Shown here in pieces: positions 1-64,000 of a stretch of 64,000 nt of DNA (positions are counted from its first letter, which is position 1; every line of letters starts with the position of its first letter). The DNA comes from Methylobacillus sp. (GTDB lineage Bacteria > Pseudomonadota > Gammaproteobacteria > Burkholderiales > Burkholderiaceae_C). Location of the stretch: the NCBI GenBank assembly GCA_018607835.1, contig JABBAS010000001.1, positions 2,197 to 66,196 on the forward strand, in the 5' to 3' direction. Made by a program: the position numbers and the translations under genes. Below the pieces are notes generated by a model, which saw only the letters and a list, made by a program, of their open reading frames with translations, did not search any database and was not told the DNA's origin.

Positions 1-18
1 ACGCCTAGGGCGTGGGCC

Positions 19-2793
19 TCAGCTCGGGGCCGTCTTTTTCACAGCCACTTTTTTTGCGCTGGCTTTTTTAGCACTTGTTTTCTTGGCCGCCGCCTTCTTA
101 GCTGGTGCCTTCTTAGCGGCGGTTTTTTTAGCCGGTGCCGCCGTCACACCGTCGCCGGCGGCTTTCTTGGCGGTTGCGCGTTTGGTGGCTGCCTTCTTAG
201 CTGCTGTGGTTTTTCCTGCGGCGGTTTTCCGAGGAGGGTACTTGCTTACGCGCGGCTCGAACTCAAAAACAACCCGCCCCTCGTCCGCGCTCCACGCCAA
301 GAAGGCTTTGAATGCGCGTCGTGTACGCATGGACACGAATTTGTCCAGCAAGTCGGTCTTCCCCGTGGTGAGCAGTTTTTGAATTTGCTCGGTATCTACC
401 GGCTGTTGCAACACAATCTTGCCCGACTTAAATTTACAACTGGGCGTCGGCTGCGCCTCGGTTGGCACCAACTTTTCGCAAACATACGAGCTACCGTGCT
501 CGAAGACACGGGCCCCACAGCTCGGACAAGCGCCCAATGCCGTGGCCGCACTGAAGTCAACAATTTCTCCGGTATCGGCATTGGCGTCGTTGCCAAAGTC
601 AAACTCCAGCTTCCAGTTCTTATCCTCTTCGCCCCACTTCAGCGCCAGCTCCGCCGTGAACGGCCAGCCCGCTTTTGAGCGGAAGCCGTCCAAGGGGCCA
701 ATCTGCTTGTCGCGTAAAAAGGTCTCTACCTCGTTCAACTCGAAGGCACGGCCTGCCGGTATCTTCGTAATCGAAAAACCGCAACCCTCGGCCTGTGTGG
801 CCGCACCGGTGCAGGTATAGCGCCGATAATTTTCCTTCACAATGCCGCTGCAATTAGGGCATGGCGTTGTCAGCGTTGCGTAATCACCCGGAATGGTGTC
901 GCGGTCATACTCCTTGGCTTTACGCACCATGCGCTCTGTCATCGTCGCAATCTCGCCCATGAAGCTCTCGCGGCTCATCAGGCCTTGCTCCATTTGCGAG
1001 AGCTTGTACTCCCACTCACCCGTTAGCTCTGCACGCGAAAGCTCGTCCACACCTAAGCCGCGCAGCAAGGTCATGAGCTGAAAGGCCTTCGCGGTCGGGA
1101 TCAGCTCACGCCCTTCACGCAGCATGTATTTCTCAGCAATTAGCCCCTCAATAATGCTGGAGCGTGTCGCGGGCGTGCCCAAGCCTTTTTCTTGCATGGC
1201 CTCTCGAAACTCGTCGTCCTCCACGGACTTTCCTGCGCCCTCCATGGCCGACAACAGCGTCGCTTCCGAGTAGCGCGCAGGCGGGCGTGTCTTGAGGTCT
1301 TTTAACAAGGCCTCTATGGTTTGGGCGCCCTCCCCGGCTTGCACGGCGACCAGCGATACGCCATCTTTCTCGTCATCTTGAGCGTCTTTGCCGTAAATCG
1401 CCATCCAGCCGGGTGTTACCAACACCTTGCCTTCGGTCTTAAACGTTTGATCGGCTGCCCGTGTGATGCGCGTCGTGGTCAAAAATTCTGCCGATGGGAA
1501 GAAGACGGCCATGAAGCGTCGCACGACCAAGTCGTACACTTTCTGCTCGGCCTCGCTCAAGCCTGACGGCGCTTGCAACGTCGGAATGATCGCAAAGTGG
1601 TCGCTAACTTTCTTGTTGTCGAACACACGGGGCAACTTGCGGACATACGACTTCTCTATCGCCAACGCCGCGTGTGGCGCCAAGTGCGCCATGCCACTAC
1701 TGGCCAGCATGGCGAAGGTGTCTTGAACCGTTGGCACGTAGTCTTCTGGCAAGGCGCGCGAGTCGGTACGCGGATAGGTCAACGCTTTGTGGCGCTCATA
1801 CAGGCTTTGCGCAATTTGTAACGTGGTTTTGGCCGAGTACCCGAACTTTCCGTTGGCCTCGCGCTGCAACGAGGTGAGGTCAAACAGCGCAGGGCTGGCT
1901 TTGGTAGACGGCGCAGAGGTCTCACTCACCGTCGCAGATTGGTCACGCACCGCATCCACAATTTTTTGCGCCTGCGCCACGTCCCAGAGGCGCTCCGGTT
2001 TTTGCTCTGTGTCTCGGACCTCGCCCTCCGCCGTGGGGGGTCGCTTCCAGTTTTCATCAAACCACTTGCCAACGTATTCGCCTTGCGTCACTTTGAAGGT
2101 GGCGTGGATTTCCCAGTACGGCCGGCTCACAAACTTGCGAATGGCCTCCTCGCGCACCACCACCACCGATAGGGTGGGGGTTTGCACCCGCCCAACGGTG
2201 GTTAAAAAGAAGCCCCCATCGCGGGAGTTAAATGCGGTCATGGCACGCGTGCCGTTGATACCAACCAACCAGTCCGCCTCTGATCGGCAGCGGGCGGCAT
2301 CGGCCAGCGGTTGCATCTGCTCATCAGAGCGCAAATTTACAAACCCATCGCGAATGGCTTGCGGTGTCATAGACTGCAGCCACAAACGCCGTGCAGGCTT
2401 ACCCAACGGTTTCTTCTCACTCGCAAACTGCTCAATGAGCCTAAAAATAAGCTCGCCCTCGCGTCCGGCGTCACACGCATTGATCAGGCGGTCAATGTCT
2501 TTTCGCTTCGCGAGCTTCACGACTGCGTTCAAACGCGACTTGGTCTTCTCTATGGGACGCAGGTCAAAATGCGGGGGCAAGACGGGCAGGTTATTGAAGC
2601 TCCACTTACCGCGCTTCACGTCAAACGCCTCTGGCGCCGCAATCTCTACAAGGTGTCCCACCGCGGAGGTCACCACATACTGCTCGTTCTCAAAGGCGTC
2701 GTCTGACTTCTGAAAAGCACCCGTCGTTGACGTGAGCGCTGCCGCAATATCTTTTGCAACCGAAGGCTTTTCAGCAATGACTAATGTTTTCAT
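19..2793 (-). CDS. topB: DNA topoisomerase III (TopB-type) with Lys/Ala-rich C-terminal tail
   Basis: MKTLVIAEKPSVAKDIAAAL N-terminus, CDAGREGELIFR and TTVGRVQTPTL motifs; C-terminal AKKA repeats. The track ORF starts at 2850; internal Met at 2793 fits the family start. Confidence 0.9.
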   Translation of the reverse strand: MKTLVIAEKPSVAKDIAAALTSTTGAFQKSDDAFENEQYVVTSAVGHLVEIAAPEAFDVKRGKWSFNNLPVLPPHFDLRPIEKTKSRLNAVVKLAKRKDIDRLINACDAGREGELIFRLIEQFASEKKPLGKPARRLWLQSMTPQAIRDGFVNLRSDEQMQPLADAARCRSEADWLVGINGTRAMTAFNSRDGGFFLTTVGRVQTPTLSVVVVREEAIRKFVSRPYWEIHATFKVTQGEYVGKWFDENWKRPPTAEGEVRDTEQKPERLWDVAQAQKIVDAVRDQSATVSETSAPSTKASPALFDLTSLQREANGKFGYSAKTTLQIAQSLYERHKALTYPRTDSRALPEDYVPTVQDTFAMLASSGMAHLAPHAALAIEKSYVRKLPRVFDNKKVSDHFAIIPTLQAPSGLSEAEQKVYDLVVRRFMAVFFPSAEFLTTTRITRAADQTFKTEGKVLVTPGWMAIYGKDAQDDEKDGVSLVAVQAGEGAQTIEALLKDLKTRPPARYSEATLLSAMEGAGKSVEDDEFREAMQEKGLGTPATRSSIIEGLIAEKYMLREGRELIPTAKAFQLMTLLRGLGVDELSRAELTGEWEYKLSQMEQGLMSRESFMGEIATMTERMVRKAKEYDRDTIPGDYATLTTPCPNCSGIVKENYRRYTCTGAATQAEGCGFSITKIPAGRAFELNEVETFLRDKQIGPLDGFRSKAGWPFTAELALKWGEEDKNWKLEFDFGNDANADTGEIVDFSAATALGACPSCGARVFEHGSSYVCEKLVPTEAQPTPSCKFKSGKIVLQQPVDTEQIQKLLTTGKTDLLDKFVSMRTRRAFKAFLAWSADEGRVVFEFEPRVSKYPPRKTAAGKTTAAKKAATKRATAKKAAGDGVTAAPAKKTAAKKAPAKKAAAKKTSAKKASAKKVAVKKTAPS

Positions 2794-2891
2794 CTGTCTA
2801 CAATCTGTTCTGTCTGCTAACGCACAAACACCCCCCGTGCAACGATGCACAGGTAGGGGAACCTTACCAAATTTTTTGAGTCTGTTTTATC

Positions 2892-3518
2892 TTGTCCAAA
2901 ACCAACGCCACCACTCGCTCAAAACCAACGGCCAAAATGTGCGCTGCGGCCCAACAATACAAAGCCCGCGTTGAGGCACGCGACTCCGAGGTCCACGGCA
3001 AAGGCGTCTTCGCCCTAACCGACCTCAAAGCGGATGACACCCTCATCGAATACATTGGTGAGATTATTGACTGGGAGGAGGCCTTGCGTCGCCACCCACA
3101 TGACCCCAGCCAACCGAATCACACGTTTTATTTTCACATTGATGAGTCTCGGGTGATCGATGCCAACGTCGACGGTAACCGCGCACGTTGGATTAATCAC
3201 AGCTGCGACCCTAACTGCGAAGCCAGCGAGGAGGGCGGGCGCGTATTCATCAGAACCCTGCGCGCGATCGCGGCCGGCGACGAATTGTTTTATGACTATG
3301 GCTTGGTCATTGACGAGCCTATGAGCGACGAGTTGAAGGCCGACTACCCCTGCTGGTGCGGCGCACCAACCTGCCGTGGCACCCTGCTCTCAGCGACACC
3401 GGACGCCGACGCGTTTAAGGCAACGAAGACAAAGACCAAGACCAAGCCTAAGGTCAAATCTAAGGTCAAGGCAACGCCTAAAGCAGGGCCCAAGACCAAG
3501 CCCGTCGCAACAAAGTGA
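2892..3518 (+). CDS. SET-domain protein-lysine methyltransferase with post-SET Cys cluster and Lys-rich tail
   Basis: NHSCDPNCEA, ELFYDYG and CWCGAPTCRGTLL motifs; tail KTKTKTKPKVKSKVKATPKAGPKTKP; TTG start, alternative ATG at 2937. Confidence 0.85.
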   Translation: MSKTNATTRSKPTAKMCAAAQQYKARVEARDSEVHGKGVFALTDLKADDTLIEYIGEIIDWEEALRRHPHDPSQPNHTFYFHIDESRVIDANVDGNRARWINHSCDPNCEASEEGGRVFIRTLRAIAAGDELFYDYGLVIDEPMSDELKADYPCWCGAPTCRGTLLSATPDADAFKATKTKTKTKPKVKSKVKATPKAGPKTKPVATK

Positions 3519-4342
3519 CCACGACCGACCCACGAGCATCCGGCGCCAGCGACGACGTGTTTCGCGCGCTCAACGGCGCAGCGGAAGCCATCTGGTTGGA
3601 CAACCACGCCACATGGCCGGATGTTAGCGTAGAGGTGCTTCCCTCGATTGACTCCACCAACACCGCGCTCATGCGGCGGGCCCGCGTAGGGCAGCACCAA
3701 CCAGTGGTGCTGATGGCCGTCACCCAGACCGCCGGCAAAGGCCGCTCAGGTAAGGCCTGGGAGAGCCCTGCAGGCGACTCCCTGAGTTTTTCGGTTGGCC
3801 TACCCATGGCGGCTGACGCGCCGCTGTCAGGCCTGTCACTGGCCATTGGCTTGGCGCTGGCAGAGAAGCTCACCCCACGCGCACACATTAAATGGCCAAA
3901 TGATTTATGGGTAGACCAGCAGAAGCTGGCAGGCATTTTGATTGAGGTGGCCACGCTTGGCCACACGCGCTTTGTGGTGGTTGGGGTGGGCCTCAACATA
4001 CAGACGCCACAGCTGCTGCACCCCACTGCGGCCGCCGTGCCACCCATTGGCTTGCGTGACGTCACAGGCGACCCCGCGCTGGACATCGGTGAGACAGCCG
4101 CTCACTGTGTCAATCAGGTCTTCGCGGCCTTCACACACTTTACAGAGTCGGGCTTTTCCTCGCTGATTGAGCGCTACGCCGACAGGGACGCACTGCGGGA
4201 CGTGGCCGTGCGGTTGTCCGACGGGACAACTGGCACCGCGCGCGGCGTTACGGCGGCAGGTGCGTTGCGCTTAGAAAGAGCGGACGGCACAATGGTCGAC
4301 ATCATCAGCCAAGAAGTCAGTGTTCGGCCATGCGCTACCTAG
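3515..4342 (+). CDS. birA: biotin--[acetyl-CoA-carboxylase] ligase
   Basis: GKGRSGKAWESPAGDSLSFSV and KWPNDLWV motifs; overlaps the SET gene stop; no N-terminal HTH. Confidence 0.88.
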   Translation: MTTTDPRASGASDDVFRALNGAAEAIWLDNHATWPDVSVEVLPSIDSTNTALMRRARVGQHQPVVLMAVTQTAGKGRSGKAWESPAGDSLSFSVGLPMAADAPLSGLSLAIGLALAEKLTPRAHIKWPNDLWVDQQKLAGILIEVATLGHTRFVVVGVGLNIQTPQLLHPTAAAVPPIGLRDVTGDPALDIGETAAHCVNQVFAAFTHFTESGFSSLIERYADRDALRDVAVRLSDGTTGTARGVTAAGALRLERADGTMVDIISQEVSVRPCAT

Positions 4343-5139
4343 TCATCATTTTTCTTCTAACCCTTAACGGGCTTGTTTGGCTCTGGGGTCATGACCACCT
4401 GCGATCGGTGGGTCTCCCTGCGCCAAGTCTGAGTACCGACGCGTCCTCCGAGCGCCCGAACGATGCGAAAGCTGCTAAGGCCGCTGCTGAGGCTGCTGCT
4501 GAGACGAATGGCGCGCTGGCTCCCGACGCCGCACCGGTTGCGCTCGTTGCACCCGTTACGCCCGTTGCGCCGGCCCCCCCATCAACACCCGCCGCATCAA
4601 TAGCCACCGCAAAAACGCCAACCAGCGCGGTGCCACCACCCTTTACAAACGCGACGAGCCAGTCGGTGATGCCCGCCAGTTGCTGGCAAGCGCGGTTTTG
4701 GCCCGCCGAGGCAAAGTCCGCGCTATTGGCTGCACTGACCCGCCAAGCGGACGACGTGCTGTGGCGGCTGTTACCCAGCCAGCTTGACCAACGCTGGGTC
4801 GTCATCAACGACGGCAGCGGGCAGGCCTTGGCGCAGTTAAAAACCCGGCTGCGCCGGGCGGGTTTGGATTACAGAGACAGCAAGCCCCCCTTTCCGCCAG
4901 GCGTCATCGTCGGCACCTTCAGCACGGAGGGGGCAGCGAACGCCCTACTGGCAGAGTTGAACGCACGCCGCGAACAGGGGTTTGAGGTGAGGCAATCTCG
5001 GCCAGACAGTCTTGTCTGGGAGGTCGCTATTTATGCACACACCGCCTTAGATCGCGACCGCTTATTGGCGGCACTGGATGCGATTCCGCGCTATGACAAC
5101 GGTGAGTTGCGTATTTCGGACTGCCCAGACAAACCTTAG
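4330..5139 (+). CDS. membrane-anchored protein with Ala/Pro linker and SPOR-like C-terminal domain
   Basis: N-terminal TM segment MRYLVIIFLLTLNGLVWLW, low-complexity linker, C-terminal repeat-like domain with GTFSTEGAANALLAELNA; start overlaps birA end. Confidence 0.55.
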   Translation: MRYLVIIFLLTLNGLVWLWGHDHLRSVGLPAPSLSTDASSERPNDAKAAKAAAEAAAETNGALAPDAAPVALVAPVTPVAPAPPSTPAASIATAKTPTSAVPPPFTNATSQSVMPASCWQARFWPAEAKSALLAALTRQADDVLWRLLPSQLDQRWVVINDGSGQALAQLKTRLRRAGLDYRDSKPPFPPGVIVGTFSTEGAANALLAELNARREQGFEVRQSRPDSLVWEVAIYAHTALDRDRLLAALDAIPRYDNGELRISDCPDKP

Positions 5140-5162
5140 TTGTCGCTGCATAGCGCGCTCAC

Positions 5163-5192
5163 AAAAAAGCCGGCAAGTCGCCGGCTTTTTAA
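5163..5192. terminator. bidirectional rho-independent terminator
   Basis: AAAAAGCCGGC..GCCGGCTTTTT between convergent genes. Confidence 0.85.
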
Positions 5193-5212
5193 TGCACAGG
5201 GCAGGTCACGGT

Positions 5213-6235
<1,023 letters not shown>

Positions 6236-6277
6236 TCATTAATTCAAATTACAGCCAGCCAGTTGCGACCACCGACA

Positions 6278-8308
6278 TCAGCCACGAAGCACTTTTTCAA
6301 CCGTATCTGCCACGTTCTTTTCGGTAAAGCCGAAGTGCGCAAACAAGGCGGGAGCCGGCGCTGACTCACCGAAGGTATCCAAACCGACGACCGCAGCGCA
6401 ACCGTACTTCCACCAGCCATCCGTGCTGCCCATCTCCACCGCAACGCGGGGTAGGCCCTTGGGCAAAACAGACAACTTATACGCCACCGTCTGGCGATCG
6501 AACGTGGTGGTGCTGGGCATAGACACCACACGCACAGCAATACCGCGCTGCGCCAACACGCCTTGCGCTTTCAATGCCAGCGCGACCTCGGACCCTGTCG
6601 CCACAATCACCGCTTGCGCTTTCTTACGCAACCCCACCTCGCTGGGCTCGGCGAGCACATACGCGCCCTTGCTGATTTCGTCTAGGGCCAACTTAGGGCT
6701 GTATGGCAAGTTTTGACGCGACAGCAGCAACGCGGATGGCCGCGTTGTGTTTTGCAACGCAGACGCCCATGCGACCGCCGTCTCTGCCGTGTCCGCTGGG
6801 CGCCACACGTCTAGGTTCGGAATCAGCCGCAGGCTGGCGGCATGCTCAATAGATTGGTGTGTCGGGCCATCTTCACCCAAACCGATGGAGTCGTGCGTAA
6901 AGACATGCACCACGCGCTTCTTCATGAGAGCGGCCATACGGATGGCATTGCGGCTGTAATCGCTAAACGTCAGAAAGGTGCCGCCGTAAGGGATGTAACC
7001 ACCGTGCAACGCAACGCCGTTCATGATGGCGGCCATACCAAACTCACGAACGCCGTAATTGATGTGGCGCCCGCCCACCCCTTCAGCGGTGTTGCTCACG
7101 GCACCCGCCGCGTCCACGCGCAGGTTGGGAGTCGACGGTGTATTGGTGAGGTTAGAGCCGGTTAAGTCGGCGGAGCCGCCCAACATCTCCGGCAATGCCG
7201 CGGTGAAAAAGCCCAATGCAATTTGCGAGGCCTTGCGCGACGCAACGGTCTCGGCCTTGGTGTCCGCAGCCACAATGGCGTCAAACGCGATTTGCTGGAA
7301 ATTAGCGGGTAAGTCACCCTTCATCCGTCGCAGCAACTCCGACGCCAACGCGGGATGTGCGGCTTGATACGCTGCAAAACGAGTGCTCCAGCTGGCTTGG
7401 GCATCGGCACCCGTCGCCACCGCGCTCCAATCGTCATACACAGCGGCGGGAATCTCAAATGGTGCATGGTCCCAACCGAGCGCTGCACGTGTCAGCGCTA
7501 TTTCCTCAGGGCCCAGCGGCTCGCCGTGCGCCTTCGCGGTGTTGGCACGGTTAGGTGAACCCTTGCCAATCGCGGTTTTACAAACAATCAAGGTGGGCTT
7601 GTCCGCACTGTTCTTGGCAGCAGCAATCGCTTGGTCAACGGCATGGACGTCATGGCCATCAATGGGGCCAATCACTTGCCAACCGTAAGCCTTGAAGCGT
7701 GCTGGGGTGTCATCAACAAACCACGGGGCAACCTGACCGTCAATGGAGATGCCGTTGTCGTCGTACAGCGCGATCAGCTTGTTTAGTTTCCAAGCACCGG
7801 CCAACGCGCTGGCCTCGTGGCTGATGCCTTCCATCAAACAGCCATCGCCCAAGAAGACGTAGGTTTGATGGTCGACCACCTGATGCCCGGCGCGATTAAA
7901 TTCGTTGGCAAGTAATTTTTCAGCAAGCGCCATACCTACGGCGTTGGTCAAGCCTTGGCCCAATGGGCCGGTGGTCGTCTCTATGCCCGGCGTCACGTCC
8001 ACCTCCGGGTGGCCCGGTGTCTTGCTGTGCAATTTGCGGAAGTTTTTGAGCTCGTCTATGGATAAATCGTAACCCGTGAGGTGCAACAGGCTGTAGATCA
8101 GCATCGACCCATGGCCGTTGGAAAGTACAAACCGATCACGGTCCACCCAATGCGGGTCTTTTGGGTTGTGCTTTAAATGCTTAGACCACAGCGCAACCGC
8201 CATGTCAGCCATGCCCATAGGGGCGCCGGGATGACCCGAGTTGGCTTGTTGTACAGCGTCCATCGCCAATGCACGAATTGCATTGGCCATATTGGTGGTG
8301 TTGGCCAT
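6278..8308 (-). CDS. tkt: transketolase
   Basis: [27 protein letters not shown] and [15 protein letters not shown] motifs. Confidence 0.95.
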
Positions 8309-8441
8309 AGGTGTCCTGTGAAGGGTGGTATCAGTTAGGGCGCCTGAGCATCGCGCGTCAGACAGCCCATTATTTTAGCCGCATGCGCCAGCGCCTTCGT
8401 TGTCTTGGGCGCTGTCGCAGGCGCGTTGCAAATACAGGACA

Positions 8442-9230
8442 ATGTCCGACATGATCACCAACGGCATCATTTTGGCAGCTGGGCGGGGCGAGCGCATGCG
8501 CCCGCTCACCGATCACACGCCCAAACCCATGCTGGCCGTTCACGGCCAACCGCTCATGGCGTGGGCGGCCCAACGCATGCAAGCGGGCGGCGTTCAGACG
8601 CTCATTGTGAACACGGCTTGGTTGGGCGAGCACATTGAATCGCACTTTGGCGACCACGCCTCTGGCTTGCCCATTCACTACTCACACGAGGGCCTAGATT
8701 TCGGACGCGCCCTGGAAACGGCTGGCGGTATCGCCCGCGCACTGCCCCTGTTGCCTGCAGCGGCCCCGGCATTTTGGCTAGCGGCGGGTGACGTCTATGC
8801 ACCCGATTTTGACTTCAGCACGTCGGACACTCTCGGCAGACCCATGGCATGGGTTGACGCGTTTTTGCGCAGTCCACGCTTGGCGCACCTGTGGATGGTG
8901 GCCAACCCAGACCATCACCCCCACGGTGATTTCACCCTCACGGCTGACGGTCTGCTACACCATGGGGCGGACGCGACGGGGCCGCGCCTCACCTACGCGA
9001 CCATTGGTTTATTCAAACCCACCCTGTTTTCGCAGGCCTGGTCCCAGATTCCAGCGGGGAATCCCGCTGGCGTTGCCAGCCCATTGGCACCGCTGCTGAG
9101 ACAGGCCATGGATGCCGGATTGGTTAGCGGTGCGCGCTATGACGGCCAATGGGTGGACGTTGGCACGCCAGCGCGATTGGCGACGCTGAACGCCACCCCG
9201 CCCCACGCCAGCCATGGCCGCACGGGTTAG
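8442..9230 (+). CDS. murU: N-acetylmuramate-1-phosphate uridylyltransferase-type nucleotidyltransferase (MurU-like)
   Basis: IILAAGRGERMRPLTDHTPKPMLAVHGQPL; small nucleotidyltransferase of MurU length; amgK is also in the window. Confidence 0.75.
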   Translation: MSDMITNGIILAAGRGERMRPLTDHTPKPMLAVHGQPLMAWAAQRMQAGGVQTLIVNTAWLGEHIESHFGDHASGLPIHYSHEGLDFGRALETAGGIARALPLLPAAAPAFWLAAGDVYAPDFDFSTSDTLGRPMAWVDAFLRSPRLAHLWMVANPDHHPHGDFTLTADGLLHHGADATGPRLTYATIGLFKPTLFSQAWSQIPAGNPAGVASPLAPLLRQAMDAGLVSGARYDGQWVDVGTPARLATLNATPPHASHGRTG

Positions 9231-9260
9231 ACTGGCCATTAAACAAGTAGGCAACCCGCT

Positions 9261-10655
9261 ATGAATCCGCTTTTACAAACACACCTCACGCCCTCTGACA
9301 CGGGTGTTTACGCCGAACGGCGCGCACGCTTGGCGCAGGCCTTGGGGCCAAACGCGCTGGCCATTATTCCAACGGCACCCGAGCGTATGCGCAACCGGGA
9401 TGCCGACTTCCCCTTTCGGTTCGATAGCTACTTCTTTTACCTGTGTGGTTTCGCGGAACCCAATGCGGTCTTACTGATTGACAGCAGCGGCCACACAACC
9501 TTGCTCTGTCAGGCCAAGGACCTAGAGCGAGAAATGTGGGACGGCTACCGATTGGGGCCCCTTGAGGCACCCAGCGCGCTTGGCATTCAATCGGCAGCCC
9601 CCATCGCTGAGAAGCACGCCGTGATTGCGAAGCAACTTGAAAATAAGCACGCCGTCTGGTGGCCCTTTGCCACCCACGAAGGCCTGGGTCAGGACGTTGA
9701 GCGCTGGCTAGATGCGGTGCGAGCGAAAGCGCGTGCTGGCGTGCGGTGTCCATCCATGCAAAGCGACGTGTGCGCGATTCTGGATGAAATGCGCCTCGTT
9801 AAAGATACCCACGAAATACAGACCATGGGCCGTGCGGGCAGCATCAGCGCCCACGCACACGTGCGGGCAATGCGCTACAGTGCGGCGGCCCTCCGGCGAG
9901 GAGAGGACCTGAGGGAATACCATTTGGAAGCGGAGCTCTTACACGCGTTTAGAAGCGGCGGCGCGCAGTTCCCAGCCTACACATCGATCGTCGCCGCCGG
10001 TGCGAACGCGTGTGTTTTGCACTACCGCGCGGGAAATCAGGCGGTTGTGTCCGGTGACTTGGTACTGATTGACGCGGGTTGCGAGCTCGATGGCTATGCC
10101 GCCGACATCACACGTACGTTTCCTGCCAATGGCGTGTTTAGCGCACCGCAACGGGACGTCTACGCGGTGGTACTGGCAAGCCAAGAGGCCGCTGTCGCCG
10201 CGACGCGCCCAGGCGCCCGCTTTAATGACCCACATGACGCCGCGCTGCGCGTGCTTTGCGAAGGCCTACTCGACTTGGGAATACTCAACCGGCAAGACGC
10301 GGGCACCGTTGACGACGTGATTGCCAACCGGCTATACAGCCCGTTTTATATGCACCGAACCAGCCACTGGCTCGGCTTGGATGTCCACGACTGCGGCGCT
10401 TACAGTGAGCCGCTTAGCGAGGCGTCAGCTGGCGTTGCGCCGGCGACACCGCTGACGCGGCCCCTGGTACCCGGCATGGTGTTGACCATTGAGCCCGGCC
10501 TCTATATCCGCCCGGCAGAGCAGGTGCCCGAGGCCTTTCACCACATTGGTATTCGCATTGAAGACGACGCCTTGGTCACCGCTGACGGCTGCACCCTCTT
10601 GACCCGCGAGGTGCCGGTCGCAATCGACGAGATTGAGGCGCTCATGCGGGCGTGA
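9261..10655 (+). CDS. pepP: Xaa-Pro aminopeptidase (M24)
   Basis: DAGCELDGYAADITRTFPANG, HWLGLDVHDCG and LTIEPGLYI motifs. Confidence 0.9.
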   Translation: MNPLLQTHLTPSDTGVYAERRARLAQALGPNALAIIPTAPERMRNRDADFPFRFDSYFFYLCGFAEPNAVLLIDSSGHTTLLCQAKDLEREMWDGYRLGPLEAPSALGIQSAAPIAEKHAVIAKQLENKHAVWWPFATHEGLGQDVERWLDAVRAKARAGVRCPSMQSDVCAILDEMRLVKDTHEIQTMGRAGSISAHAHVRAMRYSAAALRRGEDLREYHLEAELLHAFRSGGAQFPAYTSIVAAGANACVLHYRAGNQAVVSGDLVLIDAGCELDGYAADITRTFPANGVFSAPQRDVYAVVLASQEAAVAATRPGARFNDPHDAALRVLCEGLLDLGILNRQDAGTVDDVIANRLYSPFYMHRTSHWLGLDVHDCGAYSEPLSEASAGVAPATPLTRPLVPGMVLTIEPGLYIRPAEQVPEAFHHIGIRIEDDALVTADGCTLLTREVPVAIDEIEALMRA

Positions 10656-10667
10656 CCCCCTAATCCC

Positions 10668-11261
10668 ATGACCCTCCGTCACGCCACGATACGCAGCGTT
10701 AATGTTGGCATTGCACGTCCCCTGATGGTGGGGGGACGCCCGGTCATGAGCGCGATGGATAAGCGAGGGCAAACAGGCGAGGTACACGTGGGTACCCTGG
10801 GGCTCGCCGGCGACGAGCAGGTCGAATTGGCCTATCACGGGGGCATCTCCCAAGCCGTCTACGCCTACCCCATTGAACACCTACCGTTTTGGCAGGCGCG
10901 ACGGGCGGCGCAAGCGCCCGGCCTCTTCGAGACCCCGCTTGAGATGGGCGGGTTGGGGGAGAATTTAAGCATCGAAGGGTTGTTGGAACACGAGGTCTTC
11001 GTTGGCGACCAGCTGGTTGGGGCGAACGTTGTCTTTCGCGTCACACAACATAGAGAACCCTGTGCCAAATTGAATGCCGTGCTCGGCTATGCGACCGCGG
11101 CAAAGGAGATGGTCGCCGAGGCGCGCACCGGGTTTTACTTGCGCGTAGAGCAAACCGGCACTCTCCAAGCGGGTGATTGTCTGGCGCTGCACCCGGGCCG
11201 CCAAGAAATCAGCGTGGCCGACATGGCGCGCAGCAAGTGGGCAAGACACGCGCGTGATTAG
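10668..11261 (+). CDS. MOSC domain-containing protein (YiiM-like)
   Basis: DEQVELAYHGGISQAVYAYPIEHLPFW; GENLSIEGL; GDCL motif. Confidence 0.8.
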   Translation: MTLRHATIRSVNVGIARPLMVGGRPVMSAMDKRGQTGEVHVGTLGLAGDEQVELAYHGGISQAVYAYPIEHLPFWQARRAAQAPGLFETPLEMGGLGENLSIEGLLEHEVFVGDQLVGANVVFRVTQHREPCAKLNAVLGYATAAKEMVAEARTGFYLRVEQTGTLQAGDCLALHPGRQEISVADMARSKWARHARD

Positions 11262-11404
11262 CGTATTTGCGACCAAAAAGTCAAAAGCGTCTGACCCCAA
11301 GCCTGCCCATTCAGCCCAACGAAACGGTAGGTAACTGCCTACAATCGCATGATTGGGCCAAAATCAACGGCTCTAGCTTACTCTGCGCCTTTTCGCAGCA
11401 CACC

Positions 11405-13714
11405 ATGACACAAAATAAATCCGCCAACGACAGCAAAAATGCCGAATTACGCCGCGCGGCACTCGACTACCACGAGTTCCCAACACCCGGAAAAATTGCG
11501 GTCGCGGCGACCAAGCAACTAACCAATCAGCGCGACTTGGCTTTGGCCTACTCACCCGGCGTAGCGGCGCCCTGCGAAGAGATTGTGGCGGACCCGGCCA
11601 ATGCGTTCCGCTACACCAGCCGAGGCAACCTGGTCGGTGTTATCACCAACGGCACCGCCGTTTTGGGGCTGGGCGACATTGGTCCTCTGGCGTCCAAGCC
11701 CGTGATGGAGGGCAAGGGTGTTTTATTTAAGAAGTTCGCAGGCATCGATGTTTTTGACATTGAGATCAATGAACGTGACCCCGCAAAGCTGGTCGAGATC
11801 ATTGCTGCGCTAGAGCCGACCTTTGGCGGCATTAACCTAGAGGACATCAAGGCGCCAGACTGCTTCTACGTCGAGCGCAAGTTACGCGAGCGTATGAAAA
11901 TCCCGGTTTTCCACGACGACCAGCATGGCACCGCGATTGTGGTGGGTGCGGCATTTTTGAATGGCCTGAAGGTCTTGGGTAAAGATATCAAGCAAGTCAA
12001 GCTGGTGACGTCTGGGGCTGGGGCTGCCGCGCTGGCCTGCCTCAACTTACTGGTAAAGCTTGGCCTACCGCGCGAGCACATTTGGGTGACCGACTTAGGG
12101 GGCTTGGTTTACGAAGGCCGCACCGAACTCATGGACGAAGACAAAGCCCAGTTCACCCAGAAAACAGACCTGCGCACGCTCTCGGACGTTATTCAGGGTG
12201 CCGACGTGTTTTTGGGCTTGTCTGCCGCGGGTGTGCTGAAGCCAGCAATGGTTGCCGGCATGAACGAGCGGCCTTTGATTTTCGCTTTGGCCAACCCAAC
12301 GCCGGAAATTCTGCCAGAAGAAGTCCGCACCGTCCGTGACGACGCCGTTATGGCAACGGGCCGCACGGACTACCCCAACCAGGTCAACAACGTTCTGTGC
12401 TTCCCCTACATCTTTCGGGGTGCTTTGGACGCGGGTGCGTCCACCATTACCGACGAAATGGAAGTCGCGGCGGTACACGCGATTGCGGAGCTTGCGCAGG
12501 CCGAGCAAAGCGAGGTCGTTGCGGCGGCCTACATCGGTGAGCAACTGACCTTTGGTCCCGAGTACCTGATTCCCAAGCCTTTCGATCCGCGGTTGATGAT
12601 TAAGATCGCACCGGCTGTGGCGCAAGCAGCAATGGACAGCGGCGTCGCCACGCGGCCGATTGCCGATATGGCGGCGTATATGGAGCGCCTGCAGAGTTTT
12701 GTATTTGCATCCGGCACCCTCATGAAGCCGATCTACGCGGCAGCTAAAGCCGCACAGATTAAGCGGGTGGCCTATGCTGAAGGCGAGGAAGAGCGCGTGT
12801 TACGCGCTTGCCAAGTGGTCTCCGACGAGGGGCTGGCCAGACCCACGCTCATTGGTCGGCCCGCCGTCATCGTCCAACGCATTCAGAAGTTCGGCCTGCG
12901 ACTGAAGGAGGGCGTGGACTATGACGTTGTCAACGTTGAGCAAGATGACCGGTATCACGCTTTTTGGCAGCAATACCACCGAAAAACAGCGCGGCATGGG
13001 GTTACCCAGCAACTGGCCAAAATTGAAATGCGCAGAAGGCTGACGCTGATCGGGTCTATGTTGTTAGAAAACGGCGATGTTGACGGCCTAATTTGTGGGA
13101 CATGGGGGAGCACACTCAATCACCTGGACTACATCGATCCGGTCATTGGTAAGCGCGATGGCGCGACCACCTACGCCTGCATGAACGGCCTGATGCTACC
13201 CGGCCGGCAAGTGTTCTTGGTGGACACACACGTGAACTATGACCCGTCCGCTGAAGCGCTCACCGAGATTACGTTAGCGGCCGCGGAAGAAATGCGGCGG
13301 TTCGGCATCACGCCCAAGGTAGCCTTGTTATCGCACTCCAACTTTGGCTCCTCCAATCAACCCAGCGCGGTCAAGATGCGGCAAACCCTGGCCTTGCTCA
13401 AGGAGCAAGCGCCTTGGCTGGAGGTCGATGGGGAGATGCACGGTGATGTGGCACTCGATGCCGCAGCCCGTGATAAGTTGATGCCTGACAGCCTGCTACG
13501 CGGCGAGGCTAATTTGCTGGTGCTTCCCAACATTGATGCCGCCAACATCGCCTACAACCTGCTCAAAACCACCTCTGGCGGCGGCATTGCCATCGGCCCT
13601 GTTCTGTTGGGTGCCCGTAAGCCCGTGCACATCCTGACCCCCAGCACGACCGTACGCCGCATCGTGAATATGACGGCACTCACCGTCGCTGATGCAAACG
13701 TACAACGGAATTAA
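11405..13714 (+). CDS. maeB: NADP-dependent malic enzyme with C-terminal phosphotransacetylase-like domain
   Basis: [36 protein letters not shown]-terminal PTA domain; start placed at Met47 of the track ORF. Confidence 0.92.
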
Positions 13715-14037
13715 GCTCTTCGCCCCGGGTTTGCTTATTTTTTAGGCAACTTGGGGCCTGGGTTCCCGCCTGTCTGAGGCCGATAGCGCCTGTCTGTAGG
13801 AAACAAGCTTGCGTTTTTGGCGAGAATCAGGCAAACTCTCGCCTTACTTTCAGGGTTAACCCTTGATGATCAAAAGGTGGTCACATTTGCTGATTGCCTT
13901 TGGATCTTTTGTACCGAAAAAGTTTGCTAATTGTCGTTCCTGCTGGTCACGCACCACAGTGCGGCGCCCTTCAGGGTGTGGCGTACTTTTTCGCGATGGC
14001 CTAGCTTTAATTGTTTATTGAAAAGAAAGAAGCGGAG

Positions 14038-14586
14038 ATGGATACGCCACTTCGTACGGTTCGTACAAACATTGTTCAATCTATTCGCGCACACCGTGTG
14101 AGCGAGTTGCAGCGCGCTGCTGAGTTTTTGGGGCATCACTTCCTCTACGCTAACGTGGGCAAAGCCCAAGTGAAGCAGGACGTGCTCGACCTCATCAACG
14201 CGCAGTACACACTACCGGCTAGCAGCAACAAAAGCTTTGATACGCTGTACAGCGCTATCACAGACACCCTGCACAAGTCTGGGCCCCAGACTGGTTTCGT
14301 AGCGGTTTTGGAGCACATCCCATCGCACTCGAAATTTGACAAAGAAGCACGCGAGCAGTTGCTGGACATCTTCCGCGATGCGGCGGACTACTGGAATGAC
14401 CGCAAAGTGCCTTTCCGTTGCTTCTACTCGTTCGCAGTTGCACGCGCGGCGACGGGGGAAACGGTTGCCATTAATCTGGAAGGTGGTGAAGAGCCCATGC
14501 CCACCGATAAGTTGGTAGACGTTAGCCCAATGGCCTTGCGCATGAGCAGTCCATTTAACGCAGGCTACTGGTTAACAGCCGCCTAG
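14038..14586 (+). CDS. barstar-like (barnase inhibitor fold) protein, no adjacent RNase
   Basis: LPASSNKSFDTLYSAITDTL and EQLLDIFRDAADYW resemble barstar LPEYYGENLDALWDCLTG and ESVLQVFREAK; AGCGGAG precedes ATG at 14038. Confidence 0.6.
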   Translation: MDTPLRTVRTNIVQSIRAHRVSELQRAAEFLGHHFLYANVGKAQVKQDVLDLINAQYTLPASSNKSFDTLYSAITDTLHKSGPQTGFVAVLEHIPSHSKFDKEAREQLLDIFRDAADYWNDRKVPFRCFYSFAVARAATGETVAINLEGGEEPMPTDKLVDVSPMALRMSSPFNAGYWLTAA

Positions 14587-14610
14587 GTGCTCAGGCTTAG
14601 CCTAGCGTAG

Positions 14611-14640
14611 AAAAGCCAGCAAACACTGCTGGCTTTTTTT
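14611..14640. terminator. rho-independent terminator
   Basis: AAAAGCCAGCA AACAC TGCTGGCTTTTTTT. Confidence 0.88.
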
Positions 14641-14657
14641 GGCCTGTACCGCGCCAG

Positions 14658-15428
14658 TTATCGCGAGCCGTGCACGGCCTGATGCAGCGCCACATACTCA
14701 TCGACAGTAACCTCTTCTGCCCGGCGGCGGACATCAAACGGTCCCGTGTACCCTTTCGCCTCTAACCAGGCACCTAAGGTGTGACGCAATAGCTTACGGC
14801 GCTGGCTAAAAGCGATCTGCACCATTTCAGAAAAAGCGCCCACATCAACCACAGGCGGCTGGGCCTTTGGCACCATGCGCACCATCGCACTATCAACCCG
14901 CGGGGGAGGATCGAAGCTTTGCGGTGGGACATGCAAAAAATTAACCATCTCATAACGCCACTGCAGCATCACAGATAGTCGGCCATATGCCGCCGAACGG
15001 GGTGACGCAACCATGCGGTCAATCACCTCTTTTTGCAGCATAAAGTGCTGGTCTTTGATCACGTCAACAAAACCCAGAAGGTGAAACAAGATGGGCGTTG
15101 AAATGTTGTACGGCAAGTTCCCCACGACACGCAAAGGGCGGTCCGGTGCTGTCTGTGCAATGCCCAGAAAGTCCACCCGCAACACGTCTTGGTCAATCAC
15201 GGTTAACTGCGGGTTGGCTTGCAAGCGCGTCACCAAGTCCCGGTCTAATTCGACGACGGTTAGATGCTTGAGTTGGCGCAACAGGGGCACGGTCAAGGCA
15301 CCCAAGCCGGGGCCGATCTCGACCATGTGGTCGTCAACGGACGGGCTGATGCCGTCGACAATCCCCTCAATGATGCCGCCATCGGTTAAGAAGTGTTGTC
15401 CGAAGCGCTTGCGTGCAACGTGCCTCAT
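14658..15428 (-). CDS. rsmA: 16S rRNA (adenine1518/1519-N6)-dimethyltransferase
   Basis: [32 protein letters not shown] motifs; start at internal Met. Confidence 0.93.
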
Positions 15429-15480
15429 TCTTGGCAGCCCGTCAGCATGCAGCGGGCGAACACCGCTTTGTACCCAGCCC

Positions 15481-16851
15481 TCACTCGCGCCACTCGCGAA
15501 TGTCCACGTAGGCCCTGGCACGGGCCTCCGCAGTCCATTTCGCGAATGCCTCATCGGCCGCCTTTTGACGCAAGAGGTTGCTGACAGCCTCGTTTTGAGC
15601 CTCTTCGCTCAGCGGCACACGCCGCCTATCCAATACCTCAATCAGGTGCACACCGAAACGCGACACCACGGGCTCACTCACCTCGCTTACGGCGAGGCGG
15701 TTCATGGGGCCCTCAAACTCAGGCACAAAAGCGCCCGCATCCACCCAGCCCAAATCACCGCCGCCTGCGGCGGAACCATCTTGGCTATACGCCTTTGCCA
15801 GGGCGGCGAAATCGCGCTTGCCCGCTAGCAACTCCGCACGAACATCACGCAACGTTTGAACGGCTTGCTGCTCAGACAACTGCGGCCCTGTTTGCAACAA
15901 AATGTGGCGGGCCCGTGTCTGGCTGGCCGTCATCTGGGCCTTTGCAAGCGGACGGCCCAACACCTTCAACAAATGCACGCCAGCACCACTGGTCACGGGC
16001 GCACTGACCGCCCCAACCGCCAGCGCCGCCGTGGCGTCGGCAAACAGCGCGGGATAATCAGCGACGTTGCGAACACCCATGTCACCGCCGTTGACACCCT
16101 CAGGCGCCTTCGAGAACGTCACCGCCAACGCGGCAAATGACTCGCCTTTGTTCAGCGCCTCACGCACACGGTCCACGCTGGCCATCACGGCGTCTTTCTC
16201 TGCTGCGGTCGCATCCTCGCGGATAGGGAAAAATATCTGCGCCAACTGCAACTGCGGTGGAGGCGCTGCACCATCTGGCGCCGCTTGCGCTTCCAAGAAG
16301 GCGTCAATGTCGGCTTGACTGCTGCGACTGTCTGCGCTCACAAAACGCTCACGCATGCGCTGCACCGCTAACTGGTCACTGAGTTGTTGACGGAATGACA
16401 GCACCGACAAGCCATCTTTCGCGACCGCCGCGCGCAAGGACGCCACGCTCATTTTGTTGTTGCCGGCAACCACCCTTTCCGCGTTGTCAATCTCCTCCTC
16501 GGAGACCACAATGCCTTCTTGACGCGCAGCCTGGACCTGTGCGCGCTGGTCAATCAACTGCTCGAGCACCTGTTTACGCAGGGCGGGGGACTCGGCCACA
16601 CGGTTTTCGCGGGCGACAGCCGCGGTTCGCTGTAACAACTCAAACCAAGTGATGGGCGCGTCATTCACCACGGCCACAATGCGATCGGACAACGCGGGGC
16701 CGACCTCTGCGCCGGGCTTGGCTGGCGCTGCCGCCAGCGCAGCTGTCGACAAACAGCAAAGCATCCAAAGCGAGGCTGAGCCCAACCGCATGCGCGCGAC
16801 CAAGCCGCGCGATTCGTCGTGACATTTCAAAGACATAAGCTCAGGGATCAA
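15481..16851 (-). CDS. surA: periplasmic chaperone/peptidyl-prolyl isomerase SurA
   Basis: SurA N-domain ([15 protein letters not shown]) and two parvulin domains (ARHILLQ, GDLGWV); directly after lptD. Exact start uncertain. Confidence 0.9.
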
Positions 16852-19244
16852 TCGTAGTTCTGGAATCGACTGGGTGGATTCACTTCTTGCCGCAAATACT
16901 GATAACGAGGAATATTGTTACTCAGCGTTTCCAACGGGTTTGCACCCACACGCGAGAAGCCAACAAATTCCAACTGGAAGAGGATTCGGTCATTAGCCTC
17001 TGACGCAGAGGTTTGTGTGCGCTCCAAGACAACGCGTCCCAACCAACACCCTGCGTCGTACTCTAAACCCGTCACCATGTCCGCGATGCGCCCGTCCGTT
17101 TGGCTGTAGTTCACACGACCAACGCTATACCAGCGCGGGGCGCCTAAGCCGCGACCTTGCCCCAGATCGCTCCCGGCGTCGCCCCACAGGTCATTCAATG
17201 GCCACTGCCATGACACGTCCCACAACTCGCTAACATCACGCTGCAGGCGGTAAGCAAGGCTGACCGTGCGGTAACTCCCTGGGTGATAGGTCGCACGCGC
17301 CGTTACCCGGGTATACCGGTTGGTATCTTGATCAAGTTGCGCAACGCCATCCAAGCGCCACCTGTCGGACGGGTTGTATGCGCCGCCTAGCAGCACGTCG
17401 CTTAAGCGCTCCGTTTGCACGGCCGCGCCATCGGCAATGCCTTGGAACTGATCACGCAAGCGCAGCCGTTGTGCAGCCGTCACATTGAAGACCTCGCGCC
17501 CATTTTCGTTGAACCACCGTGAGGTCAGGCCCATGGTCACGTTGCGGCCATCCGCAATGCGGTCGTTGCCAGAAAAAGCATACGGGGAGTAAATGCTGGA
17601 CAAATTGAAGTCCGTCTCACCCGAGTCGTAGTTGGGCAGTCCATCTTGTTTGCGGTAAGGCGTCTGCGCGAATAGAAAACGCGGCTCCAAGGTTTGTTTG
17701 CTCAAACCGCGATCCGCCTCAAACACCACGCCGCCATCCAAACTAAGTGTCGGAACGGTGACTGACGCTCGGCGCCGACCCGACCAGTCCCCCGAGGTCA
17801 AAGCCGTGTCCAAGTCATAGTGGCGGCTGTGTACGCGCAAGGCAGGTTGCAGGTAACCACCCAATGTCTCAAAGCGGTGTGAGGTATTTGCCACCACCAC
17901 CGTCCGCGTCCCGTCTAGGGTATTGATGTCTGGCCTGTCGAACTCGGTAAGCTCGGTTTCAACCGACCAGTCCAGACCCGCCAATTGACCTTTGTTTCCG
18001 TGTGAGCCCACACGGTACGCAAGTTGATAGCGATCGTACGGCGGCGTAATCGCGTCGGTGTCCGACGTTTGCAAGGTCTCCCACTTATACACGCCGGCAC
18101 TGGCGCTCCACAGATTCTCGCCCGTGGTCAACGCAACGTCATTCGCGAGTAAGCGCTCAGTCAAAGAGGTGGTGGTGCGGGGGAAGTCACGCCAATAGTC
18201 ACCGTCACTGACTTGGTTTATGTTGGTCCGCAGTGTGAGCGGCAACCCGGACGCCTTCAGGCCTTGCTGATGCTGCCAAGCCCAGCCCCAGCGGTCTTGG
18301 TCGCGCAAGCTGTCGTTGGGCATGTAGGCGGCGCGCAGCCGACCGCTGTACGCGGTGCCGAGGTAACGGTATTCACCCGCCAGATCGACGCCCCGCTTGC
18401 TCATCAGCGTGGGGTAGAGGGTCGCGTCATGGTTGGGCGCAATGTTCAGATAGTAGGGAACCGTTAGCTCCAAGCCGCTGTTGTTATCGATGTTAACGGT
18501 GGGTGGCAAGAAGCCCGATTTGCGTGCATCTGATAACGGGAAACTAATCCACGGTGAGCCAATTAGGGGCACGCCCTTGAATCGCAACACCGCGTTTTTC
18601 GCCGTTCCCGTGTCTTCGTTTTGGTCAAAGGTGATGCTGGAGGCCGTCACCACCCAATCGGGCAACCACGTGCCCGCACTGGGCCGGGGGCAGGTGGAGT
18701 AAACGACGTCTTTGGCCTCGGTTAGGTCGGGGCCTTTGAACTCAATCAGGCTGGCGCGACCATGGCCTTGGCCCGCACCGTTCAAGCTGTTGATTTCAAA
18801 ATCTGGCGACGTGAAATAGCCTTCGGTGGTACCGATATTGATCTCCGCTTTCGGACCGGTGAACCGGTTGCCTTGCTGGTTAACGCGCACATTTCCCTCG
18901 ATTAACACGTTATCTGTTACGAGGTTGTGCTCGATCTTGTCGGCTTGAATCACGACACCGCGTCGACGCAATTGCGCATCACCCGTGATGATGGTTGACA
19001 CATCGGCCTCCCCGCCCACTTGCTGGCCGGAGACAAATGTCGGGGTGGGGTCTTGGGCACCACGCACCTGCTCAACCAGCGCATCGGATGGCTCCAATTC
19101 CAGCACCAGCCCGTCGCTCGCTTGCGCAGGCACGTGCAGCGCCATCAAAGCGAGGCCGGCGGGCAACAGTGGCCGCCATGCGCAGATGGCTTTAAAAATC
19201 TGAGTGCGCGAAAAGGTAGGCAAGGCCATCGAGGCAACAATCAA
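16848..19244 (-). CDS. lptD: LPS-assembly protein LptD
   Basis: LptA-like domain (ADKIEHNLVTDNVLIEGNVRV) followed by a long beta-barrel; syntenic with surA and rsmA. Confidence 0.9.
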   Translation of the reverse strand: MIVASMALPTFSRTQIFKAICAWRPLLPAGLALMALHVPAQASDGLVLELEPSDALVEQVRGAQDPTPTFVSGQQVGGEADVSTIITGDAQLRRRGVVIQADKIEHNLVTDNVLIEGNVRVNQQGNRFTGPKAEINIGTTEGYFTSPDFEINSLNGAGQGHGRASLIEFKGPDLTEAKDVVYSTCPRPSAGTWLPDWVVTASSITFDQNEDTGTAKNAVLRFKGVPLIGSPWISFPLSDARKSGFLPPTVNIDNNSGLELTVPYYLNIAPNHDATLYPTLMSKRGVDLAGEYRYLGTAYSGRLRAAYMPNDSLRDQDRWGWAWQHQQGLKASGLPLTLRTNINQVSDGDYWRDFPRTTTSLTERLLANDVALTTGENLWSASAGVYKWETLQTSDTDAITPPYDRYQLAYRVGSHGNKGQLAGLDWSVETELTEFDRPDINTLDGTRTVVVANTSHRFETLGGYLQPALRVHSRHYDLDTALTSGDWSGRRRASVTVPTLSLDGGVVFEADRGLSKQTLEPRFLFAQTPYRKQDGLPNYDSGETDFNLSSIYSPYAFSGNDRIADGRNVTMGLTSRWFNENGREVFNVTAAQRLRLRDQFQGIADGAAVQTERLSDVLLGGAYNPSDRWRLDGVAQLDQDTNRYTRVTARATYHPGSYRTVSLAYRLQRDVSELWDVSWQWPLNDLWGDAGSDLGQGRGLGAPRWYSVGRVNYSQTDGRIADMVTGLEYDAGCWLGRVVLERTQTSASEANDRILFQLEFVGFSRVGANPLETLSNNIPRYQYLRQEVNPPSRFQNYD

Positions 19245-19394
19245 GTCAAAAGCTAAATAAAATTCGGTCGATTTTGGCCGAAATGCCTTGTGAGGGCACG
19301 CTGCGTAAGGCGCGCATCTGTGCGCCGCCCCTTACAATTACGTCAACATTATCCTACGGACCGGGCCGACCCTGAGTCGTCCAACCAACAACCT

Positions 19395-20480
19395 ATGGTA
19401 AACGCCCCTTTTCCCGCAATAAGTTGGCCCTCTGAACCACGCAAGCAGGCATTTGACCAGTGGTTCTCGTCCGTCTGCAACACCCACCAAATTGACGCGA
19501 GTAGCCTGCAGGTGGCTTCCGCAGATGCCAGTTTCCGCCGTTATTTTCGGGCACACCGGTTGGGGCAGGCGGCGCATACGGTCATCGTTATGGACAGCCC
19601 CCCGCAAAGCGAAAACGCCGCACCCTTTGTGCAGGTCGCCGAGCTACTTGCCAAAGCCCAGTTGCCCGCACCGGACATATTGGCGTGGGACGAGGCCCAC
19701 GGCTTCCTCTTGCTGAGCGACTTGGGACAGCACACACTCTTAGACGTTCTCAGCACACCTAACGCCAATGCCGCTATTCCAGGAGCACCTTTTGCCGAGC
19801 CCCGAGTTGCACGCGTTTTCATGGAGGAGGCGATTGACCTATTGGTGCGCTGGCAACTCGCTAGCGAGCCTGGGGTACTCCCCCCCTACGATGCGCCGCT
19901 ACTCCGACGTGAGTTGATGCTTTTCCCTGAGTGGTATGTCGCGCAACACAAAGGCTACGCCCTGAGTGAGACCCAAGCGCAGGTGCTACACACCAGCTTT
20001 GAGCGCCTGATCGCGCACAACCTCGATGCCCCACAGGTCTATGTGCACCGTGACTACATGCCCAGAAACCTGCTTGTCGGGCCCGATGGCCGCTTGGGCA
20101 TTGTTGACTTCCAGGACGCCGTCATGGGTCCCGTTACCTACGACATTGCCAGCCTAATGCGAGACGCTTTTTGGACCTGGGACGATGACTTCGTTATTGA
20201 CATCACCATCCGCTACTGGGAGCGTGCGCGCGTTGCCGGCTTGCTGAACCACGGTGATTGGGCCAATGACTTTGGTTCATTTTTCAAAGCGGTGGAGTGG
20301 ATGGGGTTACAACGGCATCTCAAGATTCTGGGTATTTTTGCGCGCCTCAGTCTCCGCGACGGAAAACCCAAATACCTCGCGGACACGCCCCGCTTCATTC
20401 AGTACGCCCGTGCGACGGCGGGGCGCTACATAGAGCTGAAGCCCCTGCTGCGCTTGTTAGATGCGATAGAGGGCGAGTAA
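19395..20480 (+). CDS. amgK: N-acetylmuramate/N-acetylglucosamine kinase-type phosphotransferase (AmgK-like)
   Basis: VHRDYMPRNLLV and GIVDFQDAVMGPVTYDIASLMRDAF kinase motifs; divergent from lptD. Confidence 0.8.
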   Translation: MVNAPFPAISWPSEPRKQAFDQWFSSVCNTHQIDASSLQVASADASFRRYFRAHRLGQAAHTVIVMDSPPQSENAAPFVQVAELLAKAQLPAPDILAWDEAHGFLLLSDLGQHTLLDVLSTPNANAAIPGAPFAEPRVARVFMEEAIDLLVRWQLASEPGVLPPYDAPLLRRELMLFPEWYVAQHKGYALSETQAQVLHTSFERLIAHNLDAPQVYVHRDYMPRNLLVGPDGRLGIVDFQDAVMGPVTYDIASLMRDAFWTWDDDFVIDITIRYWERARVAGLLNHGDWANDFGSFFKAVEWMGLQRHLKILGIFARLSLRDGKPKYLADTPRFIQYARATAGRYIELKPLLRLLDAIEGE

Positions 20481-21212
20481 GTGCCGCGTATTTATTGCCC
20501 CGACCCGTTGTTGACACACACCGCACTTGGCCTACCGCGCGAGGCAAGTCGTCACATACAGGTCCTGCGTATGCAACCGGGTATGGCGGTCACCCTATTT
20601 GATGGACGCGGTGGTGAGTTCGAGGCCACGATTACAGCCATGGGTAGGCAAGCGGTCGACGTGCTTGTCGGCACCCACCAGCCCCACGAGCGTGAAGCCG
20701 CTCACGCGGTGCATCTGGCCGTGTGCATGCCCGCCAATGAGCGCATGGACTGGTTGGTTGAAAAAGCCACCGAGCTGGGCGTCCAACGCATCACCCCACT
20801 CATGGCACAGCGCAACGTCGTGCGTCTACAAGGCGAGCGGGCCCAAAAGAAACAAGCGCATTGGCGGGCGGTCGCTATCGCGGCGTGTGAGCAATGCGGG
20901 CGCAACCAAGTGCCCGTTGTCGACGCGCCAGTCACGCTAGCGCAGTGGCTACGCGATCAGGCGCTGCCCACAACAGGCGACGTGGATGCACACCGTGTTG
21001 TTCTATCCCTCACAGACACGCAGACGGCCGGTAGTGTGACGCCGGCGTCCGGTGCCACGCGCGCGCTAATCGGGCCTGAAGGCGGTCTGACGCCAGAGGA
21101 AGAAGCCAGCGCCCAGCAACAAGGCTTTGCCCGGGTCCAGCTCGGTCCGCGCGTCTTGCGCACCGAAACCGCTGCGTTGGCGGCACTGATGCATTTCGGT
21201 CACCTCGGCTGA
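20481..21212 (+). CDS. rsmE: 16S rRNA (uracil1498-N3)-methyltransferase
   Basis: HIQVLRMQPG, EKATELGVQRITPL, ALIGPEGGLTPEE, LGPRVLRTETA motifs; GTG start. Confidence 0.92.
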   Translation: MPRIYCPDPLLTHTALGLPREASRHIQVLRMQPGMAVTLFDGRGGEFEATITAMGRQAVDVLVGTHQPHEREAAHAVHLAVCMPANERMDWLVEKATELGVQRITPLMAQRNVVRLQGERAQKKQAHWRAVAIAACEQCGRNQVPVVDAPVTLAQWLRDQALPTTGDVDAHRVVLSLTDTQTAGSVTPASGATRALIGPEGGLTPEEEASAQQQGFARVQLGPRVLRTETAALAALMHFGHLG

Positions 21213-21258
21213 AAGCGTGCGCCAAGTTAAGCCCCCACACATGGGATGGTGACGGTAG

Positions 21259-21280
21259 AATATTAGCTATCACTAATATT
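21259..21280. promoter_or_regulatory. perfect inverted repeat upstream of MFS gene (candidate operator)
   Basis: AATATTAG CTATCA CTAATATT. Confidence 0.5.
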
Positions 21281-21312
21281 TTGGCGGCTGCGAGGCATGC
21301 GCGTGGACATAT

Positions 21313-22491
21313 ATGAACCGTAATCTCTGGTTGCTCGCACTAGCTCAGGGCCTCTTTCTCACCAACAACGTGGTGTTTATTGGCATCAACGGCTTGGTTG
21401 GTTTGGCCCTTGCACCCGTTGGCTGGATGGCCACATTGCCGATTACCGGCTACGTGGTGGGCAGTGCCTTGTCTACCGGCTTGGTGGCGAAGTCGCAGCA
21501 GCGTTGGGGCCGACGCGTCTCGTTCCAACTGGGCTTACTTGCCGCAATCGCCTCGGCCTTACTTTGTGCCCTTGCCACCGTATGGCAGACGTTCTACTTG
21601 CTGATTGCGGCAACGATGCTGGCGGGTTACTACAGCGCCAACGCCCAGCTTTATCGATTTGCTGCGGCCGAGCTGGCTGGCAGCATGGCCAAAGAAAAAG
21701 CCATTTCACTGGTCTTAGCTGGTGGCTTAGCGGGGGCGATCGTCGGGCCTAATATGGCCGCCTACACCCGCGACTTAACCAGCACCCCTTTTACGGGAGC
21801 CTACATTGCCTTGGCGGTTGCCGGCGTGCTGTCGCTCTTTGTAGTCGGTAAAATTCGCTTCCCTGAAGTCCCCAAGCGCGGCCCCAATGACGCCGTCGGG
21901 CGACCCTTGCGTGTGATCATGCGTCAACCCGTCTTTATCATCGCCGTCGGCGGTGCGGCACTCGGCTACGGCGTGATGAATCTGCTCATGGCCGCCACGC
22001 CTTTGGCCATGCAAGTCTGCGGTATGAGCTTTGACAACACGGCAGTGGTGCTGGAATGGCATGTCATCGGGATGTTTGCGCCTGGCTTTTTCACCGGTCA
22101 CTTGATACAGCGTTTTGGCGTGTTGCGCATCATGGGCGTGGGCGTCTTACTCAACCTAGCCTGTATCGCGATTGCACTGACTGGTGAAGACCTCACGCAT
22201 TTCACCATCGCTCTGTTTGTGCTGGGTATCGGCTGGAACTTTTTGTTCACGGGTGGCACCGCGTTGGCGCTAGAAACCTATAGACCCGAGGAGAAGGACA
22301 AGGCGCAAGGCGCTATTAATTTCGTCACGTTTGTGTGTATGGCCGTCAGCTCTTTTGCCTCCGGTGCGGTGATCTCTACCCAAGGCTGGGCTTGGCTCAA
22401 CGTGGGCGCCATACTCCCCGTTGCATTAACGGGAATGGGTCTGTGGTGGCTAGCCCTGCAACACCGCGCGCCACCTGCGCCGTCGGCTTAA
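21313..22491 (+). CDS. MFS transporter
   Basis: Multiple TM segments, 392 aa, MFS-like loop segments (GLVAKSQQRWGRR). Confidence 0.8.
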   Translation: MNRNLWLLALAQGLFLTNNVVFIGINGLVGLALAPVGWMATLPITGYVVGSALSTGLVAKSQQRWGRRVSFQLGLLAAIASALLCALATVWQTFYLLIAATMLAGYYSANAQLYRFAAAELAGSMAKEKAISLVLAGGLAGAIVGPNMAAYTRDLTSTPFTGAYIALAVAGVLSLFVVGKIRFPEVPKRGPNDAVGRPLRVIMRQPVFIIAVGGAALGYGVMNLLMAATPLAMQVCGMSFDNTAVVLEWHVIGMFAPGFFTGHLIQRFGVLRIMGVGVLLNLACIAIALTGEDLTHFTIALFVLGIGWNFLFTGGTALALETYRPEEKDKAQGAINFVTFVCMAVSSFASGAVISTQGWAWLNVGAILPVALTGMGLWWLALQHRAPPAPSA

Positions 22492-22512
22492 CGCTTGCGC
22501 GGGTGCGGCGCT

Positions 22513-23094
22513 TTAGGTATGAAACTTAAATACCGCTGTACTGGCCGTGAGGTTAGGTAGCCAACGGCGCGGCGTACCGCCATGCAAACCAAACCCTTCG
22601 GCGATGCGTAGGTTGTTGGCCTGGGCGAGCACCTCGAAGTCGGCAAATGTACCCACGCGAATGTTGGGCGTGTTGTACCACTGATACGGCAAACGCTTGG
22701 TGACCGGCATGCGACCCAACAAGACTTGCAAGCGGTTGGGCCAGTGGGCGAAGTTCGGGAAAGAAACAATACCAATACGCCCAACACGCGCCGTCTCCCG
22801 CAACATGACCTCGGCGTTGCGTAGGTGCTGCAAGGTATCCAATTGCAACACCACATCAAACGACTGGTCTTCAAACATTTGAAGGCCCTCGTCCAAATTC
22901 AACTGCAACACATTCACACCACGGGCAATACAAGCCGCTACTTTACTGTCATCGATTTCGACGCCATAGCCATGGCATTGCCGTGTGTTTTGCAAATGCG
23001 CCAAAAAGCGGCCATCCCCACAGCCCAAGTCCAATACCCGCGCACCCACCGGGACCAAGGCGGCAAGCGCCAACATGCTGTCATCACCGCTCAT
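22513..23094 (-). CDS. metW: methionine biosynthesis protein MetW
   Basis: [32 protein letters not shown]; adjacent to and overlapping metX. Confidence 0.88.
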
Positions 23095-24262
23095 GGGACA
23101 CCTCTTTGTCAAAGTACGCACGAACCGCGCTGTGGTAGCGCCCATCGTCCAACAAGAATGCATCATGGCCGTGCGGGGCGTCTATCTCCGCATACGACAC
23201 CCGCCGCTGGTTATGCAGCAAGGCACGCACCAGCTCACGACTGCGACTGGGTGCGAAGCGCCAATCCGTCGTAAAACTCACGACTAGAAACGAGGCCTTC
23301 ACCTGCCCAAGGGCCGCCGTAAGGCTGCCGCCGTAGGACTTGGCGGGGTCAAAATAATCCAATGCGCGGGTGATCAGCAAGTAGGTGTTGGCGTCAAAGT
23401 ATTCCGCAAACTTATCCCCCTGATAGCGCAAATAACTTTCAATTTCAAACTCAACAGCCTGCGTGCTGAACTGGAAATCCCGCTCTGGCCCGGTTGACGC
23501 TTGGGTTACGTCGTTCGCGAGTTGGCGCAAACGGCGACCAAATTTCTCGTTCATTACGTCGTCGCTCAGATAGGTGATGTGTCCAATCATCCTCGCGATA
23601 CGCAAGCCACGGCGTGGCAATGTGTCATGCGCGTGGTAATGGCCCTCGTGAAAGTCAGGGTCGGTCACGATCGCGCGTCTAGCCACCTCGTTGAAGGCAA
23701 TGTTTTCAGCGGTTAAGTTAGCCGCACTCGCTACGACAACCGCATGGCGCACACGGTCCGGATACTGCATGGCCCAACTCGTTGCCTGCATACCGCCCAA
23801 GCTGCCGCCCATCACGGCGGCCAACTGCGCAATGCCTAAGGCATCTAGTAACGCCGCCTGCGCATTGACCCAGTCCTCTACCGTCACAACGGGGAAGTCG
23901 GCGCCCCACATCCGGCCCGTTTCGGGGTTAAGCGTTGTCGGCCCACTCGAGCCGAAACAAGAGCCGATGTTGTTAACACCAATCACAAAAAATCGATCGG
24001 TATCAACGGGTTTGCCTGGGCCCACCATGTTGTCCCACCACCCTTCGCTTTTAGCTCGCACCGTGCCATCTTCCTCAACATACACACCCGCAACGTGGTG
24101 CGAGGCGTTCAGGGCGTGGCAAATGAGTACCGCGTTGCTCTTATCAGCACACAATTCCCCATACGTCTCGTAGGCTATCTCGTAGCTGGGCAAGACCGCG
24201 CCACTCTGCAACGCGAGCGGCTCGCTGATACGCAGCGTTTTAGTTTCGGCAATTAGTGGCAT
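23084..24262 (-). CDS. metX: homoserine O-acyltransferase MetX
   Basis: [32 protein letters not shown] motifs; start at Met74 of the track ORF. Confidence 0.9.
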
Positions 24263-24473
24263 GGCACAAAAAACCCGGTGAACCAAAAACGGGGCCGGGT
24301 GGTGCCTGAGCGGTCCGTTTTTAGCTGAATTTATAAAAGGCGCCCGCAAGCCGGAGCAAATCAGCGCAATGACAGTATAGCAATGCCTGGCCCCAGCACG
24401 CCCAGCACGCTTGGCACCCGGGCCAAACGACCGTCTCAACCGCCGCACCAATCCAGCGCGCCAGTCATGGTTT

Positions 24474-24489
24474 TGGCGCATAAATTGCT
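24474..24489 (+). promoter_or_regulatory. sigma-54-type -24/-12 promoter upstream of amt
   Basis: TGGCGC-ATAAA-TTGCT against TGGCAC-N5-TTGCW; one mismatch, about 75 nt before the amt ATG. Confidence 0.6.
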
Positions 24490-24562
24490 TGCTTTTTGGG
24501 CGCAGGGCTTAAAGCGCCCATTTTTGCACCAAAAACAAACATAAGCACCAGGAAATCACGGT

Positions 24563-25765
24563 ATGGACGCACTACAACAGGGCGCAGACGCGCTATTTAT
24601 ACTCCTTGGCGGCATCATGGTGCTCGCTATGCATGCGGGTTTCGCGTTCCTTGAGTTGGGAACCGTTCGCAAGAAAAGCCAAGTTAACGCCTTGGTCAAA
24701 ATCTTGGTGGATTTCTCCGTTTCAACGGTGGTCTATTTTCTGGTGGGCTACGGTGTCGCATACGGCACGCACTTCTTTATAGGCGCGGAGCAGCTCGCCC
24801 AGCAAAATGGTTATGAGCTGGTGAAGTTCTTCTTCCTGCTGACATTTGCCGCAGCGATTCCCGCGATTATCTCTGGCGGCATCGCTGAGCGCGCCAAGTT
24901 TTGGCCGCAATTGATTGCCACCGCCGTCATCGTCGGATTCGTTTACCCGTTCTTTGAGGGCATCATGTGGAATGGCAATTTCGGCGTACAAGCGTGGCTG
25001 GAAGCGCAGTTTGGTGCGGCGTTCCACGACTTCGCTGGCTCAGTTGTCGTCCACTCCGTGGGCGGTTGGATCGCTCTGCCTGCGGTATTGCTGTTGGGCG
25101 CCCGCCATAACCGTTATCGTAAAGACGGCTCACTCAGCGCACACCCACCGTCAAGCATTCCTTTCCTTGCGCTGGGCGCTTGGATATTGTGCGTCGGCTG
25201 GTTTGGCTTCAATGTGATGAGTGCACAACGGCTAGAAAATATTTCTGGCCTGGTTGCCGTGAACTCCTTAATGGCCATGGTGGGTGGCACCTTGGCAGCA
25301 CTCATCGCTGGCAAAAATGACCCGGGCTTCGTTCACAACGGCCCCCTGGCCGGCTTGGTGGCCGTCTGTGCGGGCTCGGACATCATGCATCCCCTGGGCG
25401 CACTCATGGTCGGGGTGGTTGCGGGCTTACTCTTTGTTTGGTTATTTACCCGCGTACAAAACAAATGGAAAATCGATGACGTCTTAGGTGTGTGGCCATT
25501 ACACGGCTTATGCGGCACATGGGGCGGCATTGCCGCGGGGATCTTTGGGTCCACCAGCTTTGGCGGACTGGGCGGCGTGTCGTTTATGACCCAAGTGATC
25601 GGCTCCCTCATGGGGTTGATCTGGGCCGTGGCGGGCGGCTTTGTTGTGTATGCGGTGCTGCGCGCCGCCATGGGCCTGCGCCTATCAGCTGAAGAGGAAT
25701 ACGCAGGCGCCGACCTGACCATTCATCACATCAGCGCCACCCCGGAACGTGAAACCAACTGGTAA
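24563..25765 (+). CDS. amtB: ammonium transporter (Amt family)
   Basis: GFAFLELGTVRKKSQVNALVKI, DFAGSVVVHSVGGW, WPLHGLCGTWGGIAAGIFG motifs. Confidence 0.92.
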   Translation: MDALQQGADALFILLGGIMVLAMHAGFAFLELGTVRKKSQVNALVKILVDFSVSTVVYFLVGYGVAYGTHFFIGAEQLAQQNGYELVKFFFLLTFAAAIPAIISGGIAERAKFWPQLIATAVIVGFVYPFFEGIMWNGNFGVQAWLEAQFGAAFHDFAGSVVVHSVGGWIALPAVLLLGARHNRYRKDGSLSAHPPSSIPFLALGAWILCVGWFGFNVMSAQRLENISGLVAVNSLMAMVGGTLAALIAGKNDPGFVHNGPLAGLVAVCAGSDIMHPLGALMVGVVAGLLFVWLFTRVQNKWKIDDVLGVWPLHGLCGTWGGIAAGIFGSTSFGGLGGVSFMTQVIGSLMGLIWAVAGGFVVYAVLRAAMGLRLSAEEEYAGADLTIHHISATPERETNW

Positions 25766-26015
25766 GCACTCGGGAAAACACGTAGAAGGCGGCGGCAAAT
25801 CGGCATTGCCGCCACACTTTGCGGGCAATTACGACGCGCGTCTCGACAGATTAACACTAAGTCGTTGTTTTCCCGTGATAATAAGTTAGCGCAACGAGGA
25901 TGTTGCGCGTGTTTGAGGTGATAGGCCAGTTTTGCGCGCCCCGACGAAGTCAATTTAGTTTGTGCTTGTGGGACTTCCATCGCTTTAGTAGTGTGTTTTT
26001 TTGAGGAGTCCCAAG

Positions 26016-26387
26016 ATGGGCAACAAACTGTACGTCGGCAACCTGCCTTACACCGTCCGTGATGACGACCTTAGCCAATCTTTTGGCGAGTTCGGCACGG
26101 TCACCAGCGCCAAAGTCATGATGGAACGTGACACCGGCCGCTCAAAAGGTTTCGGTTTTGTCGAAATGGCTGATGATGCGCAAGCACAAGCCGCAATCAA
26201 TGGCATGAACGGCCAAGCTTTAGGCGGCCGCAATTTGGTCGTTAACGAAGCACGTCCAATGGAGCCACGTCCCCCCCGCACCGGCGGTTTCGGTGGCGGC
26301 AATGACGGTTTCCGCAGCCCATACGGCGGCGGTGGCCGACGTGATGGCGGCGGTGGTGGTGGTGGCGGCGGTCGCGGTGGCTACTAA
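26016..26387 (+). CDS. RRM-type RNA-binding protein with Gly-rich tail
   Basis: KLYVGNLPY (RNP2), KGFGFVEM (RNP1), poly-Gly C-terminus. Confidence 0.92.
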   Translation: MGNKLYVGNLPYTVRDDDLSQSFGEFGTVTSAKVMMERDTGRSKGFGFVEMADDAQAQAAINGMNGQALGGRNLVVNEARPMEPRPPRTGGFGGGNDGFRSPYGGGGRRDGGGGGGGGGRGGY

Positions 26388-26424
26388 GCCCTGATACTGC
26401 CAGCGCCCTCGTGGCGTTCGCTTT

Positions 26425-26459
26425 GAAACCGGCTCACACCTCGTGTCAGCCGGTTTTTT
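26425..26459. terminator. rho-independent terminator
   Basis: GAAACCGGCT..AGCCGGTTTTTT. Confidence 0.82.
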
Positions 26460-27126
26460 ATTGGGTGCGTGGCTGAAAAACGGCGCGTACGTGCCCCTGC
26501 CACTCCGTAATGCCCGTCACGTTCTGGAAGACCATGCTGTCGCCAGTCACCACATCTTTGCCGCTGGTCACGCGCGATGGCGTTAAGGCTCTGAGTATGT
26601 CGGTGCCCGTGTCCATACGTAGGTGCTCGCCCTCTATAACCACCTGTTCGCGATTCGGCCGAATGTGCGTAACCACCGCGTTGCCTGTTAATTCATAAAC
26701 GGTTTGCCCGTCATCAATAAGCGCACGCTTCGCTCTCCCAACCGTTATGGCAGCACCATCGCCCCAAGAGCGGATGCGCGGATTGGTGATCAGCATGTTC
26801 CCGGTCGCCGGTACGTGCGTTCCGGTATCGCCAAATACCTCTGCCGTTAACTGCCCCGCTTCATTGAAGCTGCGCGACACGAAGTTGACGAGGTAATCGT
26901 CAGGCACGTTGCTGCGCACTGCGCTCGGCGCTGACACCTCAAACGTCGGCGTTACCCGCAACAACCAAAAAGACGCCCCCGCCAAGCCAACCATCAAGGC
27001 CAAAGGCACATAGGCCACGAGTGCATCCAGTGCACTATGAAGCGGGCGACTTCGGACTTGGCCTCTGACGCCCTGCCCCTCGGGGGGCGCTAGCGCGTTC
27101 AGCGCAGTCACAACAGGTGGCGCCAT
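26458..27126 (-). CDS. lptC: LPS export protein LptC
   Basis: N-terminal TM and LptC-like beta-jellyroll; immediately downstream of kdsC. Confidence 0.8.
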   Translation of the reverse strand: MAPPVVTALNALAPPEGQGVRGQVRSRPLHSALDALVAYVPLALMVGLAGASFWLLRVTPTFEVSAPSAVRSNVPDDYLVNFVSRSFNEAGQLTAEVFGDTGTHVPATGNMLITNPRIRSWGDGAAITVGRAKRALIDDGQTVYELTGNAVVTHIRPNREQVVIEGEHLRMDTGTDILRALTPSRVTSGKDVVTGDSMVFQNVTGITEWQGHVRAVFQPRTQ

Positions 27127-27129
27127 GGG

Positions 27130-27681
27130 TTAGTGGCCCGCCTCATCCAGCAAAGCCGGGTAGGCACCGTTGGCCGTTAACACCAAGTCGCAGAGCTCGC
27201 GCACGGCGCCGCACCCAGCGCCGGCCTGCGGCACGTAGTTGGCCACTGCCAGCACATCGGGGTGGCCGGAGGCAGGCACACAGGCCAAGGGCGCTCGCCG
27301 CAACATGGGTAAGTCAGGCCAGTCATCACCCATCGCCGCCGCCGCTGACCAGTCTAAGCCCAGCGCCGCCAGCTTGGCTTGGGCTGCAGGCAACTTGTCT
27401 TCTGTTCCGTAAACCGCATGCAGCACACCCAGCGCGCCCAAGCGGTTGCGCAATGCGCCTGAGTCGCGCCCCGTAATAATCACCGGCGTGACGCCACAAC
27501 GCTGCAACAACTTGAGGCCATGGCCGTCCAGCGTATGGAACCGCTTTAAGGTCTCACCCGCTTCGGAAAACCATAGTCCACCATCGGTTAAGACGCCATC
27601 AACATCAAAAAAGACGACTTTTACATCTTTTGCACGTTGCAGGTCCGCTGGCTTAAACCGTGTCTTAGGCGTCATCGTCAT
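27130..27681 (-). CDS. kdsC: 3-deoxy-D-manno-octulosonate 8-phosphate phosphatase
   Basis: VVFFDVDGVLTDG, TGRDSGALRNR, MGDDWPDLPML HAD motifs. Confidence 0.92.
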   Translation of the reverse strand: MTMTPKTRFKPADLQRAKDVKVVFFDVDGVLTDGGLWFSEAGETLKRFHTLDGHGLKLLQRCGVTPVIITGRDSGALRNRLGALGVLHAVYGTEDKLPAAQAKLAALGLDWSAAAAMGDDWPDLPMLRRAPLACVPASGHPDVLAVANYVPQAGAGCGAVRELCDLVLTANGAYPALLDEAGH

Positions 27682-27696
27682 ACCGTGATTCTCCTA

Positions 27697-28695
27697 TTAG
27701 ATGACTTTGGCACGCATCAAGTCGTTGGCATTGAGCGCGCCGACCAAGCGGCCATCGCCATCAACCACCAATAGGCTGGTCACCGCATTGGCCTCCATGA
27801 CATCTGCGGCCTCCGCCGCCAAAGCGTCCATCGGGATCACACGCGGGGCATTGCGCATCAGCGTCGCTGCCGTCATCGCTCGGAGGTCACCGCCGCCTTC
27901 AAGCAGTCGTCGTAAATCACCATCGGTGAATATGCCCACCGGTTGGTTTTGACTATTCACAATCGCGGTTGCACCCAGACCCTTGTCGCTCATCTCGCGC
28001 ATGACCTCTAAGCCCGTCGCCTCCGGTGTCACCGAGGGTATCTGCCCCTCTGTACGCATGATGTCATGTACGTGGGTGAGTAACTTGCGGCCCAGTGCGC
28101 CTCCTGGGTGCGAGCGCGCAAAGTCTGCTGGCTTGAATCCGCGGGCATCCAGCAGGGCGATCGCCAGCGCATCACCCAATGCCATTTGCACCGTGGTGCT
28201 CGCGGTTGGCGCCAAGTTGAGGGGGCATGCCTCTTTATCGACAGCGCTGTTCAGCACCCCATCCGCATAGCGGGCCAACGACGAGTCCGCGCCTCCTGTT
28301 AGCGCGATCAAGCCAATGCCCATGCGCTTGATCACAGGCAACACGGCATTCAGCTCATCGCTCTCACCGCTGTTACTGACCGCCAAGACCAAGTCATCGG
28401 CCGTGATCATGCCCAAATCCCCGTGGCTCGCTTCACCCGGATGGACAAAAAATGCCGGCGTCCCAGTAGACGCCAACGTCGCTGCAATTTTATTGCCCAC
28501 ATGGCCACTTTTCCCCATACCCATCACCACCACACGTCCCGTGCAGGCAAGGATGCGCGCAACAACCGCCGTAAAGCCGCCGTCCAGGCGGTCCGCCGCC
28601 TGCCGTAATGCGTTGGCTTCGATATCGAGTGCCGCCTTCGCAACCGTAACGGTTTGCGACAAGTCAAATGAAGGGGGTGTTTTTGCTAGCGTCAT
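27697..28695 (-). CDS. kdsD: arabinose-5-phosphate isomerase (SIS + 2 CBS)
   Basis: GMGKSGHVGNKIAATLASTGTPAFFVHPGEASHGDLGMI; C-terminal CBS pair. Confidence 0.93.
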   Translation of the reverse strand: MTLAKTPPSFDLSQTVTVAKAALDIEANALRQAADRLDGGFTAVVARILACTGRVVVMGMGKSGHVGNKIAATLASTGTPAFFVHPGEASHGDLGMITADDLVLAVSNSGESDELNAVLPVIKRMGIGLIALTGGADSSLARYADGVLNSAVDKEACPLNLAPTASTTVQMALGDALAIALLDARGFKPADFARSHPGGALGRKLLTHVHDIMRTEGQIPSVTPEATGLEVMREMSDKGLGATAIVNSQNQPVGIFTDGDLRRLLEGGGDLRAMTAATLMRNAPRVIPMDALAAEAADVMEANAVTSLLVVDGDGRLVGALNANDLMRAKVI

Positions 28696-28762
28696 GTACG
28701 AATTATCGGTGATTGATGCGGGGCTGTGCTCGTTCGCAGATTAGAACCGCTAACATGTTGGG

Positions 28763-30748
28763 ATGAACGCATTCGATGTCACGTTGCTCTACCTCCTAGC
28801 CGCTGTGCTGGGGGTCGTTGTGTGTCGTTACCTGCGGTTGCCACCTATTTTGGGTTACTTAACGGTTGGCATTTTGATCGGGCCCAATGCCCTCGCGTTG
28901 ACGCAAGACTCTGCCGGTCTTCGTTATTTAGCTGAATTCGGCGTGGTGTTTTTGATGTTTGTCATCGGGCTGGAATTCAGTCTAACCAAGCTCAAGACCA
29001 TGGGTAAACACGTGTTCGGCCTCGGCGCCTCGCAGGTGATCGTCACCATGGTCGCGGCAACTCTGGGGTCGTTGGCCTTGGCGTGGCTGTGGCCTAGTGG
29101 CTGGTTGATGGATTGGAAGACGGCGTTGGCCCTAGGCTGCGTGATGTCCATGAGCAGCACGGCGGTAGTGATCAAGCTCACCGCCGAGCGTGCTGAGCTC
29201 GAAACCGAACACGGCAAGCGCGTGGTCGGCGTGTTGTTGTTTCAAGACTTGGCTGTTGTCCCGCTATTGGTGCTAATTCCCGCGCTGGGCGAGTCAGGCC
29301 GTGACATGTTTAGTAGCTTGTCACTGGCCGTGGTCAAAGCCGTGGCCCTCATTACCATTCTGTTGGTTGGGGGGCGGCATTTCATTCGCTGGTGGCTGAC
29401 CCTGGTCGTGAAAAGAAAAAGTGCCGAGCTCTTCATGCTCAACCTGTTGCTCATCACACTGGGGCTCGCATGGCTGACCGAACATGCGGGTCTGTCACTG
29501 GCCTTGGGTGCATTCGTGGCCGGCATGCTCATTTCGGACACCGAGTTTAAGCACCAAGTGGAGACGGACATTCGCCCGTTTCATGATGTATTGATCGGCT
29601 TGTTTTTCATCACCATTGGGATGCTCCTTGACTGGCGCATTGTCTTGGAGCGCTGGCCCTTGGTGCTGGCCTTGACCACCTTGCCGGTCATCTTTAAGTT
29701 TCTTGCGATCGCCGGTCTATCACGGCTGTGGGGTGCGCCGGTAGGCACCTCAACACGGGTAGGCCTGTATTTAGCGCAAGCTGGCGAGTTTGGTTTTGTG
29801 TTGCTCACCCTCGCCTCACAGCGCAACCTCATCGCCCCGGAAATGCTCAATCCGATTTTGGCGGCCATGGTTCTGTCGATGATGGCAACGCCGTTCATCA
29901 TCATGTACAGCGATGCGGCTGTGGCGCGACTGGCTGGGGCGGACTGGACCATGCAGTCCATACAAATGACGACCATCGCCAGACAAGCGATGACCGTCAA
30001 CCGCCATGTGGTCATTTGTGGCTACGGACGAAGCGGTCAAAACTTGGCCCGCATGCTGCAGGGAGAGAACATTCCGTACATGGCACTGGACCTTGATCCC
30101 GACCGCGTTAAGCAGGCTGCTGCAGCGGGTGACACCGTCGTCTTTGGCGATGCCGCGCGGCTGCAGGCCCTGATGGCTGCAGGCCTTGCCAGAGCCAGTG
30201 CAGTCGTCGTAACCTACAAAGAACCCAGCGCCGCTTTCCGGGTGTTACTCCACACCAAAGAGCACGCGCCCCATGTCCCCGTCATCGTGCGCACCGTGGA
30301 CGACCATCATATTGAAGACCTGCTAAAGGCGGGCGCAACCGAAGTGGTGCCTGAAGCCATCGAGGGAAGTCTGATGCTGGCATCGCACGCGTTGGCCTTG
30401 GTGGGGGTGCCCACACGGCGCGTTATTCGCCTCGTACAAAATCAACGCGAGGCGCGCTATGGTTTGCTCAGAGGCTATTTCCACGGCGCCGACGACGATA
30501 CCGTTAATGAGATCGACCAAGAGCGACTGAAAAGTTTTGCCATTCCCGATACCGCGCACGCAATTGGCCGGTCGGTCGCACAGCTGTCACTTCAAACACT
30601 CGGGGCGCGCTTGGTGTGCATTCGTCGATATGGCGTACAGCTAACGCAGACGGACGAGGATCAGCAAATACTGGCGAATGATGTCGTGGTTTTGAGCGGT
30701 ACGCCCGGCGCCCTGGCCTTGGCTGAAGCGCGTTTACTAACCGGTTAG
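28763..30748 (+). CDS. CPA2 cation:proton antiporter with RCK/TrkA-N and TrkA-C domains (Kef-like)
   Basis: Antiporter TM domain, then VVICGYGRSGQNLARML Rossmann motif. Confidence 0.88.
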   Translation: MNAFDVTLLYLLAAVLGVVVCRYLRLPPILGYLTVGILIGPNALALTQDSAGLRYLAEFGVVFLMFVIGLEFSLTKLKTMGKHVFGLGASQVIVTMVAATLGSLALAWLWPSGWLMDWKTALALGCVMSMSSTAVVIKLTAERAELETEHGKRVVGVLLFQDLAVVPLLVLIPALGESGRDMFSSLSLAVVKAVALITILLVGGRHFIRWWLTLVVKRKSAELFMLNLLLITLGLAWLTEHAGLSLALGAFVAGMLISDTEFKHQVETDIRPFHDVLIGLFFITIGMLLDWRIVLERWPLVLALTTLPVIFKFLAIAGLSRLWGAPVGTSTRVGLYLAQAGEFGFVLLTLASQRNLIAPEMLNPILAAMVLSMMATPFIIMYSDAAVARLAGADWTMQSIQMTTIARQAMTVNRHVVICGYGRSGQNLARMLQGENIPYMALDLDPDRVKQAAAAGDTVVFGDAARLQALMAAGLARASAVVVTYKEPSAAFRVLLHTKEHAPHVPVIVRTVDDHHIEDLLKAGATEVVPEAIEGSLMLASHALALVGVPTRRVIRLVQNQREARYGLLRGYFHGADDDTVNEIDQERLKSFAIPDTAHAIGRSVAQLSLQTLGARLVCIRRYGVQLTQTDEDQQILANDVVVLSGTPGALALAEARLLTG

Positions 30749-30761
30749 GTAGAAGGCCATC

Positions 30762-31307
30762 ATGGACACCACACAATTTCTTAGGCAACACATTCGAACG
30801 GTTAACGATTGGCCTGCGCCCGGCGTTGCCTTTCGCGACATCACACCCCTATTGAGTCAGCCGCAGGTTTTTCGCGTCTTGATCGATGCCTTTGTACACC
30901 GCTATATGGCGGCGTCCATGCGGCCGGACGTTGTCGCTGGCCTTGACGCGCGCGGGTTCATCATCGGCTCGGTATTGGCGTATGAGCTAGGCGTCGGCTT
31001 TGTGCCTATCCGCAAAAAAGGAAAGTTGCCTTTCACCACTATTTCGCAAACCTATGAGCTTGAGTACGGGAGCGCCACCGTTGAGTTGCACACCGATGCC
31101 ATCGAGGCCGGCCAACGCGTCTTATTAGTCGATGACCTGATTGCCACCGGCGGAACCATGATGGCCGGTAAGCAGCTAATAGAAAAACTGGGCGGCATCT
31201 TGGTCGAAGGCGCGGCGATTGTCGATTTGCCAGAGTTGGGTGGCTCCGCGCAATTGCGACGTGCCGGTTTACCCCTGTTCACACTGGTTGACTTTGAAGG
31301 TCACTGA
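30762..31307 (+). CDS. apt: adenine phosphoribosyltransferase
   Basis: [21 protein letters not shown]-binding motif; [18 protein letters not shown]. Confidence 0.93.
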
Positions 31308-31319
31308 ACAAAGCGCGGC

Positions 31320-32705
31320 TTATTTACCGATACAAAAGCGGGAGAATATCTCGCCCAATAAATCGTCGGCATTGAACTCCCCAGTAATCTCACCCAGCGC
31401 AACGTTGGCCAGCCGCAGCTCCTCGGCAAGTAGGTCAAGCTGATCGCCACCTAAATCCAGCCACTCGCGCGCCAGTACCAGATGCTCCCCCACCGCATGC
31501 AGCGCACGAACGTGCCGCTTGCGCGCCGTGAATAGCCCCTCGGTGGGCTGCTCCCAGCCTGCCCACTGCAACAATTGCAAGCGTAAGGCCTCTAGGCCCT
31601 CACCCGTTTTTGCGGACAGTGCGACGGCCGCTTGCGCACCAGCTGTTACACCACCTGATGCGGGGGGTGCCTGCAGGTCGGCCTTGTTCCAGACCGCAAC
31701 CACCGGTATTGATGCGGGTAGCCGCGCACGCAAGGCCGCGTCTTTCTGGGCAACGACGGCATCTTGGGCACAGGTGCTGTCATAGACGTAGATGACTGCG
31801 TCTGCCTGCGCGATTTCGCTCCAGGCACGTTGGATACCCATTTGCTCCACCTCGTCTTGGGTATCTCTCAACCCTGCGGTATCCAACACATGCACAGGTA
31901 CGCCGTTGATCTGTATGGTCTGCGCGATGACATCGCGGGTTGTCCCTGGAATGGCGGTCACGATTGCCAACTCGGCGCCAGCGAGCGCGTTAAGTAGCGA
32001 ACTCTTGCCAGCGTTTGGCTGTCCAGCGATCACCACTTTGATGCCCTCGCGCAACAACACGCCTTGCTGTGTTTGTTGTACGACGGCTTCCAACTGGCTC
32101 TGCAACGCCGCAAGCTGGCCGGAGGCATCTGCTTTTTTTAGGAAGTCAATCTCCTCTTCGGGGAAGTCTAAGGTGGCCTCGACCAGCATGCGTAGCTTTA
32201 CGAGCTGCGTGCGCAACTGCTGGGTTGCGTTAGAGAAGGCGCCACTCAGACTGCGTGCGGCACTGCGGACCGCTTGCTCCGTGCTAGCGTCAATCAAGTC
32301 GGCTACGGCCTCGGCTTGGGTGAGGTCCATTTTATTGTTTAGGAATGCGCGCTGGGTAAACTCTCCCGGCTGGGCCAAGCGCAAGACCCCCGCCACATCA
32401 CACGCCAAACACGCATTCACCAGCATCTGCAAGACAACAGGCCCACCGTGTGCCTGCAGCTCCAGCACGTCCTCGCCGGTGTAAGACTGTGGGGCCTTGA
32501 AATAAATCGCAATGCCGTTATCAACGTGGCTCCCATCCACCTGCGTGAAGGGCAGGTAGTTGGCGACCCGTGGTGTGAGTGTTCGACCAAATAGCTGCGC
32601 GATCAGGCCCGAAAGATCCTTGCCGGAAACACGCACAATACCAACGGCGCCACGCCCGGGCGCCGTTGCAATCGAAACAATGCTGTCTTCAGGGTTCGCG
32701 TGCAT
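31320..32705 (-). CDS. mnmE: tRNA uridine-5-carboxymethylaminomethyl modification GTPase MnmE
   Basis: [29 protein letters not shown]-terminal FCIGK. Confidence 0.95.
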
Positions 32706-32738
32706 GGGTGTCCACTTTCTACTGCGCAGTCTACTGTA

Positions 32739-32773
32739 TGAAAAAAGGCCGCCACCCTCAGGGTGCGGCCTCT
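32739..32773 (-). terminator. rho-independent terminator of the yidC operon
   Basis: On - strand GAGGCCGCACCCTGAGGGTGGCGGCCTTTTTT. Confidence 0.8.
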
Positions 32774-32793
32774 TCAAGACATGTCGCCGTCGC

Positions 32794-34473
32794 TTATTTA
32801 AACTTCGGCAATCGGAACTTCATCTCCACACCCATGCTCTTGTTAATTTGCCACTGTTGCAAAATAGTCAAGGTGTTGTTCGTAATCCAGTACAGCACCA
32901 AGCCAGCCGGGAAGAAGAAGAACATGACGGAGAACGCCATCGGCATGATCCACATCAACCGCGCTTGTAGCGGGTCTGGTGGCACGGGATTCAAGGCCGT
33001 TTGTATGAAGGTGGTCGCAGTCATCACCGCAGGCAAGATGTAGTACGGGTCTTTAGTCGACAAGTCTAAAATCCAACCAATCCATGGTGCGTTGCGCATT
33101 TCAACACTGGAGAGCAACACCCAATACAGCGCAATAAACACCGGGATCTGAACCATGATGGGCAAACAGCCGCCCAAAGGGTTCACTTTTTCCTCTTTGT
33201 AAATGCGCATCATCTCTTGCTGCATTTGCTGTGGTTTGTCTTTCAAGCGTTCGCGCATATCGGCAATGCGGGGGCTTAACGCCTTCATCTTGCCCATGCT
33301 GCGGTAAGCCTTGGCGTTTAGCCAGTAAAACGCCGCTTTGATCAACACCACCAGCAACATAATGGCCCAACCCCAGTTGCCGACGGCCCCGTGTATTTTG
33401 TCCAGTAACCAATACAGCGGCTTGGCCAAGATCGTGACCCATCCGTAGTCTTTAACCAAGTCCAAGCCTGGCGCCAAAGACTCCAAGAGGGTTTCTTGCT
33501 GAGGGCCTAGGAACAGACGGGCACTAACCGACGACTTACTGCCTGAAGGAACCGCATCAAGATCAGCGACTGAGCCGGCGGAATACAGGTTGCCCTTCAG
33601 CTTGCGTGCAAAGTTGTTCCGCGCTTGGCCGTCTGCCAGCAGCCACGCCGATGCGAAGTAATGCTGCACCATGGCGACGTAGCCGGTCTTGGTGTTAATG
33701 GCAAAGTCGGCCTTGCCGTCGGCGATGTCGTCAAACGACACTTTCTCGTACTTGGCCTCTTCCGTGTAAAACGCGGGCCCAGTAAACGTCTGGTAGAACG
33801 GTGTTGATGACTCTGCCTCGTAGTTGTCCCTGACCATCTGAACGTATAGCTGTGGCTCGACGGCTGTATTGCCGGCATTTTCAACATCGTGACGAACATC
33901 AATCACGTAGGACCCACGCTTGATGGTGTACGTCTTGGTCAACGTGACACCGCCGACCGCGGGGGAGGCGTAAGTAATGGTTAACTCGTCCAGACCATCA
34001 ACCAAACGGGTGGGGCCTGGGAGCCGCGTCATCGCCGTCGTATGGTTGGGGAAGTTGCCGTTGATCAGGCCACTTTGCACGACATAGGTGCGCCCCCGGG
34101 TTTGCTGCAACAGGCTCAGAGGCTCAAAGCCCTCGGCCTTATGACCGCCAAGACCTTGCGCATATTTCAACAGCTGGGCGTCCACCACATTGCCACCGGC
34201 ACTATCAAACGTCAGCTTGAGCACATCGGTTGTCACCTCCGTTAACTCTTGCGCCGCCGGTACGGCACCTGCCACTGGCAACTGTCCAGCACCTGTTTTT
34301 TGAGCCGCCGGCAAGCCTGACGACCCCTGGTCGGACTCTGGCTGCGTCTGCACCGCTGCGGGCTTGTTGAAGAACAGCGGCGCCTGACCGTTGTGCACCT
34401 GCCAAGCATCCCACAACATCACGAGTGAGATACCAAATACAGCCCAGAGCAGAGAGCGGCGAATGTCGTTCAT
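32794..34473 (-). CDS. yidC: membrane protein insertase YidC
   Basis: N-terminal [10 protein letters not shown], large periplasmic domain, C-terminal insertase with [23 protein letters not shown]. Confidence 0.95.
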
Positions 34474-34793
34474 GGAGATTTCTTTTTGGTTGAGCGGGCC
34501 ATTAGCCCTGAAAACAAAGGTCGGCGACCCGTTCGAAAACGAGAGAATGTGGCAGGCACCGGGTCATAGCCACCGTCACACCACGGCTGACAACGGGCTA
34601 AGCGTCCAACCGTCAGCACGGACCCTATCACAGCGCCATGGCAAGACAGCGCCGTTAAAGAGTACGCAGAACAGGTGGGTTCAAAACGACAGCTGCTACC
34701 CAGCCACGGGCTGAGCAAGAGACGATAGCCCTTCACCAAGAGGCCGAGTAGGCGCCGTGGCAAAAGCCACACCGCAACCGCCCAAGACGTCAT
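34470..34793 (-). CDS. yidD: membrane protein insertion efficiency factor YidD
   Basis: LLVKGYRLLLSPWLGSSCRFEPTCSAYSL; between rnpA and yidC. Confidence 0.93.
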   Translation of the reverse strand: MTSWAVAVWLLPRRLLGLLVKGYRLLLSPWLGSSCRFEPTCSAYSLTALSCHGAVIGSVLTVGRLARCQPWCDGGYDPVPATFSRFRTGRRPLFSGLMARSTKKKSP

Positions 34794-35179
34794 GATGCGC
34801 GCTCTATGAGTTGGCTGTTTCGCAATTGCTGCAACTCGGCCCGCACCGCTCGCGCCAAAGGCTTAGACCAGGCGCTTACGAATTCTTCCCGTAAGAAAGA
34901 ACGGCGCAACCGGATGACGAGTGCCGCATCGCGCGGTGTCCACGTGGCGCTCACCGGAAGCACTTGATTAAAGACCGCATAAATTTGCCTGCGCATGCCG
35001 TTTCGGGTCACTGCGCGCTTGGCCCATCGCTTGGGTAACAAGACCCCAATCGCGGGCCCAGGCGATAAACCGGGCACGCGGTGTGTCTCTGCACGGTGTA
35101 AGGCAAAGTGGGCCGTTTGACACGTCGGTGGACGCGCCGTCACGGCCTGAAATTGCACGCGGCTGTTTAGCCGCCGCAT
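34790..35179 (-). CDS. rnpA: ribonuclease P protein component
   Basis: LPKRWAKRAVTRNGMRRQIYAVF matches the RnpA RNR-type motif region; synteny rpmH-rnpA-yidD-yidC. Start set to the internal Met. Confidence 0.9.
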   Translation of the reverse strand: MRRLNSRVQFQAVTARPPTCQTAHFALHRAETHRVPGLSPGPAIGVLLPKRWAKRAVTRNGMRRQIYAVFNQVLPVSATWTPRDAALVIRLRRSFLREEFVSAWSKPLARAVRAELQQLRNSQLIERAS

Positions 35180-35265
35180 AGCGACTTCTTTCACCGGTTG
35201 GGTGGCTGAAATGAGCGCCATACACGTCGGCTGCACACAGGCCGCAAAAGCGGCGCGCGTCTAAT

Positions 35266-35400
35266 TTACAGGCCGAGGCGTTTGCGGCCCTTGGCGCGGC
35301 GCGCTGCGATCACAGCACGACCACCACGGGTCTTCATACGAACTAAGAAACCGTGCGTGCGTGCGCGGCGTGTTTTAGATGGTTGGTAGGTACGCTTCAT
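35266..35400 (-). CDS. rpmH: 50S ribosomal protein L34 (absent from the ORF track because of length)
   Basis: Manual translation [44 protein letters not shown], stop TAA. Confidence 0.96.
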
Positions 35401-35571
35401 GATGAGCTCTCAAAAAAAAGAAAGGGGGTCGTACGCCTTGTGACGCAGGAAACCTAGCATTATCGCAAATATTTGGAAGGGTTTCACAATTTACCTTCAT
35501 TAGCGGGTTTTTTGCCAACGCACAAGGGTGTTTTTTCTTATTTTTCCGGTGTTAAAACGAAATATAGGGGT

Positions 35572-35629
35572 TGTGGATAACTTTGTTTTATCGCTATACT
35601 CATCACTCATTTTTCGATAGCTATCCACA
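35572..35629. promoter_or_regulatory. DnaA boxes upstream of dnaA
   Basis: TGTGGATAA at 35572-35580 (perfect, reverse) and CTATCCACA at 35621-35629 (1 mismatch). Confidence 0.75.
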
Positions 35630-35682
35630 GGTAGATGTGTTGTCGTGCATGCCGAAACCACCCGAAAAAAAGAACGCCCTCT

Positions 35683-37107
35683 ATGACCGCTCCGCCTTCA
35701 CTCGCCGCACAAGCTGAAGGCCTCTCCGCGGACTTGTGGTCGCGTTGTGTTGACTTTTTAGCGCAAGAAATTCCCGAGCAACAGTTCAATACATGGATTC
35801 GCCCCTTGGCCGCAGCCGTGTCAAACGACCCTCTGCGGGTCACCATTCAGGTGGCTAATCGATTCAAAATGGACTGGGTCCGAAGCCAATATGCCCAACG
35901 AATCAGCCAAGTTTTGCAGACGCTTGCCGGTGAGGAAGTTGCCGTAGAGCTAGTGCTCACTCCGCGTGAAGTTGCCGCAAGACAAGCACCCATGCCAACA
36001 CGACCCGCCAGGGACAGCGTTTTCGATGAGGCGGTTGTCGCGCCCGCTTTCGCCTACACCGACAGCGCCGCTGGAGAAGGTGGGCACAAGAGCAGACTGA
36101 ACACCGCGCTCACCTTCGACAGCCTTGTGGAAGGCAGCGCTAACCGCATGGCCCGCGCGGCGGCAATGCACGTCGCGAGTCAGTTGGGACAACTTTACAA
36201 CCCCTTGTTTATCTACGGCGGCGTCGGTCTAGGCAAGACCCACCTCATGCACGCCATCGGCAATTACTTGGTCAAAGAGCGGGCGGATGCCAAAGTTCTC
36301 TACATCCATGCCGAGCAGTTCGTATCGGATGTGGTTAAAGCCTATCAACGCAAGGCTTTTGACGAGTTCAAGGCGCGCTATCACTCCTTGGACTTATTGC
36401 TCATTGATGACGTCCAGTTTTTCGCCAATAAAGAGCGTACGCAGGAAGAGTTCTTCAACGCTTTTGAGGCTTTACTGGCGAAACGCTCTCACATCGTGAT
36501 GACCAGTGACACCTACCCAAAAGGGTTGGCAGACATCCACGAGCGTTTGGTATCGCGCTTTGACTCCGGTCTCACGGTGGCCATAGAGCCGCCTGAGTTG
36601 GAGATGCGGGTGGCCATCCTGATCACCAAGGCAGCCGTCGAGGGTGCGATCATGCCTGAGGACGTGGCCTTTTTTGTTGCGAAAAATGTGCGCTCCAACG
36701 TCCGAGAACTCGAAGGTGCGCTGCGAAAGATCCTCGCCTATTCACGCTTTAACCAAAAAGACATCTCCATTGCGCTGGCAAAAGAGGCGCTACGCGACCT
36801 GCTGTCTATCCAAAACAGGCAGATCTCCGTTGAAAACATACAAAAAACGGTTGCGGACTTCTACAAAATCAAGGTCGCAGACATGTACTCCAAGAAGCGT
36901 CCTGCGAGCATCGCGCGGCCAAGACAAATCGCCATGTACCTGGCGAAAGAGTTGACCCAAAAAAGCCTGCCTGAGATCGGCGAGTTGTTCGGCGGGCGAG
37001 ACCACACCACAGTCTTACACGCCGTGCGCAAAATTGGTGCCGAGCGCGGCCAACTAAGCGAACTAAACCAGGCCCTTCACGTGCTAGAGCAGACCCTTAA
37101 AGGTTGA
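35683..37107 (+). CDS. dnaA: chromosomal replication initiator protein DnaA
   Basis: [19 protein letters not shown] Walker [10 protein letters not shown]-terminal [15 protein letters not shown]. Confidence 0.97.
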
Positions 37108-37239
37108 TACTTTTTTAGAAAAAAAGCCCGACAAATCAAGGGTTCTAGGCATTTTTGAGCGAAAATATAAGGATAGCTGTTCTGGCCGTTTTGCCGCGTT
37201 AGCAAGCCACACGGTATCCGCTTACTTTAAGGATTTCTA

Positions 37240-38349
37240 ATGATCGTTTTCAAGTCCACTCAAGACCATGTCTTGTCTGCACTCCAGTCGGTGTCTGGCA
37301 TTGTTGAGCGCCGCCAAACCTTGCCTATTTTGGCGAACGTGATGCTGCGCAAAACGGCCGGCGTTGTGCAACTGACCACCAGCGATCTAGAGATTCAAAT
37401 TCGCACACAAGCCGAACTTGGCGGTGATGAAGGGGACTTCGCAACCACCATCGCAGCACGCAAGCTCATTGACATATTGCGCACCATGCCCAGTGACCAG
37501 AACGTTAGCCTGGAGTCCAATGGGGGCAAGCTGATACTGAAGGGTGGGAAAAGCCGCTTTACCTTGCAAAGCCTGCCAGCGGCGGACTTTCCCTTGGTGC
37601 AAGAGGCGCCGAACTTCGGCCCGGTTTTCAGCGTGCCACAGCAAGCGCTCAAAGCCCTGATGAACCGTGTCGCCTTCTCAATGGCCATTCACGACATTCG
37701 CTATTACCTGAATGGCATTCTGTTCGTGGCGGAAGGCAACAACCTGAGTTTGGTCGCAACCGATGGCCACCGCTTGGCGTTTGCAAATGCGACGCTAGAC
37801 GTTGCCATGCCAAGTAAGCAAGAGGTTATTTTGCCGCGCAAGACCGTGCTGGAGTTACAGCGCTTGCTGAGCGACAAAGAGGGCGCCATTGAGATGCAGT
37901 TTGCAGGCAATCAAGCAAAGTTCAGTTTCGACGGGATGGAATTTGTAACGAAACTGGTTGAGGGCAAGTTCCCCGACTACAACCGTGTGATTCCACGCAA
38001 CCACACCAACGAGTTGATACTGGGGCGGCAAACATTGCTGTCGTCGCTGCAACGTACTGCGATCATGACCTCGGACAAGTTCAAAGGTGTACGACTCAAT
38101 ATCGAGCCGGGCAGCTTGCGTATTGCGGCCAGCAACGCCGAGCAGGAAGAGGCCACCGACGAAATCGAAATTGAATACAGCGGTGACGCCATTGATATTG
38201 GGTTCAACGTCACCTACCTAATGGACGTGTTAGCCAATATGAGCCAAGACATGGTCCGCATTAGTTTGTCTGATGGCAATAGTTCCGCGTTGATTACGCT
38301 GCCAGATAGCGAAGATTTCAAGTACGTCGTCATGCCCATGCGCATTTAA
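37240..38349 (+). CDS. dnaN: DNA polymerase III beta clamp
   Basis: 369 aa beta-clamp sequence, C-terminal YVVMPMRI; follows dnaA. Confidence 0.96.
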   Translation: MIVFKSTQDHVLSALQSVSGIVERRQTLPILANVMLRKTAGVVQLTTSDLEIQIRTQAELGGDEGDFATTIAARKLIDILRTMPSDQNVSLESNGGKLILKGGKSRFTLQSLPAADFPLVQEAPNFGPVFSVPQQALKALMNRVAFSMAIHDIRYYLNGILFVAEGNNLSLVATDGHRLAFANATLDVAMPSKQEVILPRKTVLELQRLLSDKEGAIEMQFAGNQAKFSFDGMEFVTKLVEGKFPDYNRVIPRNHTNELILGRQTLLSSLQRTAIMTSDKFKGVRLNIEPGSLRIAASNAEQEEATDEIEIEYSGDAIDIGFNVTYLMDVLANMSQDMVRISLSDGNSSALITLPDSEDFKYVVMPMRI

Positions 38350-41007
<2,658 letters not shown>

Positions 41008-41051
41008 CCCCATTTGCAGTCGACAAGCCCTAGACCCCAACTAGGCGCAAC

Positions 41052-41090
41052 AAAAAAGCCCTGCTAGCAACCAGCAGGGCTTTTTCTTTT
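41052..41090. terminator. bidirectional rho-independent terminator
   Basis: AAAAAGCCCTGCT..AGCAGGGCTTTTT. Confidence 0.88.
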
Positions 41091-41140
41091 TGAGGGGCAA
41101 CGCCTTTGGAGGCACCCCTTATTGGATGCCCATTTACCGC

Positions 41141-42463
41141 TTAGTCATCAATTTGCGGCAGCAACAGGTGCATCAGAATGGCGATGAGGGCAACGGGCAA
41201 CAAACCAGTCACCAGCAAGTTTTTCAGGTCAATTGGCAAGTGCTGCAAGGCCTCTGGCACCGCCTTTAGGCCCAGACCCAGAGAGAGGGAGACCGCAAAT
41301 ATCAACATGTTGCGCTGATTCCACTTCACCTCACCCAACATACTCAAACCTGCGGAGGCCACCATACCGAACATCACGATCACACCCCCACCCAACACGG
41401 CAATCGGCATAGAAGCGACCAAGGCGCCTACTTTGGGAATCAGGCCGCAAATGATCAGGAAGACAGCCGCCAAGGTCACGATAAAACGGCTCATCACGCC
41501 AGTAATCGCAATCAGTCCCACATTCTGGCTAAATGACGTATTTGGCAAACCACCAAAGACGCCGGCCACGGCGGTACCTAGACCATCGGCGTAGGTCGCT
41601 CCCGCCAGCTCCTTCTCGGTTGCTTCACGACCCGCACCACCCTTGGTGATACCCGAGACATCGCCAACGGTTTCGATTGCCGAAACCACGGCCATGGCAC
41701 ACATACCGACGACGGCGGCAATATTGAATTCAAACCCATACTTGAACGGCGTGGGAATCTCAAACCAGCCCGCCCGTGCCACACCACCGAAGTTCACCAT
41801 GCCAAGGCCGATAGCGACGAAGTAGCCCGCCAAGATACCCACCAACACAGCAGCCGAAGACAGAAAGCCCTTTGCAAAAAACTTAACCAACAGGGTAACA
41901 ATAATCACCACCAAGGCGAGCGTCCAATGGCTAGCACCGCCAAATTCAGGCTTGCCTTTCAACGGCACACCGCCGGCGGCATAGTCAATGCCCACAGGAA
42001 TCAGAGACAAGCCAATCGTCAAAACAACCAACCCGGTCACTAGCGGTGGAAACCAGTGACGGATCCTGCCAATCACGCGACCCAACATAAAGTGAAAAAT
42101 ACCACCCGCCACAATGCCGCCAAACAGCGCGCCCATACCCGCTGTCTTGACGATGGGAATCATGATCGGGATAAAAGCAAAACTGGTACCCTGCATGATG
42201 GGTAACCGGCCACCGACAGGACCAAACCCTATCGTCTGGATAAGCGTCGCCACCCCAGCGAACAACATCGACATTTGAATCAAGAAAACCAAGTCGGGCG
42301 ACCCGAAGCTGTACCCCGCCGCCAAGCCAACGATGATGGCCGGCGTAAAGTTGGACACAAACATCGCCAGCACGTGTTGAATGCCTAGCGGAATGGCCTG
42401 GCTGAGGGGCGGGACAAAATCGGGATCACGCAGTTTTTGCGCCAGCGTTGTATCAGTCGTCAT
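41141..42463 (-). CDS. NCS2-family nucleobase:cation symporter (xanthine/urate/uracil permease type)
   Basis: Polytopic protein with QHVLAMFVSNFTPAIIVG and NTSFSQNVGLIAITGV motifs. Confidence 0.88.
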   Translation of the reverse strand: MTTDTTLAQKLRDPDFVPPLSQAIPLGIQHVLAMFVSNFTPAIIVGLAAGYSFGSPDLVFLIQMSMLFAGVATLIQTIGFGPVGGRLPIMQGTSFAFIPIMIPIVKTAGMGALFGGIVAGGIFHFMLGRVIGRIRHWFPPLVTGLVVLTIGLSLIPVGIDYAAGGVPLKGKPEFGGASHWTLALVVIIVTLLVKFFAKGFLSSAAVLVGILAGYFVAIGLGMVNFGGVARAGWFEIPTPFKYGFEFNIAAVVGMCAMAVVSAIETVGDVSGITKGGAGREATEKELAGATYADGLGTAVAGVFGGLPNTSFSQNVGLIAITGVMSRFIVTLAAVFLIICGLIPKVGALVASMPIAVLGGGVIVMFGMVASAGLSMLGEVKWNQRNMLIFAVSLSLGLGLKAVPEALQHLPIDLKNLLVTGLLPVALIAILMHLLLPQIDD

Positions 42464-42530
42464 GACATAGCTCCTTGGTCATAGAAGGGGGCCGTGCACG
42501 CGCCAAGGCGTTGTACACACTCGTTCGTAA

Positions 42531-42565
42531 TGTATACACTTTTAACCCTATGCCCTATAGGGTAT
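42531..42565. promoter_or_regulatory. palindromes upstream of NCS2 permease (candidate operators)
   Basis: TGTATACA at 42531-42538, then TGCCCTATAGGGTA containing CCCTATAGGG. Confidence 0.4.
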
Positions 42566-42605
42566 GCCCCCATATCGACAGCGTTAACCAATGGCTGTCC
42601 CAGCG

Positions 42606-43469
42606 CTAGTAAACGCTCGCTTCGCCCTCTGGTCTTGTCTTAAACCGCTTATGAGTCCAGTGATATTGTGCCGGCGCAGACCGAACAAGGGCCTCTAAAA
42701 CGCGGTTCATCCGGCGCGCATCGGCCACCGCATCCTCGGAAGGAAAGCCGTCCCAAGAAGGCTCAATCGACACCTCGTAACCATATGGCGTCAGACGCGT
42801 CACCACCGTAGCGACGGCACATCTCCCAATCGTAGCAAACCGCGACAGGGAGGTAACCGTTGCAGCGGGTACACCAAAGAAAGGCACAAACACCGCATCT
42901 CTTGCACCTAAGTCCATATCGGGTAGTACGTACAGGGCGGCACCGGCGCGCATGGTCCTCGCTGTCGGACGACCGGCGTCCTGCTTGTTGAGCAGCGTCG
43001 GCGCACCGAATCGTGAACGACCATTCGCAACCCACGCATCCAATGACGACCGTTTCTGACGCGCATAGATGGTCGCAAATAACCTAGGCACAGAAAGCGT
43101 TAATGCGGTCCAACCAGCGTCTAATCCAACAAAGTGGGGGGCAAAAAGCACCTTCGCGCCATCAGACCGCAACCAACTCAAATCGCCTGTTATCTGCAAG
43201 CGCCGCCGAACCAGGTCCTCGGGTCCATGCCACAACCAGGCTCTATCCAATAACGACTGGGCAAACGTCACGAACACCGCCCGCACCAAAGCACGACGTT
43301 CCGCCGTCGACTGCTCCGGAAAGCACAGCCGTAAATTAGTTTGTACGATGTGCCGCCGCCGGTGGGCAAATACCCAAAGCAAGCACCCAAAGCACCGACC
43401 CACAAACCGTAGCAACGGCAGCGGCCAACCCGCCATCACACGTACCCAAAAGGGTGTCGCGCTTGTCAC
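42606..43469 (-). CDS. LpxL/HtrB-family lysophospholipid/lipid A acyltransferase
   Basis: APHFVGLDAG H-x4-D motif, Arg-rich HRRRHIVQTNLRLCFP, C-terminal YHWTHKRFKTRP. Confidence 0.82.
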   Translation of the reverse strand: MTSATPFWVRVMAGWPLPLLRFVGRCFGCLLWVFAHRRRHIVQTNLRLCFPEQSTAERRALVRAVFVTFAQSLLDRAWLWHGPEDLVRRRLQITGDLSWLRSDGAKVLFAPHFVGLDAGWTALTLSVPRLFATIYARQKRSSLDAWVANGRSRFGAPTLLNKQDAGRPTARTMRAGAALYVLPDMDLGARDAVFVPFFGVPAATVTSLSRFATIGRCAVATVVTRLTPYGYEVSIEPSWDGFPSEDAVADARRMNRVLEALVRSAPAQYHWTHKRFKTRPEGEASVY

Positions 43470-44338
43470 GCCACGTCCTGACGCGCCGCCATCTGCAGCT
43501 CACGCTCGCGACGACGCTGCGCACGCGCAATCGACACACTGTAGGTGACGATCACCACGGTGACCGTGGCGATTAGCAGCGTTGCCGCCGCGTAAACCGT
43601 TGGGTTAATACCGCGCCGCGCATAGGTGAAAATTGCCTGCGGCAAGGTTGTAACCCCTGGCCCTGACAAGAACTCTGAGATCACCACATCATCAAACGAC
43701 AAGGTAAAGGTCAACAACCACGCGGCTACCAACGCCGGCGCGATGTTTGGTAGCGTTACCAAGAAAAACACCTGCGCAGGACGACAACCCAAATCCATAG
43801 CGGCCTCTTCTATAGCGCGATCCATTTCTCGCAGACGCGACTGAATCACAACCATCGCGTACGCCATACCCATTAAGGTATGGCCAAACACAATGGTGAC
43901 AAACCCACGCTCTGGCCAACCAACGCCAAACCAGGCCTCGGTCGTTCTCTGAACAGAAACCATCAGCAACAACAACGACAACCCAATGATCACCTCGGGC
44001 ATGACCAAGGGTGCGTTGATCATGCCGGAGAACAAGGTTCTGCCGCGAAACCGGTGGTAGCGCACCAAAACAAAGGCGGCGAACGTACCCAAAATACACG
44101 AGAGCGTCGCGGCCGTCAGTGCAACCTGCAAGGATAACCAAAAGCCCTCAATCAGCCGGCTATCGCGCATTAAGGCCTCGTACCATCGCAGAGAAAAGCC
44201 GGTGAAGCGTGCGTCTTGCCGTGTGCTGTTAAATGAGAAAAAAATCAGGAAGCCCAACGGTAAATATAAAAAACCGTAGATGGCGGTCAACCACACCACC
44301 CCCGTTTTCCCCGCCAAGATACGACCCAATGTGGTCAT
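43466..44338 (-). CDS. potI: putrescine/polyamine ABC transporter permease PotI-like
   Basis: Permease with EEAAMDLGCRPAQVFFLVTLPNIAPAL EAA loop; operon with potGH. Confidence 0.85.
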   Translation of the reverse strand: MTTLGRILAGKTGVVWLTAIYGFLYLPLGFLIFFSFNSTRQDARFTGFSLRWYEALMRDSRLIEGFWLSLQVALTAATLSCILGTFAAFVLVRYHRFRGRTLFSGMINAPLVMPEVIIGLSLLLLMVSVQRTTEAWFGVGWPERGFVTIVFGHTLMGMAYAMVVIQSRLREMDRAIEEAAMDLGCRPAQVFFLVTLPNIAPALVAAWLLTFTLSFDDVVISEFLSGPGVTTLPQAIFTYARRGINPTVYAAATLLIATVTVVIVTYSVSIARAQRRRERELQMAARQDVA

Positions 44339-45282
44339 GCCCGCCCCGCCTGCGCCAACTGTCGCCCATGGCGGTAGTAATAAATCGCCAGCGGGATCAA
44401 GACGAGCAAAATAACCGTCACCGCCAGCGCCGACGCCCGCGGCCAATTGTTACTTGTAAACATCTCATCCCAGACAACCCGCCCAATCATGAGGTTTTCT
44501 GCGCCGCCCAACAATGACGGAATAACAAACTCACCCAGCGCAGGAATAAACACCAGCATCGATCCGGCAATGATTCCGCTTTTTGACAAGGGCACCGTCA
44601 CCAGCCAAAAGGCTTTCAGCGGGGTTGCACCCAAGTCATGCGCCGCTTCTAATAAGCGACCGTCCATCTTCACCAGGGTTGCGTATAAGGGCAACACCAT
44701 AAATGGCAAATACACATAGGTCATGCCCACCAGCATAGATATGTCTGTATAGAGCATCTGAACCGGTGTATCCGTGAGACCAATGAACATAAAAAAGCGA
44801 TTGATGACACCCGTATCTGCTAGCAGCCCCTTCCACGCGTAAACCCGCAATAAAAAAGACGTCCAGAAAGGCAGCATCACCATCATTAAAAGCGCGGGGC
44901 GGTAACGTGGGTTAGCGCGGGCTATAAAGTAGGCGAACGGATAACCCAAAAACAAACAAAACAAGGTCGTTAGGGCGGCGTAACGAATAGAGGTCGCATA
45001 CGCCTCCAAATAAATCGTCGCATGGCTCGGGTGCTCTAGGTTTAGGAAAATTGAGACGTAATTCGACAGCTCCGCCTTAAATGTCCACCCCCCATCCGTC
45101 ACCTCGAGCAGTGGCATAAATGGATCCACGCCGCCATCCATATCAGTCACACTGATCCGCAACAAAATCAGGAACGGGAGCGCAAAGAACACCAGCAGCC
45201 AGGCGTATGGCACACCAATAACGGTGCGTTTACCCGCTTTGTCTAGCCATCGCCATCCTAGATGCATGTCCGTCGGCCTCAA
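44335..45282 (-). CDS. potH: putrescine/polyamine ABC transporter permease PotH-like
   Basis: LEAAHDLGATPLKAFWLVTVPLSKSGII EAA loop; PotH-like topology. Confidence 0.85.
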   Translation of the reverse strand: MRPTDMHLGWRWLDKAGKRTVIGVPYAWLLVFFALPFLILLRISVTDMDGGVDPFMPLLEVTDGGWTFKAELSNYVSIFLNLEHPSHATIYLEAYATSIRYAALTTLFCLFLGYPFAYFIARANPRYRPALLMMVMLPFWTSFLLRVYAWKGLLADTGVINRFFMFIGLTDTPVQMLYTDISMLVGMTYVYLPFMVLPLYATLVKMDGRLLEAAHDLGATPLKAFWLVTVPLSKSGIIAGSMLVFIPALGEFVIPSLLGGAENLMIGRVVWDEMFTSNNWPRASALAVTVILLVLIPLAIYYYRHGRQLAQAGRA

Positions 45283-46413
45283 CTAGCGGTCCAAAACCAC
45301 AGCCGCCTCGGCTGGCCACCAGAAAAACACGCCGTCCTCCCATGTGATGTCGCTGGTCTCAAAACGAAGGTGATTCGCCTCGGTTACCTTCACCTGCTTA
45401 CCCGAGGGAAGCACGACGACAAAGGTGCTGTAACTGCCGAAGTAAGCAATCTCCAGAACCTTACCTGTAAAAATATTCTGTCCAATGCCATCGGGGCGCT
45501 GTTTACTGATATTTATTTTTTCAGGCCGTACCGCCACGCTCACTTCCTGCCCAAGGTAGCCCGTCGGCGCATGGTTAATATGAATAACCCCTTCGGTGGT
45601 CTCGATCTCGCTAGAGCCCAAGGCCTCGCGCGACAAACGACCATCAAACAAATTAGCCTGACCAATAAAGTCCGCCACAAAACGACAGTTGGGATACTCA
45701 TAGACCTCTTGAGGTGCACCCGTCTGAAGCACGTTGCCGTCGCTCATCACGGCGATGCGCGAGGCCATCGCCATGGCCTCCTCTTGGTCATGCGTGACCA
45801 TGACGCATGTCACTTCTACCGATTCAATGATGTTGACGAGCTCAAACTGTGTCTCTTCTCGTAGCTTCTTATCTAACGCACCTAGCGGCTCATCCAACAA
45901 CAAGAGCTTGGGCTTCTTCGCCAAACTGCGCGCCAGTGCAACACGTTGCTGCTGACCCCCAGAAAGTTGGTGGGGCTTACGCGTCGCATACGCACCGAGC
46001 TGCACCAGATCTAGCATATCCGCCACGCGGGCAGAAATAATGTCTTTAGGTAGGCCCTCCCGACGCAGACCAAACGCGACGTTCTCCCAAACACTCAAGT
46101 GCGGGAACAGCGCATAGGATTGAAACATCATGTTCACTGGCCGCTCATGCGGCGGAATGTTCACCATATCCACACCGCCTAGCAACACGCGCCCAGCCGT
46201 CGGTGTTTCAAAGCCAGCCAACATACGTAACAGCGTGGACTTGCCGCAACCTGAGCTACCTAAGAGGGCAAATATCTCACCGCGTTCAATCGACAAGTTG
46301 ACATGGTCGACCGCAACGACATCATCAAACCGCTTTAACAAATCAATGGTTTGCAAAAACGTTTTGTTGTCTCGCAACGGCTGCACGCGGTCATCAGCTG
46401 TCAGCTCAGTCAT
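45283..46413 (-). CDS. potG: polyamine ABC transporter ATP-binding protein PotG-like
   Basis: LLGSSGCGKSTLLRML, LSGGQQQRVALARSL, LLLDEPLGALDKKLR, TOBE domain. Confidence 0.92.
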   Translation of the reverse strand: MTELTADDRVQPLRDNKTFLQTIDLLKRFDDVVAVDHVNLSIERGEIFALLGSSGCGKSTLLRMLAGFETPTAGRVLLGGVDMVNIPPHERPVNMMFQSYALFPHLSVWENVAFGLRREGLPKDIISARVADMLDLVQLGAYATRKPHQLSGGQQQRVALARSLAKKPKLLLLDEPLGALDKKLREETQFELVNIIESVEVTCVMVTHDQEEAMAMASRIAVMSDGNVLQTGAPQEVYEYPNCRFVADFIGQANLFDGRLSREALGSSEIETTEGVIHINHAPTGYLGQEVSVAVRPEKINISKQRPDGIGQNIFTGKVLEIAYFGSYSTFVVVLPSGKQVKVTEANHLRFETSDITWEDGVFFWWPAEAAVVLDR

Positions 46414-46462
46414 CTCTGTATACCCACGTTATCGTTGATAGTGGTGTGATCAGACAAAAAGC

Positions 46463-46500
46463 AAAAGCCGCACCCCTCAGTTACCCGGGGGTGCGGCTTT
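46463..46500 (-). terminator. hairpin with T-tract between potF and potG (intra-operon attenuator candidate)
   Basis: AAAAGCCGCACCCC..GGGGTGCGGCTTT. Confidence 0.75.
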
Positions 46501-46519
46501 GATTTTTTACTATGCGTAA

Positions 46520-47665
46520 TCAATTACCTTTTTTGAACGTGGTGTATACGTTCGCCATCGCCTCCCGCGCGCTGGCGGTGAAGTTTCCAGGAGGGATCAT
46601 TCGCGTCATGGCCTCACCTGTCACGAAAATGGTGGGGTTCTTAGAAATGACAGGATCAACCAACGGCTCAGCGGCCTTGTTACCTGACGGATACTGCATC
46701 TCATTGGTAAAGGTAGCAGAGACCTCTGGGCGCAAGAAATAGTTCAAAAACTGGTGTGCGTTATTTGGATGCTTGGCATCCGCAGGGATAGCCACTGTAT
46801 CGAAAAAGATCAGAGCGCCGCCGGTCGGCAGCAGCGCTTCAATTTTCTCTCCACTCTCGTTTTCAACGGCACGCTCTCGTGCAATATTGATATCGCCGGA
46901 CCAACCAATGGCCACACAGGCTTTGCCACCCGCTATATCGTCGATGAGGGTGGATGAGAACATGCGCACGTTCGGACGTACCTTCAACAACATCTCCAAC
47001 GCTTTCTTATAGTCGTCGGGGTTGTTTGAATAAGCATCCAACTTGAGATAGTGCAACGCCACGGGAACAATTTCTGTTGGCGAGTCTAGGTACGCGATGC
47101 CACAGGACTGCAACTTGGCCGTGTACTTCGGGTCAAACACCAAATCCCACGCGTTTTCAGGCATGGGCATCCCGTCGAGCGCCTTTGTAACGCGATCCTG
47201 GTTGATACCGACCGTCGTAAAGCCCCAACCCCACGGAAAAATGTATTGATTACCCGGGTCAACCAATTCAAGTTTTTGCATCACACCTGCGTCGAGGTTG
47301 CCGTAGTTGCTTAGCTTTGTTTTGTCGAGCTTTTGCAGCAGTCCGCCGTCAATTTGCGGTTTCGCAAACGCTGACCCCGGCATCACGATGTCGTATCCGG
47401 AGTTCCCCGCAACCAATTTCGCGTGTAACGCTTCATTGGTTTCAAATGTTTGGTAGTTGACCTTGATGCCCGTCTCTTTCTCAAAATCAGGAATCATGGA
47501 CTCACTAATGTAATCAGGCCAGTTGTAGATGTTCAAGATCTTTTCTTCGTCGGACGCCGCAACCTCGGTTGCGGCCGTTTGAGCCTGCTCCTTTTGACCA
47601 CACGCCATCAGCAACGCACTAAGCGCCGTCAGCGCCGCCAAAGCTAGAACTCGTTTCTTCAACAT
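46520..47665 (-). CDS. potF: polyamine-binding protein PotF-like, apparent lipoprotein
   Basis: ILNIYNWPDYISESMIPDFEKETGIKVNY; LSALLMAC lipobox. Confidence 0.9.
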   Translation of the reverse strand: MLKKRVLALAALTALSALLMACGQKEQAQTAATEVAASDEEKILNIYNWPDYISESMIPDFEKETGIKVNYQTFETNEALHAKLVAGNSGYDIVMPGSAFAKPQIDGGLLQKLDKTKLSNYGNLDAGVMQKLELVDPGNQYIFPWGWGFTTVGINQDRVTKALDGMPMPENAWDLVFDPKYTAKLQSCGIAYLDSPTEIVPVALHYLKLDAYSNNPDDYKKALEMLLKVRPNVRMFSSTLIDDIAGGKACVAIGWSGDINIARERAVENESGEKIEALLPTGGALIFFDTVAIPADAKHPNNAHQFLNYFLRPEVSATFTNEMQYPSGNKAAEPLVDPVISKNPTIFVTGEAMTRMIPPGNFTASAREAMANVYTTFKKGN

Positions 47666-47807
47666 CTCACCACTCCAAAAAGTTAAACAACACCAAAGCG
47701 CCTTCGTTTTTACGCCGCGACACCTATATTGTAAAAAAGAAAGCAAACATTGCGTCAGAACCAGCAGTAGATTGTCATTTTTAAGTCAAAATCGCGCCAA
47801 AACAAGA

Positions 47808-48599
47808 CTATTTAGAGTAACTGGCTAACCGCTGATGCATGCGTTTACGGCAGGCATCTCCAAATGCGCTAAATATCGCGTGATAGAACGGTGTTTCCCA
47901 TGACTTGTATTCTGGATGGAACTGGGTGCCGTAAGCGAATGCCGTCGCGTGGCGTACCCGTGCCATTTCAACAATACCGTCTTCCGCGTGGGCCAATGGC
48001 TCTAGGGCGTCTGCCAGCCGATCAACCCCCTGACCGTGCAGCGAATTCACACGCACCGTGCCACTCCCCGCCCAGGCACGGGTGCTTGGGTCTGCTAGAA
48101 GCGTAATCGTATGCGCCGGCGCGTATTGGCCGTCATAAGACAAGGCCTTGTCTTCCCGGTGATCCCGTTTCCCGGGCAAGTCCTGTACTTGCTGATGCAG
48201 ACTCCCACCTAGGGCAACATTCATTTCCTGAAACCCACGACAAACACCAAAAATTGGCACGCCTCGTAAGACGCACTCGCGCACCAAGGTCAAGGTAAGT
48301 GCATCGCGCCGATGGTCCAACGGTAGGCTCGGGTCCGTAACCGGCTGACCAAAATGTACCGGATCAATATTCGCCGGCGAACCGGGCAGCAGAACACCAT
48401 CTACACCAGCCAGCAGTTGTGCCACTAACGCAGGATCTGCGAGCGGAAACGTACACGGCTGAACGCCCGCGCTTCTCTGGAGCGCTTCAGCATATTTCTC
48501 GCCCAAAAACAAATACGGTATCGCCTGCGGACCGTCGCCGGAGGCACGGTGGTCTAACGGTAGCCAAACCAAAGGCAGCATGGGTTGTGGATGTGACAT
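47808..48599 (-). CDS. puuD: gamma-glutamyl-gamma-aminobutyrate hydrolase-type class I glutamine amidotransferase
   Basis: GVCRGFQEMNVALGGSLHQQVQD and FHPEYKSWETPFYHAIF motifs; next to the polyamine transporter. Confidence 0.82.
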   Translation of the reverse strand: MSHPQPMLPLVWLPLDHRASGDGPQAIPYLFLGEKYAEALQRSAGVQPCTFPLADPALVAQLLAGVDGVLLPGSPANIDPVHFGQPVTDPSLPLDHRRDALTLTLVRECVLRGVPIFGVCRGFQEMNVALGGSLHQQVQDLPGKRDHREDKALSYDGQYAPAHTITLLADPSTRAWAGSGTVRVNSLHGQGVDRLADALEPLAHAEDGIVEMARVRHATAFAYGTQFHPEYKSWETPFYHAIFSAFGDACRKRMHQRLASYSK

Positions 48600-48660
48600 G
48601 GTGTTGATGCGGCGTCGCGATGAGGTGGCGGAAGCATTCTTTTAGAAAGCGCTTTTCTAG

Positions 48661-50943
48661 CTAGTTGCGTGATTTATTCGGTGCCATTTTCCACCCGTTC
48701 AGAAGCAAGGCATTGGCCATGACGCTCACAGAGCTCATGGCCATCGCCGCACCCGCAACCACTGGGTTGAGGAAGCCTAGGGCAGCTAGCGGAATACCTG
48801 CAACGTTATAAACAAAAGCCCAGAATAAGTTTTGCCGAATTTTTTGAACGGTTTTACTTGAAATTTCTAACGCCCCTAAAACCAGTTGCGGGTCCCCTCG
48901 CATCAAGGTCACACCCGCTGCGCTCATCGCAACGTCACCGTGCTTGCCATTATTCATGGCGATGCCAACATCGGCTGTTGACAGCGCCGGCGCATCGTTG
49001 ATACCGTCGCCGACAAAGGCGACTATCTCGCCACGCTCCTGCAGCGTACGAACATGGCGGGCCTTATCGCCAGGTAAGCAACCCGCAAAGACCTCCGTTA
49101 TGCCAACACGGCTTGCCACGGCATTTGCCGCACCCTCGTGATCGCCAGACATAATCAGCACGCGCTTACCCGCCGCTATCAACTCGGCCACGGCGTCACG
49201 GGCACCCGGTTTAAGTGCATCGCCAAAGGCAAAAGCAGCAACCGCCGTAGCGCCATTAGCAACTAAAGACACGGTCAAGCCGCTGGCGTGCCAACGCGAG
49301 AGAGCGGGAGCGAACACAGATGTGTCGACACCTTCATTTAGTAACCAATCAGGGCTACCCATGCGCCAGATTGGGGCTCCCGCTATCGGAAGCCACTGCA
49401 CACCGCGACCGGGGACATTTTCGACCGTGCCTACGCCCTCAGGGGCTTGCATCGCCTCGCCCGGCGCGTTAACAACCAACCATTGCCGCACCGCCGCGGC
49501 CAGTGGGTGTGGGTTCTCTGCTTGAAGCTGTGCGATCCGTTGCATTACATCGGCGTTGTCTAGTGCGCCTTCAAACGCTTGTACCGATGGTTCCCCTTTA
49601 GTCAGCGTACCGGTCTTGTCAAAAACAACGGCCGTGACGCGATGCGCACGCTCCAAGGACAGGGCATCCTTAATTAAAATACCGTGGCGCGCAGCGACGC
49701 CCGTGCCCACCATCATGGCGGCTGGCGTTGCCAGGCCCAGTGCACATGGGCAAGCAATAACCAGTACAGCCACCATATTTATGGTCGACGTTGACAAGTC
49801 CGCGCCCGCAAGCAACCAAGCGATAAATGTCAGCATGGCGATGGCAAGCACGACAGGCACAAAAACGGCTGCAACTTGGTCAACTTGTTTTTGAACAGGG
49901 GCCTTTGCCGCCTGCGCATCTGAGACCATGCCAATGATCTGGGCCAAGATACTGTTGGTATGCGTGGTCAAGACGCGCACATCAAGCGAACTCTCTCCGT
50001 TGAGCGTACCGCCAATCACGCGGTCTCCGGGGTTTTTGTTAACCGGCATGGGCTCCCCAGTCACCAGCGACTCATCCAGGCTTGACTGCCCAGAAATGAC
50101 CTCAGCATCCGCGGGTACGGTTTCGCCTGCGTAAATACGAATAACATCACCAATCAATAATTCAGACACCGCGACCTCAAGGACGTCGTCGCGCTGTTTC
50201 CCATCAGGTAATAGCCTCGCTGTAGCAGGCTGTAAGCGCTGAAGGGCACGAATCGCCTCCGTTGTTTGCTTCTTACTTCTTGCTTCCAGATACTTCCCAA
50301 GCAAGACCATCGCGATAACAACGGCCGACCCTTCAAAGTAAAGGTGAGGCATGGCCTCAGATGAAGCCGTTAGCCAGAGCCATGTTGATAAAAGCCAGCC
50401 TGCGGTGGTGCCAATCACAACGAGAAGCTCCATATTGCCTGCACGTGCTTTTAGCGCTCGCCATGCAACGTTATAAAACGGCCAACCTAAAATAAACTGA
50501 ACAGGGGTTGCCAGCGCAAACTGAATGGGTGCGGGAAGCATAAACGTTACCGTATCCCCACTCATAAGCAAAGACCAACACATAGACAGCACCAGCGGAG
50601 CACAGAGCAGCAGCGCGGCAAAGGTCGGCAAAAACGCCCTATCAATGCCTAACCAGCTTCGTTGTTCATTCTCAAGCGCGGTTTGAATCTCGGTCGGTTC
50701 GTAACCGGCATCCCGAACTGTTCGCTTTACTTGGCGCTGAAAGTCTTCAACCGCCACACCATCTTCGGCGCTAACAACGCGTACGGTTTCCGTTGCCAGA
50801 TTAACCACCGCATCGGCGACCCATGGCTGTCGCTTTAAGGCCCTCTCAACACGCCCAACACATGATGCACATGTCATACCACCGACCCCGAGATCAACGG
50901 TATGGACGATAGGGTGTTGTTGTGCGTCTAAGGTTTTCAGCAT
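48661..50943 (-). CDS. copA: Cu(+)-translocating P1B-type ATPase
   Basis: GGMTCASCVGRVE, ACPCALGLATPAAMMVG (CPC), DKTGTLTKGEP, GDGINDAPALS. Confidence 0.93.
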   Translation of the reverse strand: MLKTLDAQQHPIVHTVDLGVGGMTCASCVGRVERALKRQPWVADAVVNLATETVRVVSAEDGVAVEDFQRQVKRTVRDAGYEPTEIQTALENEQRSWLGIDRAFLPTFAALLLCAPLVLSMCWSLLMSGDTVTFMLPAPIQFALATPVQFILGWPFYNVAWRALKARAGNMELLVVIGTTAGWLLSTWLWLTASSEAMPHLYFEGSAVVIAMVLLGKYLEARSKKQTTEAIRALQRLQPATARLLPDGKQRDDVLEVAVSELLIGDVIRIYAGETVPADAEVISGQSSLDESLVTGEPMPVNKNPGDRVIGGTLNGESSLDVRVLTTHTNSILAQIIGMVSDAQAAKAPVQKQVDQVAAVFVPVVLAIAMLTFIAWLLAGADLSTSTINMVAVLVIACPCALGLATPAAMMVGTGVAARHGILIKDALSLERAHRVTAVVFDKTGTLTKGEPSVQAFEGALDNADVMQRIAQLQAENPHPLAAAVRQWLVVNAPGEAMQAPEGVGTVENVPGRGVQWLPIAGAPIWRMGSPDWLLNEGVDTSVFAPALSRWHASGLTVSLVANGATAVAAFAFGDALKPGARDAVAELIAAGKRVLIMSGDHEGAANAVASRVGITEVFAGCLPGDKARHVRTLQERGEIVAFVGDGINDAPALSTADVGIAMNNGKHGDVAMSAAGVTLMRGDPQLVLGALEISSKTVQKIRQNLFWAFVYNVAGIPLAALGFLNPVVAGAAMAMSSVSVMANALLLNGWKMAPNKSRN

Positions 50944-51011
50944 CGCAATATTTCACCACACCGTTGACGCCATTGTCATAAAATCAACTGAATAAATAGC
51001 AAAACCCAACC

Positions 51012-51218
51012 ATGACAACCCATCACCTAACCGTTCTTGGTATGACTTGCGGCCACTGTGAAAAAGACGTTAGCCGAGTGGTCCGTTCCGTTGATACTGA
51101 TGCGAACATCCGTATTGATCGTGCAGCTAATGCCGTTTCTATCGAAACCAATCAAGCAATCACCGCCTTCATTGTGGCGATCGTGGCCGAAGGGTATGAA
51201 GCGACCGTTAATACGTAA
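51012..51218 (+). CDS. copZ: copper chaperone, HMA domain
   Basis: LGMTCGHCEKDV, 68 aa, divergent from copA. Confidence 0.87.
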   Translation: MTTHHLTVLGMTCGHCEKDVSRVVRSVDTDANIRIDRAANAVSIETNQAITAFIVAIVAEGYEATVNT

Positions 51219-51365
51219 GTGTCCTCGTAGAAAGGTATAGCTTTACCAAACGCTTACATATCGGTCGTACTGGACTTACACGGCCGCATCACACTAACGC
51301 CATTCCAAGAAATTACTTGGTGACCGTTGAGGCCCCAAAGGGGTCACAACTTATAGGAGTTAGTT

Positions 51366-51848
51366 ATGCGTCCTTTTATTCGAAATATGGGCCTTGTCGC
51401 TGTTGCTGGCAGTGTTGTGGTCGTGTCAGCGTTGGCTTTTGCAGGCCATGACGATGACGACCACGGACGGTACAAGCATAGGCAAAAGCACCACATGGTC
51501 AAGGCTGAGAATTTAGCTGCGCTCAAGGTGAGTCTAAACTTGAATTCAGAGCAACTCCCTCTGTGGGATATATACGCCTCACCGACACGTCCCACTAGCC
51601 AAGACCCATCGGTAGATCGGGCAGCCATGCGTGAGCAAATGGAGGCACTTGAACCAATGGAACATTTGCAATTCGTGAAGGAAAAGCACACCGATCGCCA
51701 TAACAAGTTAATGGCGCACTATGATGCAACCGAACGCTTGTATGAGAGTTTGGACCCCCAGCAAAAAGTAACTTTTAATGAGGCACTCTCAAAGAAAAAT
51801 CGCCACGGTAAGCACCATCGCCGGGACAAAGCGCACGATGATGACTAG
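51366..51848 (+). CDS. Spy/CpxP-like periplasmic protein with His/Asp-rich termini
   Basis: Signal peptide; LNLNSEQLPLW and LDPQQKVTFNEAL resemble LTxxQ repeats; HDDDDHGRYKHRQKHH and KHHRRDKAHDDD. Confidence 0.6.
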   Translation: MRPFIRNMGLVAVAGSVVVVSALAFAGHDDDDHGRYKHRQKHHMVKAENLAALKVSLNLNSEQLPLWDIYASPTRPTSQDPSVDRAAMREQMEALEPMEHLQFVKEKHTDRHNKLMAHYDATERLYESLDPQQKVTFNEALSKKNRHGKHHRRDKAHDDD

Positions 51849-51890
51849 ATCACACTTAAAAACGACGTTTCCGTAAACAGAACACATTTT

Positions 51891-51917
51891 AAAAGCACCT
51901 TATGGTGCTTTTTTTTG
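51891..51917 (+). terminator. rho-independent terminator
   Basis: AAAAGCACC TTAT GGTGCTTTTTTTT. Confidence 0.87.
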
Positions 51918-51924
51918 TTGGTAA

Positions 51925-52200
51925 CACTGTGCATAAAAAACCAATAACTAGGACGTTATCCACAGCGCTTGCCTGCGTTCTAAAGTTGTTACATCTTAAG
52001 CAGCGGTGGAAAAGCCACTTTATCACCTAGTTATAGGCTACATAAGCTTATGATTTTTAATGATTTATTTCTGTTATCAACAGAAAATGCTGTCCCTTAC
52101 TACTACTACTATTTATAAATAAAGAAACTAAGATAAGAGGGGACAAGCTGATCATCGTAGCGTTATCTAAGTACAGGTTGTGATGCCTGTGGAGACTGTT
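51925..52200. other. oriC: predicted oriC with basal unwinding element
   Basis: DnaA boxes TGTGCATAA (51928-51936), TTATCCACA (51956-51964), TTATCAACA (52074-52082, 1 mismatch); spacer GCTGTCCC; CTACTACTACTA (52100-52111) then TTTATAAATAAAG; intergenic; apparent skew switch. Confidence 0.8.
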
Positions 52201-52235
52201 AAGATCTGGCATCTATCCTGTTTAAAGACGTTATC

Positions 52236-53006
52236 GTGCCAAAGCCATCCAGCGAAAATTTCTGTTTTGATATAAAAAGCAGTTATTTATCAATCGTTAA
52301 TTTAGTCTTTCAGACCGTAGATGTGCCGCTTATTGCTGCTGATTTGGATAGACGATTTGGCGATGTCGCTGATTTTTTTGATGACGATGCGGTATCGATC
52401 GATTTGACGGCCCTTGCTCTGTCTGATGTTTCCTCAGTTGATTGGGTTGCTTTACTCGCCTTGCTTAGAAAATATCGTATGCACCCCGTCGCTGTGCGTG
52501 GTGTCGGGCCAGATGATCGTGCGATGATTCAGTCTCTCGGATTGGTAATTCAAGAGACACCGTCCCAAGTGACGTCAGCGATAGCGAGTGGTGCATCCGA
52601 TAGTGCGGTCGGTGGGACAGTATCAGCGATCGACGCCTCCACAACCGAGCCTGCGCTTTTAGGTGCATTGGTTATTGATAAGCCTTTGCGATCGGGGCAG
52701 CGTGTATATGCCAAAGGCCGTGACTTGGTTATGTTGGCTATGGTCAATGCCGGTGCTGAGGTGATCGCTGACGGCCATATCCACGTCTACGCGCCATTGC
52801 GGGGCAGAGCCATCGCGGGCGCGCGGGGTAACCAAGAGGCACGTATTTTTGCGCTTGGTTTTTCGCCTGAGTTGATTTCAATTGCAGGTGTTTATCAAAG
52901 CATCGATGGTGATTTACCTAAAGGGGTCGAATCTCAGGTAGCCGTGGCATCTTTAGAGGTTTCTGAGAGTGGTGAACGTCTTATTTACAAGCCAATCAAC
53001 CGTTAA
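52236..53006 (+). CDS. minC: septum site-determining protein MinC
   Basis: C-terminal [45 protein letters not shown]; followed by minDE; GTG start. Confidence 0.92.
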
Positions 53007-53073
53007 AATGGGCATCAGAGCGTTTGGGCCAGGTTTGTCGCGAGCCCGTTTTTTTCTTTAAGGTAATCTATTA

Positions 53074-53889
53074 ATGACCAAAGTTGTTGTTGTCACGTCC
53101 GGTAAGGGCGGGGTAGGAAAGACCACGACCAGTGCTAGTTTTTCAGCGGGGCTTGCATTACGTGGCTTTAAGACAGCAGTTATTGACTTTGATGTTGGCT
53201 TGCGCAACCTTGACCTCATCATGGGGTGTGAGCGCCGGGTTGTTTATGACTTGATTAACGTGATTCAGGGTGAAGCGACCTTAAATCAGGCGCTTATAAA
53301 AGATAAGCAATGTGATAACTTGTTTGTGTTGGCGGCATCTCAAACGCGTGACAAAGAAGCCCTAACCAAAGAGGGTGTTGAAAAGGTATTGACTGATCTC
53401 AGCGCAATGGGGTTCGAATACATTGTTTGTGACTCGCCAGCGGGTATAGAGACAGGTGCGTTATTGGCGATGCACTTTGCAGATGAGGCCTTGGTGGTAA
53501 CCAATCCAGAAGTCTCGTCGGTCCGTGACTCAGATCGCATTTTGGGTATGTTGAGCTCAAAGACCAAACGTGCCATTGACGGTTCGGATCCTATAAAAGA
53601 ATTTCTGTTGATCACGCGCTACAACCCGGCCCGCGTAGAAGAGGGGCAGATGTTATCGTTAGACGATATTAAGGATATTTTGCGGATCCCATTGATTGGG
53701 GTAATACCAGAGTCAGAAACGGTTTTGCAGGCGTCGAACCAGGGCTTACCAGCGGTTCACTTGACGGGAAGTGATGTCTCGGAAGCCTACAAAGATGTGA
53801 TTGATCGCTTTTTGGGTGAAGAGAAATCAATGCGGTTTGTCGATGTTCAAAAATCGAGCTTGTTCAAGCGCTTGTTCGGTCGGGGGTAA
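53074..53889 (+). CDS. minD: septum site-determining ATPase MinD
   Basis: [19 protein letters not shown]-terminal amphipathic helix [10 protein letters not shown]. Confidence 0.97.
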
Positions 53890-53893
53890 GCAG

Positions 53894-54148
53894 ATGTCCT
53901 TTTTAAATTTCTTCTTAGGTGAAAAGAAAAAGAGTGCAAGTTTAGCTAAAGAGCGGTTACAAATTATTTTGGCGCATGAGCGAGGGGATCGGAGCCCTGA
54001 ACCCGACTTTCTTCCCGCGCTACAAAAAGACCTGTTGGCTGTGATTTCGAAATACATCAAAATTAACGCTGAGGACATCAAGGTGCATCTTGACCGTGAC
54101 GCGACGATGGAAGTGCTAGAGGTCAAGATTGAGCTCCCAGATCGCTGA
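53894..54148 (+). CDS. minE: cell division topological specificity factor MinE
   Basis: [31 protein letters not shown]; start at Met32 of the track ORF. Confidence 0.95.
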
Positions 54149-54303
54149 TTAACAACGTATTTCTTGGCGCTTCATCTCAACGGTAGAAGGCCAATGTTAC
54201 TTTTCAGTAACACCTCGTAGAATATTCGATTGGTTGCTACCGATAGGCGAGGGCGTGTTGTGCCTAACATAATCGGGGTGACCCCTACTTAAGGCCAGTC
54301 GTT

Positions 54304-56349
54304 ATGCGTTACCCCGAAAATTTTGATGTGATTGTGGTCGGTGGCGGTCATGCTGGCTGCGAAGCGGCGTTGGCTAGCGCGAGAGCAGGGGCTAAAACAC
54401 TGCTGTTGACACACAATATTGAAACCTTAGGCCAAATGAGCTGCAACCCCTCTATTGGCGGGATCGGTAAGGGCCATTTGGTAAAAGAAATCGATGCCTT
54501 GGGCGGTGCTATGGCGTTGGCAACCGATGAGGCGGGGATTCAATTTCGCACGCTGAATGGGTCTAAAGGACCGGCTGTTAGGGCAACGCGTGCTCAAGCA
54601 GATCGGGTGCTATACAAGGCCGCCATTCGGCGCATGTTGGAAAACCAAGAAAACCTTCAGATTTTTCAACAGTCAGTTGAAGACTTATTGGTGCAGGGTG
54701 ATCGTGTCATTGGTGCGGTAACACAGCTAGGATTGCATTTTCATGCAAGTACAGTGGTGTTAACGGCAGGTACATTTTTAGACGGCAAAATTCACGTCGG
54801 TCTTGAGAGTTATTCGGGCGGCCGCGCGGGTGACCCGCCGTCGGTGGGTTTATCGGGCCGGTTAAAGGAGCTGAAGTTGCCGCAAGGGCGCCTTAAGACG
54901 GGAACCCCGCCGAGGTTGGACGGTAGAACGATTGATTTTTCTAAATGCCAACCACAGCCTGGGGATGGCATGCCAGGGGGAACGATTGAGGGTGGCGGCG
55001 TGCCCGTACTCAGTTATTTGGGTACAGCGGCAATGCACCCCAGACAAATACCTTGCTGGATTACCCATACAAATCTAAAAACCCACGACATTATCCGCAG
55101 TGGTTTTGATCGCAGTCCTATGTTTACTGGGAAGATCGAGGGTGTAGGACCGCGTTATTGCCCTAGTGTTGAAGACAAAATTAGCCGTTTTGCGGACAAG
55201 GACAGCCACCAGATCTTTTTGGAGCCCGAGGGGTTGACGACGCATGAGGTCTATCCCAACGGCATTTCAACCAGTTTACCCTTTGACATTCAGTATGCGC
55301 TGGTGAGGTCTATCAACGGTTTGGAGAATGCGCAGATCGTTAGGCCGGGCTATGCGATTGAATACGATTACTTTGACCCACGCGCATTGAAGGCTAGTTT
55401 TGAAACCAAAGCGATCCACGGGCTGTTTTTTGCAGGGCAGATTAATGGAACAACGGGTTATGAAGAGGCGGGCGCGCAAGGTTTGTTTGCGGGCTTAAAC
55501 GCGGCGCTACAGGCACGCGGGGATGCACCGTGGACACCCGGGAGAGATCAGGCGTATTTGGGTGTGTTGGTTGATGACCTCGTGACCAAAGGTGTAACAG
55601 AGCCGTATCGTATGTTTACCAGTCGTGCTGAATTTCGCCTGCAACTTCGAGAAGACAATGCTGATATGCGGCTAACGGAGGTCGGTCGGTCTTTAGGCCT
55701 TGTGGATGATTTTCGCTGGGACGCCTTTAACCGCAAGCGGGATGCTGTTTCACGTGAAACTGAACGATTGCGGTCGGTATGGGTCAACGCAAAAAACCTT
55801 GGGGCAGATGAGGCAACCCGGGTCTTTGGGAAGCCTCTCGAGAGAGAACAGAGCCTCGCGGATTTATTGCGTCGACCCGGTGTGACATACGCAGACCTGA
55901 TGGGTTTGGATGGCGGACGTTTTGATATCCTTGCTTTGGTGGCGGCACCTGTTTCACGTGAAACAGGTGGTGTCGATCGTGCGGAAAACGAGGGGCCTGT
56001 CAGCGTGCATCCACTTGTTTGGAGCGAAGCACACGAGGAATTTTTGAAGCATGCTGTTGTCGAGCAAATTGAAATCAGCCTCAAATATCAAGGCTATATA
56101 GATAGGCAAAAAGACCAAATCGATCGCGCAGCCTACTACGAGAACCTAGCGTTACCCGAGGATTTTGATTACGCGTGCATCGATGCGCTAGGGTTTGAGG
56201 TGCGTCACAAATTACAGGCGCAGCGACCCGAGACCCTTGGTCAAGCATCACGCATTTCCGGGGTGACCCCGGCGGCTATTTCTGTTTTGTTGGTTCACCT
56301 GAAGCGCGCGGGCCATAAGCGCTTTTTAGAGACGCCGGAGGCGGCGTGA
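54304..56349 (+). CDS. mnmG: tRNA uridine-5-carboxymethylaminomethyl modification enzyme MnmG
   Basis: [45 protein letters not shown]. Confidence 0.97.
55746..55761. promoter_or_regulatory. parS: parS site (15/16)
   Basis: TGTTTCACGTGAAACT inside mnmG. Confidence 0.88.
55946..55969. promoter_or_regulatory. parS: parS site (16/16), core of a perfect 24-bp palindrome
   Basis: CACCTGTTTCACGTGAAACAGGTG inside mnmG; parS core 55950-55965. Confidence 0.95.
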
Positions 56350-57059
56350 CTACGGGGCAACCCCTGTCGGTTGCGAGTATTGCCGCCGGGGCTGAGGCGG
56401 TGGGTGTGGCCTTGTCTGACCTACAGGCGGAGGCACTTTTGCAGTATGCCGAGCTGCTTCTAAAGTGGAATAAGGTCTACAACCTGACCTCCCTGCGCGA
56501 CCCGCGCGAGGTGTTGACGCTGCACTTAATTGATAGCCTGTCTGGTGTGGCCGCTCTCAGACGGGCGATCGCTGGTCGGGAACCGAGTGGACCAACGGGG
56601 TGCTTCTCTGTGATGGACGTTGGTTCAGGGGGTGGGCTTCCAGGGGTGGTCTTGGCCGTTGCGTGCCCAGAGCTTCATGTCACCTGCGTTGATACGGTAG
56701 CAAAGAAAGCCGCCTTCATACAGCAGGTGGCTGCACAGTTACCCCGCGCGGCGCTGGCTGGCCGGTTGGTTGCGAAACACGCAAGAGTGGAGTCCGTGCA
56801 GGCGACGTTTGATGTGATCACGTCGCGTGCCTTCGCTTCCTTGTCAGACTTTGCGCTGTGGTCTCGGCAGGCGTTGGGTGAAGGTGGCTTATGGATGGCA
56901 ATGAAGGGCGTCAAGCCTGAGGCGGAAATTGCTGCTTTACCGCCCTGGGCAGAGGCGTTTCACGTGGAACACTTTTCCGTTGAGGGGCTTGGGGCGCAGC
57001 GATGCATTGTTTGGATGCGAGACCGGGGTCCTCAAGTGGACGTGCCGGTGACAAATTAG
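56346..57059 (+). CDS. rsmG: 16S rRNA (guanine527-N7)-methyltransferase
   Basis: [33 protein letters not shown] motifs. Confidence 0.95.
56956..56971. promoter_or_regulatory. parS: degenerate parS site inside rsmG
   Basis: CGTTTCACGTGGAACA; reverse strand TGTTCCACGTGAAACG, one mismatch to TGTTNCACGTGAAACA. Confidence 0.7.
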
Positions 57060-57136
57060 ATCGCGTAAACTGAGGCCTTGTGTCACCCCGGTTCTGGAGT
57101 GGATGTTCCTTGTTTTCTAAAAAAGAAGATGGCTGT

Positions 57137-57910
57137 ATGGCAAAGATATTTTGCATAGCAAATCAGAAGGGCGGTGTGGGTAAAACCACAACAACCGTCA
57201 ACCTCTCGGCGGGATTGGCAAAAATTGGCCAGCGCGTGCTGATGATTGATCTAGATCCACAAGGGAATGCCACGATGGGGTCGGGTGTTGATAAGCGGAC
57301 GCTGACGCACACGGTCTACGACGTCTTATTGGGTGATGTCAGCATGGCGGATGCTTGCGTGCAGGCCGATGCTTGCGGTTACGCGGTTCTGGGGGCTAAC
57401 CGTGAGTTGGCGGGAGCAGAGGTTGAGCTCGTCAGTGTTACCAACCGTGAGCAACGCCTAAAGGACGCGATCGCCACTGTCGACAGCCAATATGACTTCG
57501 TTTTGATTGACTGCCCACCATCACTGAATATGCTGACGCTAAATGGCCTATGCGCGGCTCATGGTGTCGTCGTACCCATGCAATGTGAATACTTCGCTTT
57601 GGAAGGCCTTAGCGATCTGGTTAATACGATTAAGCAGGTGCACGCCAATTTGAACCCTGAATTGTCGCTCATTGGGTTGTTGCGCGTCATGTTTGATCCT
57701 CGGATTACCTTACAGCAGCAGGTCAGTGAACAAATTAAGGCACATTTTGGCGACAAGGTTTTCGAGGCGGTTATTCCTCGCAATGTGCGCCTCGCAGAGG
57801 CGCCTAGTTACGGGTTGCCTGGCGTTATCTTTGACCCTGCTGCCAAAGGCTCGATGGCATTCGTTGCCTTTGCGGAAGAAATGGTGTTGCGTATGGAGCG
57901 ACTTCAATAA
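57137..57910 (+). CDS. parA: chromosome partitioning ATPase ParA
   Basis: [36 protein letters not shown]. Confidence 0.96.
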   Translation: MAKIFCIANQKGGVGKTTTTVNLSAGLAKIGQRVLMIDLDPQGNATMGSGVDKRTLTHTVYDVLLGDVSMADACVQADACGYAVLGANRELAGAEVELVSVTNREQRLKDAIATVDSQYDFVLIDCPPSLNMLTLNGLCAAHGVVVPMQCEYFALEGLSDLVNTIKQVHANLNPELSLIGLLRVMFDPRITLQQQVSEQIKAHFGDKVFEAVIPRNVRLAEAPSYGLPGVIFDPAAKGSMAFVAFAEEMVLRMERLQ

Positions 57911-58554
57911 TGGGCGTGGCGCTTCTGGCAAAGCCACCGGTCTTACTCCTTCCTGGTTGGCTTAACTCGGATGAAAGCCATTGGCAACGTCGTTGGTCGG
58001 CGTTGCATAGCGCCACCCCCGTTCAACAACACGACTGGCTAACGCCCTTACGCGGCGACTGGCTGTCTGCCTTTGAGACCCACCTGTTGGCTGCGCATGC
58101 AGCGAATACCGCGCGTCATGGTCCGCATGTGCCGCGTTTTGCTGTGGCGGCGCACAGCTTGGGGTGTCACTTGCTGGCGGCGTGGCTGGCACACTCGGCA
58201 CACCGTGCGTGGGTGGTTGCTGCGCTGGTCGTTGCGCCGCCAGATCTCAGTCAGGCCGATCTTGCGCCTGCGGTTGCCCGTTGGGCGCCTGCGGTGACGG
58301 TCGCCTTTCCGCCGGCCCTGCGTGAGGCGACGGTGGTTTTGGGCAGCGATGACGACCCCTACGCGAGCTCTTCGGCGACTGCGCAGTTGGCGGCGCAGTG
58401 GGGGGTTCCCTATGTTGAGAGTCCTGGCTTGGGCCATATGAATGGCCAAAGCCAATTGGGCGACTGGCCTGCGGGTTGGGAGCGCCTGCAATCCCTTATA
58501 CACGCGGCGGCGTCGCACGGTGCGCCGGCGCACTTAACAGATACAACGTATTGA
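57910..58554 (+). CDS. RBBP9/YdeN-type alpha/beta hydrolase between parA and parB
   Basis: [16 protein letters not shown]; nucleophile elbow AHSLGCH; GLGHMN near the C-terminus; TAATG junction with parA. Confidence 0.82.
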   Translation: MGVALLAKPPVLLLPGWLNSDESHWQRRWSALHSATPVQQHDWLTPLRGDWLSAFETHLLAAHAANTARHGPHVPRFAVAAHSLGCHLLAAWLAHSAHRAWVVAALVVAPPDLSQADLAPAVARWAPAVTVAFPPALREATVVLGSDDDPYASSSATAQLAAQWGVPYVESPGLGHMNGQSQLGDWPAGWERLQSLIHAAASHGAPAHLTDTTY

Positions 58555-58564
58555 GAAAGTTGAT

Positions 58565-59515
58565 ATGGCATTAAAAAAACCAAAGGGGCTTGGGCGTGGT
58601 CTGGAAGCCTTATTAGGCCCTAGCGTTGACGAATGGGCCGGAAGCGCTGCGGACGCCTTGCCTAACACGGCGAACTTGACCCAATTGCGTGCCGGCATGT
58701 ATCAGCCGAGACAACATATGGACGAGGGCGCGCTGTATGAGCTGGCGGAGAGCATCAAGTCACAAGGCATCATGCAGCCGATATTGGTTAGACCTGTGGA
58801 CGCGAACGGGCGCCATCAGCCGTTAACCGGGCGTCCTGGCGCAGCGCAGCAGTACGAGATCATTGCCGGCGAACGCCGTTCGCGTGCGGCGAAACTGGCG
58901 GGCTTGACGGAGGTGCCTGTTCTCATCCGTGATGTCTCCGATGACAAAGCCGCGATCATGTCGCTCATCGAGAACATGCAGCGTGAAGACTTAAACCCCC
59001 TCGAGGAGGCGCAAGGCTTACAGCGCCTAATTCGTGAGTTTGGCCTTACCCACGAAGACGCTGCGCAGGCCGTGGGGCGCTCGCGTAGTGCCGCGAGTAA
59101 TTTGCTGCGGCTTTTAAATTTGGCAGACCAGGTGCAGACGATGTTGACTGCGGGTGATCTCGATATGGGCCATGCCCGTGCGTTGCTTGCCTTGGATAAA
59201 ACGACACAGATCACGGCGGCGAATCAGGTTATCGCCAAGAAAATGTCTGTGCGTGAGACCGAGTCACTGGTGAAAAAGTTGAGTGCGGAATTCAATTTGG
59301 TTGCGGTGAGCCCAAAAGTAGATAAGTCGCGCGATACCAAGCGCATAGAAGAAGAGCTTTCAGACCTATTCGCTGCCACCGTGGAGGTGCGCATAAAGAA
59401 GCGCGTTAAGCGTGGCTCACGGACGGAAGAGCAGGGCGAACTGGCGATTTCGTTCGCGTCTCTTGCCGAGCTGAACGGCCTGATTGACCGTTTGCGTGGC
59501 CGCTCCGTAGAGTAG
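58565..59515 (+). CDS. parB: chromosome partitioning protein ParB
   Basis: KKPKGLGRGLEALLG; AGERRSRAAKLAGL; ENMQREDLNPLEEA; HTH region. Confidence 0.96.
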   Translation: MALKKPKGLGRGLEALLGPSVDEWAGSAADALPNTANLTQLRAGMYQPRQHMDEGALYELAESIKSQGIMQPILVRPVDANGRHQPLTGRPGAAQQYEIIAGERRSRAAKLAGLTEVPVLIRDVSDDKAAIMSLIENMQREDLNPLEEAQGLQRLIREFGLTHEDAAQAVGRSRSAASNLLRLLNLADQVQTMLTAGDLDMGHARALLALDKTTQITAANQVIAKKMSVRETESLVKKLSAEFNLVAVSPKVDKSRDTKRIEEELSDLFAATVEVRIKKRVKRGSRTEEQGELAISFASLAELNGLIDRLRGRSVE

Positions 59516-59579
59516 CGGCGGACGCTTGCTAGTGGGCGCTTACTAGCAGTAAGCGCCATATCGTGAAGGCCACCACCCG

Positions 59580-60995
59580 CTAGCCTGGCATAGAAAAAAT
59601 CTTGCCGGGGTTCATGATGTTGTGGGGGTCAAGGGCCTGTTTGATGGCGCGCATCATGTCGACCGCCGCCTCTCCTGCCTCCGCCTTTAGAAAGTCGATC
59701 TTATGCAGGCCAATGCCGTGTTCTCCGGTACAGGTGCCCCCTAAGCGCAAGGCCCGCGCGACCAACCACTCATTCAGTTGCTCGGCCTTGGCGCGCTCTT
59801 CGCTGTCATCCGGGTCGATTAGATAGCCAAAGTGGAAATTGCCGTCGCCGACATGCCCCAGTAAGAAGTAGGGGATGCCAGACGCGTCGGCTTCTTTAAC
59901 GGAGTCCAGCAAACAGTGCGCTAATTGACTAATCGGCACACAGGTATCGGTTGATATTGCACGACAGCCAGGGCGGCTTTGAATGGCGGCAAAGTAGGCA
60001 TTGTGCCGCGCGGTCCACAGCTTTGTGCGCTCCTCGGGCGTGGTCGCCCATTCGAAGGCCTGCCCTCCCATATCGCCTGCAATTTCTTGCACCACCGCGG
60101 CTTGCTCGGCCACGCTGGCAGGCGAGCCATGAAACTCCATCAATAGCATGGCCTCCTCGCGCAACGTTAACTGCGCGTGTTTGTTCACCATGGCGACGGA
60201 CTTCTTATCCATGAACTCACATCGCGCAATCGGGACACCCATTTGTATGATTTGGATCGTCGTCTGCACAGCGGCCTCTATGCTCGGAAAGGAGCAGACC
60301 GCGGCCGAAACGGCTTCAGGTAACGGATACAGCTTCAAGGTGACCTCGGTGATGACGCCTAAAGTACCCTCGCTACCGACCATTAAACGGGTTAAGTCGT
60401 AGCCTGCACTGGACTTTTTTGCCCGCGTACCGGTGCGAGCCACGCCGCCGTCAGCCGTGACAACCTCCAGTGCCAGCACGTTTTCTTTCATCGTGCCGTA
60501 TCGCACGGCGTTGGTGCCACTCGCACGGGTGGCGGCCATCCCGCCAATACTCGCGTCCGCGCCAGGGTCGATAGGGAAGAACAGCCCCATGTCTTTGACC
60601 GCCGCGTTGACGGCCATGCGTGTTACACCGGGCTGCACGGTCACGGTGAGGTCCTCCGCGTTGATTTCTAGCACGTTGTTCATGCGTGATACGTCGATGC
60701 TGATACCGCCCTGAACCGCGAGCAAGTGCCCCTCTAGTGAGCTCCCAACCCCAAATGGAATCACGGGGACGTGGTGTTCAGCCGCGAGGCGCACCGCATC
60801 CCGAACATCTGTGGTGCTTTGGGCAAATACCACGCACGCGGGCGGTGGCACATGGGTAAAAGCAGACTCGTCTCGTCCGTGTTGTTCACGCACGGCCATG
60901 GCCTGACTAAACTGTTTTTCAAACCGCTCTGCAAGTGCGAGCAAGAGCGCTTGGGGGGTGTCGCGCTGGACAACTGCCGGCATGGGGGCGTTCAT
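59580..60995 (-). CDS. FAD-binding oxidase/dehydrogenase (D-lactate/glycolate oxidase GlcD family)
   Basis: VIPFGVGSSLEGHLLAV, SEGTLGVITEVTLKLYP, TGEHGIG; ATG at 60995 preceded by AGGAG. Confidence 0.85.
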   Translation of the reverse strand: MNAPMPAVVQRDTPQALLLALAERFEKQFSQAMAVREQHGRDESAFTHVPPPACVVFAQSTTDVRDAVRLAAEHHVPVIPFGVGSSLEGHLLAVQGGISIDVSRMNNVLEINAEDLTVTVQPGVTRMAVNAAVKDMGLFFPIDPGADASIGGMAATRASGTNAVRYGTMKENVLALEVVTADGGVARTGTRAKKSSAGYDLTRLMVGSEGTLGVITEVTLKLYPLPEAVSAAVCSFPSIEAAVQTTIQIIQMGVPIARCEFMDKKSVAMVNKHAQLTLREEAMLLMEFHGSPASVAEQAAVVQEIAGDMGGQAFEWATTPEERTKLWTARHNAYFAAIQSRPGCRAISTDTCVPISQLAHCLLDSVKEADASGIPYFLLGHVGDGNFHFGYLIDPDDSEERAKAEQLNEWLVARALRLGGTCTGEHGIGLHKIDFLKAEAGEAAVDMMRAIKQALDPHNIMNPGKIFSMPG

Positions 60996-61103
60996 ATGGT
61001 TCTCCTGTATTGTTGGCATTATTAAACGCAAGCCCCTTTGACTGCAACCGCCTACGCGAATCTTTCATAATGATGACCTTGCATTAAAAAGAGACACCGA
61101 CCT

Positions 61104-61685
61104 ATGGGTAACAGACTGTCACAAATTGCGACCCGAACGGGGGACGCAGGGACTACGGGCTTGGGCGACAACCAGCGCGTGTCTAAAAACAACTTGCGGG
61201 TGCACGCCATGGGCGATGTAGACGAGTTGAATTCACACATTGGGGTCTTGTTATGCGAGCCTGTACCGCCCGCGATCCGCCCGCTCTTGGTGGAGGTGCA
61301 ACACCAACTGTTTAATTTAGGCGGCGAACTATCCATACCCGGTTACGAGTTGCTTAAAACGCAAGCCGTTATCGACTTAGACCAAGCACTTGAGCGGTTC
61401 AATGCGCAGTTGCCTAAGCTGCAAGAGTTTATTTTGCCTGCGGGCACCCGCGCCGCAAGCCTTGCGCATGTGTGTCGCACCGTCGCACGCCGTGCGGAGC
61501 GTTCAGTCGTCGCCCTCGGCGATGCCGAGAGTGTGAATGAGGCCCCACGTCATTACTTGAACCGCTTGAGTGACCTGATGTTTGTACTTGCGCGCGTTCT
61601 AAACCGTGTTGATGGCGGTGACGACGTGTATTGGCGCAGCGAACGGATGCAACAAAACACCGAACAGGATAAAAACAGCATATGA
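61104..61685 (+). CDS. ATP:cob(I)alamin adenosyltransferase, PduO type
   Basis: RTGDAGTTGLGDNQRVSKN; GDVDELNSHIG; AHVCRTVARRAERSVV; LNRLSDLMFVLAR. Confidence 0.92.
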   Translation: MGNRLSQIATRTGDAGTTGLGDNQRVSKNNLRVHAMGDVDELNSHIGVLLCEPVPPAIRPLLVEVQHQLFNLGGELSIPGYELLKTQAVIDLDQALERFNAQLPKLQEFILPAGTRAASLAHVCRTVARRAERSVVALGDAESVNEAPRHYLNRLSDLMFVLARVLNRVDGGDDVYWRSERMQQNTEQDKNSI

Positions 61686-62554
61686 ACGTAGATGACCTCA
61701 TCGCGATTGATATCCACACCCACGCGGAAAAATCGTGCTGGAACCCTTTTGACAATTACACCGAGGAATACGACCGCGCCGCTGACAAGTACTTTGGCTC
61801 CAGTAACCGCCCGACCATCACCGAAACGGTGGCCTACTATCGGGAACGAAAAATTGGCCTTGTGATGTTCACGGTTGACAGCGAATCCCAATTAGGCGGG
61901 CGGCGCATTCCCAATGAGGAGATCTGTGACGCGGCAAAAGCCAATGCCGACATGATGATTGCATTCGCCTCTATTGACCCGCACAAAGGGCGCATGGGCG
62001 CACGTGAGGCGCGTCGTTTAATTGAAGAGCATGGCGTGAAGGGCTTTAAATTTCACCCGACGGTTCAAGGCTTTTTGCCCTATGACCGCATGGCCTGGCC
62101 GCTGTATGAAGTGATTGCTGAATATAAATTGCCCGCAATTTTTCACAGTGGCCATTCCGGCATTGGCTCAGGTATGCGATGCGGCGGCGGGCTGCGCCTG
62201 CAAAACAGCAACCCCATGCTGTTGGAGGATGTGGCGATCGATTTCCCAGATATTGAAATTGTCATCGCTCACCCCAGTTGGCCATGGCAAGATGAAGCCC
62301 TCTCCTTGGCTCTGCACAAGCCCAACGTATGGATAGACTTGTCCGGTTGGAGTCCCAAGTACTTCCCACCACAACTGGTGCAGTATGCGAACACGCTCTT
62401 AAAGGACCGCATGTTATTTGGGTCAGACTATCCGTTGATCACACCAGAGCGTTGGATGAAAGACTTCGATGAGGCGGGCTTTAAAGACAAGGTCAAGCCG
62501 CTAATCTTGAAAGAAAACGCAATGCGCCTGTTGGGTCTGAAAGCCAAAATATAG
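61682..62554 (+). CDS. amidohydrolase-2 family protein, possibly a 4-hydroxyphenyl-beta-ketoacyl-CoA hydrolase
   Basis: IDIHTHAEKS, GFKFHPTVQGF, FHSGHSG, LFGSDYPLI metal-ligand motifs; next to crotonase and CoA ligase. Confidence 0.75.
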   Translation: MNVDDLIAIDIHTHAEKSCWNPFDNYTEEYDRAADKYFGSSNRPTITETVAYYRERKIGLVMFTVDSESQLGGRRIPNEEICDAAKANADMMIAFASIDPHKGRMGAREARRLIEEHGVKGFKFHPTVQGFLPYDRMAWPLYEVIAEYKLPAIFHSGHSGIGSGMRCGGGLRLQNSNPMLLEDVAIDFPDIEIVIAHPSWPWQDEALSLALHKPNVWIDLSGWSPKYFPPQLVQYANTLLKDRMLFGSDYPLITPERWMKDFDEAGFKDKVKPLILKENAMRLLGLKAKI

Positions 62555-62586
62555 GGTAAACCCGGCCGTCTAGCGCACGCCGCCAT

Positions 62587-62623
62587 GGTTAAATATAGTT
62601 CTAAAACAGAACTATATTTAACC
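62587..62623. promoter_or_regulatory. perfect 16-bp-arm inverted repeat abutting the crotonase start codon
   Basis: GGTTAAATATAGTTCT AAAAC AGAACTATATTTAACC; ATG at 62625. Confidence 0.85.
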
Positions 62624-62624
62624 G

Positions 62625-63434
62625 ATGACATCACCCATCTTAAAAGCCGTTATTGACGACATAGCTGCCCACGGCCTGCAGTTTGAAATGCGCGGCGCTG
62701 TGGCGTTAATTCGTCTTGCTAGACCCCAAAAGCGCAATGCCCTAAATGATGGCCTAGTCAAAGCACTGCGGGACATCTTTACCCATATGCCAGAGGAGGC
62801 ACGTGTTGCCGTGATTCACGGGGAGGGTGAGCACTTTTGCGCAGGCTTAGATCTATCTGAGCTGCAGGAGCGCGATGCTGCACAGGGCGTGTTTCATTCA
62901 CGCAGTTGGCATGCGGCCCTTGACGCGCTTCAGTTTGGCCGCGTTCCTGTCATCGCGGCGTTACATGGTGCGGTGGTGGGTGGTGGCCTAGAGTTGGCGA
63001 GTGCGTGCCATATCCGGGTTGCCGATGACTCCACGTTCTATGCGCTACCTGAAGGCACGCGTGGCATCTTCGTCGGTGGCGGTGGGTCGGTTCGCATTCC
63101 CAAGCTTATCGGCGTGGCCCGAATGACGGACATGATGATGACTGGACGCGTCTATGATGCCGTTGAGGGTGAGCGGGTTGGGTTTGCCCAATACCATGTG
63201 CCGCAGGGGGAGGCGTTGGACAAAGCGATGCAGCTGGCAGTGCGCGTGGCTGACAATGCACCGATGACTAACTATGCGCTCACCCATGCGCTGCCGCGCA
63301 TCGCTGAGCAACCGGCTGATCACGGGCTTCTGACGGAGGCGCTTATTTCCTCCATCACCCAGTCGGCACCAGAGGCCAAAGCGCGCGTCGCCGCATTTTT
63401 AGCCGGTAAAGCGGCCAAAGTAAAAAAAGCCTAA
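62625..63434 (+). CDS. enoyl-CoA hydratase/isomerase (crotonase) family
   Basis: HFCAGLDLSEL, ALHGAVVGGGLELASACHIRVA oxyanion-hole motifs. True start could be ATG at 62688. Confidence 0.88.
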   Translation: MTSPILKAVIDDIAAHGLQFEMRGAVALIRLARPQKRNALNDGLVKALRDIFTHMPEEARVAVIHGEGEHFCAGLDLSELQERDAAQGVFHSRSWHAALDALQFGRVPVIAALHGAVVGGGLELASACHIRVADDSTFYALPEGTRGIFVGGGGSVRIPKLIGVARMTDMMMTGRVYDAVEGERVGFAQYHVPQGEALDKAMQLAVRVADNAPMTNYALTHALPRIAEQPADHGLLTEALISSITQSAPEAKARVAAFLAGKAAKVKKA

Positions 63435-63447
63435 CCGGGCCAGCATC

Positions 63448-64000
63448 ATGCAAACCACTCGCTTCCGTCCCTTTGAATTCGGCGTTACCACCGTCTCCCA
63501 CCAAACCAGCCAAAGCGGTGCCCAATACCTGCGAGCAGAACAAGCGCTGGACGCTTACCCTAACCGGCTAACCGATAGGCTGGCCATGTGGGCCAAGACC
63601 CGACCTAACCACGTGTTTATCGCCCGTCGAGCGCGCTTGCCTGATGGGCAGCTTGGTGACTGGGTACGGGTCACGTATGCGCAGGCGTGGCAACGTGCAC
63701 GTGCGATTGCGCAAGCTCTATTGGACAGGGGCCTAGACAAGGAGCGCCCCGTTGCTATTTTGAGTGAGAACAGCATTGAGCACGCCATGCTCTCCTTGGG
63801 TAGTATGTTGGCGGGCGTTCCGTATGTGCCGATCTCACCGCCGTATGCCCTCGTTAGCGAAGACTTTGATAAGTTGCGACACGTGCTCAAAACCGTAACG
63901 CCTGGCCTGATCTTTGCGCCCGATGCGATGCGCTACGGCCGAGCCCTAGAGGCCGTTGTGCCTATGGGAACCGAAGTGGTCTTGTGCGAGGGCACCCTGA
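63448..64000 (+). CDS. AMP-dependent CoA synthetase, feruloyl-CoA synthase-like (truncated by the window end)
   Basis: Manual translation MQTTRFRPFEFGVTTVSHQ...WVRVTYAQAWQRARAIAQALLDRGL..AILSENSIEHAMLSLGSMLAGVPYVPISPPYAL; open to the window end, so not in the track. Confidence 0.78.
   Translation, partial: MQTTRFRPFEFGVTTVSHQTSQSGAQYLRAEQALDAYPNRLTDRLAMWAKTRPNHVFIARRARLPDGQLGDWVRVTYAQAWQRARAIAQALLDRGLDKERPVAILSENSIEHAMLSLGSMLAGVPYVPISPPYALVSEDFDKLRHVLKTVTPGLIFAPDAMRYGRALEAVVPMGTEVVLCEGTL

Follow-up and report, generated by a model that had tools for sequence, protein, structure and literature searches.

In E. coli, the chromosomal replication origin oriC does not adjoin dnaA but is found in the mnmG-rsmG region, and its unwinding element consists of 13-mers. 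Its position has been described as gidA-mioC (PMC10225481). The basal unwinding system (BUS) with its DnaA-trios was described for B. subtilis and is widespread in bacteria (PMC6669920, PMC8287927). It is defined by a DnaA box no more than about 16 bp away from the first trio and a trio consensus of 3′-GAT-5′ (PMC8287927), and in B. subtilis a DnaA filament on the trios was shown to separate the strands (PMC6669920). Within the Burkholderiales, putative double origins have been suggested for Ralstonia pickettii 12D, one of them predicted beside hemE, far from dnaA (PMC4403523). We found no report of a minC-linked origin in the open-licence literature.

We analysed a 64,000 nt-long stretch of Methylobacillus DNA (the window) and identified a module in the gap upstream of minC that is predicted, with a probability of about 0.93, to be the chromosomal replication origin oriC, and that from its sequence would belong to the well-known BUS type. 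The nearest relatives with names are mostly Comamonadaceae and place the organism in the Burkholderiales. The conserved unit extends from 51927 to 52125 on the plus strand and is preceded by an intrinsic terminator-like stem-loop of an upstream LTXXQ-family gene (stem at 51891-51912, plus strand, followed by a T-tail), which had been noted before and is present as a pattern. Two distal, divergent DnaA boxes open the module, box 1, TGTGCATAA (TTATGCACA on the minus strand; 51928-51936, minus), and box 2, TTATCCACA (51956-51964, plus), of which the ATCCACA is almost invariant in an alignment of ten modules. A conserved AAAGTTGTT element (51982-51990, plus), recognized from the conserved columns of alignment A1, is perhaps a weak DnaA site or the site of a protein. 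Box 3, TTATCAACA (52074-52082, plus), is proximal to the trios and carries one mismatch, which is a weak point for the reading as oriC. It is followed by a 14-bp spacer (52083-52096, plus) ending in GCTGTCCC, the GC-rich part of the unwinding system, by the DnaA-trios TTA CTA CTA CTA CTA (52097-52111, plus; definition according to PMC8287927), with TTTATAAATAAAGAAAC directly after them, and by an A+T-rich stretch that is predicted to melt (52112-52140, plus). On the other strand the trios read 3′-AAT-GAT-GAT-GAT-GAT-5′. With TTA as the first trio, box 3 is located 14 bp from the trios, consistent with the distance in the BUS definition (with CTA as the first, 17 bp), and the run holds five motifs, four of them GAT, where at least three trios with a central A are expected and 3′-GAT-5′ is favoured. 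Beyond the conserved module, TGTGGAGAC (52188-52196) has two mismatches to the DnaA box and is probably meaningless because of this outlying position.

The sequence-only reading had listed these four boxes, and all of them are in place; the trio run, which constitutes the unwinding element, had been overlooked. It had also described the gap as AT-rich, and the AT content indeed amounts to 56-72% per 100-bp window, with a peak of 72% at 52050-52149, compared with 41-57% in the minC coding sequence from 52300 on. The minC gap, intergenic and rich in A+T, thus presents clustered DnaA boxes, as is typical of an oriC; an Rfam search of the gap gave no match.

The assignment draws on how the module is built, on the fact that it is conserved as one unit and present only once in the genome, and on the strand-asymmetry switch at its position. 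For DnaA binding, filament loading and melting, B. subtilis serves as the analogue. By this analogy, the divergent distal boxes (51928 and 51956) would bind DnaA and raise its local concentration, while DnaA on the proximal box (52074) would seed an ATP-DnaA filament that extends across the 14-bp spacer onto the trios (52097-52111). The filament would stretch one strand and melt the A+T-rich DNA beyond the trios, where helicases would be loaded and from where two forks would depart.

Perfect TTATNCACA boxes occur 37 times in the 2.42 Mb genome (76 contigs), compared with 26 occurrences of the reversed control. The two perfect boxes of the minC gap are 28 bp apart, and by our estimate about 0.03 such pairs are expected per genome, so that a chance pair is unlikely. 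The box-plus-trio pattern occurs a single time in the 2.42 Mb and was absent from 100 shuffles of the window; in its strict form it was found at 7 places in 6 of 151 genomes of the family, the reversed control pattern at none. One other close pair of perfect boxes exists in the genome, between the gene of a DegP-like protease and lepA (G000:C9:186099-186118). It shows neither a skew switch nor a profile match and was rejected as an origin on these grounds; it may titrate DnaA or have a regulatory role.

The region upstream of minC is laid out alike in two further genomes of the genus, G001 (complete) and G004. Ten modules from seven genera could be aligned over about 200 bp, and in all of them the trios follow the first box at a distance of 170-175 bp. 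We built a profile (R2) from the other genera, leaving out the genus of the window to avoid circularity, which matched the window only at 51,927-52,125 (E = 1e-16) and, in G001 and G004, the homologous positions. No further R2 match was obtained over 255 kb, which covered the dnaA regions as well as the box pair on C9. The full profile (R1), which we used for the family-wide search, gave one match across the whole genome of the window and detected the module in 98 of the 101 genera of the family; beyond the family, weaker matches were present in 14 of 58 genomes.

The cumulative GC skew reaches its minimum at 52,109, for the window as well as for the 86 kb contig of the 76-contig assembly on which the curve of this genome was drawn, and since the curve hardly changes from 51 to 52.5 kb the switch is placed to about 1 kb and no finer. 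Along the contig the cumulative curve is level after dnaA (35.6 kb), falls steadily from 41 kb to the gap and is far lower at the minC gap than at dnaA. The active origin might instead reside near dnaA, either at rpmH-dnaA or between dnaA and dnaN, with the minC gap serving to titrate DnaA or as a regulatory site; this is very improbable. The dnaA promoter does hold a perfect box and a box with one mismatch (35572-35580, minus, and 35621-35629, plus, the latter mismatched), and the dnaA-dnaN gap houses the module in 42 of the 98 genera. However, in this genome as in G001 and G004, neither side of dnaA has the module or trios, and none of these three genomes has a skew minimum at dnaA. The sequence-only reading had named a minimum at rpmH-dnaA as the outcome that would speak against it, and had reported boxes in the dnaA promoter but no unwinding element that it could find, which agrees with the lack of trios and of a profile match there. 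Its suggestion of an autoregulatory role for the boxes in the dnaA promoter is a plausible inference.

Genes diverge around the minC gap, and local minima can be misleading (PMC4403523), so that the turn of the skew might be due to gene orientation or a recent rearrangement only, with the origin on another contig. Because of this divergence we measured fourfold-degenerate third positions. The skew of plus-strand genes was −0.163 to the left of the gap and +0.101 to its right, and gene direction alone therefore does not explain the flip. In G001, samples from across the chromosome were negative between 640 and 1,700 kb, apart from one at 1,240 kb, and those between 1,880 kb and 520 kb, counted round the chromosome, were positive, in agreement with the switch. 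Within a contiguous stretch around the origin the minimum is at 1,808,872, which puts it about 0.5 kb away from the homologous pair of boxes and 34 kb away from dnaA. G004 gives a concordant picture, and both minima are within 0.6 kb of the homologous pair. Together with the single profile match in the genome, these results leave hardly any credit to an artefact of the skew, and strand asymmetry in the contig, in G001 and G004 and at the fourfold sites places the switch at the module. The earlier proposal that the minC gap contains the active origin is hence well founded, given the minimum at 52,109, the R2 match at this place only and the position of the G001 and G004 homologues at skew minima.

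Among the modules of 20 relatives, the local 20-kb skew turned from a negative to a positive value in only 8, which supports the relatives' matches as active origins in part and weighs against the oriC reading; at control points the figures were 1 of 20 and 5 of 42. None of the six dnaA-gap modules showed such a local switch. In G101, the chromosome-wide skew samples fit the module as the origin, except for one sample.

Downstream of the module follow minC (52236-53006, plus; TIGR01222, E = 5e-44), minD (53074-53889, plus; TIGR01968, E = 6e-101), minE (53894-54148, plus; named by position and ORF translation) and mnmG (gidA; 54304-56349, plus; TIGR00136). Three sites on the plus strand, a parS-like site with one mismatch to TGTTTCACGTGAAACA (55746-55761), a perfect parS, TGTTTCACGTGAAACA (55950-55965), and a parS-like site with two mismatches (56956-56971), are located 3.6-4.9 kb from the module within mnmG and rsmG, and are followed by parA (57080-57910; ParA-type matches) and parB (58565-59515, plus; ParB_N, HTH_ParB and ParB_C). 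Such an arrangement of parS, parA and parB is as expected for an origin domain. The interior of parA contains three one-mismatch DnaA boxes inside 500 bp (57101-57650).

By analogy with E. coli, the origin had been assigned to the mnmG side of the ancestral cluster, and this part of the sequence-only reading has to be corrected. Direct adjacency to mnmG is not found here, as minCDE intervenes. In G140 and G028, minC is apart from mnmG and the module goes with minC, which makes the analogy unsuitable, and the module is in the dnaA-dnaN gap in 42 of 98 genera. We also considered mnmG as an anchor, but rejected it since in 80 named relatives few box clusters precede mnmG.

Placement, which we classed relative to dnaA and minD, differs widely across the family. 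All 42 modules in the dnaA-dnaN gap are on the dnaA strand. In 13 of the 98 genera the module immediately precedes minC (12 of these share the orientation), in two it is downstream of minDE, and the other 41 have it at other places, in many cases tens of kb away from dnaA or on a different draft contig. The minC-linked group, with its shared orientation, might suggest that the boxes chiefly serve DnaA control of the min operon, tying division-site control to initiation without any origin. We consider this very improbable, as the module is apart from minC in most genera, simple promoter control would leave the trios and the A+T-rich element without a role, and the skew switches at the module. 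Both functions, origin and min regulation, could exist side by side.

On a DnaA tree the minC-linked location was clustered (8 changes compared with 14.5 in shuffles), with a support too weak to count moves. More than one profile match was obtained in 29 of the 98 genomes (e.g., G136, G009, G008, G025, G015 and G068), often within a few kb, and these may represent bipartite origins, duplicates or decayed copies. It is conceivable, if rather doubtful, that the oriC of this family is a module of ~200 bp that was repeatedly moved or copied, with two or three working copies on some chromosomes. In one genome (G163:C21; L175/L203, about 450-560 and 3348), two modules are 2.9 kb apart on one contig, and the CTA trio run of one of them has grown to roughly twenty copies. 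Roughly one in five genomes of the family lacks a strong MinD match, and in many of these (e.g., G006, G007, G017 and G067) the module is between dnaA and dnaN; G007, without a minD match in the genome, carries it there (L195, about 6050-6350) as in B. subtilis.

The analysis provides a precise candidate oriC for a genus of the Burkholderiales in which the expectation of an origin "next to dnaA" would lead to the wrong place, and a sequence profile that can also be used on draft genomes and yields candidate origins for 98 of the family's 101 genera. The data support two points that go beyond the routine, namely that a prediction contrary to the usual dnaA rule holds and that a conserved module occurs in differing neighbourhoods within one family. 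The diversity in placement of this candidate origin may well be the more interesting part. The same module in varied gene neighbourhoods forms a natural series on how an essential origin changes place, and the family is therefore suited to the study of origin relocation. The minC-adjacent position in several lineages raises, without proving it, a link between initiation and division-site control.

The organization of the minC-gap module resembles the B. subtilis incC BUS (boxes 6/7 and DnaA-trios) in having a box, a short GC-containing spacer, 3′-GAT-5′ trios, A+T-rich DNA and distal boxes upstream; however, it is located before minC and not in dnaA-dnaN, and has three clear boxes only, with a divergent distal pair. 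Like E. coli oriC, it is away from dnaA and in the mnmG-rsmG region, but minCDE lies between the module and mnmG, the module of relatives goes with minC, and a trio-type element takes the place of the 13-mers. With R. pickettii 12D it shares a predicted origin distant from dnaA in a member of the Burkholderiales, whereas here a single module is present in the genome and its neighbour is minC. The dnaA-dnaN gap modules of the same family (e.g., G007, G017 and G092) match it in ~200 bp of homology, order and spacing, and differ in their neighbours, as they follow dnaA at 20-150 bp and share its strand.

Follow-up and report, generated by a model that had tools for sequence, protein, structure and literature searches.

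The intergenic region upstream of minC

In the window, that is, the whole 64-kb stretch of DNA that was analysed, the intergenic region to the left of minC contains a DnaA box followed by a short spacer and a run of in-register CTA triplets, with further DnaA boxes and a predicted IHF-like site upstream. These features, together with the flanking minC and the more distant dnaA gene, are as follows (window coordinates):

35683-37107, + strand: dnaA, 16 kb from oriC, encoding the initiator presumed to act on oriC
51849-52235, no strand assigned: intergenic region bearing oriC, between a small + strand ORF (51366-51848) and minC (52236)
51916-51924, - strand: degenerate DnaA box TGTTGGTAA with two mismatches, at the family's -158 position, assigned from the sequence and the family consensus
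51928-51936, - strand: DnaA box variant TGTGCATAA, mismatched at one position and located at -146 relative to the proximal box, in an aligned column kept in the family
51956-51964, + strand: distal DnaA box, a perfect TTATCCACA, preceding the proximal box by 118 bp
51982-51990, + strand: conserved AAAGTTGTT element lying between the distal box and the proximal one, in family columns +27 to +34 as counted from the former
52043-52055, no strand assigned: predicted IHF-like site TAAGCTTATGATT at -31 relative to the proximal box, agreeing with YAANNNNTTGATW at 8 of the 9 specified bases
52074-52082, + strand: proximal DnaA box TTATCAACA with one mismatch, pointing toward the trios
52083-52096, + strand: spacer GAAAATGCTGTCCC of 14 bp between the proximal box and the trios
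52097-52111, + strand: five DnaA-trios, top strand TTA CTA CTA CTA CTA
52112-52124, + strand: AT-rich continuation TTTATAAATAAAG, of which the first two triplets (TTT ATA, 52112-52117) also fit the N-A-N rule
52236-53006, + strand: minC, the first gene to the right of oriC

The gene order to the right of oriC is minC, minD, minE, mnmG, rsmG, parA and parB, with minE, rsmG, parA and parB being named from sequence and gene order. The first-pass annotation had described a DnaA box, a GC-richer spacer and four DnaA-trios at this site, and the box, spacer and CTA trios are indeed present from 52074 onward as quoted there. All four CTA triplets stand, but the TTA immediately ahead of them keeps the register and also counts as an allowed trio (3'-AAT-5'), so that the strong trios number five and the spacer is 14 bp and not 17. 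The spacer is richer in GC than its flanks, but with 7 of its 14 positions being G or C it is not GC-rich. DnaA would bind the strand complementary to 52097-52111, namely 3'-AAT GAT GAT GAT GAT-5'. Read 3'-5', the complement of 52097-52117 is AAT, GAT, GAT, GAT, GAT, AAA and TAT, which gives five strong trios, or seven by the N-A-N rule, of which four are GAT.

The published search rule for a basal unwinding system (BUS) allows a box with up to two mismatches, a spacer of up to 16 bp and at least three N-A-N trios (PMC8287927). At this locus the box has one mismatch and lies in the same orientation as the trios and 14 bp from them, and seven consecutive N-A-N trios are present, four of them of the GAT type that is preferred near the box. 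A second tandem DnaA box is found in 57% of predicted origins and is optional, with single-box modules being accepted (PMC8287927); beside the proximal box, the 9-mers at distances of 0-3 bp all have 5-8 mismatches to a DnaA box. The perfect box at 51956 was also considered as the start of a trio element, and was rejected since three in-register trios are not found within 16 bp of it. A search for 13-mer repeats of the E. coli type (GATCTNTTNTTTT) gave best matches with three mismatches and no array, and GATC sites are not dense, with only two in 51850-52240.

Among all arrangements of a DnaA box with trios in the 64-kb window, that at 52074 is the sole one with at least three CTA/TTA trios. 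A looser pattern, TTATCNACA-N8-18-(YTA)3, matches once across the 2.42 Mb of the genome, and the reversed control matches nowhere. Moreover, a box followed after 13-15 bp by (YTA)3 did not occur in any of 20,000 sequences simulated with an order-1 Markov model of the 800 bp around the site. Viral contigs scanned with a shorter pattern yielded 77 matches, with tens being expected by chance on a rough estimate for the size of the collection.

Position of the origin relative to dnaA

The cumulative GC-skew minimum of the window lies at 52109, inside the fifth trio of the tract. For a closed genome of the same genus (G001), skew was computed on samples of 20 kb along the chromosome. Negative values extend between about 0.6 and 1.807 Mb, and positive ones begin at about 1.808 Mb, run past the end of the sequence and stop at about 0.56 Mb; the local minimum falls at 1,808,872, the homologous box being at 1,808,533 and dnaA 34 kb away at 1,774,401. 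The location expected of a BUS, in the chromosome origin, is indicated both by the minimum at 52109 and by the chromosomal flip at the homologous site in G001. In a genome from another genus (G027), skew across a 220-kb stretch reaches its minimum at 2,510,048, with the box at 2,507,367 and dnaA at 2,627,349, 120 kb away. Local GC skew in a further genome (G222) is too weak to place an origin. As the skew flips at the trio module in both G001 and G027, the origin lies at the module and dnaA elsewhere, as in E. coli. In the window, dnaA is itself preceded by perfect and one-mismatch DnaA boxes (35572-35629), which are probably autoregulatory.

Conservation of the module and of the DnaA pocket

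Conservation of the trio tract in close relatives had been proposed as a check on the first reading, and the tract is kept in all eight same-genus genomes in which the locus is assembled; this count leaves out G004, where mnmG was not found, and G005, where the contig ends beside mnmG. In an alignment of five species, the tract is invariant from its TA onward against a mean column identity of 65%, and the columns of the AAAGTTGTT element are mostly invariant, this element also being kept across the family. G001, G002, G006 and G008 have a TTRTCAACA box, a 14-bp spacer, five CTA trios and a perfect box 118 bp upstream. The single mismatch of the proximal box, previously viewed as a weakness, is the form found throughout the genus, since the box is TTATCAACA in four of the five min-bearing species and TTGTCAACA in the fifth. 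The minCDE genes (52236-54148 in the window) are situated between oriC and mnmG in only part of the genus, and no match to a MinC or MinD ortholog was found in G003, G007 and G009. In these three genomes the module is directly before mnmG, and is thus kept despite changed neighbours: the proximal boxes are TTATCCACG, TTTTCCACT or TTATCCACT, the spacer is 14 bp, and the tracts read CTA CTA TTC CTA CTA, CTA CTA CTA CGA CTA or CTA CTA CGA CTA CTA. The perfect upstream box is at 117 bp in G007 and at 119 bp in G009.

At the level of the family, the pattern TTATCCACA-N107-112-TTRTCMACA-N13-15-(YTA)3 is present in 47 of 299 genomes, representing 25 genera, and its reversed control in none of the 299. 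A laxer single-box form was found in 44 family genomes, with one control match. Together, the strict and laxer patterns account for about 70 of the 299 genomes; the remaining three quarters or so match neither, and to judge from this non-matching to strict patterns the module is variable or missing in about three quarters of the family members sampled. In 46 distinct family modules the distance between the boxes is 118 bp (20 modules), 119 bp (25) or 116 bp (1), and a spacer of 14 bp is found in 40 modules and one of 15 bp in six. Since the search pattern itself dictated the boxes, trios one to three and the permitted range of spacing, those columns are not independent evidence. Outside the pattern and yet kept in the 46 modules are AAGTTGTT on the downstream side of the distal box, two reverse boxes lying some 28 and 40 bp upstream of that box, and the fifth trio (C in 92%, T in 90% and A in 100%). 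The best match to the IHF-like consensus YAANNNNTTGATW lies at -31 in 33 of the 46. At the fourth trio (52106-52108 in the window) the outer bases are kept and the centre is T in 22 modules, G in 11, C in 10 and A in three.

In an order-level sample, the architecture with a box at -118 was matched by 4 of 300 genomes, all within the same family, and a neighbouring family has trio modules with different spacing of the upstream box. Across bacteria, 59 of 81 matches to TTATCMACA-N9-17-(CTA)4 have dnaA or dnaN within 1 kb, and several of those further away are Burkholderiales modules of the oriC type described here. Two box-plus-trio modules in tandem, in the same orientation and 267-1189 bp apart, mostly without a large ORF between them, were observed in several Burkholderiales, including Curvibacter and Janthinobacterium (L302:3133 and 3568; L315:10046 and 10580; L311; L308; L040; L059; L071; L076; L090; L397; L398; L403; L425). 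A literature search on the point found no description of such tandem modules. In addition, box-plus-trio modules are located near polyamine-transporter genes in some relatives (L299:16578, L300:3348 and L303:10033), either close to the origin or on a different contig. In one genome (G182, L300:450) a perfect box is followed after 14 bp by about 20 CTA triplets, which may reflect either expansion of the trios in nature or an effect of assembly close to a contig end.

The DnaA encoded in the window is intact. Its Ser215, Val218, Tyr221, Lys230 and Glu256 align with B. subtilis Asn187, Ile190, Ile193, Arg202 and Glu228, and Val218, Lys230 and Glu256 match Val211, Lys223 and Glu249 of the E. coli protein, in which the first three positions are Gln208, Val211 and Leu214. 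The same set of residues is common to the 20 DnaA proteins that were checked (window and family, L319-L334), except that two have Thr where the others have Ser. In B. subtilis, Asn187 has been reported to hold the central adenine of a trio, and none of the trio-capture residues is universally conserved (PMC10721633). The first position is Asn in 63 of 77 diverse genomes with such trios. The pocket is thus changed family-wide (Asn187 to Ser/Thr, Ile193 to Tyr, Arg202 to Lys), although the trios are kept.

A probable basal unwinding element and its counterparts in known origins

The earlier claim of a DnaA-trio arrangement of the B. subtilis type is upheld by agreement with the published rule, by the placing of the site at the origin by skew and by retention of the tract in relatives. 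With the position of the origin, the exact anatomy and the conservation as set out above, the locus is very probably the chromosomal oriC, with 52074-52117 as its basal unwinding element. E. coli oriC provides a model for the upstream boxes and the IHF bend. DnaA would bind the upstream boxes (51916-51964) and the proximal box at 52074, and, as in E. coli, an IHF bend at about 52043-52055 may deliver DnaA from the upstream boxes to the proximal one. From the proximal box, DnaA would nucleate an oligomer growing across the 14-bp spacer and on to the lower strand, with one trio per protomer, and trio capture would then melt 52097-52117 and the adjoining AT-rich DNA, leading to helicase loading. 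Each of these steps of binding, filament growth and melting is modelled on B. subtilis (PMC6669920, PMC8287927, PMC10721633) and E. coli. Three observations stand against this reading: about three quarters of the sampled family genomes fail to match the search patterns; the fourth trio has T at its centre in 22 of 46 modules, although the trio model makes the centre base key; and Asn187 is replaced by Ser/Thr, with Ile193 replaced by Tyr, in all family DnaA proteins checked. Tentatively, and with some doubt, the mechanism in this order may be a hybrid of those of B. subtilis and E. coli, in which the base-reading pocket is altered (Ser/Thr and Tyr for Asn187 and Ile193), the fourth trio goes unread at its centre, IHF replaces the second box as a positioning aid, and some relatives use two tandem modules.

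It is unlikely that this oriC opens in the E. coli manner, through an IHF bend, melting of AT-rich DNA and capture of the single strands by DnaA on the upstream boxes, with the trios being auxiliary or kept for some other reason. Such opening would be consistent with the IHF-like site at the E. coli offset from the proximal box (TTG at -24 to -22), with the separation of oriC from dnaA, as in E. coli, and with both the base-capture pocket that differs from that of B. subtilis and the variable centre of the fourth trio. Nevertheless, the trio triplets, among them a fifth that lies outside the search pattern, are kept from genus to genus together with their 14-bp phase, whereas the spacer letters are not, and CTA triplets in register would be needless for a purely AT-driven element. 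A true origin in the dnaA-rpmH intergenic region (35.4-35.7 kb) is highly improbable and was rejected on the basis of skew, the switch lying at 52 kb in the window and, in G001 and G027, at the trio module and not at dnaA, and of the absence of strong trios from that region; dnaA-linked origins are common in bacteria, but the perfect box at 35572-35580 and the one-mismatch CTATCCACA at 35621 are more simply explained by dnaA autoregulation. That a CTA microsatellite should lie by chance beside a DnaA-box look-alike is scarcely credible and was rejected on uniqueness and conservation: CTA repeats can expand, as in the run at L300:450, but the arrangement is unique in the genome with an empty reversed control, is located at the skew switch, and has a fixed 14-bp phase and a distal box in many genera.

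The basal unwinding element proposed here resembles B. subtilis incC (DnaA-boxes 6/7 and trios; PMC6669920, PMC8287927, PMC10721633) in its co-oriented box and short spacer, in its 3'-GAT-5' trios in register with AT-rich DNA beyond, and in having a distal DnaA box, which is more than 44 bp upstream in B. subtilis and 118 bp upstream here. It differs in having a single proximal box in place of the tandem pair, an origin away from dnaA, an IHF-like site between the boxes, and a DnaA pocket of Ser/Val/Tyr/Lys/Glu as against Asn/Ile/Ile/Arg/Glu. A DnaA with a different pocket that acts on perfect GAT trios would offer a direct test of trio-base recognition.

Among other Burkholderiales, the exact position of oriC on Burkholderia cenocepacia c1 was left open by the authors (PMC4948915), and the present locus would give a base-precise oriC with a clear unwinding element for an order in which at least one studied species was left uncertain (PMC4948915). 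Curvibacter, Rhodoferax, Brachymonas, Janthinobacterium, Massilia and Duganella likewise have a box followed after 13-15 bp by CTA/TTA trios, and the first three of these genera also have a box at -118 or -119. In these other Burkholderiales genera the proximal box is mostly TTATCCACA, and several have two modules.

The likeness to E. coli oriC extends to an R1-like box that faces the unwinding region, the mnmG neighbourhood and a dnaA gene kilobases away. It also extends to an IHF-like site behind the box proximal to the DNA unwinding element, here TAAGCTTATGATT at -31 with its TTG at -24 to -22 from the R1/proximal box, as a consensus match. The set of boxes differs, with the distal box being at -118 here, and the trios of E. 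coli are weak (13 bp, then CTA ATA AGA) in contrast to the strong trios of this locus. The BUS score of E. coli is relatively weak, and its weak trios have been noted together with the separation of its origin from dnaA (PMC8287927). The locus described here combines an E. coli-like layout (IHF-like site, mnmG neighbourhood and dnaA elsewhere) with strong trios, and the two traits are therefore separable.
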